IMG/VR virus record: IMGVR_UViG_3300032298_001311
Span: 1 to 64,000 of that record
DNA: 64,000 nucleotides
Strand: one strand, 5' to 3'
Origin: a virus
The notes beneath the pieces are model-generated. The model was not told where the DNA came from. It saw only the letters and a list, made by a program, of their open reading frames with translations, and did no database searches. A program made the translations under genes and the position numbers. This document shows, piece by piece, positions 1 to 64,000 of the stretch. The stretch's first letter is position 1. Each line of letters begins with the position of its first letter.

Positions 1-348
1 TACAGTAGTTGATGCTGTGGGTAATTCGTAAGTGTCTGGACTTGCATCAGTCCAAGTATTATTATAATAGATATACAGTTTTTCTTCTGCGGTATTATAC
101 CATAAATCACCCTCAATTGGGTTATCTGGAGGAGTACTACCGAAACTTGAACTTGGTGGTTTATCAGATAAGTCATTAAAACTTCCAGTGTAGGCTACAG
201 TGGCTAATCCTGATAATGTTGATGTATTTTCGTCAATTTGTGTATAAACTTCGTCAAAGTTCTCATTGATCTTAATAAAGGCTGTTCTTAAACCTTCGCC
301 ATCACCTGCTAAATCTGAACTACCTACATTTATAAGTTGCTTTGTCAT
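1..348 (-). CDS. Phage fibre/structural protein, N-terminal part (runs off the window)
   Basis: The 3' end of this gene lies outside the window; 116 codons are visible, starting with ATG at 346-348. The protein opens with MTKQLINVGSSDLAGDGEGL followed by RTAFIKINENFDEVY. The same N-terminal module begins the proteins at 19341-20075 and 20111-27151. Further on are AYTGSFNDLSDKPP and GDLWYNTAEEKLYIYYN, segment types common in phage tail-fibre and baseplate proteins. It is the first of a set of structural genes here sharing this N-terminus, which may be a docking module. The exact structural role cannot be told from the fragment. Confidence 0.7.
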   Translation of the reverse strand, partial: MTKQLINVGSSDLAGDGEGLRTAFIKINENFDEVYTQIDENTSTLSGLATVAYTGSFNDLSDKPPSSSFGSTPPDNPIEGDLWYNTAEEKLYIYYNNTWTDASPDTYELPTASTTV

Positions 349-359
349 TTCCTACCTTC

Positions 360-776
360 TTAAAAGTTTAATAAAATTCTGTTTACATTACCTGCTGTCC
401 AGTTAGTAACTTCGGCACGAATCCAAACAAAGTTTCCAGTGAAATTATATGTTTTATTAATTGTGGTTGCTGATGTATAGGTTACCTCTGTAATGGTACC
501 TATTTTACTTGCTAGACCAGTTGTATCAACACTATATGCTCCACCTTGCGGAGATATGCGGACATCTAACCAATCGTCATCGCCGGGAGTCGTTGCTAAG
601 GATCCCTGTATTTTAACAGTTCCTATAAAGTTTGTAAGTTGAATTTGTACGGTATGAAATCCGTCGCCCATTCCATAAAAGCCAGCACCTTTGGATCTCT
701 CGCCTACTAATGTGGAGGGATTGCTGGTATTATCATGAGAATTAGATGGTAATAGTATTACGCTGTTTGCGGCCAT
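360..776 (-). CDS. Putative virion protein, 138 aa
   Basis: A 138-residue protein with no motif I recognise. It is rich in beta-prone Thr, Ile, Val and Asn, and its second half (TYNFTGNFVWIRAEVTNWTA) reads like a beta-sandwich. It lies 11 nt upstream of a fibre-type gene on the same strand and is preceded by its own late promoter motif at 795-804 and an AGGAAAG ribosome-binding site. That context makes a structural role, perhaps a fibre accessory or head decoration, likely. This is inference from position; no family was identified. Confidence 0.55.
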   Translation of the reverse strand: MAANSVILLPSNSHDNTSNPSTLVGERSKGAGFYGMGDGFHTVQIQLTNFIGTVKIQGSLATTPGDDDWLDVRISPQGGAYSVDTTGLASKIGTITEVTYTSATTINKTYNFTGNFVWIRAEVTNWTAGNVNRILLNF

Positions 777-794
777 GAGAATCTTTCCTGCTCC

Positions 795-804
795 AATATT
801 TATC
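795..804 (-). promoter_or_regulatory. T4-like late promoter motif
   Basis: On the minus strand this reads GATAAATATT, close to the T4 late consensus TATAAATA, about 20 nt upstream of the start codon at 774-776. The same motif precedes most structural genes in this window. Confidence 0.6.
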
Positions 805-830
805 TTTAGAGCAGGATAGCCGCGAAACGC

Positions 831-1118
831 TTATTTAGGCTTCTTCAATGAGACCTTAACTTTATATGCTTGTGCATAGCGGGGTAATTCCATACCCTCT
901 ACATCTTGTAAAGTCTCATAACCACTAGTTCTAATCTTTCTATCTTCGTAAAGAGCAGTAAATCCTTGTTCATTCACTGAAGTAATAATACCTCTTTTAG
1001 TAGTAGTCATAGGAGCACCACCAAAGCCGCGAACAGGAACTTTAGCACTTATTGTAACACCTTCGCGAAGCAATTTACGCTCTGCAAGTATTTTAGCAAG
1101 ATCAATGAAACTAGACAT
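831..1118 (-). CDS. Conserved-type phage hypothetical protein, 95 aa
   Basis: A small basic protein starting MSSFIDLAKILAERKLLREG. I chose ATG at 1116-1118 because AGAGG sits a suitable distance upstream; an in-frame ATG further upstream would extend it deep into the neighbouring gene. The start overlaps the 3' end of 1111-1809 by 8 nt, so translation is probably coupled. The middle (GIITSVNEQGFTALYEDRKI) resembles a small beta-barrel, but I cannot name a family. Function unknown. Confidence 0.55.
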   Translation of the reverse strand: MSSFIDLAKILAERKLLREGVTISAKVPVRGFGGAPMTTTKRGIITSVNEQGFTALYEDRKIRTSGYETLQDVEGMELPRYAQAYKVKVSLKKPK

Positions 1119-1809
1119 TAGTGATTTCCTCTTGTTGTATTTCGTCGTGTGTAACAATTTTAACAACCTCTTTAATAATTGGCTGCAAAATCATTTGAGC
1201 CATTAAGAGGAATTTACTATCTCTAACATAGAAATAGTTTCCCCAGAAGTGTCTGTATTCTCGCTTAAAACTATCCAGCAAATCCTCAGAGATATGAAAC
1301 TCGTCTAAGTTTCTCTTAACAAGATTGACAAAGTTCTTTTTACCATCTGGACTGAGTTTTGATACAGAGCCTTGTAGAGCAACCTTATAACGACAACCGT
1401 GTGTGAGATGTTTCTTAACTTCTACACGACGATTAGTCTTCATAAACATAAGTGCTTCTTCACTTACTGGTTCCCAAAATTCCGCAACAACGGAATTCTT
1501 TTTGGAAATTTTCGTTAGTTCATCAAGGATAGCACGATCCTTAAAGAACAGACTAAGTCCTCTACCTTCAGTTCTTCTACGCATCTGACTTTTATCATAC
1601 TTGCCGAGGAGTTGAATTAAACCAATTACTTCATTTGGATATTGTCGTGCTGCTCTGTTTGCTGCTCCCCAATCTGTAAGATCTCCCTTTTTAATTTTAG
1701 GAATATCTTTTACATTGAAGTAATTAGCAGCATAACCCCATTCATTCCATATAACTGCCTTATACGGAAAAGAGCGGTAAAAGAGCTTGTCCGTCGTTCT
1801 GATTCTCAT
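1111..1809 (-). CDS. Hypothetical protein, 232 aa, downstream of clpA-like gene
   Basis: No family recognised. The protein is basic and aromatic-rich at the N-terminus (RTTDKLFYRSFPYKAVIWNE) and alpha-helical at the C-terminus. Its start lies inside the last 50 nt of the ClpA-like gene, in another frame, so the two are probably translationally coupled. There is no signal peptide and no membrane segment. A regulatory, adaptor or nucleic-acid role is possible but nothing in the sequence decides between them. Confidence 0.6.
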   Translation of the reverse strand: MRIRTTDKLFYRSFPYKAVIWNEWGYAANYFNVKDIPKIKKGDLTDWGAANRAARQYPNEVIGLIQLLGKYDKSQMRRRTEGRGLSLFFKDRAILDELTKISKKNSVVAEFWEPVSEEALMFMKTNRRVEVKKHLTHGCRYKVALQGSVSKLSPDGKKNFVNLVKRNLDEFHISEDLLDSFKREYRHFWGNYFYVRDSKFLLMAQMILQPIIKEVVKIVTHDEIQQEEITNV

Positions 1810-4027
1810 GTGTACCTCTATAGTTTAGTTTAACATCTTTTCCTTCACAGTCAACCTCGACTATGCCACCAGACTTAAGAGATCCAAATAACATCTCACG
1901 ACTCATTGGCTTCTTAATTTCTTGGTCAATGATTCGTGCTAACGGACGAGCGCCCATCTTTGGATTAAAGCCCTTCTTAATAAGTAGAGCCATTCCGCTT
2001 TCACTAACTTCAACCTTAACATTCTTTTCACTAACAAGAGTATTAAGATCCCTAATGAACTTCTTAACAATATATTCCATACTCTCTTTGCCTAATTTAT
2101 TGAACTTGATAACCCCGTCCAATCTATTACGAAACTCTGGAGCAAAGAAACTAGTCATCGCTTCTTCGCCGTCGTTGTATCGGTCTTCAGTTGAGAAGCC
2201 AATAGTCTGACGTTCGGCATCCTTAGCACCAAGATTAGAAGTCATAATTAAAATAACATTACGACAATCAGCAACCTTACCATTTGATCCAGTGACTTGC
2301 CCATTATCCATTAGTTGGAGTAGAATGTTGCTAACATCTGGATGAGCTTTTTCAATTTCGTCAAGAAGTAGAACACAATGTGGATGTTCTTGTACTTTTG
2401 TAATCAACATGCCTGCGTTTTCTTCGTATCCGACGTAACCTGGAGGTGATCCAATCAGTTTAGCAACAGAATGCTTTTCCTGGTATTCGCTCATATCAAA
2501 GCGAATTAAGTTTACAGCAAGATTATCTGCTAGTTGCTTTGCTGTCTCGGTCTTACCGCATCCAGTTGGGCCAACAAACAAGAAACTACCAATTGGTTTA
2601 GTAGGATCTTTAAGTCCTGCACGAGCAATAAAGATCTTGTCGAGGACATCATCAATAGCCTTGTCCTGTCCAAATACTTTATGCTTCATGTTAGTTTCAA
2701 GATTGCTAAGTCCTTCACTCTCTGTTTCTGCAACAGCTTCAACAGGAAGTTTAACCATCTTGCTTAGTTCAAATTCGATACTCTTCTTTGTAACAATTCG
2801 TTCTTTAGAAGCATCAAGTTTAAATCTGGAACAAGCAAGATCGATAAGATCGATAGCCTTATCTGGCAACTTCTTGTCTGTGAGATATTTAACGGAAAGT
2901 TTAACAGCGTCCTCGATAGCAGCATCTGTAATCTCTGCCTTGTGGAATTTTTCGTAATACTTTTTAATACCTTTAATAATATCTATAGAAACTTCTGCTG
3001 TTGGCTCATCAACAGTTACTCTTTGGAATCGACGCATTAGAGCACGATCCTTTTCAAAGTGCTTGCGATATTCTTCCCAAGTAGTTGAAGCAATTACCTT
3101 AATAGCACCTTTGCTGAGAGCAGGTTTCAGCATATTAGCCATATCATTTGGATTGTTATTACTTGAACCAGCACCACTCATCATGTGAGCTTCGTCAATA
3201 AATATAATTGCTTTACCTTTACGTTCGATAGCCTTAAGGACTGCTTTGAGTCTTTCTTCAAACTCACCACGATATTTTGAACCAGCAAGCATAGCACCGA
3301 TGTCTAAGTTATAAAGTGTGTGATCCTTAATAAACTCTGGAACCTCACCATTAACAATTTCAAAAGCAAGTCCTTCTGCGATAGCAGTCTTACCAACACC
3401 TGGATCACCAACAAGAATTACATTAGCCTTGTTACGACGTCCGAGGGCAAGGATGATACTTTCAATTTCTACTTCACGACCAATAACAGGATCAATCTTA
3501 TTTTTCTGAACCTGTTGATTCATATTAGCTGTAAATTGTGAGAGAAGTTTATCGATACCATCGGATCCTATGTTTTCGTCATCAACTTGAATAGTTTCTT
3601 CTTCAACATAATCTGCAAATTTTTCTTTTGTAAAGTTTGATTTATTAAGATAATAAATTGCATAACTTTTCTTTTCAGAAAGGATACTTAAAAAAAGATC
3701 ATTTAATTCTATTCTTTGTCTACCATTAAAAAGAACTTGAGTAAAAGCACGATTTAAACATCTTTCAACTGTTTGAGTTTTTTGTGGTTTAGTCTTTCTT
3801 CCAGCACAAACAATATCTTTTAAATTATTTTTAATAAAGTGTTCTAGATTTATTTTGGTATAATTTAAATCGCCAGGATAATCATTTAGAAAAGTCAAAA
3901 ATTTATCATTAGTTATCATAGCCAAAACAAGATGTTCAAGAGTAAGATATTCGTGTTGGTGATTTACTGCAATTGCAACAGCCTTATCATACACAATCTG
4001 TAATTCTTCGCTAGGCTCTAAAATCAT
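1760..4027 (-). CDS. clpA: ClpA-like Hsp100 AAA+ unfoldase
   Basis: A 755-residue protein with the full ClpA layout. It has an N-terminal Clp repeat domain (about residues 1-145), a first AAA+ module with Walker A GDPGVGKT (207-214) and Walker B IIFIDEAH (274-281), and a second module with GPTGCGKT (486-493) and VLLLDEIEK (552-560). E. coli ClpA is 758 residues, so it is full length. The loop TIGF at 608-611 matches the IGL/IGF tripeptide that ClpA and ClpX use to dock on ClpP, and a complete ClpP lies at 61444-62055. The start overlaps the stop of the peptide deformylase gene (ATGA). Its expected role is ATP-driven unfolding of proteins for ClpP in the infected cytoplasm. The substrates are unknown. 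Confidence 0.93.
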   Translation of the reverse strand: MILEPSEELQIVYDKAVAIAVNHQHEYLTLEHLVLAMITNDKFLTFLNDYPGDLNYTKINLEHFIKNNLKDIVCAGRKTKPQKTQTVERCLNRAFTQVLFNGRQRIELNDLFLSILSEKKSYAIYYLNKSNFTKEKFADYVEEETIQVDDENIGSDGIDKLLSQFTANMNQQVQKNKIDPVIGREVEIESIILALGRRNKANVILVGDPGVGKTAIAEGLAFEIVNGEVPEFIKDHTLYNLDIGAMLAGSKYRGEFEERLKAVLKAIERKGKAIIFIDEAHMMSGAGSSNNNPNDMANMLKPALSKGAIKVIASTTWEEYRKHFEKDRALMRRFQRVTVDEPTAEVSIDIIKGIKKYYEKFHKAEITDAAIEDAVKLSVKYLTDKKLPDKAIDLIDLACSRFKLDASKERIVTKKSIEFELSKMVKLPVEAVAETESEGLSNLETNMKHKVFGQDKAIDDVLDKIFIARAGLKDPTKPIGSFLFVGPTGCGKTETAKQLADNLAVNLIRFDMSEYQEKHSVAKLIGSPPGYVGYEENAGMLITKVQEHPHCVLLLDEIEKAHPDVSNILLQLMDNGQVTGSNGKVADCRNVILIMTSNLGAKDAERQTIGFSTEDRYNDGEEAMTSFFAPEFRNRLDGVIKFNKLGKESMEYIVKKFIRDLNTLVSEKNVKVEVSESGMALLIKKGFNPKMGARPLARIIDQEIKKPMSREMLFGSLKSGGIVEVDCEGKDVKLNYRGTHENQNDGQALLPLFSV

Positions 4028-4527
4028 CTTTTACCCTTTCGCATCTTTTTAATAGCTAGATCTAATTTTGTTTTACCTACCCTATTAGTATAACATATTC
4101 CGTGAAGATGATCAAATTCGTGTTGAAAGCATTTTGCCATATATCCTTCAACTTTAATTTCGTTCCATTTCTGGTCAATGTCCTGATAAGCAGCAATAAT
4201 CCATGAAGGGCGATCAACATTAAGCCATAATCCTGGAAAACTTAAACATCCTTCTTTATCTAAAGTTCTTTCTTCACTAACTTTCAGAATTGTTGGATTG
4301 ATGAATATTGTAGGTTTTATAAAGCCGTCTATAAAATCGTTCCCCATAACAAACATTTGATAAGGAACATTAACTTGATTTGCGGCAAGGCCGATGCCTT
4401 TATTTTTACGCATTGTATCTATCATCAGGGTCTCTAATAGTTTAGTATCCTGATCAAAATCGTATTTTGCTACAGGCATATGTAACAACGGAAATGGTTC
4501 GTATTGAAGTTCTAATGTGTCTACCAT
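4024..4527 (-). CDS. def: Peptide deformylase
   Basis: A 167-residue polypeptide deformylase, which removes the N-formyl group from new proteins. All three family motifs are present: GIGLAANQ (44-51), EGCLSFP (92-98, metal ligand Cys94) and HEFDH (136-140, two metal-binding His and the catalytic Glu). It is the first gene of a def-clpA unit with a sigma70-like promoter at 4534-4562, and its stop overlaps the clpA start by 4 nt. Phage deformylases are known from marine phages. Pairing with an unfoldase and, elsewhere in the window, IF-1 and tRNAs points to phage control of new protein synthesis and turnover. Confidence 0.95.
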   Translation of the reverse strand: MVDTLELQYEPFPLLHMPVAKYDFDQDTKLLETLMIDTMRKNKGIGLAANQVNVPYQMFVMGNDFIDGFIKPTIFINPTILKVSEERTLDKEGCLSFPGLWLNVDRPSWIIAAYQDIDQKWNEIKVEGYMAKCFQHEFDHLHGICYTNRVGKTKLDLAIKKMRKGKR

Positions 4528-4533
4528 GTCTCT

Positions 4534-4562
4534 AATATAATTTACTTCTTGGTATAAATCAA
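4534..4562 (-). promoter_or_regulatory. Sigma70-like promoter for def-clpA
   Basis: On the minus strand TTGATT is followed after 17 nt by TATATT, ending about 10 nt upstream of the def start codon at 4525-4527. The short leader implies translation from very near the transcript 5' end. Confidence 0.45.
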
Positions 4563-4565
4563 CAT

Positions 4566-5438
4566 TTATTCTTTATTCTTTCTTATTTGAGATGCTAAAT
4601 CTTTTACCAGTTTTATCAAATGTGCATCTTTTACAGCAGGAGTTTCAACAATAACTTGTATTATAAGATCTCCCTTTACATTATTAAATTTAAGACTTGG
4701 AAAACCTAATCCTCTACAAGCAAATTTTTGTCCATTTTGTGTTCCGGGACTAATATGAAATTCAACTTCTTTATTGTCGATATTTTTTATAGGTTTTTTA
4801 CAACCGAGCATAGCATCAAATATATCAATATTAATTTTTGTAATTAAGTGTATGTCTTCTCTACTGAAGTTTCTATCTTTATCAACATCGATATATATTA
4901 TTAAATCACCTCTAGGTAATTCTGAAATGCTATCATCTCCCATTCCCCCCATTTTCATTTGTTGTCCAGCAGCTATTCCTGGCGGAATAGTTATTTCTAA
5001 TGTTTGATTTTTTCCACTTGGTAACGGATAATCGATAGTCATTGTTTTTCCTAGATAACTATCTTTTAGACTTATCTTAACTTTTATCTGCAAGTCACTG
5101 TTTTTAGGTTGAGGTCTATTTCCTCTAAATCCGAACCCAAACTGTGTAAAAATGTCTTCAAAAGGACTACCAAAAGGATCGCCACTTTGGAACGGATGTC
5201 CACTGTGAAATTCATGAAATCCGTTTGGAAACGGATTACCCCGTTGGCCACCGCCGTGATCGTAAAATTCTTTTTTATCAGGATTGATTAAGTTTTCGTA
5301 TGCTTCTGTGATAGTTTGAAACTTTTTCTGATCACCACCTCGATCGGGGTGATGCTTCATAGCAAGTTTGCGATATGCTGCTTTGATTTCTTCTGGTGTC
5401 GCAGATTTTCCTACGCCTAATGTATCATAATAATTCAT
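4566..5438 (-). CDS. dnaJ: DnaJ/CbpA-like J-domain cochaperone
   Basis: A 290-residue type-II (class B) Hsp40. The J-domain occupies residues 1-65 with the essential HPD triad (KHHPDRGGDQKKF). A Gly/Phe-rich linker follows (GGGQRGNPFPNGFHEF), then two C-terminal substrate-binding beta domains. The CxxCxGxG zinc-finger repeats of true DnaJ are absent, so it resembles CbpA. It should stimulate host DnaK ATPase and deliver clients. It lies upstream of def-clpA in the same direction and has a late-type motif at 5468-5477. With GroES at 11713 it extends the phage's chaperone set. Confidence 0.92.
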   Translation of the reverse strand: MNYYDTLGVGKSATPEEIKAAYRKLAMKHHPDRGGDQKKFQTITEAYENLINPDKKEFYDHGGGQRGNPFPNGFHEFHSGHPFQSGDPFGSPFEDIFTQFGFGFRGNRPQPKNSDLQIKVKISLKDSYLGKTMTIDYPLPSGKNQTLEITIPPGIAAGQQMKMGGMGDDSISELPRGDLIIYIDVDKDRNFSREDIHLITKINIDIFDAMLGCKKPIKNIDNKEVEFHISPGTQNGQKFACRGLGFPSLKFNNVKGDLIIQVIVETPAVKDAHLIKLVKDLASQIRKNKE

Positions 5439-5467
5439 GATAATACTTATTCCCTAAAATATGTGGA

Positions 5468-5477
5468 GATATTTATT
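5468..5477 (-). promoter_or_regulatory. Late-type promoter motif before dnaJ
   Basis: Minus strand AATAAATATC, a one-base variant of the GATAAATA motif, about 30 nt upstream of the dnaJ start and overlapping the stop region of the upstream gene. Confidence 0.4.
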
Positions 5478-6204
5478 TTAGGAGGTTGAAAACTATTACA
5501 GAGTTTTCGTTTTCAAAAACAAAATGATCTCCATACTTTGTAATATTGTAATTACCGAAGTACTTTGTCAACCACATTGTTTCACTCATTGAACTTTCAT
5601 CAACACGGATCTTACCTGCAAGATTATTTAAAATATCAGTTCTTGTACCGTATTCTAACATCTGCATTTTTACGGGATTAGCAAATGGACGTTTAAATGT
5701 AATTGTATTTCCTTCAGCAGTTAAGTAATCAAATCTACTTCTACGGAAGAAGTGACGCATTTCACTTTCAAAAATCTCACCCATCTGTGCTTGATAATCT
5801 TCTGATGAACTAGGAATATTACCTATCTCATGTAAAGGTTTGCTATGATAATCTTTATAATATCTAAATTTCCAATCTTCGCAACCTGTAAGTTCGCTAA
5901 TGCCATACATCATTTCACTGATCTGACGACCAATTTTACGATTACGTTCAATTTCAACAAATACTTTATATCGACCGTTTTCGTCTTCGCCTTGACTTAC
6001 ATCAGCATCGAGGACAAAGTCATATCCTTTTTCGATGAAATCTGCAAAATCCAGAGCTGCTTGATGACTGGTAACTTCAAATGCAAGAACAACTACACTT
6101 TCGTCTTCTCCCATCTTACTTTTATATGAGTCAACCTCAAATACCGACTTAACAAGATCTTTTAGATCTTCTGATTTAAGTCCTTCACATAGGTGCTGTT
6201 GCAT
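5473..6204 (-). CDS. Hypothetical phage protein, 243 aa
   Basis: No recognised family. Starts MQQHLCEGLKSEDLKDLVKS, with a GGAG ribosome-binding site inside the end of the upstream gene; the two overlap by 20 nt. The N-terminal half alternates predicted strand and helix (VVVLAFEVTSHQAALDFADF). The C-terminal half contains RRSRFDYLTAEGNTITFKRP. It is soluble, acidic and without a signal peptide. The tight overlap with 6185-6742 suggests the two products act together, possibly in virion assembly or DNA metabolism, but this is inference. Confidence 0.6.
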   Translation of the reverse strand: MQQHLCEGLKSEDLKDLVKSVFEVDSYKSKMGEDESVVVLAFEVTSHQAALDFADFIEKGYDFVLDADVSQGEDENGRYKVFVEIERNRKIGRQISEMMYGISELTGCEDWKFRYYKDYHSKPLHEIGNIPSSSEDYQAQMGEIFESEMRHFFRRSRFDYLTAEGNTITFKRPFANPVKMQMLEYGTRTDILNNLAGKIRVDESSMSETMWLTKYFGNYNITKYGDHFVFENENSVIVFNLLK

Positions 6205-6742
6205 TTATGTCTCCGGCTACAGGCTGTTCGTTTGCAGGGGTTTCTACAGATTCTTCGCCCATGTTTTGTTCTGTATCTATATTAGAATATAGACTTTCTA
6301 AATCAACTGAGTTCTCTTTTTGACCACGTATAGATCCCTTAAAAATCTCATACATTAATTCTTTAGGCATTTTAATAGTAACTATCCAAATAGGATGTTC
6401 GTCTATAATACCTTTTTTACTACCTGGTCGATAATCACTAGGTTCGTCTATTTTACGAGGCTTCCTAAAAATACTTTCTTCGTAAGAAACTTTACAGTTA
6501 TAATCTAATAATCTTTTGCCTCCCATAGGATCCGGCATATCTTCTTTAGGCCACATAAAAGAACATTCTACCCAATGACGACTTACTTTAGGCCCAGCTA
6601 CAAGTTCACCATTTTCCCAATTTTTAAAAACATAGAGATTTAATTCGTCTATAACACGTTCAAAATCCTTCAAAACTCTTAGGCTTGTATTGCTATCATA
6701 GATAGTAGAAATATTGCGTATAACGTCTTTTTCATCGGTCAT
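6185..6742 (-). CDS. Hypothetical phage protein, 185 aa
   Basis: No family recognised. The N-terminal two thirds look globular, with HWVECSFMWPKEDMPDPMGG and HPIWIVTIKMPKELMYEI. The last 40 residues are low-complexity and acidic (NMGEESVETPANEQPVAG), probably disordered. It is the first gene of the leftward unit diverging from phoH and has a clear late motif CGATAAATAAC at 6765-6775. That promoter class suggests expression in the structural or late phase. Confidence 0.6.
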   Translation of the reverse strand: MTDEKDVIRNISTIYDSNTSLRVLKDFERVIDELNLYVFKNWENGELVAGPKVSRHWVECSFMWPKEDMPDPMGGKRLLDYNCKVSYEESIFRKPRKIDEPSDYRPGSKKGIIDEHPIWIVTIKMPKELMYEIFKGSIRGQKENSVDLESLYSNIDTEQNMGEESVETPANEQPVAGDINATAPM

Positions 6743-6764
6743 TTTAAGGGTCCTGTTCGTATTA

Positions 6765-6775
6765 GTTATTTATCG
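6765..6775 (-). promoter_or_regulatory. T4-like late promoter motif
   Basis: Minus strand CGATAAATAAC, 22 nt upstream of the start at 6740-6742. It lies in the divergent region between the leftward hypothetical operon and phoH. Confidence 0.55.
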
Positions 6776-6830
6776 CTTCAAAACTTAATATATCCTGTTA
6801 TGATTTTGTCGTAAGTCTTAAATACTTGTG

Positions 6831-6866
6831 TAGGACGCATGTCCTAGGGTTAGGATATGCTATCCT
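6831..6866. repeat. Two tandem inverted repeats upstream of phoH (possible operator pair)
   Basis: Two dyads lie side by side: TAGGAC-N4-GTCCTA at 6831-6846 and AGGATA-N3-TATCCT at 6852-6866. Their half-sites are related (AGGAC and AGGAT) and the centres are about 20 bp apart, roughly two helical turns. They sit 29 nt before the phoH start. This looks like a repressor or activator site, or alternatively a pair of small hairpins in the leader RNA. Confidence 0.45.
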
Positions 6867-6894
6867 GCAATATTAATTGTAAGGAGTTTTGCGT

Positions 6895-7632
6895 TTGTCC
6901 AGACAAAGAGCACAAAGAAAAGCACAACAGAACCACAATCATAGAAATAATAATGTAATAGATTTACAAGAATATATTCCAGAAAAGAAAAAATCAGTAC
7001 GAATCGTACCCCGCAACAGAGCACAAGAACAATATTTCCTAAAATTACAAGATCCTAATAATAGCGTATTATTTGCTGTAGGACCAGCAGGAACAGGTAA
7101 AACCCTACTTGCTACTCAAACAGCAATTAAACTATTAAAGGAAAAAGAAATAGACAAGATCATTGTTACTCGCCCTGCTGTATCAGTTGATGAACAGCAT
7201 GGCTTTTTACCAGGTGATCTTAATAAAAAAATGGAGCCGTGGACGAGACCAATATTCGATGTGTTTGCGGAATATTATTATGCTAAAGAAATTCAAAACA
7301 TGCTCATAGAGGGTGTAGTTGAAGTTTCACCATTAGCATATATGAGAGGGAGAACGTTTAAGAATGCTTTTATAATTGCAGACGAAATGCAGAATGCTAC
7401 ACCTAACCAGATGAAAATGCTACTAACTCGAATAGGCGAGAATAGTAGAATGGTAGTCACTGGCGACCTTAAGCAGGCTGACCGCATTGAGGATAACGGT
7501 TTGATCGAATTTATCAGACTTCTCAAGAGCAAAGAGAACCTAAAGTATGTTGACATAGTCAATTTCGGACAAAAGGATATTGAGAGACATCCAGCGGTTA
7601 AGGAGATACTGGACATATACGGAGACTTTTGA
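6895..7632 (+). CDS. phoH: PhoH-like P-loop ATPase
   Basis: A PhoH-family ATPase, common in large phages; its biochemical role (RNA-associated ATPase) is still debated. It has Walker A GPAGTGKT and a Walker B region FIIADEMQNATPNQMK, followed by the family signature MVVTGDLKQAD. I place the start at TTG 6895, because AAGGAG at 6881-6886 is 8 nt away; an in-frame TTG at 6889 would be only 2 nt from it. The N-terminus is basic (SRQRAQRKAQQNHNHRN). It is one of only four plus-strand genes here and faces a possible operator pair at 6831-6866. Confidence 0.93.
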   Translation: MSRQRAQRKAQQNHNHRNNNVIDLQEYIPEKKKSVRIVPRNRAQEQYFLKLQDPNNSVLFAVGPAGTGKTLLATQTAIKLLKEKEIDKIIVTRPAVSVDEQHGFLPGDLNKKMEPWTRPIFDVFAEYYYAKEIQNMLIEGVVEVSPLAYMRGRTFKNAFIIADEMQNATPNQMKMLLTRIGENSRMVVTGDLKQADRIEDNGLIEFIRLLKSKENLKYVDIVNFGQKDIERHPAVKEILDIYGDF

Positions 7633-7633
7633 G

Positions 7634-7655
7634 AGTAAGGGTGAAAGCCCTTACT
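7634..7655. terminator. Bidirectional hairpin between phoH and gp44-like gene
   Basis: An 8-bp stem AGTAAGGG/CCCTTACT with loop TGAAAG sits exactly between two convergent stops. The gp44-like stop codon lies within its right arm. No long T-run follows on either strand. Confidence 0.5.
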
Positions 7656-8577
7656 TCTCAACTAGGTTAGCAATACGTATCATAGTTGCTGCAAGATTTA
7701 TTTCAGAATCGGCAACTAATGTATGATCTACTAATCCTTGTTTAATTATAAGGATAGCCTTATCTTGGATACTTTCGTCACTACTAATTAAATCTAGATT
7801 GTCGTATAACCAGCGATAAATATCTTCCATTTCTGCTGGTTGAGCACTTTTACAAACAAGTTTTCTTGCTTCTTGAATCTTCCCTGATTTAAATAATTCA
7901 ACCATTTGAAGTTGCCAATCTGAAGTAGCTTTATCACTTTTATTTGGCGCTATAAGTTTTCCTGTAGTTGAATTTTGTTGAACAAGGTTAATACATTTTC
8001 TTAAATCGGGATAAGTTGCTTTAACAAAGGTATCAAGTGTATCTAGATCTAAATCAATATTTTCATTCACAAGAATAGTAGCGACTCGAGCAGTAAACTC
8101 ATCCTTGTCAACAGTTTCAATATGAAATCCTTGACAACGAGAATGTAATGCAGGAATAATTTTATGTGGATAATTGCAAGTTAAAATAAATCTTACAACG
8201 GAATGATATTCTTCCATTACTCCACGCAATGCTGCTTGGGCATTATGTGATAGATAATCAGCCTCGTCTAATAAGATAATTTTAAGATGGCCAAACGCCA
8301 TAATTTGAGAAAATTGAACAATTCTATCTCGTACATCATCTACGCTATTTGTTCTTGATGCATTTATCTCTAATACATCAAACTCATTAACATCTAAAGC
8401 ATTAATTAACATTTTAGCAAGTGTTGTCTTGCCTATTCCGGCGCCTCCCGAAAAGATTAAATGAGGAATACTTTTTTCTTTTATCCATGACTCAACCATT
8501 GTTCGTTGACTATTGTCTCGGAATACATAATCTTTGATTTCGATCGGACGATATTTTTCTACCCAAAGATCTTTCAA
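7651..8577 (-). CDS. Sliding-clamp loader ATPase, T4 gp44-like
   Basis: A 308-residue RFC-small-subunit/gp44-type AAA+ ATPase that loads the DNA polymerase clamp. The start MKDLWVEKYRPIEIKDYVF carries the RFC box (WVEKYRP). Walker A is GGAGIGKTT, Walker B is IILLDEADYL, and the arginine-finger motif SRC appears in ALHSRCQGF. The C-terminal third is the helical collar. T4 gp44 is 319 residues, so it is full length. It is the clearest replication gene in the window and supports a T4-like replisome. The small subunit gp62 is not visible beside it. Confidence 0.92.
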   Translation of the reverse strand: MKDLWVEKYRPIEIKDYVFRDNSQRTMVESWIKEKSIPHLIFSGGAGIGKTTLAKMLINALDVNEFDVLEINASRTNSVDDVRDRIVQFSQIMAFGHLKIILLDEADYLSHNAQAALRGVMEEYHSVVRFILTCNYPHKIIPALHSRCQGFHIETVDKDEFTARVATILVNENIDLDLDTLDTFVKATYPDLRKCINLVQQNSTTGKLIAPNKSDKATSDWQLQMVELFKSGKIQEARKLVCKSAQPAEMEDIYRWLYDNLDLISSDESIQDKAILIIKQGLVDHTLVADSEINLAATMIRIANLVEK

Positions 8578-8593
8578 TTTACTATCTCCTCCA

Positions 8594-9391
8594 TCAACAC
8601 TGATTAAGTTTTTCTGTTATGTCATTATAAGATATTTGATAGAATTTTTCTGCAAAATTCTTTTGAGTATTAGGGCCATGATGTATATTATCTCTAGCAT
8701 AATCAACAACAGTGTGATCGAAAACATATTGTTTTATTCTTGGAAAATTTATATTCGTAAAATCATAATCATCATCATAAGAATAAAATAAAAAGGTACT
8801 ATTCCATCTTTCTAATAATAAATTTAATACAGAAAAATTTTTCTCTGTTTGATAAATTACATATCTTTTTTCGTAAAGAACATCTGACTTCGAATTTTTT
8901 TCAACGTATTGCTTCCAGGGTCCCCATTGATCAGTATCCCATCTTTCTCTTCTAATAACATGTGGTAATAATGATATTATTATATTAGGTCTCAATAAAT
9001 CTCCATAATGAATTAAGTATCTAACTAAATGATCTAATCCGGTTCCGCCTGCTGCTATATTCCAAAATGGAATTTTTTGATTTAGATCGTTACAAATTTT
9101 TTTATGAAATACATTAGCCCATGTATCCTCAATAGGTAATCCTATACCTTCAGTATGACTACACCCAGCAAATACTATTCTAGTAGAATGTCTCTTCCAT
9201 GATTCGAATTCATCAGACCTAAACCCTTGACTATTATATTTGTAAGATATATCAGTTGGTCCATAAGGAACTAACTTTTTTACTTTGTTATAATTTTCTT
9301 CAGTATCGGGAGAAAACCAATCAAAGACTTTATTAGAAAAATATTTTCTAGGAGTTGCTAAAAATTCATTTTCTGTAATATTGTTATTCAT
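8594..9391 (-). CDS. SGNH/GDSL-hydrolase-like protein
   Basis: A 265-residue protein with SGNH-like blocks: block I IVFAGCSHTEGIGLP (Ser after Cys), block II NIAAGGTGLDHLVRYL, an Asn/His-type region IIISLLPHVI, and a C-terminal DNIHHGPNTQ that fits the D-x-x-H block V. Such enzymes deacylate or acetylate glycans and lipids. It has no signal peptide. It lies between gp44 and a small hypothetical gene. Two other SGNH-like proteins (49258-49821, 53166-53858) occur in the window. The substrate is unknown; modification of host envelope or virion glycans is a guess. Confidence 0.55.
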   Translation of the reverse strand: MNNNITENEFLATPRKYFSNKVFDWFSPDTEENYNKVKKLVPYGPTDISYKYNSQGFRSDEFESWKRHSTRIVFAGCSHTEGIGLPIEDTWANVFHKKICNDLNQKIPFWNIAAGGTGLDHLVRYLIHYGDLLRPNIIISLLPHVIRRERWDTDQWGPWKQYVEKNSKSDVLYEKRYVIYQTEKNFSVLNLLLERWNSTFLFYSYDDDYDFTNINFPRIKQYVFDHTVVDYARDNIHHGPNTQKNFAEKFYQISYNDITEKLNQC

Positions 9392-9397
9392 AATAAG

Positions 9398-9676
9398 TTA
9401 GCGCATCATCTCCATAGATATAATTCTAGTTAGGCTTTCACTAAAATTTTGATCTGCCGAAATAATATACATCTTGGAACTATTACGATCCTTATATTCA
9501 TCATACTTGCGGAACTCAACAATATGTCTACCAGTAGCAGCCCATACGTTAACATTCATTCCGTCGGTTGCAAGTCTGTTAGAAGTACGTATTTCGTTAC
9601 AAGGTACTACTGTAGGTCTGTCGGACATTACCGCACTATCGAGTCTACGTTGTAACCACATAAAAAATTTGTTCAT
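9398..9676 (-). CDS. Hypothetical protein, 92 aa
   Basis: A small protein without recognisable motifs, starting MNKFFMWLQRRLDSAVMSDR. The middle (NVNVWAATGRHIVEFRKYDE) looks like a beta hairpin. Its ATG overlaps the stop of the small membrane-protein gene 9673-9831 as ATGA, so it belongs to the mazG unit by translational coupling. Confidence 0.5.
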   Translation of the reverse strand: MNKFFMWLQRRLDSAVMSDRPTVVPCNEIRTSNRLATDGMNVNVWAATGRHIVEFRKYDEYKDRNSSKMYIISADQNFSESLTRIISMEMMR

Positions 9677-9831
9677 TTACGATTCTCCTGACCAATCCCT
9701 GTTAATATTAATGTAACATAAAGAATAGGCCAACCCCAACCATTAAGATAACCTAATATGTGTAAAGTCATAAGAGTTATACCAGTAACTCCTACAGTAC
9801 TCAACCCCGAAGGAGCAGTAGGTAATTTCAT
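9673..9831 (-). CDS. Small membrane protein, 52 aa
   Basis: A short gene starting ATG at 9829-9831 immediately after the mazG stop... in reading order it follows mazG directly with no gap. It encodes a 52-residue protein starting MKLPTAPSGLSTVGVTGITL, with a hydrophobic stretch around LMTLHILGYL and a second around PILYVTLILTGIG, so two short membrane segments are likely. Its stop overlaps the next start (ATGA). Tight coupling on both sides supports real translation. Function unknown. Confidence 0.5.
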   Translation of the reverse strand: MKLPTAPSGLSTVGVTGITLMTLHILGYLNGWGWPILYVTLILTGIGQENRK

Positions 9832-10266
9832 TTAGAGATCGCCTTCCTTACGGTTCTCACTATAGAAAGCATCAAATTGTCCACCTGGATACCTTGCTTC
9901 AAGTTTGCGAACATTCTCTGCAATGACATCGTTTGGATCAAGACGTAGCGCATTACAAGCATTAATCCAATACCACATAATGTCACCGAGTTCTCGCTTC
10001 ATATGAAACAGTGTATCTTCATTAAGTGGTTTACCTTGAAAAAATATTTTCTTTGGAATTTCACAAAATTCGCCGCATTCTGCTGCCATTCCGATAGCCG
10101 CAGTTAACACTAACGGAACATTTATATCAGGACCGTGAACACCATCTCCGATATAATTTCCATCAACTTCATCTAGTCGATTCATAAAGGTAGTAAGGTC
10201 TTTACTTTCTTTACTAGTAACAGTTTCAACAAAATCTTTATATTTGTTAAGATCAATATTTTTCAT
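9832..10266 (-). CDS. mazG: MazG-like nucleotide pyrophosphohydrolase
   Basis: A 144-residue member of the all-alpha NTP pyrophosphohydrolase superfamily. The metal-binding helices are visible as AAECGEFCEIPKK (ExxE) and ELGDIMWYW (ExxD), and the C-terminal signature is NVRKLEARYPGGQFD. Phage MazG proteins hydrolyse dNTPs, or (p)ppGpp-like nucleotides, and are proposed to keep the host in a growth-like state. The gene overlaps the upstream ANL-ligase gene by 14 nt. Confidence 0.88.
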   Translation of the reverse strand: MKNIDLNKYKDFVETVTSKESKDLTTFMNRLDEVDGNYIGDGVHGPDINVPLVLTAAIGMAAECGEFCEIPKKIFFQGKPLNEDTLFHMKRELGDIMWYWINACNALRLDPNDVIAENVRKLEARYPGGQFDAFYSENRKEGDL

Positions 10267-11716
10267 TATTCATATGCCTTATATGTTTTAGTAATCTTTC
10301 TCTATCTGGTTTAATACCAGTAACAAAATCATGTATATTTTCGATATAAATTATATCATTTAGCTCTATTTGGTTGTTGTAAAACATTCGGACATCGTCC
10401 TTGATTTTATTAGAAAAAGAAAGCATTTCTAATTTATCTGTTACAATATACAGTTTTTTATATATTTCGTCAACTAATACTATCTGATTAACAAACTCAA
10501 TATTTTCAAAATATTTACTAGCCATACCTCTAATCACAAATAAATTAATTTCGATATCATTTAGCCTATATGCTTTTTTCTTTCCCTCAAAAATAAAACC
10601 TTCTTCGGTATCTCTTAATGAATCTTCAGTATTGATTGTTACGCCATATGTTGGAATCGTTACGTTTAAAGTTTCATTTATAATCTTAATATCATGAAAT
10701 CCTTCTACAGGTTTTCCTAACAAATATGGATTAAAGTTTTCAGTATTTTTATCAATAAAAGGTAAAAATAGAGGTCCCGATGTTTCACTACACCCAAATA
10801 TACTTACAATTTTTTTTAATTTTCCTGTTCTAACAGCATTTAACCATTTAGGATTTATAAATGAAAGAACAAAGATTGTTAACTCTGGACATCCTAATTC
10901 TGAATTTTCAATAGCTGAAATCATATAATCTGTACAATGATCAAAAGGGCTTTGAACTTTAGTAATTTTATTTCTTTGACAAAAATTTATAAAATTTTTG
11001 TAATTTTCGTCTGTGAATGATGTAACTTCAAAATTTTTCACTCCAAAGTAGTGCCATTTACATTTATATAATGATGGTAAAAAGAATATACCCAATGATG
11101 AACCATGATTAAATGTTACTAGATGTAATATACGATCTTCTTCGGTAAATTCTAAAGGTTCCCAATTATATGAACATAATTCATAAAAGAATTCGTGAGA
11201 ATGGTTTATTAGTTTTGGAGTGCCTGTACTTCCGCTACTTGTACATAATAGGCAAGTATCTGTTGGTGTAGAGTAGATCTTCTTAACATTTTCTTCATAT
11301 TTTTCATCAAGAGAAAAATTATATCCTATTCTTTTAACTTCCACAGATTGTTTAGAATTTTTGGTATAATACTCTCTTAAGTCCGGGAAAAGTTTTTCAG
11401 AAAATCGATCAAGAAAAACAAAATCTAAAGGAAAATAAATTGTAAATTTTGGTTGTCTAGCATCTTCGCGATTATTAGGTTTTATTAATATTGTTAATTT
11501 TAATCCTAATTCAAAAGATGCAAATAGTATAGCAATATAAGAAATATCCATATGAGTTACTGCAAACCCTATTTTATCTCCTGGACTAGCATTTTTGTCT
11601 ATTAATATTTTTTTCCAATAATCTATAACATGAAAAAGGTATTCGCGAGATATTCCTCTCTCTTCTGTGCAAAAATGAGCATTTTTATTAATCCATTCCC
11701 TAGATATGATTTTCAT
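10253..11716 (-). CDS. ANL-superfamily adenylate-forming ligase (acyl/aryl-CoA synthetase-like)
   Basis: A 487-residue adenylate-forming enzyme. The AMP-binding P-loop is LLCTSSGSTGTPKLINHSHE (about 157-176). The A5-type motif is SIFGCSETSGP, an A8-like hinge region appears at GFIFEGKKKAYRLND, and FVTGIKPDRERL near the C-terminus contains a Lys in the position of the catalytic A10 lysine. It therefore probably activates a carboxylic acid as an acyl-AMP. The acid and the acceptor (CoA, carrier protein or amine) cannot be read from sequence. It is unusual in a phage; an LnmK-like protein at 47587-48309 may be related chemistry. Confidence 0.8.
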   Translation of the reverse strand: MKIISREWINKNAHFCTEERGISREYLFHVIDYWKKILIDKNASPGDKIGFAVTHMDISYIAILFASFELGLKLTILIKPNNREDARQPKFTIYFPLDFVFLDRFSEKLFPDLREYYTKNSKQSVEVKRIGYNFSLDEKYEENVKKIYSTPTDTCLLCTSSGSTGTPKLINHSHEFFYELCSYNWEPLEFTEEDRILHLVTFNHGSSLGIFFLPSLYKCKWHYFGVKNFEVTSFTDENYKNFINFCQRNKITKVQSPFDHCTDYMISAIENSELGCPELTIFVLSFINPKWLNAVRTGKLKKIVSIFGCSETSGPLFLPFIDKNTENFNPYLLGKPVEGFHDIKIINETLNVTIPTYGVTINTEDSLRDTEEGFIFEGKKKAYRLNDIEINLFVIRGMASKYFENIEFVNQIVLVDEIYKKLYIVTDKLEMLSFSNKIKDDVRMFYNNQIELNDIIYIENIHDFVTGIKPDRERLLKHIRHMNNEKY

Positions 11717-12042
11717 ATTTCGGCTGCGAAATAGGCATCCTCTGGTTTTACTTCACTTATTGCCATAACAGCTTTTGCCTCAACTCTACGAACTATAATT
11801 GAGGTGCCATCATTCTGATCTAACTTAATTCCTCTAGTCCAACGTCCGTGTTCGACAAGTACCCATTCACCTATTTTCACTTCTTCTTGTTTAGGACCAA
11901 CAGCATAGACTTTCCCCCATCTAGGTTTAATTCCATGCTGTTTCCCGTCATCATCTATAATAATGATTCCACTTCTAGTTTTTTGTTCACCGAATTCCAT
12001 ATCTTGTACAATTATATGATCAAGAATAGGTCTTATTTTCAT
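11713..12042 (-). CDS. groES: GroES-type cochaperonin
   Basis: I start it at ATG 12040-12042 (MKIRPILDHIIVQDME), because AAGAGG lies 6 nt upstream; the longer frame starts inside the preceding gene. The 109-residue protein has the Hsp10 fold signatures: N-terminal strand RPILDHIIVQ, a mobile-loop region EQKTRSGIIII, GKVYAVGPKQ and KIGEWVLVEHGRW. It should cap host GroEL, as T4 gp31 does for capsid folding. The stop overlaps the ANL-ligase start by 4 nt. Confidence 0.85.
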   Translation of the reverse strand: MKIRPILDHIIVQDMEFGEQKTRSGIIIIDDDGKQHGIKPRWGKVYAVGPKQEEVKIGEWVLVEHGRWTRGIKLDQNDGTSIIVRRVEAKAVMAISEVKPEDAYFAAEI

Positions 12043-12052
12043 TTTAAACCTC

Positions 12053-12304
12053 TTAATTAGAATTAGAATTTTTTGATACAGTTGCGTTTGTAAATACTTC
12101 ATCTTTAACAGAATTAGGATCTGATGTATAATAATCTGCTACAATTTCTTCTCTTCTACGAACAATTTTTCCTCCAGGGCCTAATTCGTCTCCTCGAGCA
12201 TTAACTCGAACATTACCAATAGCCGGAGTTAGCTCATTAGCCTTGCCCAAAAGCTCCATATCTACAACTCTTCCCATCATACTTCTATAAACTCTTTTAG
12301 CCAT
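12053..12304 (-). CDS. Conserved-type small phage protein, 83 aa
   Basis: A small basic protein starting MAKRVYRSMMGRVVDMELLG with the block NVRVNARGDELGPGGKIVRR. A strong TAGGAG ribosome-binding site precedes the ATG. It sits directly upstream of groES. The tail is Asn/Ser-rich. The sequence looks like a widely conserved small phage protein, but I know no function for it; the Arg-rich character would suit binding to nucleic acid or to a structural assembly. Confidence 0.6.
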   Translation of the reverse strand: MAKRVYRSMMGRVVDMELLGKANELTPAIGNVRVNARGDELGPGGKIVRRREEIVADYYTSDPNSVKDEVFTNATVSKNSNSN

Positions 12305-12314
12305 ATTATTTCTC

Positions 12315-12845
12315 CTATTTTAGAAATTCATTAATATTCAACTCGTATTTAATCGAATCAACCTTATGAATACCGAGAAGATAGAGACAATAACTAGCCA
12401 CGCTGGACCCTCTACCTACACCCCATAATATATTATTTTCACGCATTTTATCAACCAAAAATTTTAAAAATTGTAATAAAAGAATCATATCATGCTTTCT
12501 AAAAAGATTTAATTCTTCTTCTACACGTTTTTTTTCTTGAACAGTTACACAAAGCGATTGAATATATTCTTGAATATCAAAATTTTTATATTCCTTTGGC
12601 ATATACCAATTACTCTGCATATACTCGTCGTGGTTTTCTATCGTTCTTCCTTCATCAAAATATGGTTCAGGTACAGGCCAATCGCTTAAATTATTTTCTG
12701 TAATAAATTCAACATATGATAGATAATCTATATCTGTATTACATTCAACTTTAGATTTTGAAATTAGACCTAGATTGCCTTTGTATATTTCTTTGAATAG
12801 ATCAGAAGAAGAAAATATTGGTTCTCCTACGTTATTCAGTATCAC
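12315..12845 (-). CDS. DnaE (Pol III alpha)-like fragment
   Basis: The C-terminal 60 residues match the start of the DnaE palm: ILWGVGRGSSVASYCLYLLG then DSIKYELNINEFL, equivalent to the GxGRGSxxxSxVxYxLxIT...DPxxxxLxFERFL region. The catalytic Asp residues of DnaE would lie downstream and are absent, as are the PHP and finger domains. It is therefore a stand-alone 176-residue protein, not a polymerase. The N-terminal 100 residues are unrelated to anything I recognise. Start: GTG at 12843-12845 with AAAGG upstream; a GTG at 12852-12854 is less well spaced. It overlaps the upstream gene by 14 nt. Confidence 0.65.
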   Translation of the reverse strand: MILNNVGEPIFSSSDLFKEIYKGNLGLISKSKVECNTDIDYLSYVEFITENNLSDWPVPEPYFDEGRTIENHDEYMQSNWYMPKEYKNFDIQEYIQSLCVTVQEKKRVEEELNLFRKHDMILLLQFLKFLVDKMRENNILWGVGRGSSVASYCLYLLGIHKVDSIKYELNINEFLK

Positions 12846-13476
12846 CTCTACCACCTTTAATAATTTTAAATCTGTGAGCTTTAGTATTCATGTTTTCTGC
12901 TTCTTTTAAATCTTCTTCAAAATGTTGATTCCAATCAAAGTCTCCAACAAATATATTGTCGCCTTCTAATATTTTATCATATGTAGCTGGGTCGGGTCTT
13001 AACCACCAAGGTCCGGAAGTAATTTCCTTATTATCCCACCAAGACTCCTTATCTGGTAGTAATGCATTTATTTCTGGAGAATTATTATCTATAGTATATC
13101 TAATATTCTTCCCCAATTCACTAGATAATTTTATATATTCGATGATTAAATCTTCTCCAACTAGTGCAGAAAGTTTTGCAAAAATAACACAACCTAAAGT
13201 TTGGTCATTTAATAAATCAGGCAATTCTAAATAATTATTTGTAAAATTAAAATCGTGTTGGTTAAAATCAGTTTTTGTTATAATAATTGAATTATTCATT
13301 AATATATCAAAAAACATTTGAACTTTTTCAAAAGCAATATCGTGAAGAATTGGATTTATACTAGAAGTATCAAATCCAACTTCTATATCATACTCGTTAA
13401 TTAAAAACAAGTCATCAACAAAGACAATACATTTAGCTTTAGTAGACCATGAATGAGGTACAATGTTATCTGTCAT
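12832..13476 (-). CDS. Hypothetical phage protein, 214 aa
   Basis: No recognised family. Acidic, starting MTDNIVPHSWSTKAKCIVFV, and Trp-rich in the block SWWDNKEITSGPWWLRPDP. It ends with a basic tail (HRFKIIKGGRGDTE). It overlaps the DnaE-like fragment gene, so the two are co-translated; a shared role with that fragment is plausible but unproven. Confidence 0.6.
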   Translation of the reverse strand: MTDNIVPHSWSTKAKCIVFVDDLFLINEYDIEVGFDTSSINPILHDIAFEKVQMFFDILMNNSIIITKTDFNQHDFNFTNNYLELPDLLNDQTLGCVIFAKLSALVGEDLIIEYIKLSSELGKNIRYTIDNNSPEINALLPDKESWWDNKEITSGPWWLRPDPATYDKILEGDNIFVGDFDWNQHFEEDLKEAENMNTKAHRFKIIKGGRGDTE

Positions 13477-13503
13477 AATAACAGTTTATTATAGAAATAG
13501 GAT

Positions 13504-13740
13504 TTAGTCAACTTTAATAAGTCCATCGAAAGAAGAATCTTGATTATCAATAGCTTTTTTTTGTTTTTCAATTATTCTTCTTTGTTGTTCCCATCTATAA
13601 CCCTCTATCATCATAGAAACTTGTTGAGCAGCACCTGGAACAAATCTTATAGCTTGGAAATATTTTTTAGTAAGCTCTGTTATTTTGTTCTCAAGTTCCT
13701 GATCAGTAAGTCCGGTTATATCGGATTGTAATGGATGCAT
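13504..13740 (-). CDS. Small helical phage protein, 78 aa
   Basis: A 78-residue, mostly helical protein (TDQELENKITELTKKYFQAI, then AAQQVSMMIEGYRWEQQRRI) predicted to form a helical hairpin or coiled coil. Its ATG overlaps the stop of the structural gene 13740-14432 by one base. Small helical proteins at this place in phage operons can be assembly or chaperone factors, but I cannot assign it. Confidence 0.55.
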   Translation of the reverse strand: MHPLQSDITGLTDQELENKITELTKKYFQAIRFVPGAAQQVSMMIEGYRWEQQRRIIEKQKKAIDNQDSSFDGLIKVD

Positions 13741-14432
13741 TATGGAGAGACCGTAAATTGTCCTAAATAATTACAAAGAACTGTATACCCGCTATCGTAT
13801 GTCCAAAATTCAAATATTATTGGACTTACTGTGTGGTTAGTTTCTGTCTTTTGAATTGAGTTTGATGGAATATTATAGCCAGGTTGTCCGCTAGTTGTTC
13901 CTGAAGGATTTGTACTTAATATAATTGGGTCTGGAAAGTTTTTTCCTAACAGTACCGTTCCGGCACCGACTAAAGAAAAGTTAACAGTTACGTCCCCAGT
14001 AAAGGATAATCCTTTATATAATTGAACTGTAATTTTTGCCAATTTGCCTTGGTTTTGATCTGGAAATCCTGTGATTGTAAATTGTAATGTACCAGTAGCC
14101 GGATTTACAGTAAATACCTGATAAGGGCCATTTGAAAATTCAACCAATGTTGTTGAACTAACACCAGGATTATCTTCACCTTGTGCTAATCCTCCTAAAT
14201 ATGCTTCTTCAGTAAAATTTACTAAATTAAAATTAGATAGGTTGTTTTTTCCAAAATCGTTTGAATCGTCTAATCTAGCACTATTGAGCTGCAAATCGTC
14301 TATTTCGCTCTTTGCAGCTTCAAAGTTATTCCTGATAACAGAAAAATTATCACGAAATCCTTGGCTATCGTTGTCACGTCCTGCAATTGGAAAAGTTTCA
14401 TCTATACTGTTAAAATTAATGTTACTAGCCAT
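13740..14432 (-). CDS. Structural (fibre/baseplate-associated) protein, 230 aa
   Basis: Begins MASNINFNSIDETFPIAGRD then GFRDNFSVIRNNFEAAKSEI, a divergent copy of the LRxAFxKINxNFxEL module found at the start of neighbouring structural genes. The rest is beta-rich with Gly, Thr and Asn turns (GTLQFTITGFPDQNQGKLAK). The start overlaps the end of the 1625-residue gene by 8 nt, and a late motif lies at 14461-14470. It is probably a virion component of the tail tip or fibre network. Confidence 0.65.
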   Translation of the reverse strand: MASNINFNSIDETFPIAGRDNDSQGFRDNFSVIRNNFEAAKSEIDDLQLNSARLDDSNDFGKNNLSNFNLVNFTEEAYLGGLAQGEDNPGVSSTTLVEFSNGPYQVFTVNPATGTLQFTITGFPDQNQGKLAKITVQLYKGLSFTGDVTVNFSLVGAGTVLLGKNFPDPIILSTNPSGTTSGQPGYNIPSNSIQKTETNHTVSPIIFEFWTYDSGYTVLCNYLGQFTVSP

Positions 14433-17400
14433 TTATAATCTCTCTTGCTGCAAATGCGATGTATTTATCGCCGTCATCACCCTTAACCGAGTCAATTATG
14501 ACTCGATCAACAGTAAAATCTATACTTTTAAAATCAATACCTAAATTTTTGATATTATTAACAATGGTATCACCGTACCCTGGTTTAGCGTAGCAAAGTA
14601 GTATACCTTTAGTAAATCCTTGCTCTATACCACTAAATGATTGTGGAGTTCTCATCCATAAGGGGAGGAAATTTCTTTCTGTCTCTCCTATTTTTTCTAT
14701 ATTTTTTCTAATATTTGTTGTACTATTTCCGAAGAGAGATCGATAATTGATATCTCCAACAGTTTGACCATTATAGTCGGCAGTCATAACTTTATCTTGA
14801 ACTAGTATTCTTGATAAATCATCTTTATCGAATCTAATCTGCGTATTTGCAGGAATAGATGAAATTAATGGTTTGCTTATAACTATTGTATTAGAGTCCT
14901 TATCTATTGATAAAATTGCTGTTTCTTTTTGGAAATAGGAACCAATAGCTGACGTTATTAAATCATTTACTTCTATATTATAAATTGAATTTATAGTTAA
15001 TGTAGATGAGCCAATAGATGCACTTAATTTATTATAAAATATAGTATTTGAAGATACATCCCATAAATCTCGTTTTCCTTGATTAACTTTAATTTTTGTT
15101 TCTAAAGGATTAGTACCGTTATCTGGATCTTTACGAGTAGGATCTTTACCTATCTTTACTTTAAATGATGTAGGAATGCTTCCCTTGTCATTTTCCATAT
15201 TATCTATAACTTCTATATAGACTGCTTCATAGACAACATTATTTGTTCCTGGAGATTTAGCAATAGCCTTTTTAACTGAACCAAATCGATATCTCTTTCT
15301 CGAACTTCTTCCTAATGCAGCAACGTATTCGGAAGCTACTTTAGTTTCAATTCCGGCATACATTAACATTTTCAATTCTGTCTGTACGCCAAAAGATTGA
15401 TCACTAGGTCTATAAAGCATAGTATGAGTAAATATTTCAGGATTAGTAAAGAAGTCTGTAAGCTCTAATCTCTTATTAGTTTTTAAGAATGGCTTTACAT
15501 AGATATTGCTGTAAAGCAAATCATTAGGAGTTGTTATACTAATTGTAAAGTTTTTAGTTATAGCACTTAATTTAAATTGATCTTGTGCAAGAACAATAAA
15601 TTTATAATCTCTATCAATAGTTGTATTGGATTTATCGAGAGTAAAATCATTTTGATCAAATATAGTTAAACCTCCTGATTGATCAATATATACATCCCAT
15701 GTTTCGTAACTAAAAGTTTCAGAATTATTTGGAGAAGTTGCTATATAATAATTGTCTTCATATCTAACAATATCGTTTATAAAATATGAAATAAAAGGTC
15801 TCCAATAAGATTTAAAAATTCCATCAGGAAACTGATAATATTCAATCCATTGATTGAGATTAAAAGAACTTTCTTCACTTGGAACGGTAGCTATATAATA
15901 CTTGTCATTATATAATACAATATCGTCTATAGCATATACACGGTATGCTTTCCAAAAAGATCTATAAATTCCTTCACTAAATTGTTTAACTTTTCCTTGA
16001 ATAGTTCCGTCGCCGATTAGGTTTAATCCGGGAGGTAATCTTCCGCCTATTAATGTGTAATTGAGTACAGCATTAGTTACAGTACTTGTTGCTTCTACTT
16101 GTAAACTGCTTATGAAGTTTGCAGGTATCTCGCCAAGATCTCCTTCAGTAATAAATCTAATTGTACTGTCGATTTCACCTATGATGTCTAATGTAAATGT
16201 TTTAGCAGAACTTACAACATAACTAAATGTAAATCTTGTTCCACTTGGGATAGTATTTTGTATATTTGTACTTAATGTTACAGTTTTACTTCCTTCATCG
16301 ATTGATGTAATAACTGTTCCAGGTATTATATAGTTATTACCTTGTGAAGATGTTACTAAACTGTCTATTCTTAAATTTAGAACAGAATCTAATTTTAGTG
16401 CATTTTGACCCACACTATTCACACTCGAAGTAAATTTTTCATAGCCATATAATGGATTGTCGGGATCGTATCTAATTGCACGAACAGTAAATTTATATGT
16501 TTTTGTTACAGCTGGTTGATAAGGAACATCTCCGTACAATTCTCCTGATGTTTGATCTAAAATCATACCAGGAGGTAGTCTACTTATAGATCCGTCGTCA
16601 TTGACAGGATCTAAAACATATCCTAATGCTCCTCTTAATGTATTAACATCATATACATCTAAAAACATTGTAATATAATTGTTAGCTCTTCTTTTTCCTA
16701 GATAAGATGGAGTCAACCAAAATGGCTTACGTATTGGGGTAATATCTGCGGTATAAATTCTACTACCAACTTCCATAATAGTTGTATCGGAACGAAACAT
16801 ATCGTCTCCAATAACAAATATTCTAAATCTTCTATCTTCGTAATATTGTCCGTCAAATGCTCTAACAATAAAAGAATAATAACGATTTAATTTTCTAGGG
16901 TTTCGTACCAAGTCACTATAATCAAATATAGTATTGTCATATAAGAAACTATCAAAACCATTATACGGTCTTACACCGTAGTCATATGCATATCTGTCAT
17001 AAAGTTGCATATCATAATTACCATTATATTCGCCCGCGTCATTGAGTATAATGGGCTCGGCGAATCCAGATATAATACCATCTAATGATAATGATAATCC
17101 TGGCGGTAATTCGCCTCCTCTCGGTGGAATATAATAAGTTAGTTTTTGTCCAGTAGCTAAATCTTGATCAATAGCACTTAATTGATAGTTTACATAATCG
17201 CCGTCAACAACAAATAGATTTACATGACGATAAGTTGATGTAAATCTTAATCTAGTACCCCAAGGTATTTCACTAATAACAGGTTTGCTTAATGATACTG
17301 TTTTACTTATAGTATCTATAGAAGTAATTTGTGTATTACTTGCAAATGGATTAGATGGTAAATGACTAAAAGTAAATCGTATACCAGACGGTAAAGTCTT

Positions 17401-19302
17401 TAGTAGAGAATGACTCATAGTTATAATATTTGTAACAAAGTTTATATCGATTATAGTAGTTGCATTTGATGGTAAACAATTACTACCTTGGGGAGGAATA
17501 ATATAGCTACCAAGTTTTAAATCCGATACAGAGTCTACTTTTAAAGTGTTTGACCCGATATTATTAACTCCTGATGTAAATTTTACTATATTATTTTCTT
17601 TTACTGATATAATACTATTTTTTAAAACATTTTTAACAGATGTTAATTTTAAAATATAATTTCCTTCATTGGCTTGTTCAGCTAATGTCCTATCAACAAA
17701 ATTAGATCTATCTCCACTTGTTCCTATTTCTAGATCCCCCGAAGGAGTAACCCATATAGGTTTGTCTGCACCTTCTATAGTAATATCATATGTTCGATCG
17801 GATAATCCTGTTGCATTTGTTGCTCTTAACACAAATCTAAAATTTTTCTCTGTAGGAACTTCAAAAGGTGTTCCTACAATGTTAAGGTCTTCTATTCGTA
17901 ACCCTGGAGGTAGTTGACCTGAAATTAAATCTAAAGATATATCACCAGGGAAAATAAAAGATCCATTTGGTAATAACGGTTCATTATAATATGTTGGTCC
18001 TAAAATATAAGGATATCTTGGAAGATAAGTGTCATTTGGATCAACAGTTACAAAATAAGCATATGTTCCTCTTGGATATTCCGGAGTAACACAATTTCGA
18101 CCATTGCATTTATCTAAATCTCCAAACGCAATAATATATTCATAATCTTCAATATAAGTTCCATCTGGTATGGTACCACTATATCTCTGTGTTTCTTTAA
18201 GTCTATAACTAGAACGCATTACGTTATATAATTCTGTAGGCAATGTTTCTCTCCAATGAGAATCTATATTTGGAGAAGGAAAATTATAAGTATCTTCTGG
18301 ACGATCTTTATCGTATGTAAAACTATCTAATTCTTCAGTAAGAATAAAATAAGTATCATTGAATCTAACTATATCGTTTACTTTATAGCTATATCTAATG
18401 TTACTAGTTGTATATATTGCAGTCTCTATATTTCTAACATATTCTAGCGGGAAAAAACGAATTATGCTTGAATTTAGAGTTAAATCGTTATATAAAACAT
18501 TATATCCTTGATTGTCGGTATCTACAATTTCACCGAACACCCATCTATCATGAGATTCCAAATAAACTGATGCCGTTCTAGTATAAGTAGAAGACCAATC
18601 TCCAATAAAGGAATTAGAATACCCATAAGGTCCGTATATAGGATTACCGTCAAATGCATAACCTATAATAGGACTGTGTTTTGTAGGATCTTTTTCGTAA
18701 AGAAATCTTGGGTCAGTAATATAATGAAATCTACGATCCGATCTAATTATACCTGACCCGTCACTAAATGGCCCCCAAGGATCTGTGCTATCATCTTGAT
18801 ATGACTGTATTGGATAAAGAGCAGAATTTTCTGTATACTGCTCACCTCCGATATCTGCGATTATTCCCGAATTAGGACTTCTAAAAGGAACACCGTCTAT
18901 AGCAACTCCAAAAAAACCTTCGGTACTAGTGTTGCTTAATTTACGTGGAAAACCTGCTGTAGTTTTACCGTCTATAGTTCTTTCTTCTCTAGGAAGTTTA
19001 AAAACATATCTTTGTGGAAGAGGAGTATATGCATTAACGCTTTGTGGTTGTCCTAGCCACGCCGTTTGTGGCATTCCTGTACTTTTAATCCAAAAAAATT
19101 CTGCATTGCTATAAGTAGGTAACAACGTAGAATCTACAGAATTATCAAATATTCTAGTTTCAGGAGAACTTTGATCTTCCTTATCATAAACAATAATTGG
19201 TATTGTTACAGTTGTTCTTTCACTAAATGGCTCAATTGTATTAGTAAGAGGATTAGTTCCTAAATTATAATTTGATGCATAAGCCCAGCTAGGTATTCCC
19301 AT
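14425..19302 (-). CDS. Giant tail/baseplate-type structural protein with Ig-like and YHYH-like domains, 1625 aa
   Basis: A 1625-residue extracellular-type protein. Near residue 200 is a YHYH-like block (HSPIIGYAFDGNPIYGPYGY). Four putative Ig (He_PIG-like) segments carry the LPPGL signature: SGQLPPGLRIEDL, GGELPPGLSLSLDG, SRLPPGMILDQTSG and GGRLPPGLNLIGDG. Three short segments with alternating aromatics (for example FWKAYRVYAIDDIVLYNDKYY) resemble carbohydrate-binding repeats. A segment of about 65 residues recurs about four times (for example GSNTLKVDSVSDLKLGSYI and GSSTLTINSIYNIEVNDLI). It follows a late motif at 19321-19332. The layout suggests a receptor-facing tail or baseplate protein that binds surface glycans. 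Confidence 0.75.
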   Translation of the reverse strand: MGIPSWAYASNYNLGTNPLTNTIEPFSERTTVTIPIIVYDKEDQSSPETRIFDNSVDSTLLPTYSNAEFFWIKSTGMPQTAWLGQPQSVNAYTPLPQRYVFKLPREERTIDGKTTAGFPRKLSNTSTEGFFGVAIDGVPFRSPNSGIIADIGGEQYTENSALYPIQSYQDDSTDPWGPFSDGSGIIRSDRRFHYITDPRFLYEKDPTKHSPIIGYAFDGNPIYGPYGYSNSFIGDWSSTYTRTASVYLESHDRWVFGEIVDTDNQGYNVLYNDLTLNSSIIRFFPLEYVRNIETAIYTTSNIRYSYKVNDIVRFNDTYFILTEELDSFTYDKDRPEDTYNFPSPNIDSHWRETLPTELYNVMRSSYRLKETQRYSGTIPDGTYIEDYEYIIAFGDLDKCNGRNCVTPEYPRGTYAYFVTVDPNDTYLPRYPYILGPTYYNEPLLPNGSFIFPGDISLDLISGQLPPGLRIEDLNIVGTPFEVPTEKNFRFVLRATNATGLSDRTYDITIEGADKPIWVTPSGDLEIGTSGDRSNFVDRTLAEQANEGNYILKLTSVKNVLKNSIISVKENNIVKFTSGVNNIGSNTLKVDSVSDLKLGSYIIPPQGSNCLPSNATTIIDINFVTNIITMSHSLLKTLPSGIRFTFSHLPSNPFASNTQITSIDTISKTVSLSKPVISEIPWGTRLRFTSTYRHVNLFVVDGDYVNYQLSAIDQDLATGQKLTYYIPPRGGELPPGLSLSLDGIISGFAEPIILNDAGEYNGNYDMQLYDRYAYDYGVRPYNGFDSFLYDNTIFDYSDLVRNPRKLNRYYSFIVRAFDGQYYEDRRFRIFVIGDDMFRSDTTIMEVGSRIYTADITPIRKPFWLTPSYLGKRRANNYITMFLDVYDVNTLRGALGYVLDPVNDDGSISRLPPGMILDQTSGELYGDVPYQPAVTKTYKFTVRAIRYDPDNPLYGYEKFTSSVNSVGQNALKLDSVLNLRIDSLVTSSQGNNYIIPGTVITSIDEGSKTVTLSTNIQNTIPSGTRFTFSYVVSSAKTFTLDIIGEIDSTIRFITEGDLGEIPANFISSLQVEATSTVTNAVLNYTLIGGRLPPGLNLIGDGTIQGKVKQFSEGIYRSFWKAYRVYAIDDIVLYNDKYYIATVPSEESSFNLNQWIEYYQFPDGIFKSYWRPFISYFINDIVRYEDNYYIATSPNNSETFSYETWDVYIDQSGGLTIFDQNDFTLDKSNTTIDRDYKFIVLAQDQFKLSAITKNFTISITTPNDLLYSNIYVKPFLKTNKRLELTDFFTNPEIFTHTMLYRPSDQSFGVQTELKMLMYAGIETKVASEYVAALGRSSRKRYRFGSVKKAIAKSPGTNNVVYEAVYIEVIDNMENDKGSIPTSFKVKIGKDPTRKDPDNGTNPLETKIKVNQGKRDLWDVSSNTIFYNKLSASIGSSTLTINSIYNIEVNDLITSAIGSYFQKETAILSIDKDSNTIVISKPLISSIPANTQIRFDKDDLSRILVQDKVMTADYNGQTVGDINYRSLFGNSTTNIRKNIEKIGETERNFLPLWMRTPQSFSGIEQGFTKGILLCYAKPGYGDTIVNNIKNLGIDFKSIDFTVDRVIIDSVKGDDGDKYIAFAAREIING
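14461..14470 (-). promoter_or_regulatory. T4-like late promoter motif
   Basis: Minus strand CGATAAATAC inside the end of the 1625-residue gene, about 30 nt upstream of the 13740-14432 start. Confidence 0.5.
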
Positions 19303-19320
19303 TCTTAAAAGCTCCTATGC

Positions 19321-19332
19321 AATATTTATCGC
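19321..19332 (-). promoter_or_regulatory. T4-like late promoter motif
   Basis: Minus strand GCGATAAATATT, about 20 nt upstream of the giant structural gene, with AGGAGC between it and the ATG at 19300-19302. Confidence 0.6.
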
Positions 19333-19340
19333 AAAAAGAG

Positions 19341-20075
19341 TTAAACGAAAGGACCTCCGTCTATTCCTATAGATGAAGGACTTGCTATAGATCCCATATC
19401 TATACCAGTAACATGTAGTAACCAAGATATAGGAGAGGTGAATTCTGTATATATAGGTCCAAAATCAAAAGTTAAAAATTGATTCTGTATATCCCTAACA
19501 TCAATACCATAGATTAATCCTGTTACATTTCCAGTTAAATTACCGTTAACATTTCCAGTTAAATTACCGTCAAATAAATTTGCACTAATAGTAGAACCCG
19601 ATCCGCCAATAATATTAAATCCATTGAGATCTAAATCTCCACCTAATTTAGGAGAGGTATCTGTTTCTATGTTATAGTTAGACCCAGTAATAGTAAGTGT
19701 ATTACCAACAATTGCTGTTGATATTCCTGTGCCTCCGACGATATTAATAGCTTGATCCACAGTTGACGCTATTAAAGATCCGGTATTAGCATTTACTCTA
19801 ACTAAAACATTACGATTATTATCAATAAGTATTTCGTTTGGGTTGTTCGTAAGGGTTACACCAGAACCTGCAACTAAACTCTTTAACCTTAAATCTACGC
19901 CAATTTTTTCTTTATATATTCCTATACCGGTTCCGACATTGTGAATAGTATTAGCTTGACCACCTTGGAGTTCTAATTCGTCAAAATTAGCATTAATTTT
20001 AGAAAATGCTGTTCGAAGATCGTCACCAGTTCCGTCATTTGGGACAAGTCCAACATTAATAGTTTGTAAAGCCAT
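19341..20075 (-). CDS. Structural protein with LRxAFxKINxNFDEL N-terminal module, 244 aa
   Basis: Starts MALQTINVGLVPNDGTGDDL then RTAFSKINANFDELELQGGQ, the clearest copy of the shared N-terminal module. The remainder is beta-rich and contains a short tandem repeat (DGNLTGNVNGNLTGNVTG) typical of phage fibre shafts. It lies between the two giant structural genes and has its own late motif at 20093-20102. It is likely a small fibre or an adaptor linking larger fibres through the shared module. Confidence 0.7.
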   Translation of the reverse strand: MALQTINVGLVPNDGTGDDLRTAFSKINANFDELELQGGQANTIHNVGTGIGIYKEKIGVDLRLKSLVAGSGVTLTNNPNEILIDNNRNVLVRVNANTGSLIASTVDQAINIVGGTGISTAIVGNTLTITGSNYNIETDTSPKLGGDLDLNGFNIIGGSGSTISANLFDGNLTGNVNGNLTGNVTGLIYGIDVRDIQNQFLTFDFGPIYTEFTSPISWLLHVTGIDMGSIASPSSIGIDGGPFV

Positions 20076-20092
20076 AGATTTATTCCTCTGTA

Positions 20093-20102
20093 GTATTTAT
20101 CG
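20093..20102 (-). promoter_or_regulatory. T4-like late promoter motif
   Basis: Minus strand CGATAAATAC, 17 nt upstream of the ATG at 20073-20075, in the gap after the 2346-residue gene. Confidence 0.55.
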
Positions 20103-20110
20103 AGCTATGG

Positions 20111-23100
20111 TTAATGTTTACCAACCATAACTTCGATTATTCCTACATGATCTGAATCATAATTTTGTAATGCCTTACCAATTATGCTTCCTGGCTTTGG
20201 ATCCGTAGATGCCATAGCAACACCTGGAACAACACCAACCACCATTAAGTCGCCTTTAGATATCTTACCAATAACCTTACATGGTACTCGACCTTGTAAT
20301 GCTATTAGATTCTTCTCACCAGGACAACTACCATTCATTATGTAGGCTGCTTGAGTACTTACAACGCCCGCAACTTTAGTAGTTCCTGCTCCAGAAGCTT
20401 GTATTACATCAAACTCCCCTCCGATCATTAAAACAGTACCAGGCTCATAAATCTTATCACCTTGATAATACTCTGCAATATCTGCTGCGTATGTTGCTTC
20501 TAATGTTGCGCCAGTTCCTAATGTCCAAGAACCTTGTACTCTTGTTGTACCTGATCTAGAATCTAAGAATAAATTACCTTGTGGAGAGTAAAATTCTAAA
20601 TACTGATTTGGAGAAGTTCCACTACTTCCTATTGCTTTGTTGCCGCTAACATTAAATTGAGTAGTTGCATTTATTATAGATCCACTGAAACCACCATTTC
20701 CACTATCTCTTAATACTAAAGTTCCTTTATCAGCAGCAACACTTTCGTTATATGTGCTTTGATATGCAACGGTAGTGTAAGTATTAGAACCAGTTCTAAC
20801 AAGAGCTCCGTTAGTTGTAAATAGGCTATTATAAATACCTCCGCCTTCTTGTACAACTGTAGCAAATGTAACTGCCGCAGGTGTTGCAGTTGAAGCACTA
20901 CTATTACCTAAAACTGTATCAGTTCCTATTTGCGGTAGATTTGATAAAGAAATACCATTATTTTTAAGAGTAACAAAACCGTCAGTTATTGTAAATGCAC
21001 TACTATCAAAACTTGCAACACCACTTGATGCCTGTTTTGTTTCAGGTGTTCCTGTAGGAGCACTTGCTCTAGTAGTAGCTAAAGATAATTCTAATTTGCT
21101 TTGAGCAATAGCTGCGGTAAGACTTACATCGGAGTTAACAATTACACCCGGCTGTATTGCTGAAGTAAGAGTATTTGTTGCTAATGTAAATAGAACATCA
21201 CCTGCTTGAGCGCCCCAAGTAAAGTTTGTACCATTAAACACAAACAATGAATTATTTGTAACATTAGTAATTGGATTTGGAAGACTTACTCCTCCTAATT
21301 CTCTAAGTTCATTCTGTGAAGAAGTTAAATCATCTACATATTTCTTTGTAGCGGCATGCATATTACTTGTTGGATCGGAGTGAAGTGTAATAAATCCAAG
21401 CATTGTTCCGCCGGCAAGAGCTAATTTTGTATCTGCATAAGATTTTGTTGCAGCGTCACTTCCGGTTGTTGGATCTAACATGTTTACAATTTTATAGCTA
21501 CCCATATTCATGTTAGCTTTCATTTGTAATTGTCCGTCTAAACTCATAAATCCAGAATTAATACTAGGAATTAGTCTACCAGTTGCAGGATTAATTACTG
21601 CACCATTATGTGTTAAACCTAATCGACGATCAATATAAGAACGAACTGCTTGTTCTGTTGGAACACTATCTGTGGCATTATCAAACATACTATCATCGAC
21701 AGAAAATTCAGCAATAGCAACACCGCGTTTAAATCCAAGACCGTCTAGATTACTAATAGCAATAGAACTAGAGAATGTAACAGTACCAGTACCTTGGTCG
21801 ACCTTGAAGAACTCGCCAACTTTAAAGTTACCATCTTGGTCAGTTGATGCATAGAATACACGCCCCTTACCGATTTCTTGAACTTCTGCGGCAGTATCTG
21901 AATCTCTGTCTGGTCTTCCAAAAATAGTATTTGGGAAATTGGTTGAAGAATAACTTCCTGTACCTACTTCCAACATATCATGCCCAGTACAACGTACTGT
22001 TGAAATCATAACTGTAACATTACCAGGACTGTCTGCAGGCAGAACTGCTTTAAGATTTGGATTACTGTCAAATCCTCCTTCTAGTAATCCAATTGGATAA
22101 GCAAGTCCACCAGTGGCTGGATATTCTGGAGTTACTACACCTAGATTGTCTAATTCAAGAACAGCATATAATGTTCCATTATCTTCACTAGAAATGTATC
22201 TTGAAATTTTATGAACTCTACCATACCAACCAACTAGCATAATAAAACCTGTTTCAAAACTATTAAGAATTCTTTCTTCATCTAATGTTGAAATATCTCT
22301 AATAGCAACTTTATAACTTCCAGGAACACCCCATGTATAATAGCTAGATCCTACTATTTGAGTAGTACCATATATTATCGTAGTAGAATCACTTAAAGAT
22401 TTAACAGGGCCTTGGAAGGTATCGGAAATAGTAAACTTAGTGTCATCGTCTACAGTTTTAACCCAATATTCTACTCCTCCTGTAATACCTCCTGCAGATG
22501 CTGTAAAGATTATTTTTTGATCTGCAATTAAGTCTCCCACACCTAACGTAGAAATTTGGTCTGTAGAAGAGAATATTCTATTAACAGTTACAGTAAATGG
22601 TTGACACTGTTGATCGTTTGAATCGTAGTACGATGTCATAATAATAGAACGGAATGGTTCTTTTAATTGTGTTTCACATTCACCGTTAGCAGCACCCCAA
22701 GTAACGGATCCCGAAGAGAAAATGTCTGTATTAACTACAATAACAGTAAAGCTATCTGGATCAATAATTGTGTCAACAAAATAATATCCTCTGCTAGGAT
22801 TACCATTAGTTCCTGCTAAAAATACGAGATAAATCTCGTCACCAGCATTTAATAAATGTGCTTCAGAAGTAACAGTTACAGTTGTAAGATTCCATGTAAA
22901 TGTTCCAACCTTTGCTGAAAGATTACTAATAGCGATAACTCTATTGACATAATTAGGAGATTCATACATTACAAGAGCAGTAGACGGTCTTGTAGCAGTC
23001 TCTCTGTTAATATCATATATTAATAGTGAGATATGTTGACGAACAGTAATTTTTTCCCCATCAGGAATGGCTTCTAAAATTCCTGTTCCGGCGCCAGCGC

Positions 23101-26100
23101 CTAGTCCACCACTTGCTAAATTAACTCTATAAATTTTTCCATTTGCCGGTGTTGGAAGATCTCCTGTATCTATAATTTCTTGAGCATTATTAACAAGATA
23201 TCTAAAAACCTGTCTATTCGGAGCATTGCCAAAGAATACTTCTAGTTCACTACTATTAGCAAGGGTATATTCGGTTGTTAATTCATGAATATATAAAACA
23301 ATATCATCTGCTCTATTATAATACTGATTAATAGGAGCACCGTCTGGTATACTTCCTGTATATGTGAATGTAGTTATATTGCCGCTGCCGCCTATACCTG
23401 TAACTGTAATAGTTAAATCGTTTATAGTTATTAATCCGCCAAATACAGTTCCTAATATAACAATTTGATTTCCTGGAGCATATCCACTACCATTGGAAAA
23501 AATTGTTACAATATAAGATGTTTCGTTAACAGTAATGTTAAATTTTGCACCTGAACCAGACCCTGATAAATTCGTTCCGCTAATTTCAGTATACTGATCA
23601 AATGGTGAATATATTGTTGCACCAATAACCATATCTTCTAGTAGATAAACGTCATCTGGAATTTCTAATGGATATGCACCTTTAGCAACAAGAGCAAAAG
23701 AACCGTGTGCCGAAGATCCGCCAACTGATCTAATTTGTCCTCCTGTGTCAGAAAAATATGAAATTTGATTGTAGTATGTAAAGACACCTACAGCTTCTAA
23801 TAATCCACCATTAATAGCAGCAAGACCGTATCCCAAATCATTTAATTGAGTATAATCATTACAAAGCATAGAGTTATTACCACCGGAAAGGAACTCAATG
23901 CTTGTACTTGGCATGAATAATCTTGTTGAATCTTCAATTAAGGTGTATTCTGGATCATCCGGAGTTGCAGGATTAATATGTATTAATGCTGTTCCAGCTT
24001 CCTGATCCCACGCAGTAATCAGATCAACTTGGAATCTAACACCATTGATATAAAATGCACAGGGAAGATTTGGTAAACGGATATTTAATCCATCTACTTC
24101 TATAGTTGTATCATTTATTCTGCTAGTGACTTCTGCTGGAACATTTCCAGCAAAAGCATCAACAAGCATACCACCTGCAAATATTCTTTCATTAGTACTT
24201 TTACTAAATGAAGATGATGTTTGAATATATGGGGATTTATTGAGAATTTGACCAAGTGGGTCAAGAACACACATAAATCCACCGTGTTCTTGACATGAAA
24301 TTGAACGTAGTATTGTTGCTTCATTCATTAAGAATACATCAAGATTATTATTATCCTTTGGTGGATTTACAGAAGCATCTTGATTTATAATATCTAACAT
24401 AAATTGAACAAGATCGGCAACAGCATTAACTGACCCCGCTTCTGGAACTTCGGTCATATTTCTTACTTGAGATATTCTTACACTTGCTGGATAAGCATTT
24501 TGATAAAGAGTAAGCGGAGGTAATTTTTGTACTACTCTTTGACTTATAGTTGAAATATATTCTATCGCAGCCGCTGTTTCAGTTAATTGAACTGTAATTG
24601 CTTTGTATGCACTTGCACTAATAAAGTATTCATTAGCAGCTTCTAAAGACCTATAATATCCCCCATAAAATAAATCATAGGCTAGTGCATCAACAATTAA
24701 TCCTACGTCTCTCTTACAGAGTGTTTCGTCATATATAAAGAATGCACCGTTAATAAAATCGATGATGCTATTTTGTAATGATACACTCGATGTAGTCATT
24801 GTTGTATAATCGGTAACAAGTTGAGAATCAACTGATATTAAACTTGGGGTTATTGCTGCTGGAAGACTACCATTATTTTGTAAAGCATATCGTACTACGT
24901 CAACTAATGCTTCTATCTGATATCCAACTGATGCTGTACTTGTTATACCGCCTATTCTAGGGATTGCAGTTTGAAAACCACCGTACGTTTCTCCTACAGT
25001 AATTGTATACATTAGTGTTTTTAATTGAGCATAAGCAGCTAATGTAGGTGCTAATTCGTTTGTTCCTATAATCTCTGTTCCAACTAGATAATAAGCACTC
25101 GCAGCATCTCTTGTTTGTAAATTTCCTCCATAAGTAATATCATAACAAATAGCATCAACAATCAATCCTACGTCTCTAGCACAAGCTTCTCCGCTTATAG
25201 CAAGTTCATACCAAATACTAGTAGATGTTGCATTTGCTATTTGATAATCAATCCATGCAACAATTTCTGCCTGGATGTAATCTCTATTATTAATAAGCAA
25301 ATTCTTTGCGTCTATAAATTCTTCCGGTCTTCCAGAAGTTGCAGGCCATACATAATCTGGAATATTATTGAGACCGTTGTCGATGATATCGATCATTATA
25401 GCAATATTATCTGTAATCGATGTTTGAGAAACAGTACTCACTACTAATGCATTTAATAAATCTTTTAATTCTTCTAATGCTTCTAGGGTAGCAGTTTTAT
25501 CAGCACCTAAAACAGCCGCAGCTTGTGTTCCTCTGTAGTATGCACGAGCTGCTGCTATTGAATTAAAGTTACTTCCAAAAACCACATCATATGCTAACGC
25601 GGTAATAATAAGATCAGTATCTCTTTTACATTTTACTTCGTCATACTGAAGTCCTCTTAATTCTTGATTTACAAATCCTATTACTTCTTCTTGTATAAAT
25701 TCTCTATTCTGTAGAAGTATAGATGAAGCATTTATTAAATCTCCCGGATTATTAATTGATCCATTATATAAACTTCTGCTTGTATTTGTAAGATAATGAT
25801 AACCATAGATTCTATCAGTTGCCGGCAGGTCTGTATCAAAAAATTGATCTCTACGGAAGTAGGTATCGATAGCCCAACTTGCTGATCTTCCTTGTCTTGG
25901 ACGAATAAGTGTTCTTCTTAATTCATCTCCTATAATCGATGTATTTGGTGGGACGCGAATTGGATAATGTTCATAATAATTTCCAGTTTCGACAAATATA
26001 GATATTTGTATATCTTTTACCGGATTTCCAAATTCTAAATATTCTCCTCCTAATGTTGTTATGAGAGGAGTATCTGTTATATATTCTACTTTATATGATT

Positions 26101-27151
26101 CTGTGTTTCCTACAATTCCATCTATTACTTCTAATATTCTAACAATAGATTTACTAGTTTTACCTCGTATCAACTGTCCAGGTCTAATATCAGATGCATC
26201 TCTAGCATCAGTTGGAGAGCCGTTGTTAGATATTGTAAGAACTAGATAAGTTCCTGCGTCTACTACTGATATAACTTGAGATACAAGATCACCGTCATCA
26301 TATGTTAAATCTTTAATAGTGACTGATATAGTGAAAGGAGAATTTTCTATAATTGATTCAGCATATCTACAAGCATTACTTATAGTTTTAAAACCATAAG
26401 CCATTGATCTACCGCGAAGCTCTACAGGAATATCAAATTGATCATCGTCACCATTTGTATTTACATAAAGATTAACTTGACTAGTATAACTACCTAAATC
26501 AACATATTCTTTTGTTGCAGCAATTAATGGATTATCTGTGTTTTGTATTTTCCTTTCAAGAATTAAAGGACCTTGCATTTGAGTTGCAGTACCTCCTGCT
26601 CTTAAAAGAGTTTCTTGAGCTTGGGGTACTTCAGCACCTGAAGCACCGGCAGGAACATTAAGCATTCCGGTCATTGTATCACCGGATGTGTTTACATAGC
26701 GACTATCTGCATATCCTTTATTGATAGCAAAGCTATCTATAGTAGTATTATATGCAGCAGCAACTGATGTGTTTGGATTAGCAACTCGTAAAATATTAAA
26801 TCCAGTTATATCTAAATGATTAGATAACGACGGATTCGGGTCACCAGATAATGATGCCGAGGCTGAATTTATAATCAATTTCGATGGATCTGAATTAACA
26901 ATCTCAATTCCACCTGATCCTTCGATTGTTTTTGATACGTATTGGCTTCCATCTTCATTTGCTATCAAAATAGTATTAGGTAAAACTTCATCTGGCCCTT
27001 CTTCAAGAGAAGTTATAGATATACCGTCTCCTTTACCGAACGCAGAATAAAGTTCGTTGAAGTTTTCGTTTACTTTACTAAATGCTTCTCTAATAGGATC
27101 ACCAGAAGCATCATTACCTTCAACACCTATATTAATAACCTTTTTAACCAT
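20111..27151 (-). CDS. Very large tail-fibre-type protein, 2346 aa
   Basis: The longest gene here. It begins with the shared module (MVKKVINIGVEGNDASGDPI, REAFSKVNENFNELY). The first 900 residues contain three divergent repeats with a conserved core: CKRDTDLIITALAYDVVFG, CARDVGLIVDAICYDITYGG and CKRDVGLIVDALAYDLFYGG. Beta-helix-like and Gly-rich segments follow. The C-terminal 120 residues (ADIAEYYQGDKIYEPGTVLM ... GVIEV-type ending) resemble the tip or chaperone-like end of long phage fibres. It is probably a long tail fibre or a main side structure of the virion. No enzymatic motif is evident. Confidence 0.75.
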   Translation of the reverse strand: MVKKVINIGVEGNDASGDPIREAFSKVNENFNELYSAFGKGDGISITSLEEGPDEVLPNTILIANEDGSQYVSKTIEGSGGIEIVNSDPSKLIINSASASLSGDPNPSLSNHLDITGFNILRVANPNTSVAAAYNTTIDSFAINKGYADSRYVNTSGDTMTGMLNVPAGASGAEVPQAQETLLRAGGTATQMQGPLILERKIQNTDNPLIAATKEYVDLGSYTSQVNLYVNTNGDDDQFDIPVELRGRSMAYGFKTISNACRYAESIIENSPFTISVTIKDLTYDDGDLVSQVISVVDAGTYLVLTISNNGSPTDARDASDIRPGQLIRGKTSKSIVRILEVIDGIVGNTESYKVEYITDTPLITTLGGEYLEFGNPVKDIQISIFVETGNYYEHYPIRVPPNTSIIGDELRRTLIRPRQGRSASWAIDTYFRRDQFFDTDLPATDRIYGYHYLTNTSRSLYNGSINNPGDLINASSILLQNREFIQEEVIGFVNQELRGLQYDEVKCKRDTDLIITALAYDVVFGSNFNSIAAARAYYRGTQAAAVLGADKTATLEALEELKDLLNALVVSTVSQTSITDNIAIMIDIIDNGLNNIPDYVWPATSGRPEEFIDAKNLLINNRDYIQAEIVAWIDYQIANATSTSIWYELAISGEACARDVGLIVDAICYDITYGGNLQTRDAASAYYLVGTEIIGTNELAPTLAAYAQLKTLMYTITVGETYGGFQTAIPRIGGITSTASVGYQIEALVDVVRYALQNNGSLPAAITPSLISVDSQLVTDYTTMTTSSVSLQNSIIDFINGAFFIYDETLCKRDVGLIVDALAYDLFYGGYYRSLEAANEYFISASAYKAITVQLTETAAAIEYISTISQRVVQKLPPLTLYQNAYPASVRISQVRNMTEVPEAGSVNAVADLVQFMLDIINQDASVNPPKDNNNLDVFLMNEATILRSISCQEHGGFMCVLDPLGQILNKSPYIQTSSSFSKSTNERIFAGGMLVDAFAGNVPAEVTSRINDTTIEVDGLNIRLPNLPCAFYINGVRFQVDLITAWDQEAGTALIHINPATPDDPEYTLIEDSTRLFMPSTSIEFLSGGNNSMLCNDYTQLNDLGYGLAAINGGLLEAVGVFTYYNQISYFSDTGGQIRSVGGSSAHGSFALVAKGAYPLEIPDDVYLLEDMVIGATIYSPFDQYTEISGTNLSGSGSGAKFNITVNETSYIVTIFSNGSGYAPGNQIVILGTVFGGLITINDLTITVTGIGGSGNITTFTYTGSIPDGAPINQYYNRADDIVLYIHELTTEYTLANSSELEVFFGNAPNRQVFRYLVNNAQEIIDTGDLPTPANGKIYRVNLASGGLGAGAGTGILEAIPDGEKITVRQHISLLIYDINRETATRPSTALVMYESPNYVNRVIAISNLSAKVGTFTWNLTTVTVTSEAHLLNAGDEIYLVFLAGTNGNPSRGYYFVDTIIDPDSFTVIVVNTDIFSSGSVTWGAANGECETQLKEPFRSIIMTSYYDSNDQQCQPFTVTVNRIFSSTDQISTLGVGDLIADQKIIFTASAGGITGGVEYWVKTVDDDTKFTISDTFQGPVKSLSDSTTIIYGTTQIVGSSYYTWGVPGSYKVAIRDISTLDEERILNSFETGFIMLVGWYGRVHKISRYISSEDNGTLYAVLELDNLGVVTPEYPATGGLAYPIGLLEGGFDSNPNLKAVLPADSPGNVTVMISTVRCTGHDMLEVGTGSYSSTNFPNTIFGRPDRDSDTAAEVQEIGKGRVFYASTDQDGNFKVGEFFKVDQGTGTVTFSSSIAISNLDGLGFKRGVAIAEFSVDDSMFDNATDSVPTEQAVRSYIDRRLGLTHNGAVINPATGRLIPSINSGFMSLDGQLQMKANMNMGSYKIVNMLDPTTGSDAATKSYADTKLALAGGTMLGFITLHSDPTSNMHAATKKYVDDLTSSQNELRELGGVSLPNPITNVTNNSLFVFNGTNFTWGAQAGDVLFTLATNTLTSAIQPGVIVNSDVSLTAAIAQSKLELSLATTRASAPTGTPETKQASSGVASFDSSAFTITDGFVTLKNNGISLSNLPQIGTDTVLGNSSASTATPAAVTFATVVQEGGGIYNSLFTTNGALVRTGSNTYTTVAYQSTYNESVAADKGTLVLRDSGNGGFSGSIINATTQFNVSGNKAIGSSGTSPNQYLEFYSPQGNLFLDSRSGTTRVQGSWTLGTGATLEATYAADIAEYYQGDKIYEPGTVLMIGGEFDVIQASGAGTTKVAGVVSTQAAYIMNGSCPGEKNLIALQGRVPCKVIGKISKGDLMVVGVVPGVAMASTDPKPGSIIGKALQNYDSDHVGIIEVMVGKH

Positions 27152-27165
27152 TGTGGCTCCAATCC

Positions 27166-27492
27166 TTATACTGCAAAACTAGTGCCGCATCCGCAGCTTG
27201 AAATAGCATTTGGGTTTTCGAAAACAAAATTACTTCCAAAAATTTCTTTTTTATAGTCTAATTTTGTACCTAAAACGTATATTAAACTCATACCGTCAAT
27301 AACAAATTTTCTTTCATTTATATGAAAAACTTCATCATTTTCCTCTAATTCAGTTTCATTATTAAGAAACGCCCAATCATAAGTAAATCCAGCGCAGCCG
27401 CCACCTTTAACAGATAGTTTAACGCCCCATTTATTATTATTTTCGCATAGCTCTCTTATTTGATTTTTAGCAGAATCTGTAATAGAAATCAT
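27166..27492 (-). CDS. iscA: A-type Fe-S cluster carrier (IscA/ErpA-like)
   Basis: A 108-residue HesB/IscA protein with the three cluster ligands in the family spacing: Cys33 (GGGCAGFTY), Cys100 and Cys102 (SSCGCG). It should carry [2Fe-2S] or [4Fe-4S] clusters to target enzymes. Possible clients in this window are the two radical SAM proteins. It lies downstream of the giant fibre gene in reading direction order but has its own divergent promoter region (27493-27561) with TATAAATACT at 27521-27530. Fe-S carriers are known auxiliary genes of marine phages. Confidence 0.92.
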   Translation of the reverse strand: MISITDSAKNQIRELCENNNKWGVKLSVKGGGCAGFTYDWAFLNNETELEENDEVFHINERKFVIDGMSLIYVLGTKLDYKKEIFGSNFVFENPNAISSCGCGTSFAV

Positions 27493-27520
27493 GTTTTTCC
27501 TATAATTTAATGTATTTATT

Positions 27521-27530
27521 AGTATTTATA
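27521..27530 (-). promoter_or_regulatory. Late-type promoter motif before iscA (divergent region)
   Basis: Minus strand TATAAATACT upstream of iscA. A second AATAAATAC copy overlaps 27511-27520, and on the plus strand AATAAATATT at 27533-27542 points to 27562-27852. The region looks like a bidirectional late promoter. Confidence 0.5.
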
Positions 27531-27561
27531 TTAATAAATATTCCTACCAAAGGAGACAGAT

Positions 27562-27852
27562 ATGTTTGGATGGTTAAAGAGTTTATTTGGAAGTGAAACA
27601 GCACAAGAAATAGTTGTGCCCCCGCTACCAAAAGTAAAAAAAGTTGTTAAAAAGGTTACAAAACCAACTGTTAAAGAAGTTTCTAAAAAACTAGCTTTAA
27701 AAACAAAGGTTAATAAGACACCTAGAAAGCAGAAAGAAACAGTTACTCCGATAGAGCCCGTTTTTTCATCTGATAATACGGTTGTAGAGTCTGGAATAGT
27801 AGAAGTTAAGTTAAAGAAAAAAGGTGGTCGTCCAAAGAAGAGTAATATTTAA
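27562..27852 (+). CDS. Lysine-rich protein with AT-hook-like tail, 96 aa
   Basis: A plus-strand gene with a good AAAGGAG ribosome-binding site. The N-terminus MFGWLKSLFGSE is amphipathic. The middle is very Lys- and Val-rich (KVKKVVKKVTKPTVKEVSKK), and the C-terminus KKKGGRPKKSN matches an AT-hook core (GRP flanked by Lys). A DNA-binding or DNA-condensing role is plausible. No family was recognised. It converges with and overlaps the end of the DNA methyltransferase gene by 4 nt. Confidence 0.6.
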   Translation: MFGWLKSLFGSETAQEIVVPPLPKVKKVVKKVTKPTVKEVSKKLALKTKVNKTPRKQKETVTPIEPVFSSDNTVVESGIVEVKLKKKGGRPKKSNI

Positions 27853-28799
27853 TTATTGTTTTCTTCAAAAAAATTTGATATATCTCTAGGGGATGATTTA
27901 GTCTTTTTATGATTAGGTATTTCTCCTCTTTCTTTTAGACTTTTATCTTTCCCTTCTAGAGCTAATTTGGCATCTAATGCAGCTGAAAAATCTTTCATGA
28001 TTTCGTTTTGTATTCTATCTTCAGCTATCTTACAATAGTCGGCACTTAAATCTATTCCTAGATATCTACGTCCAGTTCTTTCAGCAACGAATGTAGTTGT
28101 TCCTGCACCATTAAATGGATCTAATATAACATCGTTTTGAAACGAAAAAAGTTTTAATGCTCGGTAGGCTAATTCTACAGGAAACATTGCAGGGTGTCCG
28201 TATGTTTTCATATTTCTTTCAGGAGCAATATTCCATTTAGCGTCACACCAAGTTTTAAATTCATTACCGGTTATATCAGCTAATTTAGAATCTCCTTTAT
28301 GTAGAATCTCTCCTTTACAAAATACTTCCAGAAATTCCCAAGTATATTTTAGATAAGGCCCGCTCGGACTCTTCCAAGAGCCCCATGCGGTGTAAGCACA
28401 ATTACGATGATTCTTTTCCCACAATATTTCAGCCTTCCATATAAGCCCTCTATCTAAAAGACCCTTGCTGATTATATGATGACTAGGAATATACTCGCTG
28501 AATAATGGTTGTGTGTTTATTATTATTCTTCCACCATGTTTTGTAACTCTAATACATTCGTCGAAGATTTCCCAAAGCATTTCAAAGTATTTAGGCCAAT
28601 CGGTTTTATCATCATGTGTGTCATATCCCATACCAAAGTTATATGGCGGGCTTGTAAAAACTAAATCTACACAATTATCAGGAAGATTTTTTAATATTTT
28701 TAGACTATTATCGTTAATGATTTTATTCTCATAATTCTTTGGAAAAATATTATTTGTTTTAGAAAAATCTTTAGTGTATGCCTTATATCCCTCTGCCAT
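27849..28799 (-). CDS. Type II-like DNA methyltransferase (N4-cytosine or N6-adenine), beta class
   Basis: A 316-residue DNA MTase. The catalytic motif TSPPYN (49-54) comes before the SAM-binding motif DPFNGAGTTTFVAERTGRR near residue 220, the order of the beta class. TSPPY favours N4-cytosine methylation, but N6-adenine cannot be excluded. It lies directly downstream of a candidate PD-(D/E)XK nuclease gene on the same strand and has its own sigma70-like promoter at 28819-28847. Together they look like a type II restriction-modification pair; alternatively the MTase protects phage DNA from host enzymes. Confidence 0.88.
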   Translation of the reverse strand: MAEGYKAYTKDFSKTNNIFPKNYENKIINDNSLKILKNLPDNCVDLVFTSPPYNFGMGYDTHDDKTDWPKYFEMLWEIFDECIRVTKHGGRIIINTQPLFSEYIPSHHIISKGLLDRGLIWKAEILWEKNHRNCAYTAWGSWKSPSGPYLKYTWEFLEVFCKGEILHKGDSKLADITGNEFKTWCDAKWNIAPERNMKTYGHPAMFPVELAYRALKLFSFQNDVILDPFNGAGTTTFVAERTGRRYLGIDLSADYCKIAEDRIQNEIMKDFSAALDAKLALEGKDKSLKERGEIPNHKKTKSSPRDISNFFEENNN

Positions 28800-28818
28800 A
28801 ATTGTTCCTTAAAAATAT

Positions 28819-28847
28819 ACTATAATACAAATTTCATATAAAGTCAA
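28819..28847 (-). promoter_or_regulatory. Sigma70-like promoter for the DNA methyltransferase
   Basis: Minus strand TTGACT, 17 nt, TATAGT. The -35 box overlaps the last codons of the candidate nuclease gene, so the MTase can be made independently of the nuclease. Confidence 0.55.
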
Positions 28848-29704
28848 AAGGTATCTGAAATATAAAAGCCGTTAGAATCTATAATACTTCTTAATTTTAG
28901 TCCTTTTGACTCTGCTTTTGTTATGTTTAAAAAGTCATCAGGAGTTTTATTTGAAAGATAATTAACACAGAGGTCCTCAACCATTTTAAATCTTTGATAG
29001 TTTAATGCTGGGTATTGAACTATTTTTTTATTATTTCCTCTCTGTATAACTATTGCCGATCCTTCTTCCCAAACAGCGTTAACATCAGCATCTGTAGATA
29101 CTGAAAAATTATTATCAGTAATAGCAAAACAACGAATATTAGGATTCATTTTTCTAAAATCGCTAAAAATACCTCTGACATTTTTTGTAGTTGTTTTACA
29201 GAAATGTCCTCCCTTAACTTCTCCAACAATAATAGGGAAGATATATCTTTGAAAGGAATTTTTAGAAATAATACCTAGTCCAATATCAACATCTTTATTT
29301 TCTGGATATCCTTTAGATGGAAAGTATTGCACAACTTCATCGTCTTGAAGATTTACTAATTCTATATCTGGGTATTCTGCCCAAACTTTCTCCATTTTAT
29401 TTTTAATTCTTTCAAAAACAGGAAACCATAATTGTTCCAACCAGCTAGGTCCCACTTTAATTTTAGCATAAGCATAGATGTTTTCTTTATCTCCTTTATG
29501 AGATTGTTCCCAATAAAATTGATCATAAGGTGTAATAGACGTTATGTAACTACTATAGTCACTATTAGAAACTAAATCAAGTTGTGCCAGTTCAACTGTT
29601 GGATAAATTTTAAGTGCTTGCTCAACAAGTAAAAAATCTTTTTCTTTTCTTTCATATCCAGTGTTGGTATTCTTAACTAGATTAATATGTCGATGTAGAT
29701 TCAT
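28844..29704 (-). CDS. Putative restriction endonuclease (PD-(D/E)XK-like), 286 aa
   Basis: I do not recognise a named family, but residues 138-164 fit a PD-(D/E)XK core: KDVDIGLGII supplies Asp (138 or 140), and about 22 residues later PIIVGEVKGG supplies Glu162 and Lys164. Next come KTTTKNVRGIFSDFRKMNP and the strand IRCFAITDNN, in keeping with that fold. It lies directly before a type II DNA methyltransferase and has its own promoter at 29728-29755. The likely role is sequence-specific DNA cleavage, of host or competing phage DNA. The assignment rests on motif plus neighbour. Confidence 0.55.
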   Translation of the reverse strand: MNLHRHINLVKNTNTGYERKEKDFLLVEQALKIYPTVELAQLDLVSNSDYSSYITSITPYDQFYWEQSHKGDKENIYAYAKIKVGPSWLEQLWFPVFERIKNKMEKVWAEYPDIELVNLQDDEVVQYFPSKGYPENKDVDIGLGIISKNSFQRYIFPIIVGEVKGGHFCKTTTKNVRGIFSDFRKMNPNIRCFAITDNNFSVSTDADVNAVWEEGSAIVIQRGNNKKIVQYPALNYQRFKMVEDLCVNYLSNKTPDDFLNITKAESKGLKLRSIIDSNGFYISDTF

Positions 29705-29727
29705 AATTTATTTCCTGTTAGAATTAT

Positions 29728-29755
29728 ATAATAACATTTTTATAAGATATGTCAA
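29728..29755 (-). promoter_or_regulatory. Sigma70-like promoter for the candidate nuclease
   Basis: Minus strand TTGACA, 16 nt, TATTAT, ending 23 nt before the ATG at 29702-29704. The -35 overlaps the uvsE stop. Confidence 0.5.
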
Positions 29756-30777
29756 CTAATAGATTTAGCTTTTTCGAATAAAGCAAAACTGGCTAGATTT
29801 TTAGCCTTGCTCTCACAACAAATATCAAAATTAGGCCAAAATCCTAAAGCCCATTCGTTAGCAGCATCGTTGTAATAGTAATCAGAATGTGCTCTTAATT
29901 TCTGTTTTTTGTATCCATTCTCTAATAGTTCATTGAGATCTAAAAGAGTAACATTGTTACGAACAATGTTCTCATGTAAGTGTTCTTCGCGACTCAATGA
30001 ATAATGCATAGTTGGACGCACACCGCGCCAGCTATCTATGACACGTTTAACGCGATCATCATTAGGATTGATATACTCACCAGTCTTAACCCAGTGGTGA
30101 TGTATGTCCATAACAATAGCACAATGTTTCTCTAATGATAGAACATCATCTAATCCGAAAGTAATTTCTTCGTTCTCTATGGTAATAAGGTTACGAGCTT
30201 CAGTGCTAAGATGGGGGAGAATATTAATAATGCCAGCAGCACCACGCCTACCAGCGATATGCACATTAATTTTAAAACCTTCATCGTGGAAGTATTTACC
30301 GTAACCCATCCAACGGGCCATATCTACATGGTACTCGAATTCTTCTATTGAGCGCCTGACAACATCATCATTGCTACTCGCCAAAACACAAAATTGACCT
30401 GGATGAAAACTAATACGAACGCCGAGCGCACGAGCCAGTTCGCCCACCTCGGCAAAATGTTTCTCCGCGTAAGAGCGAGTATCGTTCTGCTGCCAAAAAT
30501 AACTAAAACTAGGCTCAGTATAGACAGGGAGGATGTCGCTAGATAACCGTACCATACGCAACTGTTCATTTAGCGTCCCCACCTGTCGAACCAATAATCT
30601 AATTGATTCAATATTATGAACCATAAGGTCCCATAGTTTTTGTTCCGCGACTGCCTGGGTTTGCCTCTTTAACCATGCTACTGTAGTAGTGGAAGTATTA
30701 AGTTCTGGAATTGAAACGATGCCTTTTTTAGAATCGTGCCTAACGTATTTGCAGCAAAAGCCTATCTTGTTTGTCAT
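29752..30777 (-). CDS. uvsE: UV damage endonuclease UvsE/UVDE
   Basis: A UVDE-family TIM-barrel endonuclease, which nicks 5' of UV photoproducts. Signatures: IGFCCKYV at the N-terminus, MVRLSSDILP, RISFHPGQFCVLASS, ITIENEE, VMDIHHHW with metal ligands, and RAHSDYYYNDAANEW. I start it at ATG 30775-30777, because a TTGACA-N17-TATACT promoter at 30784-30812 ends only 6 nt upstream, which would give a leaderless mRNA. A longer frame to 30822 would cross that promoter. It probably repairs phage DNA in sunlit water. Confidence 0.92.
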   Translation of the reverse strand: MTNKIGFCCKYVRHDSKKGIVSIPELNTSTTTVAWLKRQTQAVAEQKLWDLMVHNIESIRLLVRQVGTLNEQLRMVRLSSDILPVYTEPSFSYFWQQNDTRSYAEKHFAEVGELARALGVRISFHPGQFCVLASSNDDVVRRSIEEFEYHVDMARWMGYGKYFHDEGFKINVHIAGRRGAAGIINILPHLSTEARNLITIENEEITFGLDDVLSLEKHCAIVMDIHHHWVKTGEYINPNDDRVKRVIDSWRGVRPTMHYSLSREEHLHENIVRNNVTLLDLNELLENGYKKQKLRAHSDYYYNDAANEWALGFWPNFDICCESKAKNLASFALFEKAKSIS

Positions 30778-30783
30778 ATTTAT

Positions 30784-30812
30784 AGTATAGTTGCTTTTTT
30801 GGTTAGTGTCAA
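30784..30812 (-). promoter_or_regulatory. Sigma70-like promoter giving a probably leaderless uvsE mRNA
   Basis: Minus strand TTGACA, 17 nt, TATACT; the A of the uvsE ATG is the seventh base after the -10. A TATAAATA late motif overlaps at 30777-30784. Confidence 0.6.
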
Positions 30813-31502
30813 TTATTTCCAATTTTCAATTACCCAAGGGTCTTTAACAATATGTGGATTAGGATCACCATGAAATACAGAAATACAGCTATTAGGATAA
30901 ACTGTTGGTTGTTTAATGCTAGTAAAATTCCTTTTACCATTAATAAGGGCTAGATCCTGTTTATCTCTCATTTCCCATTTATAACTTTTAATCCATTCGT
31001 CAGGCCAAAACTTTCCTTGATTAGATAATAAAGTATAAAGGTAATCTTGATCTCCGAAATTTTTGGTTATTATATTATTTCGATTAGATTGGAAATTATC
31101 CCATATCCAATGATTAATTGCTGGATTAAATTTAAAAACACTACTATTAAATTTTCTCCATCCAGGATTCATATGCCTTGTAAAATCTCTTATTATAACA
31201 AAGGATCCTTCTTGGTAATCCCATAGTTTATCGATATTATTATGAATAACAATATCTAAATCTAAAAATAAAACAGTGCCTTTTAGATTTAATTCGTTAC
31301 TGAACACATATGTTTTAAACCACCATCCTTGTATAGGTAAAGCCGGTAAAGGTTTTGTTGTTATGTGTTTATCTATTCCTGCATTATTTTCTGTTAAACA
31401 TATAAAATTAAAAGGCAAAGTACTATGTCTTTTACACATATTATATAAGACATTAACATACTGGGGTGAGTATTTGTTTCCCCATTTAAGGCAAACAATA
31501 TT
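30813..31502 (-). CDS. Glycosyltransferase-like protein without a canonical start (possible -1 frameshift product of kdsA)
   Basis: A GT-A type protein. The conserved N-terminal segment reads NIVCLKWGNKYSPQYVNVLY and continues into the frame with the first ATG only at 31439. The DxD motif is VLFLDLDIVIHNNID; later blocks are NFGDQDYL and CISVFHGDPNPHIV. Homologous-looking proteins begin at this NIVCLKWG segment, but here no ATG, GTG or TTG precedes it in frame. The open frame instead extends upstream as the -1 frame of kdsA, past the slippery site at 31535-31541. It may be made as a KdsA fusion, from a non-AUG codon (ATT at 31497-31499), or truncated from 31439. Likely acts on LPS or virion glycans. 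Confidence 0.7.
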   Translation of the reverse strand, partial: NIVCLKWGNKYSPQYVNVLYNMCKRHSTLPFNFICLTENNAGIDKHITTKPLPALPIQGWWFKTYVFSNELNLKGTVLFLDLDIVIHNNIDKLWDYQEGSFVIIRDFTRHMNPGWRKFNSSVFKFNPAINHWIWDNFQSNRNNIITKNFGDQDYLYTLLSNQGKFWPDEWIKSYKWEMRDKQDLALINGKRNFTSIKQPTVYPNSCISVFHGDPNPHIVKDPWVIENWK

Positions 31503-31528
31503 TCTTTCTTTACTTTGTATTTCTCGAT

Positions 31529-32371
31529 TTAATTGTTTTTTGCTAATGAGTCTAACTGCCTTAAGTTCTTTAATATCTCTTTTGCATCGTGAAGTTTAAT
31601 CATATTGGCACCGTCGCTAGGAGCACGATCTGGATCTTCATGTATCTCCATAAACACGCCAGCGACACCTATAGCACAAGCAGCTTTAGCAAGAGGCCAA
31701 ACCATTTCACGATCACCACCACTACTAACACCATTTGCTCCGGGATGTTGAACACTGTGAGTAGCATCAAAGATAACAGGATAACCTGTTCGCTTCATAA
31801 CCTCTAGTCCTCTAAAATCTACAACTAGATTATTGTATCCAAATGTTGTTCCTCTTTCACAAAGCATTACATTTGTATTACCTGTATAGGTTATTTTGTT
31901 TACAATATTAGTCATTGAATGTGGATCTAGGAATTGTCCTTTTTTAATATTAACGGGTAGTCCGGTGTGGCCAGCAGCAAGTAATAAATCAGTTTGACGA
32001 CAAAGAAAAGCAGGAATTTGAATTACATCAACTACTTGTTTAACATGTTCAATCTGCCAAACTTCGTGAACATCTGTAAGAACAGGTAAATCATACTCAT
32101 CTTTTATTTCTTTGAGTATTCTTAACCCTTCTTCTATTCCCACACCTCTTCCTGAATTCAAACTACTTCTATTTGCTTTATCAAAACTGCTTTTGTAAAT
32201 TAGTTTAATCTCTAATTCTTTGCAAATTTCCTTGATAGCAGCCGCAGTATAATGAGCATGATCCCTACCTTCAATTTGGCAGGGACCAGCTATTAAGACA
32301 AATGGTAATTTATTATCTATTAATGTTCCGTGAATATTAATCAAATTCGTTATCCTCTCTATGTCCAACAC
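31529..32371 (-). CDS. kdsA: 3-deoxy-D-manno-octulosonate 8-phosphate synthase, metal-dependent type
   Basis: A 280-residue KDO8P synthase (E. coli: 284), condensing PEP with arabinose 5-phosphate to make the LPS inner-core sugar precursor. Motifs: AGPCQIEGRDHA, KSSFDKANRSS, LCRQTDLLLAAG, NIKKGQFLDP and CERGTTFGYNN. Cys31, His205, Glu242 and Asp253 match the four metal ligands of the Aquifex enzyme with a constant offset of 20, so this is the metal-dependent class. It overlaps the queD-like gene start region by 35 nt. The last codons before the stop are GCA AAA AAC AAT, containing an in-frame slippery heptamer. Confidence 0.95.
   Translation of the reverse strand: MLDIERITNLINIHGTLIDNKLPFVLIAGPCQIEGRDHAHYTAAAIKEICKELEIKLIYKSSFDKANRSSLNSGRGVGIEEGLRILKEIKDEYDLPVLTDVHEVWQIEHVKQVVDVIQIPAFLCRQTDLLLAAGHTGLPVNIKKGQFLDPHSMTNIVNKITYTGNTNVMLCERGTTFGYNNLVVDFRGLEVMKRTGYPVIFDATHSVQHPGANGVSSGGDREMVWPLAKAACAIGVAGVFMEIHEDPDRAPSDGANMIKLHDAKEILKNLRQLDSLAKNN
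31535..31541 (-). promoter_or_regulatory. A-AAA-AAC slippery heptamer, candidate -1 programmed frameshift site
   Basis: On the minus strand kdsA ends TTA GCA AAA AAC AAT TAA. A AAA AAC is a perfect X-XXY-YYZ heptamer in the correct kdsA phase, two codons before the stop. Slippage by -1 enters the glycosyltransferase frame. A weak AAGG lies about 17 nt upstream. No convincing stimulatory stem is seen just downstream; a 5-bp TGGGG/CCCCA hairpin lies about 50 nt away. Confidence 0.5.
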
Positions 32372-32813
32372 GCATAGCCATGTTGGAATCAGTTTCTCTA
32401 ACTTCTACTTTACAACACCAAATACGCTTTGCTTCTTCAACACCGTAGTTCGGCAAAAAGATGGTATTTACATATTCGTATAAAAAGTCTGCTAAACCTT
32501 CACATCCAGTTTTAGAGACCTCTGTGATTTTCGCTAACCCTAGCGTACCGAGTCGCAATAGTTCATCACGTTGTGGGTCATCTTCAGCAACTAATAGCGT
32601 ATGGTCAAACCAATCCTCAAGCAATGCTTTTAGTGGTTTCAGACCGCCAAAGTCCATGCACCAGTTGCGAGCGTCTAGCGTATCGCACTCAAATTCAAAA
32701 TGAAAAGATAGTGCGTACCCATGTATTAAACGACAGTGGCTATCAGCCCTCCATTGACGATATGCTACTGGTCCTATTTGTCTATAAGTTTTTGTTGAAA
32801 TATATTTTGTCAT
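32337..32813 (-). CDS. queD: QueD/6-pyruvoyl-tetrahydropterin synthase-like protein
   Basis: A 158-residue T-fold protein. MDFGGLKPLKALLEDWFDHT plus LLVAEDDP and VEVRETDSNMA are characteristic of QueD/PTPS. The catalytic Cys27 and zinc His31 are present in CRLIHGY, but the next zinc His is Tyr33 and the first zinc His is not obvious, so the metal site may differ. QueD makes 6-carboxy-tetrahydropterin on the 7-deazaguanine route, used by some phages to modify DNA; no other gene of that route is in the window. The start at 32811-32813 is set by GGAG 6 nt upstream. Confidence 0.7.
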   Translation of the reverse strand: MTKYISTKTYRQIGPVAYRQWRADSHCRLIHGYALSFHFEFECDTLDARNWCMDFGGLKPLKALLEDWFDHTLLVAEDDPQRDELLRLGTLGLAKITEVSKTGCEGLADFLYEYVNTIFLPNYGVEEAKRIWCCKVEVRETDSNMAMRVGHREDNEFD

Positions 32814-32933
32814 CTCTTGCTCCACCGATAAGTTTGATGACATGCAGAATATTTAAAGAGGGTTGAATGCCTAAGTCCTCTAATAATATTTACATAATAA
32901 TGTATACATATTATAAAATCAAGTAAATATTTC

Positions 32934-33161
32934 ATGGGTAAAAAACAAAATATAGATTGGGATAATGAAGAATATCAAATAAGCTCTGAATATAAAGGAG
33001 TTAAAAAAAGTCTTCGTAGACAACGAATCGAAATTTGCGAATCTTGTGAAATGATGACTAAACTTAAAACCTGTAGTGAATGTGGCTGTTTTTTACCTGC
33101 AAAAGTATATTTTAAAATGTTTGATTGCCCTCTTGGAAAATGGCCATCTAAATACTCATAA
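32934..33161 (+). CDS. Zinc-ribbon protein, 75 aa
   Basis: A small plus-strand gene. After a basic N-terminal half (KGVKKSLRRQRIEI) comes a Cys cluster: ICESCEMM, TCSECGCFLPAKV and FDCPLGKWP, i.e. CxxC-x9-CxxCxC plus a terminal Cys, which suits one or two zinc ions. It sits between the queD-like gene and a plus-strand fibre gene. The ribosome-binding site is weak. Similar small zinc ribbons occur in large phages; a nucleic-acid or assembly role is possible, but function is unknown. Confidence 0.6.
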   Translation: MGKKQNIDWDNEEYQISSEYKGVKKSLRRQRIEICESCEMMTKLKTCSECGCFLPAKVYFKMFDCPLGKWPSKYS

Positions 33162-33168
33162 GCTAATA

Positions 33169-33178
33169 CGATAAATAT
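33169..33178 (+). promoter_or_regulatory. T4-like late promoter motif, plus strand
   Basis: CGATAAATAT on the plus strand, 26 nt before the fibre gene start at 33205, with GAGGAT as ribosome-binding site. It shows that the motif tracks gene orientation. Confidence 0.6.
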
Positions 33179-33204
33179 GATTAGTTCGATCGAGGATCAT
33201 AAGT

Positions 33205-35700
33205 ATGGCTAATTTAAACCCAGTTTGGTACAATATATTTCGTAAGATAGTTTTAAAGCCGGATAATATTACATTAGAAGCAGAAACTTATAATGATACC
33301 ATAAACATACTTCGTGGACCAGGAGTTGCTTGGCAAGGATATTCTGATGAGGATACATCGTTGGCAACAGGTAATGATACTTTTATGATCGATGTTGATT
33401 ATGATATTTCAATTCCGTTAGCTAGTACAGATTTAACTCTTGAAGATGTTAATGGAAATACTAGTGCAGTTACTTTTACAGCCGGCCGTGGTGTCGAAAT
33501 TCTTCGCAATAGTGCTCAAGAATTAGAATGGAGATCATACTCTGTTACAGAAACAGATACTCTTCAAACAGTTACAGAACGTAACAATATTACAAATAAT
33601 AAAATCTTTGTCAATAATATTGAAGTAGGAACAATTAGTTCTAGTTTTACCGAGGACGGTTTTCCAAGTTATGATGCCGGTCACAATTTAGTAGGAGATG
33701 GAACACTAGATAGTCCTCTAAAATTTAGTCCAGACTATCAAGATTCTCTAATGGCGAATAGTAGCGATCAGTTTGAGTTTACAGCATTAGGTCCGGGTAT
33801 GTTAGCATATTCTGCTAGTTATGTTTTTGATACTGGGGCAACTACAGGTTCAGTAACATTAGAAAGAGAAGATCCTAGTAGTCCTGGCACCTGGGTTGTA
33901 TTAGATATAATTAGTGGAGTATCTGTAGGACACTCTTACGATATACAAGGAATTTATAGTGAATCCTATAGTGGTAATGTTAATTATAGATTAACGTATG
34001 TATGGACAGGAAATCTAGGAGTTATTACTTGGCATGTTCAAAATACATTTGAAGGCGGAGCATATACTCCAATTACAAGTCCACAACTTAAAACTGATAC
34101 AGATGCAAAAACAGTTGATATAAATGATTTACAATTTTTTCAAAACAATATAAGAACTACAGTTTCTAATACAGATATTGTTCTCGATCCTGCAGGTGCA
34201 GGTAAAGTGCTTTCGTTATCTAATATTACTGCTCCAACTTTTACTGGAGATGTTACAGGTAATCTTACAGGTAACGCAGATACAGTAACTAACGGTGTAT
34301 ATACAACAGGTTCATATGCTGATCCAAGTTGGATAACAAGTTTAGATGCAGCTAAAATTGTAGGATCAATTCAATTAAGTGATATTACTATTGATGGTGA
34401 TTTAAGATTGTTTGATAATGTTATTACTACATCACAGTCAAATTCAGATATAGTATTAGATCCAAATGGAACAGGAAAAGTTAGAATATTATCCAATATA
34501 GTTTCGGCAGGATTTGAAGGAAATTTAATAGGTAATGCAGATACCGTAACTAACGGAGTTTATACAGTTGGATTATACACAGACCCGGCATGGATAATTT
34601 CTTTAGACGGAACTAAAGTTACAAATGCTGTTCTTACTACAGGTTCATATGCTGATCCAAGTTGGATAACAAGTTTAGATGCTGCAAAGATTGTAGGTGA
34701 TATTCAATTAAAAAGTTTTATAATAGACAACAGTATTCGCATTGATGGGACTCTTATTGAAACAATTGTATCTAATGCTAATCTTGAACTACGAGCAAAT
34801 GGTTCTGGAGTTGTTTATATTTCTGATAGTTTAACAGTTACAGATGCAATAACATTTAATACTACTACAAATAATCAAAGTTATACAACTACCGGTGCAG
34901 GCACAATTACTATTACATCAGGAACTACTGGTAATATTAATAACATGAATATTGGTGCTAGTACAGCAGGAACTGGAAGATTTACATCAGGAACAATTAC
35001 AAGTACAGTTTCTTCAACATCTAATACTACTGATATCCCAACAACTGCTTGGGTTAGAGATCAAGGTGGATTTAGATCACAAGTTGTATTCACAACAGGA
35101 ACTTCTACTTGGACTATTCCTACAGGTATTACAAAGATAAAAGTTACAGTTGTTGGTGCCGGCGGCGGAGGCGGCGGTGTTTCTGCTGTTGCGAGTGCTG
35201 CTGGTGCAGGTGGCGGCGGGGGCGGCATGTCTGTTTCTTACTACACAGGACTAACACCAGGTAATACTTTAAGCTATTCAGTTGGTACAGGCGGAACAGC
35301 AGGAACTACTGCTGGTGGTGCTGGTGGTGCTGGTGGTAATACTACGGTATCTGCAAACACAGAAATTATAACAACATTACAAGCAAATGGTGGATCAGGT
35401 GGTAACGGAGCTACAACTAATACTATTACAGTTGGCGGCGCCGGAGCATCGGCAGGATCGGGACCTGCAAATGCTATCCTTATGGCAGGATATCTCGGTG
35501 GAACAGCAGATGGGGGTCGTCAAAAAGCTGGAAATGGTGCAAATGGACCACTAGGAGGAGGCGGCGGCCAAGGCAAGGTTTCTACTACAGGTGCAGGATC
35601 AGCCGCAACTAATTACGGCGCAGGAGGTGGAGGCGCATTAGGTGCTACTGCTAACACCGGTGGAGCAGGATCTGGTGGTATTATAATAATTGAATACTAA
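33205..35700 (+). CDS. Tail fibre with polyglycine-rich tip, candidate receptor-binding protein, 831 aa
   Basis: The only large structural gene on the plus strand. The N-terminal third is globular (LNPVWYNIFRKIVLKPDNIT). The middle has fibre-shaft repeats: GNADTVTNGVY occurs twice, and TGSYADPSWITSLDAAKIVG is repeated almost exactly. The last 190 residues are extremely Gly-rich (VVGAGGGGGGVSAVASAAGA, GGAGGAGGN, GAGGGGALGA) and end in GSGGIIIIEY. Polyglycine sandwiches form the receptor-binding tips of some T-even adhesins, so this is a good candidate for the host-range determinant. It has its own late promoter. It overlaps a convergent gene by 20 nt. Confidence 0.75.
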   Translation: MANLNPVWYNIFRKIVLKPDNITLEAETYNDTINILRGPGVAWQGYSDEDTSLATGNDTFMIDVDYDISIPLASTDLTLEDVNGNTSAVTFTAGRGVEILRNSAQELEWRSYSVTETDTLQTVTERNNITNNKIFVNNIEVGTISSSFTEDGFPSYDAGHNLVGDGTLDSPLKFSPDYQDSLMANSSDQFEFTALGPGMLAYSASYVFDTGATTGSVTLEREDPSSPGTWVVLDIISGVSVGHSYDIQGIYSESYSGNVNYRLTYVWTGNLGVITWHVQNTFEGGAYTPITSPQLKTDTDAKTVDINDLQFFQNNIRTTVSNTDIVLDPAGAGKVLSLSNITAPTFTGDVTGNLTGNADTVTNGVYTTGSYADPSWITSLDAAKIVGSIQLSDITIDGDLRLFDNVITTSQSNSDIVLDPNGTGKVRILSNIVSAGFEGNLIGNADTVTNGVYTVGLYTDPAWIISLDGTKVTNAVLTTGSYADPSWITSLDAAKIVGDIQLKSFIIDNSIRIDGTLIETIVSNANLELRANGSGVVYISDSLTVTDAITFNTTTNNQSYTTTGAGTITITSGTTGNINNMNIGASTAGTGRFTSGTITSTVSSTSNTTDIPTTAWVRDQGGFRSQVVFTTGTSTWTIPTGITKIKVTVVGAGGGGGGVSAVASAAGAGGGGGGMSVSYYTGLTPGNTLSYSVGTGGTAGTTAGGAGGAGGNTTVSANTEIITTLQANGGSGGNGATTNTITVGGAGASAGSGPANAILMAGYLGGTADGGRQKAGNGANGPLGGGGGQGKVSTTGAGSAATNYGAGGGGALGATANTGGAGSGGIIIIEY

Positions 35701-36250
35701 AATTATTATAATTCCAATTATCCGGTTTCTTCCATTCTTCCGGTTGATGTTGTATCCATTGTATATTTGAATAGTACTCAAAACATTTAGCAAGTTGATG
35801 TATCCAAAATCTAGGATCTATTGCACCACGATCGCTAGAATCATAATTTTTTGTATCTTTATAAACATTGTTTATTTTGTTGTCTACGCCCCAAAGATCA
35901 AATCCATATAAATGAACTTCATCTGGGGACATAGTTCCTGCTATATTACAAGCATGAGGACCAGTCCCCCAATGCCAAGGATCGTCTGCTTTGAGTTCTC
36001 CTTTATATGGAAGGTCGGGAAGAATTTTAATGTTAGGATATGGTAATATCCAATCGTGTCTAGTATAAATTAATTTTTTGAAATTATTATCTATAAGTTC
36101 TAAAATTACTCTTCGATCAACAGCAACGACACAATCTACTTTAAAGTCTCTGTAAGAAGCATTACACCCAATTTTATAGTCAGGCATAGAATTAAAATCT
36201 ATACCTAATCTACTCTCACCATTACCTATTAAGATTATCTTTTTTGTCAT
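35681..36250 (-). CDS. Putative glycosyltransferase of GT42/DUF115-like type, 189 aa
   Basis: The N-terminus KKIILIGNGESRLGIDF followed by YKIGCNASYRDFKVDCVVAV resembles the nucleotide-sugar-binding start of sialyltransferase-like and DUF115-type enzymes (GNGxS, then a CNxxY block). GTGPHACNIAGTMSPDEVHL and YGFDLWG fit the same fold. It is placed between a fibre gene and a membrane-protein gene, so it may glycosylate virion fibres or the host surface. The substrate is unknown and the family call is moderate. Its start overlaps the upstream gene by 29 nt. Confidence 0.5.
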   Translation of the reverse strand: MTKKIILIGNGESRLGIDFNSMPDYKIGCNASYRDFKVDCVVAVDRRVILELIDNNFKKLIYTRHDWILPYPNIKILPDLPYKGELKADDPWHWGTGPHACNIAGTMSPDEVHLYGFDLWGVDNKINNVYKDTKNYDSSDRGAIDPRFWIHQLAKCFEYYSNIQWIQHQPEEWKKPDNWNYNNFSIQLL

Positions 36251-36539
36251 TAATAGTTTTCTTAATTTCTTTAATTTCTTCTATTATATCTTTTAGACTT
36301 TTACCAGAATTATCTATAATTATTGCAATAGTAGCAATGGTATATATTACCCAAAACCACCATGTTACTGCAACACTTACAAAGAATACTGCTCCTACTC
36401 CATACAGAAAATTCCAATCTCTAAATCCTAAAAAATAAGATATTACAGATGCAGTTGCTATAATAAATGGTACGGTTCTAGCAAACCAATCCCACAGTTT
36501 GACTTGCCATAAAATATATTTCTTTTCTATATTACTCAA
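36222..36539 (-). CDS. Small membrane protein, 105 aa
   Basis: Two or three transmembrane segments are visible (VPFIIATASVISYFLGF, FLYGVGAVFFVSVAVTWWFW, VIYTIATIAIII), followed by a charged helical tail (DIIEEIKEIKKTINDKKD). It overlaps both neighbours: the fibre gene 36532-38067 and the glycosyltransferase-like gene. Position after fibre genes and the topology with a charged tail would suit a holin or envelope factor, but neither can be shown. Confidence 0.5.
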   Translation of the reverse strand: MSNIEKKYILWQVKLWDWFARTVPFIIATASVISYFLGFRDWNFLYGVGAVFFVSVAVTWWFWVIYTIATIAIIIDNSGKSLKDIIEEIKEIKKTINDKKDNLNR

Positions 36540-38067
36540 CTCCGATTTGACCGAAGCCCCTCCAAATTCCGGGGTTACCGTCTCGAATACATACCCATCC
36601 TATATATCCTGTTTCTTTCGGATCTTCGTTCCATACTATATCGCCTTTACGATATGTTCCTTGTGAAGGAGAGTTAGATCCTACCATAAAAAGTTTATCT
36701 GCAAATCTAATATTTCCTGCTATCTCAAGTTGGGCATTATCGCCTATTGACTGTACACCAATTGACATTTTACCATTAACAATAGCATGGGTTGAAGGAT
36801 TATTTTTATCTCCCAATATAACATGATTATTGTTAATAGAAATACTTTGATTGCTCGCTTGTAATGTTATTTTATCTCCAATAATTGATACCCCGTTAGA
36901 TGTATCAATTAATGCATTTCCAATTGTAAGTCTATTATCGGAAATTTTAATAACTTCGTTGAGATTAATATCTCCTACAACACGTAAAGATTTAAGAATT
37001 CCTAATTCAGTAAGATAACTTTTAGTTACAGTTTGTCCTAGTTCTTTACTAGATAGAACTGATGTTTTGTTTATATAATAGGATTTACCTTCTTCTAGAT
37101 TTATATGTTCACTACTATAGAATTGTTCTGGTTTATTTAAAAGAAGGAATTGTTTAGTTCTTCCTTCTCCAGTAAATATCATACCTTTACCGTAGTTACT
37201 TGTTCCTATAGCCTGAAATTCTAATGGGCTCTGTCTTTCTTCTCTACTGTCTACAATCAGTTCTTTAACAAAGAGCTTACCATTAATAGTAACATCGGCA
37301 TTAGCAGCCTTTGGTTCGCCAAATATAATTTTTCCACCTCTAGTAATTTTCATTCTAGTTGTGTTATCAGTTATAAGACCTAAATCATGGCTAGTAAATG
37401 TTCCTATATTTCCTTGTCCATCGTTAAGACTTCCGAGAACAAGTTCAATTCCATTGTCTACTAAACTGAAAGCAGCATTAGCATGATCGGTACCAATACC
37501 TAATCTAGTTGATTTAGCATCAAAGAATATATGTTCTCCGAGAACAACATCTCCGTCAACTACTAAATCTTTTAATCTTCCAACCTTACGAAGATTACTG
37601 TTAAGAATACTTGGACCTAGTGTATCAACTGAAAACATAGGAGTGCCATCTATAGTGATTTGAGCACCTCTATAAAGATCTAAATTTAAATTTGTAAAGA
37701 TTCTGTTGGGATCTTTTTTAAATATAAAGAAGTCTACGTTTTTCTTATCGTGCTTCCATATCATTCCCTTGCCTTCAACTCCGCCATTATTTGCAGAGAA
37801 TACTACAGGCTCTTTATGTTCTATCTGTGTTTTAGAAATAATTGTATCGGCATAAAGAACAGATGTTTTTATTTGACCTTTTACATCTAGATCTGTTCCA
37901 ACTAAAATACCGTGATGGAATATACCATCTTCAAAAACATCAAGTTTACCAGTTGCTGTTATGCTACCAGTTAAATTAATATTACCTTCAATAGCATTAG
38001 TGCGAATAGAGTCTATTGTGAGTTTATTATCTACAACTGAGTACGTTAATTTCTCTGACACGGGCAT
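36532..38067 (-). CDS. Fibre/structural protein with internal duplication, 511 aa
   Basis: A beta-rich structural protein. Two segments of about 120 residues are related: one contains EGKGMIWKHDKKNVDFFIF ... RVGRLKDL-type and VVDGDVVLGEHIFFD, the other YGKGMIFTGEGRTKQFLLL ... RVVGDINLNEVIKISD. This points to an ancient tandem duplication. The C-terminus (GTYRKGDIVWNEDPKETGYI then GWVCIRDGNPGIWRGFGQIG) is a typical fibre tip ending. A late motif overlaps an inverted repeat just upstream (38061-38100). Confidence 0.7.
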   Translation of the reverse strand: MPVSEKLTYSVVDNKLTIDSIRTNAIEGNINLTGSITATGKLDVFEDGIFHHGILVGTDLDVKGQIKTSVLYADTIISKTQIEHKEPVVFSANNGGVEGKGMIWKHDKKNVDFFIFKKDPNRIFTNLNLDLYRGAQITIDGTPMFSVDTLGPSILNSNLRKVGRLKDLVVDGDVVLGEHIFFDAKSTRLGIGTDHANAAFSLVDNGIELVLGSLNDGQGNIGTFTSHDLGLITDNTTRMKITRGGKIIFGEPKAANADVTINGKLFVKELIVDSREERQSPLEFQAIGTSNYGKGMIFTGEGRTKQFLLLNKPEQFYSSEHINLEEGKSYYINKTSVLSSKELGQTVTKSYLTELGILKSLRVVGDINLNEVIKISDNRLTIGNALIDTSNGVSIIGDKITLQASNQSISINNNHVILGDKNNPSTHAIVNGKMSIGVQSIGDNAQLEIAGNIRFADKLFMVGSNSPSQGTYRKGDIVWNEDPKETGYIGWVCIRDGNPGIWRGFGQIGVE

Positions 38068-38100
38068 GATTCCTATCGTTATAGATATTTATCATGCCCG
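38061..38100. repeat. Perfect 10-bp inverted repeat spanning a start codon and late promoter
   Basis: CGGGCATGAT at 38061-38070 and ATCATGCCCG at 38091-38100 are perfect complements. The left arm contains the start codon (38065-38067) of the fibre gene. The right arm abuts the late motif GATAAATATC (38084-38093, minus strand). In RNA it would hide the start codon; as DNA it may be an operator. It also lies just 9 nt after the stop of the upstream gene. Confidence 0.5.
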
Positions 38101-38109
38101 CAGGGCTAG

Positions 38110-39348
38110 TTAGGTGTATGCTTTTAGCAAGATTACATCAGCATTTATACGCCCATTCATCTTGGTTTCTATACTATTCACATCATTAAACAGATTACGC
38201 ATCTTAGTCTTGGGCAGTTTATTAGCATCTTTCAACTGCTCCTCGGGCTTGCGTAGTGTTTTAGCGACACTCTTATTCTCGTTAAAATTAATAATCGTAG
38301 TGCCTTTAACACTCAGTGCCGCAGTATCGCTTGCTACATAAACGCCCAACTTACGAGTTTTTGTATTAAACACCCAAAGCTCAAGTGCAGCAGCAGCTTC
38401 TTCAGGCTTAATACTAACGAGCTTATAACGGTCATCATGCGTCTTAAATTTGAGCTTGCTAACAAGTTTCTCCTTGCTGGGAGACTTTTTAGCTCTAGGC
38501 TTGCGATTAACTTTAGCCTGCTGAAGGAACATATTAGTAGCAGACATGATAGATTCAAGTGCCTCTAACATGCTCTTTAACTGGGCTTTGGTATAAGCAC
38601 GATATCCTTCTACCAATTGAGCATATTCCTCGTCTTTAATTTTAGGAGGATTAACAAGCATAGTAAATTCGTTATAGATAGGCTCATAAAAGTCTCGAAC
38701 AATGCGAGCATGAGCTTGATTAATTTCACGACCCTTGAAGTAGTTGATTACATTCAATCCTTTTGAATCAAATTCAGCAGGGTTAACCAACCAAGTCTCA
38801 AGCCAATCCACAATACCTTCCATGTGAGTAAGACTAGCCTCACGAATACGGTCTTGAATTGATAAAACTGGTCCAGTTACTTTCTCCTCAACTTTCTGAT
38901 TCTTAAGAATCTCTTTGCCTTCAACAATGACAGGATCAATTTTATTCTTTAGCCAAGTTGCTGTATTGTTATCAGGATCTTCGGGATGACTTGCAGGCAT
39001 ACCGCGGAGTAGCATACTAGCAGTAGATCCCATTGTGACAGAGCAGCGATGATCTGGAGCAGCCTTAAATGCTTTAATGTCGTCTTTAGAATATTCATTC
39101 TCACCCATCCACTTTGTAATTTGTGGAATCATTTCTTTAGCGGTGCTAAAGTAGTTGTACCAAAAGTAACCCCAGTGCCGAGTCTTGCGGAATTTTTCAA
39201 AGGACCAAGATTCCCAAGTATCCCATTCCGGTTCTGGACCTGTATACTTCTCGTCCATGAAGAGAGGATTACGAGTGGACTTTTTCTTTTTGACTCGCGG
39301 AGCCAAATTGATCTTACCACCTGCATTTTTCTTTGCTGCTCTAGCCAT
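38110..39348 (-). CDS. Hypothetical phage protein, 412 aa
   Basis: No family recognised. The N-terminus is basic (MARAAKKNAGGKINLAPRVK). The middle is helical (HARIVRDFYEPIYNEF). An internal basic linker KVNRKPRAKKSPSKEKL is followed by a beta-containing C-terminal domain (AAAALELWVFNTKTRKLGVY). It has a strong sigma70-like promoter (39372-39399) rather than a late motif, so it is probably expressed early and may act on host or phage nucleic acid. That is inference from promoter and charge. Confidence 0.6.
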   Translation of the reverse strand: MARAAKKNAGGKINLAPRVKKKKSTRNPLFMDEKYTGPEPEWDTWESWSFEKFRKTRHWGYFWYNYFSTAKEMIPQITKWMGENEYSKDDIKAFKAAPDHRCSVTMGSTASMLLRGMPASHPEDPDNNTATWLKNKIDPVIVEGKEILKNQKVEEKVTGPVLSIQDRIREASLTHMEGIVDWLETWLVNPAEFDSKGLNVINYFKGREINQAHARIVRDFYEPIYNEFTMLVNPPKIKDEEYAQLVEGYRAYTKAQLKSMLEALESIMSATNMFLQQAKVNRKPRAKKSPSKEKLVSKLKFKTHDDRYKLVSIKPEEAAAALELWVFNTKTRKLGVYVASDTAALSVKGTTIINFNENKSVAKTLRKPEEQLKDANKLPKTKMRNLFNDVNSIETKMNGRINADVILLKAYT

Positions 39349-39371
39349 GAGTCTCTCCTGTTACTTTATAT

Positions 39372-39399
39372 ATTATACACGACTTTAGGAAAGTGTCAA
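39372..39399 (-). promoter_or_regulatory. Near-consensus sigma70 promoter
   Basis: Minus strand TTGACA, 16 nt, TATAAT, 24 nt upstream of the 412-residue gene. It is one of the best host-type promoters in the window. Confidence 0.7.
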
Positions 39400-39419
39400 G
39401 TCTGTTTTGGGAGGAAAAA

Positions 39420-39494
39420 TGGTGGGCGATAATGGAATCGAACCACTGACATCTGCCGTGTAAAAGCAGCGTTCTACCTCTGAACTAATCGCCC
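39420..39494 (-). tRNA. tRNA-Val (UAC)
   Basis: Acceptor GGGCGAT/ATCGCCC, anticodon stem CTGCT/GGCAG with loop TTTACAC, T-loop TTCGATT, encoded CCA. Anticodon UAC reads GUA codons. Confidence 0.92.
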
Positions 39495-39517
39495 GGTATT
39501 ACTATAAACATATTTAA

Positions 39518-39543
39518 ATGAGTAGCCCCGTAGGGCTACTCAT
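39518..39543. terminator. Strong hairpin after the omp gene
   Basis: An 11-bp perfect stem ATGAGTAGCCC/GGGCTACTCAT with a four-base loop that reads UACG on the minus strand, a very stable tetraloop. It follows the omp stop by 8 nt. The following tract is A/T-rich but not a clean T-run, so it may terminate or stabilise the mRNA 3' end. Confidence 0.6.
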
Positions 39544-39550
39544 ATTTGAC

Positions 39551-40339
39551 TTAGAAGCGAGCGAGTGCAGGAACAACATCACTTGTATTAAAGTGATAGT
39601 TCACACCAGCGCGAACAGTGTTGAACTTTGTACTGTTATTAACATTGTTCAACGAAGCAGGGCTATTAAATAAAGCCTTCTGGTTACCACCGCTGATATC
39701 TGTATAAAGGTATTCTGCCTTAACAGACCAAGCCGGAGCAAAAGCCCACTCGGCACCACCACCAACAGTCCAACCTGTCTGTGTAGCACTCTGGCCGCCG
39801 TATGTACCATTACTGGAAACATTACCGTAAGCAAAACCACCTGTACCATAAACAAGTAAAGTAGGCATTAGCGGAACAACACCGATTCTACCACGAACGG
39901 TACCGAACCAGTTAACATTTGTACCACCAGTGTAACCAGCAACCCAACCTGGGTAAAGTGCATTAACGGCTGCTACATTGTAAGCACCGTTTGAACCACC
40001 GGAAATTGACGAACCCTGGAAGTCAGCTTCAGCACCAACAACAGCTAATGAACCGACTTGCCAGTTGTAACCAACCTGAGCACCACCAATGATGCCAGCG
40101 TTACCGTTGCCATTGCGCTGAGTAATAACATTCTGCCAAGTAACTGGATTATAACCATAAACCTGACCATTGCCGTTGGACTTCCATCCACCGCCAACAT
40201 TAGCACCGACATAAGCACCAGTCCATGTAAAAGCTGGCGGCGGCGGAGCAACTGGAGCCTTGCGTGACGGAAGGTCGGCAGCAACAGCCGAACCAGCAAG
40301 TGCAGTAGTAGCAAACAATGTTGCGATAATCTTCTTCAT
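39551..40339 (-). CDS. Outer-membrane beta-barrel, Omp25/Omp31-like, with signal peptide
   Basis: A 262-residue protein. The start MKKIIATLFATTALAGSAVA is a Sec signal peptide with cleavage after AVA; an AGAGGAG ribosome-binding site fixes this start. The mature protein begins ADLPSRKAPVAPPPP then FTWTGAYVGANVGGGW, the classic opening of alphaproteobacterial Omp25/Omp31 porin-like barrels. Alternating strands follow, ending at Phe (NYHFNTSDVVPALARF). It should insert in the host outer membrane. Such proteins are rare in phages; superinfection exclusion, receptor masking or altered permeability are possible. It is visibly richer in GC than its neighbours, suggesting host origin. Confidence 0.88.
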   Translation of the reverse strand: MKKIIATLFATTALAGSAVAADLPSRKAPVAPPPPAFTWTGAYVGANVGGGWKSNGNGQVYGYNPVTWQNVITQRNGNGNAGIIGGAQVGYNWQVGSLAVVGAEADFQGSSISGGSNGAYNVAAVNALYPGWVAGYTGGTNVNWFGTVRGRIGVVPLMPTLLVYGTGGFAYGNVSSNGTYGGQSATQTGWTVGGGAEWAFAPAWSVKAEYLYTDISGGNQKALFNSPASLNNVNNSTKFNTVRAGVNYHFNTSDVVPALARF

Positions 40340-40367
40340 ATAACTTCTCCTCTGTGTTACATTGTCT

Positions 40368-40396
40368 ACTTTAGTGTCTATAAAGGTTATGGTCAA
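40368..40396 (-). promoter_or_regulatory. Sigma70-like promoter for the omp gene
   Basis: Minus strand TTGACC, 17 nt, TAAAGT, about 28 nt upstream of the start codon. Good -35, weak -10. Confidence 0.4.
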
Positions 40397-40471
40397 ATAT
40401 ATTTTTTAAGATTGTTTAACGATTTTTTAAGGTGTTGCTAATTTAACACATTTTTAATTTGGGAGAACATT

Positions 40472-40546
40472 TGGAGCGGGCGATCGGGGTCGAACCGACG
40501 ACATTCTCGTTGGCAACGAGATGCTCTACCACTGAGCTACGCCCGC
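40472..40546 (-). tRNA. tRNA-Gly (GCC)
   Basis: Acceptor GCGGGCG/CGCCCGC, anticodon arm TCTCG-TTGCCAA-CGAGA, T-loop TTCGACC, encoded CCA. Confidence 0.93.
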
Positions 40547-40559
40547 ATTATTTTATTTA

Positions 40560-40633
40560 TGGCTGGGGTGCAAGGATTCGAACCTCGATAGACGGAATCA
40601 AAATCCGCAGTCCTACCATTAGACGACACCCCA
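40560..40633 (-). tRNA. tRNA-Gln (UUG)
   Basis: Acceptor TGGGGTG/CACCCCA, anticodon arm GCGGA-TTTTGAT-TCCGT, T-loop TTCGAAT, discriminator G, encoded CCA. Confidence 0.92.
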
Positions 40634-40636
40634 AAT

Positions 40637-40712
40637 TGGTGATCCCCCTGGGGTTCGAACCCAGGACAACTCGATTAAAAGTCGAGTGCTCTACCTAATG
40701 AGCTAGGGGATC
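40637..40712 (-). tRNA. tRNA-Lys (UUU)
   Basis: Acceptor GATCCCC/GGGGATC, anticodon arm CTCGA-CTTTTAA-TCGAG, T-loop TTCGAAC, encoded CCA. A second lysine tRNA (CUU) is at 52847-52922. Confidence 0.93.
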
Positions 40713-40745
40713 ATAGCCCCTAGCTATTAACCAAGGGCAAAAACT

Positions 40746-40937
40746 TTAATCGTCAACTTTCATAGTAGCTGCTTCTTTAACAAGAGCAAGAAGCTGATCA
40801 ACATCTTGAACAAGAATTTTAGCAGTTTTATAATCTTCGTTATTGTCGCGTCCACTAACTTCAATCATAAATCCATTGTCATAACGATAAACGGTAAACT
40901 GTTCACTAACCTTTTCGATTTTATCACTAACCTTCAT
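40746..40937 (-). CDS. Small hypothetical protein, 63 aa
   Basis: A 63-residue acidic protein inside the tRNA cluster, starting MKVSDKIEKVSEQFTVYRYD, with a beta-hairpin-like FTVYRYDNGFMIEVSGRD followed by a helix (VDQLLALVKEAATMK). It has an AGAGGCG ribosome-binding site. Function unknown; small genes among tRNAs in phages are often poorly conserved. Confidence 0.5.
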   Translation of the reverse strand: MKVSDKIEKVSEQFTVYRYDNGFMIEVSGRDNNEDYKTAKILVQDVDQLLALVKEAATMKVDD

Positions 40938-40954
40938 GTTCGCCTCTATGTTTG

Positions 40955-41037
40955 TGGTGCGCCTGGAGAGACTCGAACTCCCACGATCACTCGCTGGTAC
41001 CTAAAACCAGTGCGTCTACCAATTCCGCCACAAGCGC
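40955..41037 (-). tRNA. tRNA-Leu (UAG)
   Basis: A class II tRNA with a long variable arm. Acceptor GCGCTTG/CAGGCGC, anticodon arm CTGGT-TTTAGGT-ACCAG, T-loop TTCGAGT, encoded CCA. It is first in its cluster behind the promoter at 41047-41075. Confidence 0.92.
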
Positions 41038-41046
41038 ATTGTCTTT

Positions 41047-41075
41047 AATTTAGCAGTCTTATTGATCCTTGTCAA
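41047..41075 (-). promoter_or_regulatory. Sigma70-like promoter for the Leu-Lys-Gln-Gly tRNA cluster
   Basis: Minus strand TTGACA, 17 nt, TAAATT, ending 9 nt before the tRNA-Leu 5' end. It overlaps the 3' end of the small gene 41059-41208. Confidence 0.6.
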
Positions 41076-41208
41076 CTTTATTAAAATATTTTTCTTGGAT
41101 TTCTCTTATCACTATGTTCCAATTTGGAATAACAATACCTAAAAGTAACCAAGAAGTTAGAGCCGCTACAAAATCCAAAAGCCAAAACCCTAGCTCTTTA
41201 AGTTTCAT
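41059..41208 (-). CDS. Small membrane protein, 49 aa
   Basis: A short gene with ATG at 41206-41208, overlapping the preceding stop by one base (TAATG). The 49-residue product has one hydrophobic segment (GFWLLDFVAALTSW, LLLGIVIP) followed by a charged helix (EIQEKYFNKVDKDQ). The coupling to the upstream gene and the clean topology support it. Function unknown. Confidence 0.45.
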   Translation of the reverse strand: MKLKELGFWLLDFVAALTSWLLLGIVIPNWNIVIREIQEKYFNKVDKDQ

Positions 41209-41420
41209 TATATTTTTTTGATTGCTTTAGTTAATGCTTCTTGTTCTTTAATTAATACGAGATTGTCGTCACCAGTTACAGATACTTCACGACCTGAATC
41301 CATATAGATAGTAAATTCATAAAGTGATCCTTTAAATCCAACTTTATTATCTACATTAGTAATAGATTCAATCTTCTCAACGATAATATTTTCGCCGGTT
41401 GATAACGGGAATACAGTCAT
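41208..41420 (-). CDS. Small hypothetical protein, 70 aa
   Basis: Starts at ATG 41418-41420 (MTVFPLSTGENIIVEKIESI), chosen because AAAGGACAG lies just upstream; the longer frame would overlap the next gene. Beta-rich with YEFTIYMDSGREVSVTGDDN. No family recognised. Confidence 0.5.
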   Translation of the reverse strand: MTVFPLSTGENIIVEKIESITNVDNKVGFKGSLYEFTIYMDSGREVSVTGDDNLVLIKEQEALTKAIKKI

Positions 41421-41430
41421 TTTCTGTCCT

Positions 41431-41658
41431 TTAATTTTCGATAACTTTTGGAACACATTTAACTTTAACATAATATGGATCGCCTAATTTTGGTGCAAAG
41501 GCAAGTCCCGCTATTCTTGTCTGCCCTTCTATTAAACATGACATCGGGGAGTTTTGATGTTCCCCGATAACAGTCGTCACTTCTGCATTCTCTTGATTAC
41601 AATCTTTTTCCGGAACACTTGTGTGACATATTAGAATAATTGGAATATACTTTATCAA
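41431..41658 (-). CDS. Small Cys-containing hypothetical protein, 75 aa (TTG start)
   Basis: Starts at TTG 41656-41658 with AAGGG 6 nt upstream. The N-terminus IKYIPIILICHTSVPEKDCN is weakly hydrophobic and might be a short export signal. Contains four Cys residues, fitting an oxidised exported protein. It sits in a run of small exported-type genes (41431-43150). Function unknown. Confidence 0.45.
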   Translation of the reverse strand: MIKYIPIILICHTSVPEKDCNQENAEVTTVIGEHQNSPMSCLIEGQTRIAGLAFAPKLGDPYYVKVKCVPKVIEN

Positions 41659-41660
41659 TA

Positions 41661-41840
41661 CTATCCCTTACATACAGTAGCTATCTTAATCTTATGTAAC
41701 TCAGTTCCTTTAGGAAGAGTCTGTTCGATAATTCCGCTCTTGCAAGAAGTCTTATCTAATTGAACTTCCTTATACTGGCATAGATTGTTTCCACCAAGAT
41801 TTAGGCATGTGTATAGGGTAGCTGCGATTAAAGTCTTCAT
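41661..41840 (-). CDS. Small exported Cys-rich protein, 59 aa
   Basis: Starts at ATG 41838-41840 behind GGAGAG. Sequence starts MKTLIAATLYTCLNLGGNNL with Cys at four positions (TCLNL, LCQYKE, TSCKSG, TVCKG). It is related to the next gene, 41907-42080: same MKT(L/F)xxATL start, CLN, Cys spacing and LPKGT/VPNDG segment. The pair looks like a tandem duplication of a small periplasmic-type protein. Confidence 0.5.
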   Translation of the reverse strand: MKTLIAATLYTCLNLGGNNLCQYKEVQLDKTSCKSGIIEQTLPKGTELHKIKIATVCKG

Positions 41841-41906
41841 CTGTCTCTCCTTGTGTGTGTAATAGTATAATATACTATCTCTGTTGACTAAAGCCAAAAG
41901 TATTTA

Positions 41907-42080
41907 TTAAGATTTATGGCACTTAACATGAATTTTAGCGTCTTCAAAAACACCATCATTTGGAACTTTTGCGTCTAATGTTCCAATACTGCAAGCTCTA
42001 CTTTCAATTTGAACTTGTTTTTGTTCGCATGGACCGCTATTCAAACACATTAAAAGTGTAGCCATAACAAAAGTCTTCAT
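41907..42080 (-). CDS. Small exported Cys-rich protein, 57 aa, paralogue of 41661-41840
   Basis: ATG at 42078-42080 with AAGGAG 6 nt upstream. The 57-residue product starts MKTFVMATLLMCLNSGPCEQ and ends DAKIHVKCHKS. The four Cys align with those of its neighbour, which argues both are real and arose by duplication. A late-type AATAAATAC motif lies about 20 nt upstream. Function unknown. Confidence 0.5.
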   Translation of the reverse strand: MKTFVMATLLMCLNSGPCEQKQVQIESRACSIGTLDAKVPNDGVFEDAKIHVKCHKS

Positions 42081-42105
42081 ATAATACTCCTTACAAAGAT
42101 AGTAT

Positions 42106-42273
42106 TTATTCGCTCTTTTGATCAGAGTTTACTGGTAATTTTTCTTCTAATATTTTCTTCACATTGGAGAATTCTCTAAAAGGAAGAAATTTCCCCAATT
42201 TTGAAGACCAAACTTCTTCATCTAAAGCTCGTTCGTATTTCTTTAGAATTTCTTGAAGTTCTTCAATATTCAT
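42106..42273 (-). CDS. Small helical protein, 55 aa
   Basis: ATG at 42271-42273. The 55-residue product starts MNIEELQEILKKYERALDEE and is entirely helical and charged, with WSSKLGKFLPFREFSNVKKI in the middle. It follows 42276-42416 with a 2-nt gap. A coiled-coil or binding partner function is possible; unknown family. Confidence 0.4.
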   Translation of the reverse strand: MNIEELQEILKKYERALDEEVWSSKLGKFLPFREFSNVKKILEEKLPVNSDQKSE

Positions 42274-42275
42274 AG

Positions 42276-42416
42276 TTACATTCCAAATTGTTTCTTAACA
42301 ATTGCAACGGCTACGTCAAATGCTTCTCCGAGCGTGACATCATTTAAACCTTTTGATAAAACTTCACGCATTGCTTCTACAGCAGCAGTTTTAGTTTCTT
42401 CGCTAATCTCAAACAT
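42276..42416 (-). CDS. Small protein, 46 aa
   Basis: ATG at 42414-42416 with GGAGATATAA upstream. The 46-residue product starts MFEISEETKTAAVEAMREVL and is helical throughout, ending FDVAVAIVKKQFGM. It is tightly packed with its neighbours. No family recognised. Confidence 0.4.
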   Translation of the reverse strand: MFEISEETKTAAVEAMREVLSKGLNDVTLGEAFDVAVAIVKKQFGM

Positions 42417-42427
42417 TTATATCTCCA

Positions 42428-42628
42428 TTATTTGCAAGGACGAAAAGCAGTAGAATAAGGACCAGTCTTATATTCACAAACTTTTTGTCTCGGTCTTGTA
42501 CTCTTATAATAGACACCATTGGTGTCTGCGTCAACACCTAATTTGTCTGCGACCTCCACAATAGTTAAACCTGCATTTACAGCATTACATCCTGTTAAGA
42601 ATAAAGATAAAAGAATAACATATCTCAT
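42428..42628 (-). CDS. Putative small lipoprotein, 66 aa
   Basis: The N-terminus MRYVILLSLFLTGCNAVNAG is a lipoprotein signal with lipobox LTGC (Cys14 would be lipidated). The rest contains VEVADKLGVDADTNGVYYKS and two further Cys. Its ATG overlaps the stop of 42625-42957 by 4 nt. Small lipoproteins in phages can act in lysis (Rz1-like) or superinfection exclusion; neither is shown here. Confidence 0.55.
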   Translation of the reverse strand: MRYVILLSLFLTGCNAVNAGLTIVEVADKLGVDADTNGVYYKSTRPRQKVCEYKTGPYSTAFRPCK

Positions 42629-42957
42629 GATCGTGTTCCTCTATATTTTTCTAGGGTAGAATGTAATATATCAATAGAACTATCGTTCATTTTTGTTTTA
42701 TGAGTCTTTGACATTAAACAATACTTGCCTGATCCGTATTGGATGATTATTGTTTCCTGATCATTAAGAGGAGTAAACAGTACTTCTAAAGTTTGTCCAT
42801 CCTTCGTTAATGATTGAAACAAAGTTTGAAATTTATTATCCTCAATATATTTCATAACTTCGTCTTTGTTGTAACATTGAGGGCCAACGCTTGGTTTAGC
42901 GTTGACCATATCGTAGGTTAATAATCCTACTAATAATCCTAAAAGGATTAATCTCAT
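42625..42957 (-). CDS. Exported protein with signal peptide, 110 aa
   Basis: A signal peptide MRLILLGLLVGLLTYDMVNA (cleavage after VNA) is followed by a globular domain with two Cys (GPQCYNKDEVMKYIEDNKFQ; GSGKYCLMSKTHKTK). Probably periplasmic. It lies in a run of three consecutive exported-type genes. No family recognised. Confidence 0.55.
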   Translation of the reverse strand: MRLILLGLLVGLLTYDMVNAKPSVGPQCYNKDEVMKYIEDNKFQTLFQSLTKDGQTLEVLFTPLNDQETIIIQYGSGKYCLMSKTHKTKMNDSSIDILHSTLEKYRGTRS

Positions 42958-42958
42958 A

Positions 42959-43150
42959 TTACTTCTTTACTGGAGCAGGAACAACAGCAGTACCGGCCTT
43001 GTTCTGAATCTCTAGCGGAGGCTTCCATCCTTGGAAGGAAGTTGCCTTCTTTGGAGCAACTGGAGTAGTAACTGTGTGTCCTGGAACGTGAGCTGCTATT
43101 GCTGCGGTACTAAAAAAAACAGCAAATAGAATAGTTGTGATCTTACGCAT
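42959..43150 (-). CDS. Exported small Pro/Ala/Lys-rich protein, 63 aa
   Basis: A signal peptide (MRKITTILFAVFFSTAAIAA) is followed by a short low-complexity chain (TTPVAPKKATSFQGWKPPLE). Ribosome-binding site GGAGAAAC. Probably released to the periplasm. Function unknown; the composition resembles small surface-associated bacterial proteins. Confidence 0.5.
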   Translation of the reverse strand: MRKITTILFAVFFSTAAIAAHVPGHTVTTPVAPKKATSFQGWKPPLEIQNKAGTAVVPAPVKK

Positions 43151-43171
43151 TTTGTTTCTCCATTTAATAAA

Positions 43172-44377
43172 TTACTTATTTTCTTTAAAAAGATAATTGA
43201 ATAGTTCCGGAAGGTAATTTTCTATTGATCTATTTCTAAATTTATCTGATTTTTCAATAAAAGTTTTTGCTCTATTAAATTTATCAGATTTATTATCTTG
43301 TGGTTCTTCTAGCCATTCTATTAATGTATTAAATTGATCAAAATTTGGAAGGTATTCTTCGTCTTTCCAAGTCTCTTTCATATTTTTTAAATTATTAATT
43401 TCAATTTGACGATACTCTAAATCTAGTATGTGACAATTAACATAATCGGGATTTACTGCATTTTGAATATGTATACTTGTAGGTATCTTATATTCTTGTG
43501 TAAGTCTTTTCCAAAAAGAAAAAACCTCATGTATACCTAAAGAATTGAAGATGCTCAATGTGGTGCTTAATGATATACCATGTCTTTGAGGATTTTCTTT
43601 TACAAGTTGGAAATATCTTCTAACATTTTTTTCAACTTTTTCCCATGATACAGGGTATCTTATATAATCGTTTATTTTATTATATCCGTCAATAGATACA
43701 CCAACATGAACATATTTAAAACTCTCCCATAGACTAATCATTTTATCGGACATACCTGTTAGATTTGTTACATAATGTAAACTTATATTATGACTTTTTC
43801 CTTGTTCTATTAGTTTTTGAAGGAATTCCATGTGTTCTTCCATTATTGTAGGTTCGCCACCTATAAACTGTATTCTATTTAAATTAGGAAAAGCATTACA
43901 TAATTCGTCAATTTTTTCTTTTGTTATAGATGACCTTGGATTCTTCATTAGAGATCCAAAAATATATTCATGTTCTTCTTCCCATAGAGTACTAGAATGC
44001 CATGAACATGTCATACATTTACTGTTACATTTTGATCCCAACGACAAGTCTAAAAAATAAATGTCGTTTGGATTTAAAATTTTATTCATAGGAATTTCTG
44101 AATTTGGTAAATGATTATTCCATCCAGTCCTCATAGAAGTATTACTAGCATTTTCGGATATTTTACATCTAGTGCATACTTCTGGCCATTCGCCATTTAT
44201 AAGTTGTTCTCTAAATTCGATTAAACTTTTTTTATTAATACTTTCTAAAATAGAATTATAAGATTCCTCGTCTTTTTTCCAATTAAGAGTCGAACAACAA
44301 GGTTGGGTTTCTCCCATAACATTGATATTAATCGATCCAAAAGCTAATCCGCAATAAATGGGAGTTTTTTTATCCAT
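43172..44377 (-). CDS. Radical SAM protein with extra Cys clusters (twitch/SPASM-like)
   Basis: A 401-residue radical SAM enzyme. The core CxxxCxxC is SKCNSKCMTCSWHS (about 117-130), followed by RIQFIGGEPTIMEEHMEFL (GGEP motif) and VHVGVSIDGYNK. Additional Cys before the core (PCCSTLNW, CTRCKISE) suggest an auxiliary Fe-S cluster. Such proteins modify peptides or sugars by radical chemistry. A TATAAATAC motif precedes it. The IscA-like carrier at 27166-27492 could help cluster supply. The substrate is unknown; relatives are frequent in large aquatic phages. Confidence 0.85.
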   Translation of the reverse strand: MDKKTPIYCGLAFGSININVMGETQPCCSTLNWKKDEESYNSILESINKKSLIEFREQLINGEWPEVCTRCKISENASNTSMRTGWNNHLPNSEIPMNKILNPNDIYFLDLSLGSKCNSKCMTCSWHSSTLWEEEHEYIFGSLMKNPRSSITKEKIDELCNAFPNLNRIQFIGGEPTIMEEHMEFLQKLIEQGKSHNISLHYVTNLTGMSDKMISLWESFKYVHVGVSIDGYNKINDYIRYPVSWEKVEKNVRRYFQLVKENPQRHGISLSTTLSIFNSLGIHEVFSFWKRLTQEYKIPTSIHIQNAVNPDYVNCHILDLEYRQIEINNLKNMKETWKDEEYLPNFDQFNTLIEWLEEPQDNKSDKFNRAKTFIEKSDKFRNRSIENYLPELFNYLFKENK

Positions 44378-44380
44378 GGA

Positions 44381-44390
44381 GTATTTATAT
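44381..44390 (-). promoter_or_regulatory. Late-type promoter motif overlapping a tRNA 3' end
   Basis: Minus strand ATATAAATAC directly after the CCA of tRNA-Ser, and a few bases before the radical SAM start at 44375-44377. The resulting leader would be very short. Confidence 0.45.
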
Positions 44391-44479
44391 GGCGGAAGAG
44401 GTGAGATTCGAACTCACGGTAGGCTTGCACCTACGGCGGTTTTCAAGACCGCTGCCTTAAACCACTCGGCCACCCTTCC
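44390..44479 (-). tRNA. tRNA-Ser (UGA)
   Basis: A class II tRNA with a long variable arm. Acceptor GGAAGGG/CTCTTCC, anticodon arm GCGGT-CTTGAAA-ACCGC, T-loop TTCGAAT, discriminator G, encoded CCA. Confidence 0.92.
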
Positions 44480-44480
44480 G

Positions 44481-44909
44481 TTAAGTGTATTCATAGTTTA
44501 CACTATCTTCGTTTACTCTCAATATTTTAGCACCATTGTCGGTATGAAATCTACTAGCAGTAAATGTTTGAGGACTAAGAGTTATAAAACGATTAATTTC
44601 TGGTTTCTGTTCTTTTATATAGTCTTTTGCTTTAAAGAGCAGCCTTCTTCCTGATCCTGGCTTATAACTCCAAATGGTATAAAAAATTGCCATAGTCGGA
44701 TTATCAGAAGATATTAAATCTTCTATACTAGAAGGTATATGATCTTGATAGCTAACACAAACTACAGCAGCAGGATCGTTATTGTCTAGAAGGACTATTA
44801 TTTCTTTATTACCAATAATTCGTTCAAGAGCATATATGTCTTTACGTACAGGATCATCTTTTATTAAGTTTAATAATGGATCTCTTATATCATTAATTAT
44901 ATGTAGCAT
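44481..44909 (-). CDS. GNAT-family acetyltransferase-like protein
   Basis: A 142-residue protein. IWSYKPGSGRRLLFKAKDYI matches GNAT motif A (the R/Q-x-x-G-x-G/A acetyl-CoA loop, here PGSGRR). ASRFHTDNGAKILRVNEDSV then NYEY matches the C-terminal GNAT block. It begins MLHIINDIRDPLLNLIKDDP. It lies one base after tRNA-Ser and one base before the Gly/Tyr-rich gene. The substrate is unknown. Confidence 0.6.
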   Translation of the reverse strand: MLHIINDIRDPLLNLIKDDPVRKDIYALERIIGNKEIIVLLDNNDPAAVVCVSYQDHIPSSIEDLISSDNPTMAIFYTIWSYKPGSGRRLLFKAKDYIKEQKPEINRFITLSPQTFTASRFHTDNGAKILRVNEDSVNYEYT

Positions 44910-45191
44910 TTACCAACCGTAATATCCGTACCCGTAAGCTGGCCCATAATATCCACCGTAAGGATAATAATAAACTGGAGGAGCATAATAATATTGTGGT
45001 GCATAATAATATTGTTGTGAAGCTATAGCACCTCCGATTATTGCGCCTGCAATTGCAGCACCAGCCATTGCACCACCGTATCCATATCCTCCGTAATACC
45101 CGCCGTACCCATAACGATACCAAGCATTAGCTGGTGCAATAGATGCTACAGTTATTCCGATTATAGTTATAAAAGCAAGAAGTTTTTTCAT
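44910..45191 (-). CDS. Exported Gly/Tyr-rich glycine-zipper protein, 93 aa
   Basis: A signal peptide (MKKLLAFITIIGITVASIAP, cleaved after ANA) precedes an extreme Tyr/Gly chain (YRYGYGGYYGGYGYGG). A glycine zipper AMAGAAIAGAIIGGAIAS could insert in a membrane, and PQYYYAPPVYYYPYGG repeats follow. Strong AGGAG site. Similar envelope proteins occur in Rhizobiales, so host origin or mimicry is plausible. Function unknown. Confidence 0.6.
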   Translation of the reverse strand: MKKLLAFITIIGITVASIAPANAWYRYGYGGYYGGYGYGGAMAGAAIAGAIIGGAIASQQYYYAPQYYYAPPVYYYPYGGYYGPAYGYGYYGW

Positions 45192-45221
45192 TGTGTTCTC
45201 CTTCTTGCTTATTTAACAGTA

Positions 45222-45719
45222 TTATTCTTCCTTTGGAATTAAACTTTCTAACGGGGTTGGTGTAAAGTTTAACATCTCTACACAACAGTTTATATAACTC
45301 GACTCCGGTACTGAATTTTTATGGACATGTCCGTGTAAGTTATACTTTGTCTTATACAATGACGAAGTATGAACAGGAACATGCGTCAGTAGACAGTTAT
45401 ATTCCGGAAACATTCTCCACATCATAATTTTCTGGAAATTCTTATGTAAGTTTTCACACTTGCCATTATCATGATTTCCAAGGATCAAACGCTTGCGTCC
45501 TTTTAGGCGATTAAGTACTTCGTGACCTTTCCCAAAATAAACATCACCAAGATGATATACGATATCTCCATCGGAGACAACTCGATTCCAGTTTTCAACC
45601 ATTGTTTCATTCATATGCTCCACTGATTCAAACAGACGGAGGAATTCTCCGTCTGTGGTTTTGAATTTAAGGATATTCGTATGACCAAAGTGCGTATCCG
45701 AAATTACAAAGATGGTCAT
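45222..45719 (-). CDS. Calcineurin-like metallophosphoesterase
   Basis: A 165-residue YfcE/MJ0936-like phosphoesterase with all metal motifs in order: ISDTHFGH (DxH), YHLGDVYFG (GD), LILGNHDN (GNHD), LTHVPVH (TH) and HGHVHKN (GHxH). The start overlaps the ftsH stop by one base, so it is translated with ftsH. Possible substrates are nucleotides or phosphodiesters; not determinable here. Related small phosphoesterases are common in large phages. Confidence 0.88.
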   Translation of the reverse strand: MTIFVISDTHFGHTNILKFKTTDGEFLRLFESVEHMNETMVENWNRVVSDGDIVYHLGDVYFGKGHEVLNRLKGRKRLILGNHDNGKCENLHKNFQKIMMWRMFPEYNCLLTHVPVHTSSLYKTKYNLHGHVHKNSVPESSYINCCVEMLNFTPTPLESLIPKEE

Positions 45720-47536
45720 TACGACTCCCTAATTGGTTCCTTTCCATCTAGCAGATCGATTATTTCTTGTCCGCTCAATGTCTCATATAGTATAAGGCCT
45801 TGTGCAAGTTTGTCAAGTTGATCACGCTTCTCTATTAGGATTTGTTTTGCCGTTTCATATCCTTCTTGAATAAAACGACGGACTTCGTTATCGATTACCT
45901 TTTGGGTTTCTTGTGATATATGTTGTTCACGACCCATTGAATAACCGAGGAACTGTTCCTGCTGTGGCTCACTATAAGCAACTGTTCCAAGTTTATCACT
46001 AAAGCCTAATTGGGTAACCATAGCACGAGCAATTCGAGTAGCCTGTTGGATATCACCAGCAGCACCTGAACTTACCTTATCGTGTCCAAAAATTAATTCT
46101 TCAGCAACACGACCTCCCATTGCCATTGCCAACATTGCAATCAACTGTTCGTAGGTTTGACTAATCTCGTCACGTTCCGGAAGTGATTGCACCATACCTA
46201 AAGCACGACCTCTCGGTATGATTGTAGCTTTATGGATCGGTGTAGATCCTGGCATATTAAGACTTACAAGAGCATGTCCTCCTTCGTGATAAGCAGTCAT
46301 CTTTTTCTCATCATCGGTCATTAATAATGTGCGACGCTCTGCTCCCATAAGAATTTTATCACGGGCATCTTCAAATTCCTGTTTAGTAACAATTCTCTTA
46401 CTGCGACGAGCAGCAAGTAGAGCCGCCTCGTTAACAAGATTCATTAAGTCAGCACCACTAAATCCGGGTGTGCCACGAGCAACTACTTTAAGATCAACAT
46501 CTGGAGCAAGTGGAACTTTACGTGCGTGAACTTTAAGTATTTTTTCACGTCCTGTAATATCTGGATTACCTACAGTAATCTGACGATCAAATCTTCCTGG
46601 ACGAAGTAATGCAGGATCGAGAACATCAACTCTGTTAGTTGCTGCTATGATAATAATACCTTCGTTAGGTTCAAAGCCGTCCATTTCAACAAGTAAAGCA
46701 TTAAGTGTTTGTTCACGCTCATCGTTACCACCGCCTAATCCGGCACCACGATGTCTACCAACAGCATCAACTTCGTCAACAAACACAATACATGGAGCAT
46801 TTTTCTTTGCTTGTTCAAACATGTCACGAACACGACTTGCACCAACACCAACAAACATCTCAACAAAGTCTGAACCAGAAATGCTAAAAAACGGGACTCC
46901 TGCTTCACCTGCTACTGCTTTAGCAAGTAGAGTTTTACCAGTACCTGGTGGTCCAACTAATAGAACACCTCTTGGAATTTTACCACCAACAAGTTCAAAC
47001 TTGTTAGGATTCTTAAGAAAATCTACAACCTCTTGTAGGTCTTCCTTTGCTTCGTCAACACCTGCAACATCTTCAAATGTCACTGTGCCTTGCGATTCCA
47101 TAAGTTTGGCTTTTGATTTACCAAATCCCATAGCACCGCCCATGCCACCTCCTCCTCGCATACCCCTTGCTAACCAATACCATACAAGTATGAATACAAT
47201 TAAAGGTAGCAAATTTGCAGCTAATAGAGATGTCCAAGTTTCACCACCTACTGGTTTAACTGTAATTTGTACTTTTTTATCCTGTAGTTTTGTAATAAGT
47301 GTTGGGTCATTTGGGACATATGTTTGAAAAGTTCTGTTATCACTAAAATGACCCTGAACATCACTTCCACTAATCAAAACATCGTGGACACGACCTTCAC
47401 TGATTTGAACAAGAAAATCGCTAAAATTGATTTCTCTTGTACTAGGCTTACTCTCTTGATTTTGCCACATAGCAAACAGAATACCTGCCACTACAGAAAA
47501 AACAATCCAAGGTATATACTTCTTAAGGTTTTTCAT
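45719..47536 (-). CDS. ftsH: FtsH membrane AAA+ zinc metalloprotease
   Basis: A full-length 605-residue FtsH. Two membrane segments ([17 protein letters not shown] and [15 protein letters not shown], residues 8-24 and 109-123) flank a periplasmic domain. The AAA module has Walker A GPPGTGKT (195-202), Walker B VFVDEVD (251-257) and arginine fingers in [10 protein letters not shown]. The protease motif is HEGGH (417-421). It degrades membrane and some soluble proteins. Phage ftsH is known from marine phages, where photosystem turnover is proposed; here the target could be host membrane proteins such as the methane monooxygenase. A BI-1/YccA-like FtsH modulator is at 51515-52204. Confidence 0.96.
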
Positions 47537-47586
47537 GATATATTCCTAATAGTTATATTTTTACTTATCTGCATATTTTATATAAT

Positions 47587-48309
47587 TTATCTTGTAATAA
47601 GACAGTGGGCGATTATTCTCTCGTCCGATCTTAAGACAGTTTCATATATATTATTTTTTTTAATAGTTAATCCATATATCTTATCTTCTGGAGTTATATT
47701 GCTAAAAAAGAATATTTTAATTTTTTTAATAGATGATTGTATTTTGTTGAAGGTTAAATGTTCACTTAGGTATACCAAGTTAATATAGTTGGCAAAATAT
47801 AATATTCTAACTCCATTAAAATATGCCTCTGGGCTAAACAACAAATCTTTATAGTCTTCTTTATTTTGTATATCTATATATTTTTTCTTTATTTCTTTAT
47901 GTTCTGAAGAAAATGTAATACTTGTATTTTCAAAAACAGTTGAATTCTGTAATGGAGTATCTCTAATTAAAATATTAGAGTTAAGGTCCTTTTTTACAAA
48001 TATTGTATCAACAATGGCATTTGCTGTGTTTCCTGTACAACAAATAGCATGTTTAGATCTATAAATTTGATTATTAAATTTATAAATTTTGCTTATAATT
48101 TCAGCATTATCGAATTCTTTAAAAGAGTCTTGTCCTTCACCGAAGTCTATTTCGAGAGCAAATACACTTGCATATAGTCTTTGATTTTGTTCATTTATAG
48201 TGGAAATCTTCTTTAAGAAAGCCCAATGATTCTCAGCTAATGTTTTAGATAACCATACAGGATCTAATCCATTATAATTTAAATGAGGCATTCCTATTTC
48301 AAAATTCAT
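47587..48309 (-). CDS. LnmK/Pnap_2097-like biosynthetic protein (tentative)
   Basis: A 240-residue protein. The N-terminus GMPHLNYNGLDPVWLSKTLA then ENHWAFL resembles the GMPxL...GLSExWLxKxxGxxHW start of LnmK-like hot-dog-fold acyltransferase/decarboxylases of polyketide pathways. RLYASVFALEIDFGE may be the ASF-type strand. The C-terminal half is not recognised. If right, the protein would handle an acyl-thioester, which could relate to the ANL ligase at 10253-11716. No carrier protein is seen in the window. This call is from memory of the motif only. Confidence 0.4.
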   Translation of the reverse strand: MNFEIGMPHLNYNGLDPVWLSKTLAENHWAFLKKISTINEQNQRLYASVFALEIDFGEGQDSFKEFDNAEIISKIYKFNNQIYRSKHAICCTGNTANAIVDTIFVKKDLNSNILIRDTPLQNSTVFENTSITFSSEHKEIKKKYIDIQNKEDYKDLLFSPEAYFNGVRILYFANYINLVYLSEHLTFNKIQSSIKKIKIFFFSNITPEDKIYGLTIKKNNIYETVLRSDERIIAHCLITR

Positions 48310-48322
48310 ACTTAAATCCCTT

Positions 48323-48397
48323 TGGTGCTAATGGTAGGAATTGAACCTACTTTAAAGACCTTATGAGAGTCCCTCGATGCCATACCGACCCACTAGC
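48323..48397 (-). tRNA. tRNA-Met (CAU), possibly Ile2
   Basis: Acceptor GCTAGTG/CATTAGC, anticodon arm GGACT-CTCATAA-GGTCT with two G-U pairs, T-loop TTCAATT, encoded CCA. A CAU anticodon can be Met or lysidine-modified Ile; the sequence does not settle which. Confidence 0.85.
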
Positions 48398-48398
48398 A

Positions 48399-48545
48399 TT
48401 ACGTAACCTTTTCTATCTGATAGATATCAATAAATCCTTTTTGAGTATTTGCGTATTCAGTTGCTTTAATAAGATCATCAAACCAAACTTTGTATTCGTT
48501 ACCTTGATATTTTCCGTAAACTATATAACCTTCTCTCGGTTCCAT
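48399..48545 (-). CDS. Small hypothetical protein, 48 aa
   Basis: Begins at ATG 48543-48545 (MEPREGYIVYGKYQGNEYKV), preceded by AAGGTG. A longer frame would run through tRNA-Asp and is rejected. The product is short and beta-rich, ending in FIDIYQIEKVT. It lies between tRNA-Met and tRNA-Asp. Function unknown. Confidence 0.45.
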   Translation of the reverse strand: MEPREGYIVYGKYQGNEYKVWFDDLIKATEYANTQKGFIDIYQIEKVT

Positions 48546-48563
48546 AACACACCTTATAATAAT

Positions 48564-48640
48564 TGGCGACCTGGATGGGGCTCGAACCCACAACTTCCGC
48601 CGTGACAGGGCGGTGCTCTAACCAATTGAACTACCAGGCC
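48564..48640 (-). tRNA. tRNA-Asp (GUC)
   Basis: Acceptor GGCCTGG/CCAGGTC, anticodon arm CCGCC-CTGTCAC-GGCGG, T-loop TTCGAGC, discriminator G, encoded CCA. Confidence 0.93.
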
Positions 48641-48645
48641 ATAAG

Positions 48646-48721
48646 TGGCTCTCCGACCAGGACTCGAACCTGGGACCCAGCGATTAACAGTCGCTTGCTC
48701 TACCGGCTGAGCTATCGGGAA
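48646..48721 (-). tRNA. tRNA-Asn (GUU)
   Basis: Acceptor TTCCCGA/TCGGAGA has one C-A mismatch at pair 3 and a G-U at pair 2. Anticodon arm AGCGA-CTGTTAA-TCGCT, T-loop TTCGAGT, encoded CCA. Otherwise canonical. Confidence 0.88.
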
Positions 48722-48736
48722 ATAACTTACAAACTT

Positions 48737-48764
48737 ATATTAACATCTATTAGTGTGTAGTCAA
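48737..48764 (-). promoter_or_regulatory. Sigma70-like promoter for the Asn-Asp-Met tRNA cluster
   Basis: Minus strand TTGACT, 16 nt, TAATAT, ending 15 nt before the tRNA-Asn 5' end and overlapping the end of the APS-kinase-like gene. Confidence 0.45.
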
Positions 48765-49178
48765 CCTATTGATTACCATACTTACCCATTTGTCAGTATC
48801 ATAATCTGTTACTCTAATATCGTAGTTTATAGGAGGTTCAAATAATGTATTAGTATCATTAAATCTTCCTTGTTTTATAGTGTCTATCCATATAGTGATA
48901 TCGGCATTAAAAATTTTACGATATTCTTCTAAAGGACACACATAATCACAAACAGCTATAATTTTATTTTCTTTACAAATATTTGCCTTTTCAGACATTC
49001 TTTCTGTTTGTCGTAGTCTTCCCTCCCGAGAAAAATCCCAATCATTATACATTTTACGAATATCGTCACCATTATACCAAGAAAATGACTTACCCTCATT
49101 ACTTAATCTATCTATTAATTTATGAGCAAATGTAGTTTTACCTGCACCAGGTAATCCCATTATTAGTATTTTATACAT
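48750..49178 (-). CDS. Adenylylsulfate (APS) kinase-like P-loop kinase
   Basis: A 142-residue CysC-like kinase. P-loop GLPGAGKTTFAHKLID; YNGDDIRKMYNDWDFSREGR is the D-G-D-x-x-R and DLGFS-type signature, followed by RQTERMSEKANI and VCDYVCPLEEYRKIF (the FISPxxxxR-like strand). APS kinase makes PAPS, the sulfate donor. A sulfotransferase-like gene lies 1.6 kb away at 50756-51397, so a sulfation pathway is possible. It is slightly shorter than cellular CysC (about 200), so another kinase specificity is possible. Confidence 0.65.
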   Translation of the reverse strand: MYKILIMGLPGAGKTTFAHKLIDRLSNEGKSFSWYNGDDIRKMYNDWDFSREGRLRQTERMSEKANICKENKIIAVCDYVCPLEEYRKIFNADITIWIDTIKQGRFNDTNTLFEPPINYDIRVTDYDTDKWVSMVINRLTTH

Positions 49179-49190
49179 AGATTATTTATT

Positions 49191-49267
49191 TGGAGCACCT
49201 GGTAAGATTTGAACTCACAACCTACGGTTTCGAAGACCGCCGCTCCATCCAGTTGAGCTATAGATGC
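49191..49267 (-). tRNA. tRNA-Arg (UCG)
   Basis: Acceptor GCATCTA/CAGGTGC (last pair A-C), anticodon arm GCGGT-CTTCGAA-ACCGT, T-loop TTCAAAT, discriminator T, encoded CCA. Its 5' end overlaps the 3' end of the SGNH gene 49258-49821 by 10 nt. Confidence 0.87.
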
Positions 49268-49821
49268 GCTTTTAGTTTTTCAAAAACTATTTGATTACCG
49301 GTATCATTGTAATGATTTATTAATCCTTGATGTTTTTCAAATACTTGTTTAAAAGAGATCATGGCAGGAAATTTATATAAACCTTTCCAATTAAAACTTG
49401 TTATATGCAATACAGGATAATCTTTAGTTATTTCGTCAATTTGTTTACAAATAAGGTTATGTGTAAATTCTGCATAATCTAAATCAAAATATTTTTCATA
49501 ATAATCTACTATAGACAGTTCTTTATGATATTCAACATCTGAATATATAAAATCGCTATTCTTATGTAATATATCATTATAATGTAAAGGATGTTTTCTA
49601 ACATAAAGTCTATACGGACTTGTATGTGAAATAATAACAATATCAAAATTATTTAAGTTTATTGATTTTAATTGTTGATGAATTTTATATTCGCCGCACC
49701 CTGCTTGAGCAAGATTTGTTACTTTATATTCTTTTGATAACATATTAGGCCAACCGCAGCCTTGATATTTTATAGTCCAATCGGCAGCAAAACTATCGCC
49801 ACATATTAATATTTTTTTCAT
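49258..49821 (-). CDS. SGNH/GDSL-hydrolase-like protein, 187 aa
   Basis: Block I is ILICGDSFAADW (GDS), block II NLAQAGCGEYKIHQQL, and block III region DIVIISHTSPYRLYV. The C-terminal block is less clear (HQGLINHYNDTGNQIVF). No signal peptide. The last codons and the stop lie inside the 5' end of tRNA-Arg, so mRNA and tRNA must be separated by processing. Probable esterase or acyl/acetyl hydrolase on glycans; substrate unknown. Confidence 0.6.
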   Translation of the reverse strand: MKKILICGDSFAADWTIKYQGCGWPNMLSKEYKVTNLAQAGCGEYKIHQQLKSINLNNFDIVIISHTSPYRLYVRKHPLHYNDILHKNSDFIYSDVEYHKELSIVDYYEKYFDLDYAEFTHNLICKQIDEITKDYPVLHITSFNWKGLYKFPAMISFKQVFEKHQGLINHYNDTGNQIVFEKLKAHL

Positions 49822-49866
49822 GGTGTATTTAAAAGGGAGGAAACGGACGGTCCTCCCTTTATGATT

Positions 49867-50394
49867 TTATCGTCTTGCTTCAATGTGCATGTGATTATAA
49901 TGTCCTCTTACTTTCCAAAGGACTGCATAACCGGCTGCTCTAGCACGAGCAGCAACACCATCAAACCAATGTCTTGTTCTTGGGTTAGAAGCTTCAACAA
50001 CGCCGCGACCTACATTTATATCGATAGCACGACCTGCATAATGTCCATGACCATGATGGACATGATGAACACCGCCAAACGCAGGATGTTCCGAAACTCT
50101 AATACCTTGATGTTGTAACATACGGCCGTACGCTACTATACTCGGTGATGCTTTACCAGCATAATGTTGGCTGTATGTATTGTAATAACTGTGTCTTAAA
50201 GGAACACGATTACGAAGTTGTGGTGATACACCCCATCTGTCGTTGCTGGTTCCAAGAATGTGGTCAATCGGACTTTCCCACGATTCTTCATAGTTTGAAT
50301 ACTGAGTATTCTTATAGTAACGACGAGCTTCCGCTGTACTGCTACTCGCAGCCAATACGATAGCCATAGCTACCAATAATATAATCCTCTTCAT
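49867..50394 (-). CDS. Exported M15-like D,D-peptidase/endolysin candidate
   Basis: A 175-residue protein with a signal peptide (MKRIILLVAMAIVLAASSST, AEA). The C-terminal domain has HGHGHYAGRAIDINVG (H-x-x-x-x-x-x-D zinc motif) and GHYNHMHIEAR (HxH), the hallmarks of peptidase M15 / VanY-like peptidoglycan peptidases. It would cut stem peptides in the periplasm, as a lysis enzyme exported by Sec, or in envelope remodelling. A second exported cell-wall enzyme (RlpA-like) lies at 54814-55320. No holin is obvious beside it. Confidence 0.7.
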   Translation of the reverse strand: MKRIILLVAMAIVLAASSSTAEARRYYKNTQYSNYEESWESPIDHILGTSNDRWGVSPQLRNRVPLRHSYYNTYSQHYAGKASPSIVAYGRMLQHQGIRVSEHPAFGGVHHVHHGHGHYAGRAIDINVGRGVVEASNPRTRHWFDGVAARARAAGYAVLWKVRGHYNHMHIEARR

Positions 50395-50412
50395 TTATTT
50401 CCTTTCAATAAG

Positions 50413-50459
50413 CGCAACTTTGTATTATTCTTATTATTCTTAAGTTGCGTCTGCCAATC
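50413..50459. repeat. Inverted repeat in the leader of the M15-like gene
   Basis: CGCAACTT at 50413-50420 and AAGTTGCG at 50452-50459 form an 8-bp stem around a 31-nt A/T-rich loop, in the leader 20-65 nt upstream of the peptidase start. The stretch 50395-50542 holds no gene that I can support. Confidence 0.35.
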
Positions 50460-50542
50460 ACGGGTCCGTGTATGATCAGCTATCCCCACCAAAAAGGGCA
50501 GGTTGTATATTTATCGGAAAAATATGAAGAAAAAACTACAGT

Positions 50543-50668
50543 TTACTTTGGTAGCATAAAATGCCCGTAAGCATCGAATAGCCACTGTGGTTGTGGTAAA
50601 AGACTCCAACCAACAATAAGGCCAGCACCAAAAGCTAAAATTGTAGTAACAAAAACTAACTTTTTCAT
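50543..50668 (-). CDS. Small membrane protein, 41 aa
   Basis: ATG at 50666-50668 directly after a late-type AATAAATACT motif. The product is MKKLVFVTTILAFGAGLIVG followed by WSLLPQPQWLFDAYGHFMLP and a final Lys: a signal-anchor or uncleaved signal, then a short tail. It lies between tRNA-Cys and the M15-like peptidase gene. A lysis-accessory role is conceivable; nothing proves it. Confidence 0.4.
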   Translation of the reverse strand: MKKLVFVTTILAFGAGLIVGWSLLPQPQWLFDAYGHFMLPK

Positions 50669-50679
50669 ACAGTATTTAT

Positions 50680-50754
50680 TGGAGGAGAGGATGGGAATCG
50701 AACCCACTTAATACGGTTTTGCAGACCGCTCCATAACCATTCTGGTACCTCTCC
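50680..50754 (-). tRNA. tRNA-Cys (GCA)
   Basis: Acceptor GGAGAGG/CCTCTCC, anticodon arm GCGGT-CTGCAAA-ACCGT, T-loop TTCGATT, discriminator T, encoded CCA. Confidence 0.92.
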
Positions 50755-50755
50755 A

Positions 50756-51397
50756 TTATCTCTTAAAAAGATATTTTTTTTCTTCAAAAAACTTATAATT
50801 TTTTTTATTTAAATGGTATATGTGACTATTTACTTCATCCCAATTCTTTATATAAGATTCATAATTACCCGGAGTTTTAATTAAAGAACTAGATTTTTGG
50901 TATTCTTCTATATCTAATGGAGGTAAATCTAGTATAGAACATAAAGATAAAGGATCATTTTTAAATTCATCATAATTTATTATTGTAGAAATAGAAAACA
51001 AATCTTTAGGAATAGTATTATACCATTCTAACATTAGATGATATTGTCCTACAAAATCTTTAATATTTAAATGAAAAGGTGTTATTTCTAATTTTGGAGT
51101 TTCTGTGCTATAATGATAGATATTAGTATTTTTTGCTATAAAATGGCTTAAACAAATTTCTATAGGATTTCTTATACTGATGATATATTTCCCTTTTTTT
51201 AACGGGAAAAATTTTTTTTGGTGATCATGTATTATTACTTGATTTTTAGATATAATATCTTTTGATATTTCATTAGAAGTTATTAATTTTAAATCGACAT
51301 TCTGTTCTCTATAAACTCTACGTATAATGTTTACTATTAACATACTTCCCGTTCGACCGGGAGTTGTAATAAACCAATTATCGTATTCTAAAAACAT
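50756..51397 (-). CDS. Sulfotransferase-like protein
   Basis: A 213-residue protein with the two PAPS-binding elements of sulfotransferases: an N-terminal 5'-phosphosulfate loop NWFITTPGRTGSMLIVNIIR (TxPxRTGSx) and a 3'-phosphate-binding block KYIISIRNPIEICLSHFIA (RNPxExxxS). No signal peptide. Sulfotransferases move sulfate from PAPS to sugars or other acceptors. An APS-kinase-like gene is close by, and KdsA and glycosyltransferases are in the window. The likely target is LPS or a virion glycan, but this is inference. Confidence 0.68.
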   Translation of the reverse strand: MFLEYDNWFITTPGRTGSMLIVNIIRRVYREQNVDLKLITSNEISKDIISKNQVIIHDHQKKFFPLKKGKYIISIRNPIEICLSHFIAKNTNIYHYSTETPKLEITPFHLNIKDFVGQYHLMLEWYNTIPKDLFSISTIINYDEFKNDPLSLCSILDLPPLDIEEYQKSSSLIKTPGNYESYIKNWDEVNSHIYHLNKKNYKFFEEKKYLFKR

Positions 51398-51415
51398 ACA
51401 TTATTTAATAGAATT

Positions 51416-51501
51416 TGGCGGCCCGTTAGCCCCTAGGGTGTTGGAAACCCAGGATTGACCCCCGAGTGGGACTTCTTCCTATTTGAGCACCGCGACGGGC
51501 C
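51416..51501 (-). ncRNA. Structured, CCA-ended tRNA-like element, identity unassigned
   Basis: An 86-nt element whose ends form a perfect 7-bp acceptor (GGCCCGT/ACGGGCC) followed by G and CCA, exactly like the surrounding tRNAs, and with a D-arm-like GCTCAAATAGG. The interior does not fold as a standard tRNA. It offers AGTCCC/GGGGCT, ACTCGGG/CCTGGGT (7-nt loop) and GGGT/ACCC with loop TTCCAAC, some mutually exclusive. TTCCAAC could be a CCA (Trp) anticodon loop or a T-loop. It may be a degenerate or intron-bearing tRNA or a different RNA. Confidence 0.5.
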
Positions 51502-51514
51502 AAGCGCGGCTTTC

Positions 51515-52204
51515 TTACTTACGATCTCCGAAGAGCATAAGCAGATTTATAAACATGTTGATAAAGTTCATATAAAGTTGTAATGCTCCGTAAATACCAA
51601 GCATTTCTCTTTCACCTTCATAAGAACGATCGTACATGTCCTTTAACATCTGAACATCATAAGCAGTAAGACCTGCGAAAAGTAATACTGCGATAAGACT
51701 TGTAGCAGTAGCAATAACTGTGCTCTGAACAAATAAATTAATAAGACCAGTTATAATCAGCCCCATCAATCCCATAAACAAGAATGATCCAAACTGTGTT
51801 AGATCACGCTTCGTTGTATATCCATACAGGCTAACTGCTCCAAACATAGCACTTGTTCCAAAGAAAAGTGTAAAGATACTACCCATCTTAAACAGAGCAA
51901 AGATAAATGCTAAACTTATACCTGTTGCTGCTGAATAAACATAGAACCAAGTTCTTGCCTGCGCTGGAGTCATTGATCTAATAGCCCAAGACAAGTACAT
52001 AACAATTCCTAATGGTGCTAACATCACTAACCATTTTTGTGGACCACCGAAGAACATTCCTAATAGTTCTGGACTTGTGCCAACAATAAATGATAGCACA
52101 CTACTAATGGCGAGACCTATCGCCATATTATTAAAGATACTGAGCATATACTGTCTCAGCCCTTCGTTATAAGAAATACCTACAGTATTATAACCGGATC
52201 TCAT
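51515..52204 (-). CDS. BI-1/YccA-family membrane protein
   Basis: A 229-residue protein with seven hydrophobic segments (for example SVLSFIVGTSPELLGMFFGG, PLGIVMYLSWAI, GISLAFIFALFKMG and ATATSLIAVLLFAGLTAYDV). The block GLTAYDVQMLKDMYD and the C-terminal Asp of LMLFGDRK are typical of the Bax-inhibitor-1/YccA family. E. coli YccA binds FtsH and slows its proteolysis, and this phage also encodes FtsH (45719-47536). So it may tune the phage or host FtsH. No signal peptide is needed. Confidence 0.88.
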   Translation of the reverse strand: MRSGYNTVGISYNEGLRQYMLSIFNNMAIGLAISSVLSFIVGTSPELLGMFFGGPQKWLVMLAPLGIVMYLSWAIRSMTPAQARTWFYVYSAATGISLAFIFALFKMGSIFTLFFGTSAMFGAVSLYGYTTKRDLTQFGSFLFMGLMGLIITGLINLFVQSTVIATATSLIAVLLFAGLTAYDVQMLKDMYDRSYEGEREMLGIYGALQLYMNFINMFINLLMLFGDRK

Positions 52205-52271
52205 TTTAATCTCCTCTACTATGTATTATATTGTATTTTTACAACAGATTACAACCGATATGCTACTCTAT

Positions 52272-52826
52272 TTAAGAATTATTCATAAAACAAAACCAAC
52301 CAGTTATAATATATTTTATTTCAGTGTTAGAAACAACACCTCTATGATAATGTGTCCACCCTGCAGGCCAAATTATTGTTAATCCTTTTTCAGGAGGAGT
52401 TGTTAAATTTTGATGAATAAACTCTGTTCCGCCACCATCTTTAATATCATTCAAATATGTCATATAAACTAAATGCCTGTTTATATAATTATCAAGTCCA
52501 TTGTTTTCGCAATGTTCTATTGAATAAAATTTTCCAGGATCATATCTTTGTATTCTAGGGCGGGTGAAACCCCATTTAACAATATCTTTCGAACAAAAGG
52601 GATATAAATTTTTATAATTTGTTGTTACTTGTATTAATTCTTTACAATATCTTTCACATAATTTAGAATCAAAATATTCTAAATCTATATCTCTATATTC
52701 TTTAATTCCGCTTTGGAATACTAAAGGATTACTCTCGCCTTTTGTTACTATTGAATCGCATAAGGTATGATCGATATACCAACCTGCTATGAAATTATTT
52801 AGATTGTTTATACTACTTGATTTCAT
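52272..52826 (-). CDS. 2-oxoglutarate/Fe(II) oxygenase-like protein, 184 aa
   Basis: I start it at ATG 52824-52826 (MKSSSINNLNNFIAGWYIDH); the longer frame runs back through three tRNA genes and is rejected. Double-stranded beta-helix features: RYDPGKFYSIEHCENNG (first Fe ligand His, then Glu), HLVYMTYLNDIKDGGGTEF, and IIWPAGWTHYHRGVVSNTEI with the distal His and the 2OG-binding Arg, as in prolyl-4-hydroxylase-like enzymes. Common in large aquatic phages. The substrate is unknown. Confidence 0.72.
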   Translation of the reverse strand: MKSSSINNLNNFIAGWYIDHTLCDSIVTKGESNPLVFQSGIKEYRDIDLEYFDSKLCERYCKELIQVTTNYKNLYPFCSKDIVKWGFTRPRIQRYDPGKFYSIEHCENNGLDNYINRHLVYMTYLNDIKDGGGTEFIHQNLTTPPEKGLTIIWPAGWTHYHRGVVSNTEIKYIITGWFCFMNNS

Positions 52827-52846
52827 AAATTTAATTATCAGTTTGA

Positions 52847-52922
52847 TGGTAGACCGTGAGGGATTTGAACCCCCGACAAAGTGATTAAGAGTCACCTGCT
52901 CTACCAACTGAGCTAACGGTCC
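52847..52922 (-). tRNA. tRNA-Lys (CUU)
   Basis: Acceptor GGACCGT/ACGGTCT, anticodon arm GGTGA-CTCTTAA-TCACT, T-loop TTCAAAT, encoded CCA. Confidence 0.91.
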
Positions 52923-52927
52923 ATAAC

Positions 52928-53005
52928 TGGTTGGCGTAGCTGGATTCGAACCAGCGACCTCAGACTTATCAGGTCTGCGCTCTGAACCAACTGAGCTATA
53001 CGCCA
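52928..53005 (-). tRNA. tRNA-Ile (GAU)
   Basis: Acceptor TGGCGTA/TACGCCA, anticodon arm CAGAC-CTGATAA-GTCTG, T-loop TTCGAAT, encoded CCA. Confidence 0.92.
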
Positions 53006-53006
53006 A

Positions 53007-53080
53007 TGGTACCGACATCAGGTATCGATCCTGATCTAACTGATCCACAATCAATCGTGCTACCTTTACACTATGTCGGC
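53007..53080 (-). tRNA. tRNA-His (GUG)
   Basis: Acceptor GCCGACA/TGTCGGT, anticodon arm ATTGA-TTGTGGA-TCAGT, T-arm TCAGG-ATCGATA-CCTGA, encoded CCA. The T-loop begins with A rather than T. The usual extra G-1 opposite a C73 discriminator is not encoded: -1 and 73 are both A. Confidence 0.85.
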
Positions 53081-53088
53081 TTAAAAAA

Positions 53089-53164
53089 TGGTGCTGCTTG
53101 AGAGATTTGAACTCCCGACCTACTGATTACTAATCAGTTGCTCTACCAACTGAGCTAAAGCAGC
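53089..53164 (-). tRNA. tRNA-Thr (AGU), unusual A34 anticodon
   Basis: Acceptor GCTGCTT/AAGCAGC, anticodon arm ACTGA-TTAGTAA-TCAGT, T-loop TTCAAAT, encoded CCA. All stems pair perfectly, so the AGU anticodon is well supported. Bacterial Thr tRNAs usually use GGU, UGU or CGU. Confidence 0.9.
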
Positions 53165-53165
53165 G

Positions 53166-53858
53166 TTATATCCAATTTAATTCTTTTAATTTCTCAAATA
53201 ATACATTTGATGTATATGTTTTAAAAGAATTTGGTGTAGGATGAATTTGATCCTCTAAAAAATCTAAATTGTTTTCTCTACACCATGACATTATACTTTT
53301 GTCTAAAAAATCAATTTGCTTTTCGGCAAGAAAAGCAGTCATGCTTTCCCAATGTTCAGATTTAATTGCCCAATCCATTCCTACAACTATTAATAATCTT
53401 GGACATATTTTTTTAATAATTACAAACATAAAAAGCAAATGTTGTAATGTATCAACCTCTGTATGTGATTCTATAGTATTTTCAAATCTTCTATACAAAG
53501 GACTAACAGATAGTAAATTAATTCTCGGTTGACCGTCAATCTTATTTTTATCTTTTATATGATAATGAGACATAGAGAATTTTTTTTGAATAAGTTTTTC
53601 TGTTCTTTCTAATTTGTCGAGATGTTCGTTCTCTAACGTAAGAACAGGGCCCGATGAAGCAGAAATCTGCCAAATAACAATATCATCATGTTTTAAATCA
53701 TTATCTAACATCCAATCTTGAAACAATTGGCTTTGAAAAAGATTTTGTGATGCAGGTTTAGCAAGATTGATTAATTCAAAATTAATCATATCTGACAAAA
53801 TACATGGCCACGGAGTTTTTCCGAGAGACATACTATCACCAAGTGTTATTAAACGCAT
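53166..53858 (-). CDS. SGNH/GDSL-hydrolase-like protein, 230 aa
   Basis: Block I LITLGDSMSLGKTPWP (GDS), block II LINLAKPASQNLFQSQLF, block III region DIVIWQISASSGPV, and block V LEDQIHPTPNSFKTYTSNVL (D-x-x-H). All four SGNH blocks are visible, the clearest of the three such proteins in the window. It lies between tRNA-Thr and tRNA-Glu in a mixed tRNA-mRNA unit, with TATAAATATC at 53861-53870. Probably an esterase or deacetylase of glycans; substrate unknown. Confidence 0.68.
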   Translation of the reverse strand: MRLITLGDSMSLGKTPWPCILSDMINFELINLAKPASQNLFQSQLFQDWMLDNDLKHDDIVIWQISASSGPVLTLENEHLDKLERTEKLIQKKFSMSHYHIKDKNKIDGQPRINLLSVSPLYRRFENTIESHTEVDTLQHLLFMFVIIKKICPRLLIVVGMDWAIKSEHWESMTAFLAEKQIDFLDKSIMSWCRENNLDFLEDQIHPTPNSFKTYTSNVLFEKLKELNWI

Positions 53859-53860
53859 GA

Positions 53861-53870
53861 GATATTTATA
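53861..53870 (-). promoter_or_regulatory. Late-type promoter motif before the SGNH gene
   Basis: Minus strand TATAAATATC between tRNA-Glu and the SGNH start at 53856-53858. It would give the mRNA a late supply independent of the early tRNA promoter, with almost no leader. Confidence 0.45.
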
Positions 53871-53878
53871 AACGAAAA

Positions 53879-53953
53879 TGGCGCTCCCTACGAGATTCGA
53901 ACTCGTGTTTCAGCCGTGAAAGGGCCGCGTCCTAACCACTAGACGAAGGGAGC
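53879..53953 (-). tRNA. tRNA-Glu (UUC)
   Basis: Acceptor GCTCCCT/AGGGAGC, anticodon arm CGGCC-CTTTCAC-GGCTG, T-loop TTCGAAT, discriminator G, encoded CCA. First tRNA behind the promoter at 53962-53990. Confidence 0.93.
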
Positions 53954-53961
53954 GTACATTT

Positions 53962-53990
53962 AATATACACTAACAGATTCACAATGTCAA
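53962..53990 (-). promoter_or_regulatory. Near-consensus sigma70 promoter for the Glu/Thr/His/Ile/Lys tRNA operon
   Basis: Minus strand TTGACA, 17 nt, TATATT, ending 8 nt before the tRNA-Glu 5' end. Confidence 0.7.
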
Positions 53991-53993
53991 ACA

Positions 53994-54023
53994 ACAAAAA
54001 ACCCCGGACTATTAATCCGGGGT
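53994..54023 (-). terminator. Rho-independent terminator
   Basis: Minus-strand stem ACCCCGGA/TCCGGGGT (54001-54023) with a 7-nt loop, followed by a run of six T. It is complete and strong. It ends transcripts from the 54205-54723 side and separates them from the tRNA promoter. Confidence 0.8.
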
Positions 54024-54163
54024 CTTTAAAGCATATATGTGATTCTCAAATCACCACGCCAGACCCCGACTGGTATCTTCATACCAGCACATAATCTTAT
54101 TAATGTTACAATGGCGTTGGGTCATTATTGAACTCACTAATCCTTTATTGTCTTTTATTTATA
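54018..54163 (-). ncRNA. Leader or small RNA with alternative terminator/antiterminator pairing
   Basis: Behind a TATAAATA motif (54156-54163) lies about 130 nt with no supported gene. The minus RNA has hairpins CTGGTAT-GAAG-ATACCAG (54070-54087) and GTGATT-TGAG-AATCAC (54039-54054). CGGGGTCT (54061-54068) is perfectly complementary to AGACCCCG (54018-54025), which contains most of the 5' arm of the terminator, so the two structures exclude each other. ACGCCA/TGGCGT can also pair around the first hairpin. It could be an attenuator, a riboswitch-like element or a stable phage small RNA. Confidence 0.5.
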
Positions 54164-54204
54164 CACGCAGATTAAAACTATGTCAACCTTTAATTTGTTT
54201 ACAT

Positions 54205-54723
54205 TTATACTTTTTTGATAAGCCAGGATGGTATAATATGATGATTATCGGTATATAGTCTATTAGTTCCTAGAAAGTCATGAACAGCACATTTAACAGT
54301 ATCCCAATTATAATCGTGTCCGCCAATCTTTCCTCCGAGTTTCAGTTTAGGATACCATGCAAATATATCCTCTTTTACAGATTCGTAATCGTGCGATGCA
54401 TCTAAGAAGACAAAATCTAAACTATTATCTCTATAAAGTTTTGCTGCTTCAATACTACACAATTTAATAGGATTAATATAATTCTTAACAGGACCTATAT
54501 TATTAATAAATTCGTTATAAATTTCATCAGGAAATATATCTACACAATCAAATTTAATATTCTTTTTGCTATTAATAATTTCAACAGCCATAAATGCTGC
54601 ACTACGTCCTTTAAGTGTTCCAACTTCAACAATATGAGAATTGTTGTCTATTTCATTTATTATATTTTTATAGATATCCTGAAATGTAAAAAATCCTTCA
54701 ATTGATTCATAAAAATGTTCCAT
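54205..54723 (-). CDS. Class I SAM-dependent methyltransferase-like protein (Methyltransf_24 type)
   Basis: A 172-residue Rossmann methyltransferase. Motif I is HIVEVGTLKGRSAAFMAVEI, and DFVFLDASHDYESVKEDIFA then WYPKLKLGGKIGGHDYNW match the motif IV-V region of the Methyltransf_24 / cephalosporin-hydroxylase-like group, often found beside glycan genes. Short but complete. It could methylate a sugar or small molecule. The stretch between it and rlpA (54724-54813) holds nothing I can support. Confidence 0.72.
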   Translation of the reverse strand: MEHFYESIEGFFTFQDIYKNIINEIDNNSHIVEVGTLKGRSAAFMAVEIINSKKNIKFDCVDIFPDEIYNEFINNIGPVKNYINPIKLCSIEAAKLYRDNSLDFVFLDASHDYESVKEDIFAWYPKLKLGGKIGGHDYNWDTVKCAVHDFLGTNRLYTDNHHIIPSWLIKKV

Positions 54724-54813
54724 ATTATTATGTATTATATTTTCTTTATCTTAAATTAATTTTGATATTATTTCGTGGTTAGAGGCTAATCCAAAGACTA
54801 GCCTCTAATTTTT

Positions 54814-55320
54814 TTAGTTTACGCGAGCGACATGTACAGTTGATGTACTTCCCATACCGATTGCTCTAGCAGCACCGTATGAAAGATCTAACTGACGTCC
54901 GCGAACAAATGGACCACGGTCGTTAATTGTTACGTGAACACATCCACGATGACAAACTTGAAGAACAGTTCCAAACGGAAGTGTCTTATGAGCGGCTGTC
55001 ATAGCATGTGGATTAAAAACTGCTCCACTAGCAGTATGCTTTGCTAGTTTCTCACCGTGTCCGTAAAAGGAAGCAACCATGCGCTGTCCTCCGGAAACAA
55101 TGCTACTAAAGAATCCACCGTTATCTGCCTGTTCTGTAGCAGGCTGTGCTTCTGCGTGTCGTCCGTGACGACGAGCAACTTTAACAGTGGATTGAGTGTG
55201 CGGCTGCTGTAATACATCGTCAAATAATGAACTAATCGGATCTTCTCCGGCTATTGACGGTGTAGCACTAATAACAACTGCTGTAATAGCAGCCATCACA
55301 ACTTTATTAAATTTAATCAT
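54814..55320 (-). CDS. rlpA: RlpA-like exported lytic transglycosylase-type protein
   Basis: A 168-residue protein with a signal peptide (MIKFNKVVMAAITAVVISAT, cleaved after SIA). After a His/Ala linker comes a complete double-psi beta-barrel of the RlpA type: ASFYGHGEKLAKHTASG, AMTAAHKTLPFGTVLQV and VTINDRGPFVRGRQLDLS. RlpA cuts denuded glycan strands in the periplasm. No SPOR domain is present, so it is a minimal form. Together with the M15-like enzyme it could serve lysis or DNA-entry remodelling. Confidence 0.88.
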   Translation of the reverse strand: MIKFNKVVMAAITAVVISATPSIAGEDPISSLFDDVLQQPHTQSTVKVARRHGRHAEAQPATEQADNGGFFSSIVSGGQRMVASFYGHGEKLAKHTASGAVFNPHAMTAAHKTLPFGTVLQVCHRGCVHVTINDRGPFVRGRQLDLSYGAARAIGMGSTSTVHVARVN

Positions 55321-55375
55321 ATTCTATCCTTCCTTTTCTGGTTCGTTCAGCACAATGCCAGACGAACATATTAAG

Positions 55376-55428
55376 AGTTGAACGAGATATGAGACCGTTC
55401 AACTGTACTTTCCCAAACTAATGGGAAA
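55376..55428 (-). repeat. Hairpin-rich leader of the rlpA-like gene
   Basis: The gap 55321-55459 has no gene. It holds AGTTGAACG/CGTTCAACT (55376-55384 with 55396-55404) and TTTCCC/GGGAAA (55409-55414 with 55423-55428). They could be a terminator for the small gene upstream or a regulatory leader; there is no T-run on the minus strand directly after them. Confidence 0.35.
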
Positions 55429-55459
55429 CTCTAAATTTCTGGAAATATAAGTCTTTAGA

Positions 55460-55576
55460 TTATGCTATGTAAAAAACTAACATAAAAGCAAGAGCAAGCA
55501 TAGAAGTTACAAAAAATATAGCATCCTGCTTTTCAGTTTGTGCTATAGCGATTGCTTTTGCTTTGGACTTACGCAT
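55460..55576 (-). CDS. Small membrane protein, 38 aa
   Basis: ATG at 55574-55576 with AAGGATA upstream. The product MRKSKAKAIAIAQTEKQDAI continues as one membrane segment (FFVTSMLALAFMLVFYIA). Positive-inside topology is clear: the basic N-terminus stays in the cytoplasm. It lies between tRNA-Ser and the rlpA-like gene. A small holin or pinholin-like protein is conceivable, but this is not supported beyond topology. Confidence 0.4.
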   Translation of the reverse strand: MRKSKAKAIAIAQTEKQDAIFFVTSMLALAFMLVFYIA

Positions 55577-55646
55577 AATATTATCCTTTCGATAAAAAGC
55601 TCGTTTTGTATTTAGCAATTTTTATCGCACATAAAACTGCATATAA

Positions 55647-55736
55647 TGGCGGAAGGAGTGGGATTCGAACCCACGGTAGCATCTCTGCTACGCCCATTTA
55701 GCAAACGGGTGCTTTCGGCCTCTCAGCCATCCTTCC
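55647..55736 (-). tRNA. tRNA-Ser (GCU)
   Basis: A class II tRNA with a long variable arm. Acceptor GGAAGGA/TCCTTCC, anticodon arm CCCGT-TTGCTAA-ATGGG, T-loop TTCGAAT, discriminator G, encoded CCA. It has a perfect promoter upstream. Confidence 0.93.
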
Positions 55737-55745
55737 ATACTGTAA

Positions 55746-55774
55746 ATTATATATGCTTCACTGGACTATGTCAA
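55746..55774 (-). promoter_or_regulatory. Perfect-consensus sigma70 promoter for tRNA-Ser (GCU)
   Basis: Minus strand TTGACA, exactly 17 nt, TATAAT, ending 9 nt before the tRNA 5' end. Confidence 0.8.
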
Positions 55775-55780
55775 GAAGAA

Positions 55781-55805
55781 AGCCGCCCGTATTACACGAG
55801 CGGCT
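55781..55805 (-). terminator. Rho-independent terminator after pmoC
   Basis: Minus-strand stem of 10 bp, AGCCGCTCGT/ACGGGCGGCT with one G-U pair and loop GTAAT, followed by TTTCTTCTT. It lies 27 nt after the pmoC stop and insulates pmoC from the tRNA-Ser promoter. Confidence 0.8.
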
Positions 55806-55831
55806 CTTGGGAGGATTTAATCTCTACTGAA

Positions 55832-56599
55832 TTAATCAGCGAGGAGGGCGACGCCGTCCTTACCAACTAGAGCATGTACTCTTCCGAGGATCTGTAGAAC
55901 AACACCAAATACACCTAGTGCCATCCAACCAAAGAACACAAAGCCCCAATGTAGAGGTGCTACGAAGAGCTCTTCCATAAACCAGAATGTATGACCCCAC
56001 TCATTGAGACCAACATTTGGAATAATCATGAACGGACCAATAGCAACGATCAAGAATGCTAGTGAATAGCCCTGAGCGAAGTATGGGATACGTGTTCTTG
56101 CGTAGAAGAACGCACCAACAGCAATAACGCTGTAGATTGGGTAGCTCATGTAGAACTCAATGATGTGACTTGGAGTGAAGTCAGTATCACGAATAACTGT
56201 CATGTGCCAAGTTCCGTCCTGCTCTGTAAAGAACGAAGCACCCCAGTAAATAGCAACACCGTAAACTACGAGCCACTGTACAAGGGTTACAAGGCGACGC
56301 ATTTCTTCACGAGGAGTTACGTTAGCTAGATCGCGATCGCGAGTCTTCCAAAGATAACCAGCAAGTCCTAGTCCAGAAACTAGTTCTAGTGGAATCTCTG
56401 TCCAAAGGATTGACATCCAATATGTCTGGAACTCTGGAGCAAATGAATCTAGTCCAGCTCTCCATCCGAAGACCTGCTCATAGATACGTACAATTAGATA
56501 GAAAACATTTAAACATGCTAGTCCGATCCACATACCACGTAGATCAACAACCTGTGCGTCTGTGTCCGCAAGTGCGGTAGTCTTAGTAAGTGTTGCCAT
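55832..56599 (-). CDS. pmoC: Particulate methane monooxygenase subunit C
   Basis: A complete 255-residue PmoC, an integral inner-membrane subunit of the copper methane monooxygenase. It has the usual hydrophobic helices and length. The two metal sites are intact: Asp128, His132 and His145 (TEQDGTWH ... FTPSH) match CuC, and Asn199, His203 and His217 (LNEWGHTFWF ... APLHWGF) match CuD. Sequence such as VDLRGMWIGLACLNVFYLIV is of the alphaproteobacterial methanotroph type; AmoC of ammonia oxidisers is less likely. No pmoA or pmoB is beside it. It has AGGAG, a late promoter, a long leader and a terminator. Base composition is richer in GC than flanking genes. Expected to swap into or boost the host enzyme during infection. 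Confidence 0.96.
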   Translation of the reverse strand: MATLTKTTALADTDAQVVDLRGMWIGLACLNVFYLIVRIYEQVFGWRAGLDSFAPEFQTYWMSILWTEIPLELVSGLGLAGYLWKTRDRDLANVTPREEMRRLVTLVQWLVVYGVAIYWGASFFTEQDGTWHMTVIRDTDFTPSHIIEFYMSYPIYSVIAVGAFFYARTRIPYFAQGYSLAFLIVAIGPFMIIPNVGLNEWGHTFWFMEELFVAPLHWGFVFFGWMALGVFGVVLQILGRVHALVGKDGVALLAD

Positions 56600-56632
56600 T
56601 TCTTATCTCCTATAAAGTTAGGCATTTTTATT

Positions 56633-56682
56633 GAGCATCACTGAAATCTTACGGTTCACCACCTCCCGATGTAGTGATGCTC
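56633..56682 (-). promoter_or_regulatory. Hairpin in the pmoC leader RNA
   Basis: GAGCATCACT (56633-56642) and AGTGATGCTC (56673-56682) form a perfect 10-bp stem around a 30-nt loop holding GGGAGG. A second GGGGAGG lies at 56721-56727. A possible 13-codon upstream frame (56618-56659, GTG start) ends 18 nt before the pmoC ATG, but its ribosome-binding site is too close. The 56600-56810 stretch is otherwise empty. It may control translation or mRNA stability. Confidence 0.5.
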
Positions 56683-56754
56683 CGTTTACACACGTTATAT
56701 GAGTTGTTTTACTTGCACACCTCCCCGGTTAAAGTATCACTTTACTCTGACAAG

Positions 56755-56762
56755 TATTTATA
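56755..56762 (-). promoter_or_regulatory. T4-like late promoter motif for pmoC
   Basis: Minus strand TATAAATA, an exact match to the T4 late consensus, about 155 nt upstream of the pmoC start. A TTGACA at 56809-56814 lacks a well-placed -10. Confidence 0.6.
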
Positions 56763-56810
56763 ATCTTGTCTTATAACTGTATATATTTTTAGTATAAATG
56801 AAAGTATTTG

Positions 56811-56963
56811 TCAAGGAAGAAATTGGTTTTTTAATTGTCCAAAGAGCCAGAAAGGCAAGCTCACAACCGTGGTAATAATAAAAATAACAGACATAACAGC
56901 TAGATAGCCGGCGAAAATAGCAAATCTTGGAATTTGTAAAAGAGATCCGGTTAATGTTCTCAT
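56811..56963 (-). CDS. Small membrane protein upstream of pmoC, 50 aa
   Basis: I use ATG 56961-56963, which overlaps the stop of the oxygenase gene as ATGA; a longer frame starting at 57059 lies wholly inside that gene. The product is MRTLTGSLLQIPRFAIFAGY with one long hydrophobic region (LAVMSVIFIITTVVSLPFWL). It precedes pmoC in reading direction, but a promoter and terminator-free leader separate them. A link to PmoC assembly is speculative. Confidence 0.45.
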   Translation of the reverse strand: MRTLTGSLLQIPRFAIFAGYLAVMSVIFIITTVVSLPFWLFGQLKNQFLP

Positions 56964-57529
56964 GTGTTTATCTCTATGTCTACAGCAACAATAAATCTGT
57001 TCTGTTTGCTCTGTACGATTCCCGGTCGATGCCAATGCTGACTTGGATATATATGCCAAGTTTTTCTATGTGGCCTTACGAAAAACCGCTCAGGATTATT
57101 TACCCCATTAGGAGCAAACTCTGTACCGGCATGATCTAGATCAAGAACATCATCTGGAATATGAACATAATAAACGCCGCTTATTTTCCTTTTACTAGTA
57201 TCTGGAAGATGATTATGCCATAAATTATCGCGATCCTCTGCTCCGTCTAAATTTGTCATAAAAGACCATGCATTCATGTTAGATACGCGAACTTCACTGC
57301 CAAGATAAAGGAACACTGAAGTAAGAAAGCTCATCCTGTATTTGAGCCAAATAGGTTCAGGACGAGCAAAAATATTTTCTTTAGTTTGAAATTTTGGGCT
57401 GTTTATGAAATAGTTTCCGGACTCGATAATTCCTTTTACTATTTCACAAACATTTTGATCATCTTGATCAGAAATTAAACTGCTATAATCAAAAGTTTTA
57501 CAAATAGCATTTTGATCTATAACAGTCAT
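56960..57529 (-). CDS. 2-oxoglutarate/Fe(II) oxygenase-like protein, 189 aa
   Basis: A second cupin-type oxygenase. RDNLWHNHLPDTSKRKISGV (Fe-binding HxH-like), YYVHIPDDVLDLDHAGTEFA and WHIYPSQHWHRPGIVQSKQN (distal His and Arg) are typical of the small 2OG oxygenases of large phages. It lies directly after tRNA-Gly and is coupled to the small membrane protein before pmoC. The substrate is unknown. Confidence 0.65.
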   Translation of the reverse strand: MTVIDQNAICKTFDYSSLISDQDDQNVCEIVKGIIESGNYFINSPKFQTKENIFARPEPIWLKYRMSFLTSVFLYLGSEVRVSNMNAWSFMTNLDGAEDRDNLWHNHLPDTSKRKISGVYYVHIPDDVLDLDHAGTEFAPNGVNNPERFFVRPHRKTWHIYPSQHWHRPGIVQSKQNRFIVAVDIEINT

Positions 57530-57539
57530 TTAAATCCTT

Positions 57540-57614
57540 TGGAGCGGGTGACTGGATTCGAACCAGCGACGAACAGCTTGGAAGGCTGACACTCTACCCC
57601 TGAGTTACACCCGC
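57540..57614 (-). tRNA. tRNA-Gly (UCC)
   Basis: Acceptor GCGGGTG/CACCCGC, anticodon arm TCAGC-CTTCCAA-GCTGT, T-loop TTCGAAT, discriminator T, encoded CCA. Confidence 0.92.
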
Positions 57615-57635
57615 ATAATATAGAACTATTTATTA

Positions 57636-59747
57636 TTACCAATTTCCTTCATTACAATAATGATATTTGAAAGAAAAATCAATAGTTTTATTGAAGATCT
57701 TTTCTTCATTCATTAAGAATGCAAATTCTTGTTCTGTTCTACCATTTTCTAAATCATATTTTGGTTTTGCAAGTTTTCTTGCTCTTATAGCAGTATTACT
57801 TTTAATTCTTGTGTAATCTTGTGCATAGAATGGTCCTCTACGATGATCTCTTCTATTGTCAAAAGGATTTTCGATTTGATTTAATGTTACATCAAAATCT
57901 GCAAACCATTTACCATTATCGTCGATTATAAATTTATAAATTGCATTAAGCATACCTGGATCATATTGATTACCAAACTCTTTTAGATCAATATCTGGAT
58001 TATATTTGATTTCAATTTCAAAGGCCCCTCTCGTTTTCCAAAGGATTCTTAATAGCGGCCATACTTCATTCATTAATGAATCAGCAAATGAATTTATATT
58101 TGGTTTAATGATATTATAATCAAAATTTTCAAATTCTATTTCATTAATAATACTAGGATTGTTAAATTTTATTTTATAATGAGATCTTGCTAATTCTGTT
58201 CTAGGGGGGTATGAAATTGGTTTTTCTGTACAGTCTTTCATTATATCTAAAAATATATGTGCTGTTTTTAAACGGACCATAACATGAGTTCCGCCCATAG
58301 AAAAATCTTTTGTAATCCAATGTCCTTGATAAAAGTGATCGGAAATATTGAATCTATTTAAATTTTGTCCAACTATGGCTTCGGAACTCAACCCAAATCC
58401 ACCCCCTATTCCAATATTATTCATATTAAGATTTCTTAATCTCCACAGTAATGTTAAAGTATCCGCAAAGTCTTGATATTTTTCTGTAGGAAATCCTACA
58501 ATCCAATTAGTTGCATTAAATATACCAACTTCTTTACCGTCTTTGAAATTTTGTTCTATTTCTGAAATTTTAACTTTTTTATCCATATCGTCTAAAACTT
58601 TTTGACTGCCAGATTCAACACCATAATTTAACATAATGCATCCGCCAGCTTTAAGATCTTTAAAATAATCTAAATCCATTCGTCCGTCACAACGGGCATA
58701 TCCAGTCCAATTTATGTTCAATCCTTTAGTCTGAACAGCTTTACAAAAAGCTCTCAATTCATTAATATTACCATTCACTAAACTATCTATAAACCAGATA
58801 ACATCAGTTCCTTTGTTATAATATAACCATTCGATTTCAGTAATTAAATCTACAGAACTTCGTTGTCTATATTTCCAAAAGTGTGTCTCTTCACAAAATG
58901 TACATTTTGCAATACATCCTCTACTGATTTCTGTATTAACACCGTTAGGAATACTGTAATCACTAAAATTAATACTTTCATAATCGGGCATGGGAAACCC
59001 ATTAAGATTTAATCTTTGATCTTCTGGCTGTGTTATATATTGTGTGGTATCATGCACGATACCATTTTCAATTTCATCTAATATTTGTAATAAAGCATAT
59101 TCACCCTCGCCGTTCACAACATAGTCATAATACGGATGTCGTTCAAACCAAGATTTTTGTACATTACTACCACCAACTAATATTTTAATGTTTGGAAGTT
59201 TTTTCTTTAATTCTCGACACATCCATTTTGTAGGTTCTTCATTTACATCATAAACTGTGAACCCTACTGCTTGAGGATTGAATTCTATAATTTTATCAAT
59301 TGCTTCTTGTAAAATATTATCTAGATAAGGATGAACATCTTCTAAATATCTTCCTTCTCTCCATTTCCAATGTACACTCGGGTCCCATAAACTTGTATTA
59401 TGATTGTACAAATACCCTGACTCTTTTTGAAACTGATTATAGGCCTTAACATTTAAATCTAATATATGAGTTTCATATCCTGCTGTTTTTGCAACACCAC
59501 TTAGTCTTGCTAAATTAAAAGGGGGGAATTGTGCAGCCCATTGAGGACATAAAACTAATGCTAATTTTGTATTTCTTTTTTTATAATTTATATAAACCGG
59601 AGTAACATTTTTTTGGTCAACTTTTTTAGCATAGGGAGCAATAGCAGCTAACATACTCATGTGTCGGTCATTAGCTGTATTTTCCGAAGGTTTTTCTTTT
59701 AATTCTACATTTCTTTTAGCTAAACTACTTAAATTGAAATCTACCAA
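57636..59747 (-). CDS. B12-binding-domain radical SAM protein, 703 aa
   Basis: After a 50-residue extension comes a cobalamin-binding Rossmann domain (LALVLCPQWAAQFPPFNLAR, then VGFTVYDVNEEP and ILVGGSNVQ). Next is a radical SAM core with TEISRGCIAKCTFCEETHFW (CxxxCxxC) and WTGYARCDGRMDLDYFKDLK. The last 200 residues are an unassigned domain, ending HYCNEGNW. Members of this class do methylations or other radical chemistry on hopanoids, peptides or cofactors. The DxHxxG B12 motif is not evident. Frequent in large aquatic phages; the substrate is unknown. Confidence 0.85.
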   Translation of the reverse strand: MVDFNLSSLAKRNVELKEKPSENTANDRHMSMLAAIAPYAKKVDQKNVTPVYINYKKRNTKLALVLCPQWAAQFPPFNLARLSGVAKTAGYETHILDLNVKAYNQFQKESGYLYNHNTSLWDPSVHWKWREGRYLEDVHPYLDNILQEAIDKIIEFNPQAVGFTVYDVNEEPTKWMCRELKKKLPNIKILVGGSNVQKSWFERHPYYDYVVNGEGEYALLQILDEIENGIVHDTTQYITQPEDQRLNLNGFPMPDYESINFSDYSIPNGVNTEISRGCIAKCTFCEETHFWKYRQRSSVDLITEIEWLYYNKGTDVIWFIDSLVNGNINELRAFCKAVQTKGLNINWTGYARCDGRMDLDYFKDLKAGGCIMLNYGVESGSQKVLDDMDKKVKISEIEQNFKDGKEVGIFNATNWIVGFPTEKYQDFADTLTLLWRLRNLNMNNIGIGGGFGLSSEAIVGQNLNRFNISDHFYQGHWITKDFSMGGTHVMVRLKTAHIFLDIMKDCTEKPISYPPRTELARSHYKIKFNNPSIINEIEFENFDYNIIKPNINSFADSLMNEVWPLLRILWKTRGAFEIEIKYNPDIDLKEFGNQYDPGMLNAIYKFIIDDNGKWFADFDVTLNQIENPFDNRRDHRRGPFYAQDYTRIKSNTAIRARKLAKPKYDLENGRTEQEFAFLMNEEKIFNKTIDFSFKYHYCNEGNW

Positions 59748-59759
59748 AATTTTTCTCCG

Positions 59760-60233
59760 TTAATCCCATAGATTCATATAATATTTTCCAAAAAGATCTA
59801 ACCCTTCTTGTATTCTCCCATAATACGCTGTATATGCCTTGCTGTCAAAATGTCTTGCACCATTCTTCTTGGAATGAAATTGATCATCACGTTCTCGATT
59901 CACAACTTGTTCAAATGACCAAACCATTTTATCCATTATTTCGCACCATTGCTTATGGCCTAAATCCCATGCTTTGTTGTCGTCATTCTTATACCAGTCA
60001 AAAGTATATTGTGTACTGCTATTAGAAGTCTCCATAAAAGGTTTTAAGTCTCCAGGAGACCCGTGTTTCTCATCACGAAGTTGTTTAAGCATTGGCAGAA
60101 TAATATCTGCTAATGTCTCGGCCATATTCCAAGTATCCCAAGGATCGATTCTTACACGAACCTTTTGTTCAGCATTGGGATTATTCTTATAAACCCAATT
60201 ACTTGGATAGCGTCCGATAAAGATTTTCATCAA
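59760..60233 (-). CDS. Hypothetical phage protein, 157 aa
   Basis: No family recognised. Helical, starting MMKIFIGRYPSNWVYKNNPN, with charged segments (TLADIILPMLKQLRDEKHGS) and a Trp/Tyr-rich C-terminus (GLDLFGKYYMNLWD). The start overlaps the stop of 60230-60640 by 4 nt. It reads like a conserved phage protein that may be involved in head or tail assembly or DNA metabolism; no evidence decides. Confidence 0.6.
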   Translation of the reverse strand: MMKIFIGRYPSNWVYKNNPNAEQKVRVRIDPWDTWNMAETLADIILPMLKQLRDEKHGSPGDLKPFMETSNSSTQYTFDWYKNDDNKAWDLGHKQWCEIMDKMVWSFEQVVNRERDDQFHSKKNGARHFDSKAYTAYYGRIQEGLDLFGKYYMNLWD

Positions 60234-60640
60234 TCTCTTTCGTATTCTTCAACACCGTCATCGTCTTCTGAAAGTTCTTCAACTTCTAATTGACCATTGA
60301 ACCAGACTTCACTTTCATCTTCGTGCCATCCTAATGCTTCGAGACCTTCGTACCAATCTTCTTCCCAAGCAGTTTCAATAGCATCTCGCTCGTCTTGATC
60401 AATTTCGTCGTCGTAATTAAAATCAATCCAGCAACCGTCGTCAAACGAATGATCTACAACATCGTAATCATAGATCATAAGTTCGTCTTTTGCTTTTAAT
60501 TCTTCAACATCTACAGGATCCTCTGTAATAAAATATCCCCAACGATAACCTTGTTCAATATAGAAAGACTTACCGTCTTTCTCGTAAAAGTTTTTCTCGA
60601 TGACTGATTTTTTATCAACAGTACTGATCTTGTATTTCAT
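60230..60640 (-). CDS. Highly acidic hypothetical protein, 136 aa
   Basis: Extremely Asp/Glu-rich, for example CWIDFNYDDEIDQDERDAIE and LEVEELSEDDDGVEEYERD. The N-terminal third is less charged. The composition would suit a DNA mimic or a chaperone-like binder, as seen in several anti-defence proteins, but no family is recognisable. It sits between the amidinotransferase-fold gene and 59760-60233, with a 1-nt gap to the former. Confidence 0.55.
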   Translation of the reverse strand: MKYKISTVDKKSVIEKNFYEKDGKSFYIEQGYRWGYFITEDPVDVEELKAKDELMIYDYDVVDHSFDDGCWIDFNYDDEIDQDERDAIETAWEEDWYEGLEALGWHEDESEVWFNGQLEVEELSEDDDGVEEYERD

Positions 60641-60641
60641 G

Positions 60642-61457
60642 TTAGTCGTCCTTCTTTCCGATCTTCATAACCAAACATTTACATGCACCACCGGATTTCA
60701 TAAACTCACTCATATCAAACATCTGAACTTTATATCCGAGATTTGTAAGTTTATCAGCAACAGAATTGCATTCTGGCATAAACACATAATTCTTAATAAC
60801 AACAGCATTACAAGCAAATGTTAATGCTTCCTCTTCTGTTACTTCTATTGAATAACGCTTAGTAGAAAATTTTCGAATCTTTTCTTGTGACTCTTCGTCA
60901 AATGCTTCTGGATACCAAAGTACCCCGTTTTCCTTTAGGGGAGCAAAGCAAGTATCAAGATGATAAAAACGATCATCAACAAGATGTAACTTACGTAGAT
61001 TTACAATTTCATCGAAAGGGAATTTATCGTGAAGTTTCCTAGCACTTCTAAATCCATGTCCTATCCAATGTGATTCCATATCCCCTTTTAAGAGATCCCC
61101 TTCACCTTCAAAATGATCGTTTGGATAATAGACAGCATATCCATGATCCTTAAACCAATTCATAAAATGTATCTCTTCACCTTTACGTTGGTCGTTTCTA
61201 AAGTTAGACATATAAACCATATTATGTCGTCTCTTATAAAACCCAGCATTCGCAGTAAAAACCATATCTGGCAATCCTGGTTGCGGATCAATTAGATAGA
61301 CATCAGCAACTTCACGTACAGCACTATAAAGTCTCTTCCATTGTCTTTCTGCTAAGTCTTTATCAACTTTATGTAGGTTTTCAGTCATCCAAGGATTGAT
61401 GTCATAGTCAACATCATAATACATTGGAGGGCACATTAAAAGTTTACTGGTGTTCAA
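60642..61457 (-). CDS. Amidinotransferase-fold hydrolase (arginine deiminase/DDAH-like)
   Basis: A 271-residue pentein-fold enzyme acting on arginine-type guanidines. Signatures: [58 protein letters not shown] (catalytic His) and [16 protein letters not shown] (nucleophile Cys near the C-terminus). Products could be citrulline or ornithine plus ammonia, or dimethylamine for DDAH. In infection it could release nitrogen from arginine. It overlaps clpP by 14 nt, so both are co-translated. The exact substrate is not determinable. Confidence 0.82.
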
Positions 61458-62055
61458 TTGCTTCTTCCCTTGATGTAATAACTCTATCTGCTAATCCATA
61501 AGCAACGGCTTCTACGGCACTCATGAAATAATCACGTTCCATATCAGCAGCAAGTTCTTCGTATAATTTACCTTGCGAATTATGCTTAACGTAGATTTCA
61601 GTGAGATACTTCTTCATCTTAAGAATCTCTTGTGCTTGGATCTGAATATCCGTAGCCTGACCTCTTGCTCCACCACTTGGTTGGTGAATCATATGTCTTG
61701 TATTAGGAAGAATAAGTCTTTTACCTGGAGCACCTGCTTGAGCAAGAAGTGACCCCATAGAACAAACTTGACCCATTGCGATTGTAACAACATCTGGATT
61801 AATGAATTGCATAGTATCATAAATTGCCATGCCTGCGGTAACAACACCACCGGGTGAGTTAATGTACATGTAAATGTCTTTACTTGCGTTTTGACTTTCA
61901 AGAAAGAGAAGCTGAGCACAAATAAGTCCGCTCATATGATCACCAACTTCTCCCTCGAGCATAATGATACGATCTTTAAGCAAGCGACTAAAGATATCAT
62001 AACTGCGTTCGCCGCCTGATTCCTTTTCAACAACAACTGGAACGAGATTAGCCAT
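61444..62055 (-). CDS. clpP: ClpP serine protease
   Basis: A full-length 203-residue ClpP, the barrel protease that works with ClpA or ClpX. The catalytic triad is present: Ser99 ([10 protein letters not shown]), His124 ([11 protein letters not shown]) and Asp175 (MERDYFMSA). The handle helix and substrate strand [20 protein letters not shown] are intact. A ClpA-like unfoldase with an IGF docking loop is encoded at 1760-4027, so the phage could build its own ClpAP. It could also mix with host subunits. The start overlaps the stop of 62055-62288 by one base. Confidence 0.95.
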
Positions 62056-62288
62056 TAGCGTCTTTTTACCTCCGTACGCTGAATTTCGTTAGGTCCTGAA
62101 CAAACAAATTCAAGACCACTTTGATTAGCAATATACAACTTATTACGGGGATTGTAAATCATTTCCATCCGAATTGAACGATTAAGACTTACAATAAGAT
62201 TAGATTTAGGAGAAAATCGAATCACTTCCGCTGTCTGTGACTTCCCGTTGTCTGAGCATGTTACTGTTACTGACTGTTCGTAACTCAT
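62055..62288 (-). CDS. Hypothetical protein, 77 aa
   Basis: A small beta-rich protein ([40 protein letters not shown]). It overlaps the end of 62206-63006 by 83 nt in another frame. AAAGGA lies 12 nt before the ATG, a rather long spacing. The one-base overlap with clpP supports it. Function unknown. Confidence 0.5.
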
Positions 62289-63006
62289 TTTGTGTTTGTG
62301 TCCTTTCGTGAACTCTATTTAATTTAGTCATTGGAATTGTGCTTTGTTCCATAACGTGATCTTTTATCTTACCTTCAAGGTTGATTTTATCACCGGGTTT
62401 ACGATCTGCCCATGTATCATGTCTTGTAAAGAACAAGAATAGATTACCTTCGCAAATACCTTGTACAACCCAACCTGGATAATTGTTGCTTTTATTATTA
62501 CGAATGATTTCAAAATTGTCTAGATATACTTTTCCACCAACACTTCCAACATGTTGACTTTGAATATTAGCAATACTTTGTTTGTAATAATCTTTACCTT
62601 TATTAATTTGGTAATAAAACGGAGAACTAGCAATAAAACCAAAGTCTTTTGCCTGTATGTATTCCCTATTAACAATTTCGTAAATTTTTGTATTATATGA
62701 ATCTTGATTAGCAAGTAGATTGAAAATCTCTTTCTTGGAATACTCTCGGATCACTTTTGCTTTGTCGAAATGTTCCTCTCTAACTTTTACAAGAGGAGGC
62801 TTCTGAGTACTATTATTATAATAGTCTACCATAAATTGGCTACGTAGAATTTCTTTATTAGCATATCTTGTGGAATGGATATCTTCACCATCGTTAATAA
62901 ATTCGTTAGTTTTAAAATAGCCATTATTATATTCAAAGATAGCAATAGCAGCCGCAAGAACCTCGAGAGTTTCAAACTCTTTAATTTCAATACCAGTGAC
63001 GGACAT
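62206..63006 (-). CDS. Hypothetical protein, 266 aa
   Basis: No family recognised. Starts MSVTGIEIKEFETLEVLAAA. Contains a Lys/Tyr-rich middle (KDYYKQSIANIQSQHVGSVG) and, near residues 185-225, VVQGICEGNLFLFFTRHDTW then GDKINLEGKIKDHV, reminiscent of an OB-fold. The last 28 residues overlap the next gene and are low-complexity. A nucleic-acid-binding role is possible. The long overlap might mean the true C-terminus is dispensable. Confidence 0.55.
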   Translation of the reverse strand: MSVTGIEIKEFETLEVLAAAIAIFEYNNGYFKTNEFINDGEDIHSTRYANKEILRSQFMVDYYNNSTQKPPLVKVREEHFDKAKVIREYSKKEIFNLLANQDSYNTKIYEIVNREYIQAKDFGFIASSPFYYQINKGKDYYKQSIANIQSQHVGSVGGKVYLDNFEIIRNNKSNNYPGWVVQGICEGNLFLFFTRHDTWADRKPGDKINLEGKIKDHVMEQSTIPMTKLNRVHERTQTQNELRTVSNSNMLRQREVTDSGSDSIFS

Positions 63007-63030
63007 TCAGATTTTCCTATGGTTGGATTT

Positions 63031-63849
63031 CTATTCTACTATAATAGTATATGATAATCCAAACTCTTTGTCAAGTTGCTTTAGACTTTCGTTCACTCGT
63101 TTTGTTTCTTTTTCGATTTGTCCATTGCGTTCAGCAACACGGGCTTCGCGTTGCTGTTGTTTCATTTGTTGTTGAACAAATTGATACGTTTTCTTCATTA
63201 GATTTTTAAGAACTGGATGAGTTGTATCAAATCCAAAGTCTTTAAAATATCCAAAAAGATTAGGACTAAGCAGTCGACCTGCTTGGTCTTTTGTCATAGC
63301 AGTTTGACTAAAGTTTTTTAGCAGACGAAGTGTGTGATCGTAGTCATTATTAGTTTTACGTAATAGCTCACGACTAAGATTGTACGCATAGGCTTCTATC
63401 TCGTCCGGATTACCAAGGTACTCTTGGGACCGTTGTATTGCCGGATCGTTATGTCTGCTTCGATATTGCCTACCGGTACGGAATTCACGAGATCGATACT
63501 GAGCTTGATGTATCATTTCATGTTCAAGAAAGTCAATGACTTTAGTTGCGAATTCTCGCCACCCTTCTTTATCCATAGTGACATTTGGATTGTCCTTTGG
63601 AAATATTACCATTATTTCAAATGGCTTTTCTTCTTGTTCATCTTCATCAGGATCGTAATAAGCATTAAGATTTAAATCATTGGAATCAATATTAGAACTC
63701 TTCTGTGTTGTTATTACAACATTTGGTCCAACGATCTTACGAAGATGAGATACAACCTGTTTTGGAGTAACTTCTTTATTAAAGAACTTTGTGAAACTTT
63801 GGTAGATGCGATCACCCTCAGTTTCACCGTGATAAGGAATTGGAATCAT
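63031..63849 (-). CDS. Putative HExxH zinc metallopeptidase
   Basis: A 272-residue protein. KVIDFLEHEMIHQAQYRSRE contains HEMIH, a zinc-peptidase HExxH, and NPDEIEAYAYNLSRELLR downstream offers Glu as third ligand, as in gluzincin-type families. The preceding strand PFEIMVIFPKDNPNVTMD suits an edge strand of that fold. The C-terminal 80 residues are coiled-coil (FVQQQMKQQQREARVAERNG). No signal peptide, so it acts in the cytoplasm or virion. The family is not identified. Confidence 0.55.
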   Translation of the reverse strand: MIPIPYHGETEGDRIYQSFTKFFNKEVTPKQVVSHLRKIVGPNVVITTQKSSNIDSNDLNLNAYYDPDEDEQEEKPFEIMVIFPKDNPNVTMDKEGWREFATKVIDFLEHEMIHQAQYRSREFRTGRQYRSRHNDPAIQRSQEYLGNPDEIEAYAYNLSRELLRKTNNDYDHTLRLLKNFSQTAMTKDQAGRLLSPNLFGYFKDFGFDTTHPVLKNLMKKTYQFVQQQMKQQQREARVAERNGQIEKETKRVNESLKQLDKEFGLSYTIIVE

Positions 63850-63856
63850 ATACTAT

Positions 63857-64000
63857 TTAATGTCTATACTTGATACGACCTTTGTCAAGATCGTATGGAG
63901 TCATTTCAACAGTAACTATATCACCTTCGAGGATCTTAATCTTATTCTGTCTTATCTTACCACTGCCATATGCAAGTAGCACATGACCATTGTCATTTAT
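63857..64000 (-). CDS. infA: Translation initiation factor IF-1, 3' part (runs off the window)
   Basis: The last 47 residues of an S1-fold IF-1 are visible; the start lies beyond the window edge. [40 protein letters not shown] and KYRH match the C-terminal two thirds of bacterial IF-1 closely (ENGHV, SGKMRKNxIRIL, GDxVTVExxPYDLxxGRI). IF-1 helps place initiator tRNA on the 30S subunit. With peptide deformylase and the tRNAs it suggests phage influence on translation initiation. Confidence 0.9.

Follow-up and report, generated by a model that had tools for sequence, protein, structure and literature searches.

Large freshwater phages that carry pmoC, the gene for subunit C of the particulate methane monooxygenase (pMMO), have already been published (Chen et al. 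2020, PMC7674155; also Zhong et al. 2024, PMC10904782). Transcripts of pmoC in other phages of this kind increase together with those of structural genes, and in Lake Rotsee phage pmoC was transcribed at a high level, again with structural genes (PMC7674155). The same paper names amoC in viruses of ammonia-oxidizing archaea. Why phages take subunit C alone has been a standing question since 2020, and lake methane release could shift with phage pmoC. On the bacterial side, a stand-alone pmoC lies beside ftsH in Methylocystis strains SC2 and Rockwell, and a role in pMMO quality control has been guessed for this arrangement (Dam et al. 2013, PMC3794950). The phage pmoC described here adds to the pmoC-phages of Chen et al. 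(2020), a known kind, and the part that adds to what is known of them is a link to the protease FtsH. The presence of ftsH in pmoC-phages appears to be unreported, based on a literature search that covered main texts; neither FtsH nor the conserved late promoter is discussed in the main texts of PMC7674155 and PMC10904782.

The window (64,000 nucleotides) is part of a partial 128,772-base IMG/VR virus record, IMGVR_UViG_3300032298_001311, with one pmoC. The record carries T4-like replication and virion genes, including those for a T4-type clamp loader and baseplate-like proteins. A DNA polymerase was found in a sister phage that is collinear with the record, and terminase and major capsid genes were not identified. 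Records L231/G085 and L016/G011 have overlapping ends and seem to come from a single phage; as a candidate close relative without pmoC, G085 was rejected, being apparently the same phage as G011 with a contig that stops before pmoC. G085 runs about 55 kb further left than the window record and has no match at the record's right end, so the genome is estimated at at least about 184 kb. One B12-binding radical SAM protein and four members of the radical SAM phage family phrog_14086 were found in this one record (window 57636-59747 and 43172-44377; L163:13377-14621; L164:16079-17332 and L164:17319-18590). The gene for a dimethylargininase-fold protein overlaps a ClpP protease gene (window 60642-62055), and the sister phage keeps both (77% and 90%, respectively).

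The pmoC gene (55832..56599, minus strand) is complete from ATG to stop and encodes 255 amino acids. All six copper ligands (D128, H132, and H145 together with N199, H203, and H217) are present in the phage protein, at positions that match in the alignment those of solved Methylocystis PmoC chains; Methylococcus numbering equals the phage numbering plus 28, so that the first three correspond to Asp156, His160, and His173 (numbering of PMC7674155). The Pfam AmoC model (PF04896), which represents the AmoC/PmoC fold family, matched the protein over its full length (5.5e-109, residues 8 to 247). The best solved relatives were the Methylocystis-type PmoC chains 3rfr, 4phz, and 7s4m, and comparison with the PDB gave 519 bits for PmoC versus 220 bits, less than half, for AmoC. 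An earlier note on this DNA had described, with no strand given, a complete 255-residue PmoC with both copper sites, a description borne out by the ORF, the Pfam match, and the ligand alignment. Its statement that neither pmoA nor pmoB lies alongside also held for the 128.8-kb record. pmoA (PF02461, a model that gives matches in Methylocystis positive controls) was found neither in this record nor in 49 other pmoC-virus records, and pmoB (PF04744) was not found in this partial virus record in a search run without a positive control.

In a tree of 94 PmoC sequences, the phage protein fell inside the Methylocystaceae PmoC1 clade (support, 99), beside the viral sequences L016 and L033, and most viral PmoC sequences of this type were separate from bacterial PmoC. 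AmoC stood outside the tree and was compared by score against solved chains; on tree placement and score together, an AmoC identity was rejected and the phage protein was assigned to Methylocystaceae PmoC. Host pmoC is multicopy and breaks assemblies (PMC7674155), a circumstance that would favor an assembly chimera or a recently acquired host fragment. Against this origin, GC3 of the phage pmoC is 0.39, a phage-like value, versus 0.75 to 0.78 for host pmoC, and dN/dS relative to sister phage L016 is 0.067, indicative of purifying selection. The sister-phage PmoC is encoded at the same locus and is 95% identical, ranking second among 80 shared proteins (median identity, 75%). Recent capture or chimerism was rejected on GC3, dN/dS, and sister-phage collinearity, to which a phage promoter can be added, and is considered hardly credible; by these measures, the phage pmoC is an old, constrained phage gene and not a host fragment.

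The Methylocystis-like methanotroph host proposed in the earlier note is well supported at the level of sequence by the PmoC placement and by a second gene, that for FtsH. A CRISPR search of 40 kb of the record (20 kb against 149 family genomes and 20 kb against 39 genus genomes) yielded no clear spacer and returned gene-like matches. Separately, a Methylosinus-like pmoC was seen in an Elusimicrobia-labelled MAG (L099), most likely through a binning error.

A T4-type late promoter motif, TATAAATA, is located on the minus strand at 56755-56762, 156 nt before the pmoC ATG. Because the window holds no excess of this motif (7 copies versus 14.7 expected), its position was tested across relatives. 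It lies on the coding strand in 12 of its 13 copies in the whole record. Of 77 viral pmoC loci, 52 have the motif 55 to 130 nt upstream (33 of 50 when each distinct protein is counted once). The background rate in 75-nt windows of the same DNA is 0.8%, and none of 47 bacterial pmoC upstream regions has the motif; these counts, like those for ftsH below, take phages as independent and ignore kinship. Its position is held at alpha-type and gamma-type viral pmoC loci alike. The same promoter precedes pmoC in sister phage L016, at 110 nt, and the distance to the ATG is longer in the window than in relatives because the leader holds an extra hairpin. This 5' leader (56600..56749, minus strand, with the start placed from the promoter) contains a Shine-Dalgarno sequence, AGGAG (about 56607-56611, minus strand), and folds better than shuffled sequences (z = -2.97). 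The hairpin, with perfect 10-bp arms (56633..56682, minus strand), is present in a single copy in the record and absent from L016, and it was rejected as a conserved riboregulator.

On the 3' side of pmoC, a terminator-like hairpin followed by a T-rich stretch (55781..55805, minus strand; z = -3.71 relative to shuffles) was identified, which was not among the results of a consensus terminator scan. A perfect sigma-70-like promoter, TTGACA-17-TATAAT (55746..55774, minus strand), then precedes tRNA-Ser (gct) (55647..55736, minus strand) and delimits the pmoC unit on this side. The late motif, the terminator-like hairpin, and the next promoter therefore make pmoC, as judged from sequence, a self-contained late unit. 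Motif position and folding scores agree with the earlier assignment of an own late promoter, leader, and terminator. Late use of the predicted unit is well supported, both by promoter position across relatives and by the timing of pmoC transcription in other pmoC-phages (PMC7674155), in keeping with the late expression that had been claimed.

Two further features were noted around pmoC in other alpha-type pmoC-phages. A stem-loop-like leader, AAGAGTGG...CCACTTGATTTTTT, is shared about 20 to 80 nt before pmoC in L004, L018, L022, L048, and L053; it is conserved in several such phages and absent from this window. A glycosyltransferase and metallophosphoesterase gene pair (L164:909-2653, record 102909-104653) lies about 46 kb from pmoC here, with TATAAATA 8 nt before it, and shares about 70% identity with a gene pair found immediately before pmoC in many other such phages (L004, L009, L011, L022 to L026, and L070).

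These data point to an auxiliary metabolic gene that a large T4-like phage expresses late during infection of a Methylocystis-type methanotroph, with phage PmoC exchanged into pMMO, a reading given a probability of roughly 0.6. It draws on an intact, evidently phage-adapted PmoC, strong purifying selection, and a predicted late promoter that is conserved in position; the exchange into the host enzyme is what we infer from them. Phage PmoC, made late without PmoA or PmoB, would insert into the host membrane and replace host PmoC in the pMMO trimer. Methane oxidation, and hence the supply of reducing power and ATP, would then continue once host expression is under phage control. With one of three subunits carried, expression could also be unbalanced, and excess phage PmoC might alter the host enzyme or block it, perhaps to change membranes or electron flow. 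Such interference is considered improbable, since purifying selection acts on all ligands and on the entire core, and an inhibitor would not require both copper sites. The six ligands were kept in all 80 of the related viral PmoC sequences fetched.

Viral PmoC sequences vary at their N- and C-terminal tails, with 24 to 29% identity over residues 1 to 16 versus 87 to 95% in the core. Membrane proteins are usually gripped by FtsH at their tails. The divergent termini, together with the several stand-alone pmoC copies per host, also favor a proposal put forward by Chen et al. (PMC7674155), in which phage PmoC resembles the host stand-alone copies and supplies either more PmoC or a tail-variant isoform for conditions of stress or of scarce metal or methane. 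Turnover by FtsH would play no part in this reading. The occurrence of the pmoC-linked FtsH type in phages is left unexplained by dosage or isoform effects, which are considered rather unlikely.

The earlier note on the auxiliary gene was confirmed with respect to pmoC, found partial support for its interpretation, and had missed the candidate partner, ftsH. This gene (45719..47536, minus strand) encodes a membrane AAA protease of 605 amino acids, of an accessory Methylocystis FtsH type, with AAA and M41 domains and intact Walker A (GPPGTGKT) and HEXXH (HEGGH) motifs. It is located 8.3 kb from pmoC. In a set of 50 pmoC-virus records, ftsH was present in 17, among them the one studied here, and in several of the 17 it lies 1 to 3 kb downstream of pmoC with hsp20 in between. 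Among records of at least 60 kb, FtsH was found in 9 of 12 with alpha-type pmoC versus 1 of 7 with gamma-type pmoC (two-sided Fisher test, P of about 0.02), or in 10 of 13 alpha-type records when one found via ftsH itself was added (P = 0.017), counts that overstate independence because some records are near-copies. Some large alpha-type pmoC records carry no ftsH, and most ftsH viral contigs tested, which are mostly short fragments with one of 164 kb, show no pmoC, so that ftsH as a strict partner of pmoC is not supported.

FtsH and HSP20 might instead have nothing to do with pmoC and serve general phage quality control, for instance in virion assembly or the control of lysis, their nearness being due to chance or shared ancestry. 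This explanation falls somewhat short of even odds. hsp20 occurs also in related phages without pmoC (PMC7674155), and ftsH is found both in unrelated jumbo phages and in many viral contigs that show no pmoC. Phages otherwise very rarely encode a full-length FtsH, however, with a match over at least 80% of the protein in only 22 of 50,697 public phage records, several of them apparently bacterial contamination. Moreover, the host FtsH that gave rise to viral FtsH was of the accessory, pmoC-linked type rather than the housekeeping one.

Viral FtsH sequences, the divergent L237 and L241 excepted, formed one clade within Methylocystis FtsH (support, 100/99), nested (99/97) among accessory copies, most of which adjoin pmoC. 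They were apart from the housekeeping tilS-ftsH-glmM copies with the exception of that of KS32 (L254), which is placed near the base of the group, perhaps due to gene conversion. The N-terminal 145 residues of the phage FtsH were 56 to 64% identical to the accessory copies of KS32, M. rosea, Sn-Cys, and JZJ.7, compared to 44 to 49% for housekeeping copies and 43 to 46% for two divergent pmoC-linked copies. The accessory ftsH lies directly upstream of pmoC, 2.1 to 2.3 kb before it, in 12 of the 15 Methylocystis genomes in which contigs were long enough to tell; in the remaining three, one ftsH is 7.2 kb from pmoC and two are unlinked. Judged by tree placement and similarity, the phages carry the pmoC-linked accessory FtsH type and not the housekeeping one. 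Since viral FtsH is nested in this type, phages may have acquired the two halves of a module for subunit turnover.

In the hosts of cyanophages, FtsH clears damaged D1 from photosystem II. By analogy, and with less confidence than the exchange of PmoC, PmoC may be a turnover-prone subunit, and phage FtsH, originating from the host protease encoded beside pmoC, may remove damaged or unassembled PmoC in the infected host. Its clearance would let fresh subunits in, as occurs for D1. The observations that bear on this are the genetic linkage and the common origin of the genes. Still more tentatively, and as a proposal that is more doubtful than the general quality control role, Methylocystis and its phages might share a dedicated PmoC-replacement module, in which accessory FtsH clears and stand-alone pmoC resupplies the subunit, run late by the phages as a methane counterpart of D1 repair. 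If true, this module would give a function to the Methylocystis ftsH-pmoC pairs, unexplained since 2013. The ftsH link also suggests a testable answer to the question of subunit C, which may wear out and be swapped and therefore be worth carrying.

Remnants of pmoC (residues 2 to 44 and 235 to 255 only) were seen upstream of intact hsp20 and ftsH in L195, L196, L197, and L198; the sequences show apparent decay or loss of pmoC while its neighbors stay. LM_8 holds a similar partial pmoC (Chen et al., PMC7674155). A gene for a Bax1-I family membrane protein (51515..52204, minus strand) lies between ftsH and pmoC in the window. The Bax1-I family includes YccA, an FtsH modulator in Escherichia coli. 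Membership of this protein in an FtsH/PmoC module is possible but weak, and as a general partner it was rejected, having been found in only 4 of 50 pmoC-virus records. In L075, L077, and L078, Bax1-I is near pmoC and ClpP is 0.3 to 1.5 kb upstream of pmoC.

Cyanophages carry psbA with hsp20, and the phage thereby supplies a short-lived core subunit of a host energy enzyme. The likeness of the present locus to psbA is in this logic of subunit supply; the enzyme differs, and turnover of PmoC by FtsH is proposed by analogy. The amoC of viruses of ammonia-oxidizing archaea likewise encodes just the C subunit of a copper membrane monooxygenase, with another host domain and substrate, and the phage PmoC is far from solved AmoC chains. 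Methylocystis SC2 and Rockwell (PMC3794950) have the same gene pair, theirs being chromosomal, whereas the phage genes are 8.3 kb apart. Close counterparts are the pmoC-phages of lakes, which share with this one a freshwater setting, an apparently large and T4-like genome, a stand-alone pmoC of alphaproteobacterial type without pmoA or pmoB, many tRNAs, and HSP20. The pmoC-phage genomes of Chen et al. (2020) are those of T4-like myoviruses of 159 to 527 kb, compared to 128.8 kb for this record and about 184 kb for its map with the sister phage.
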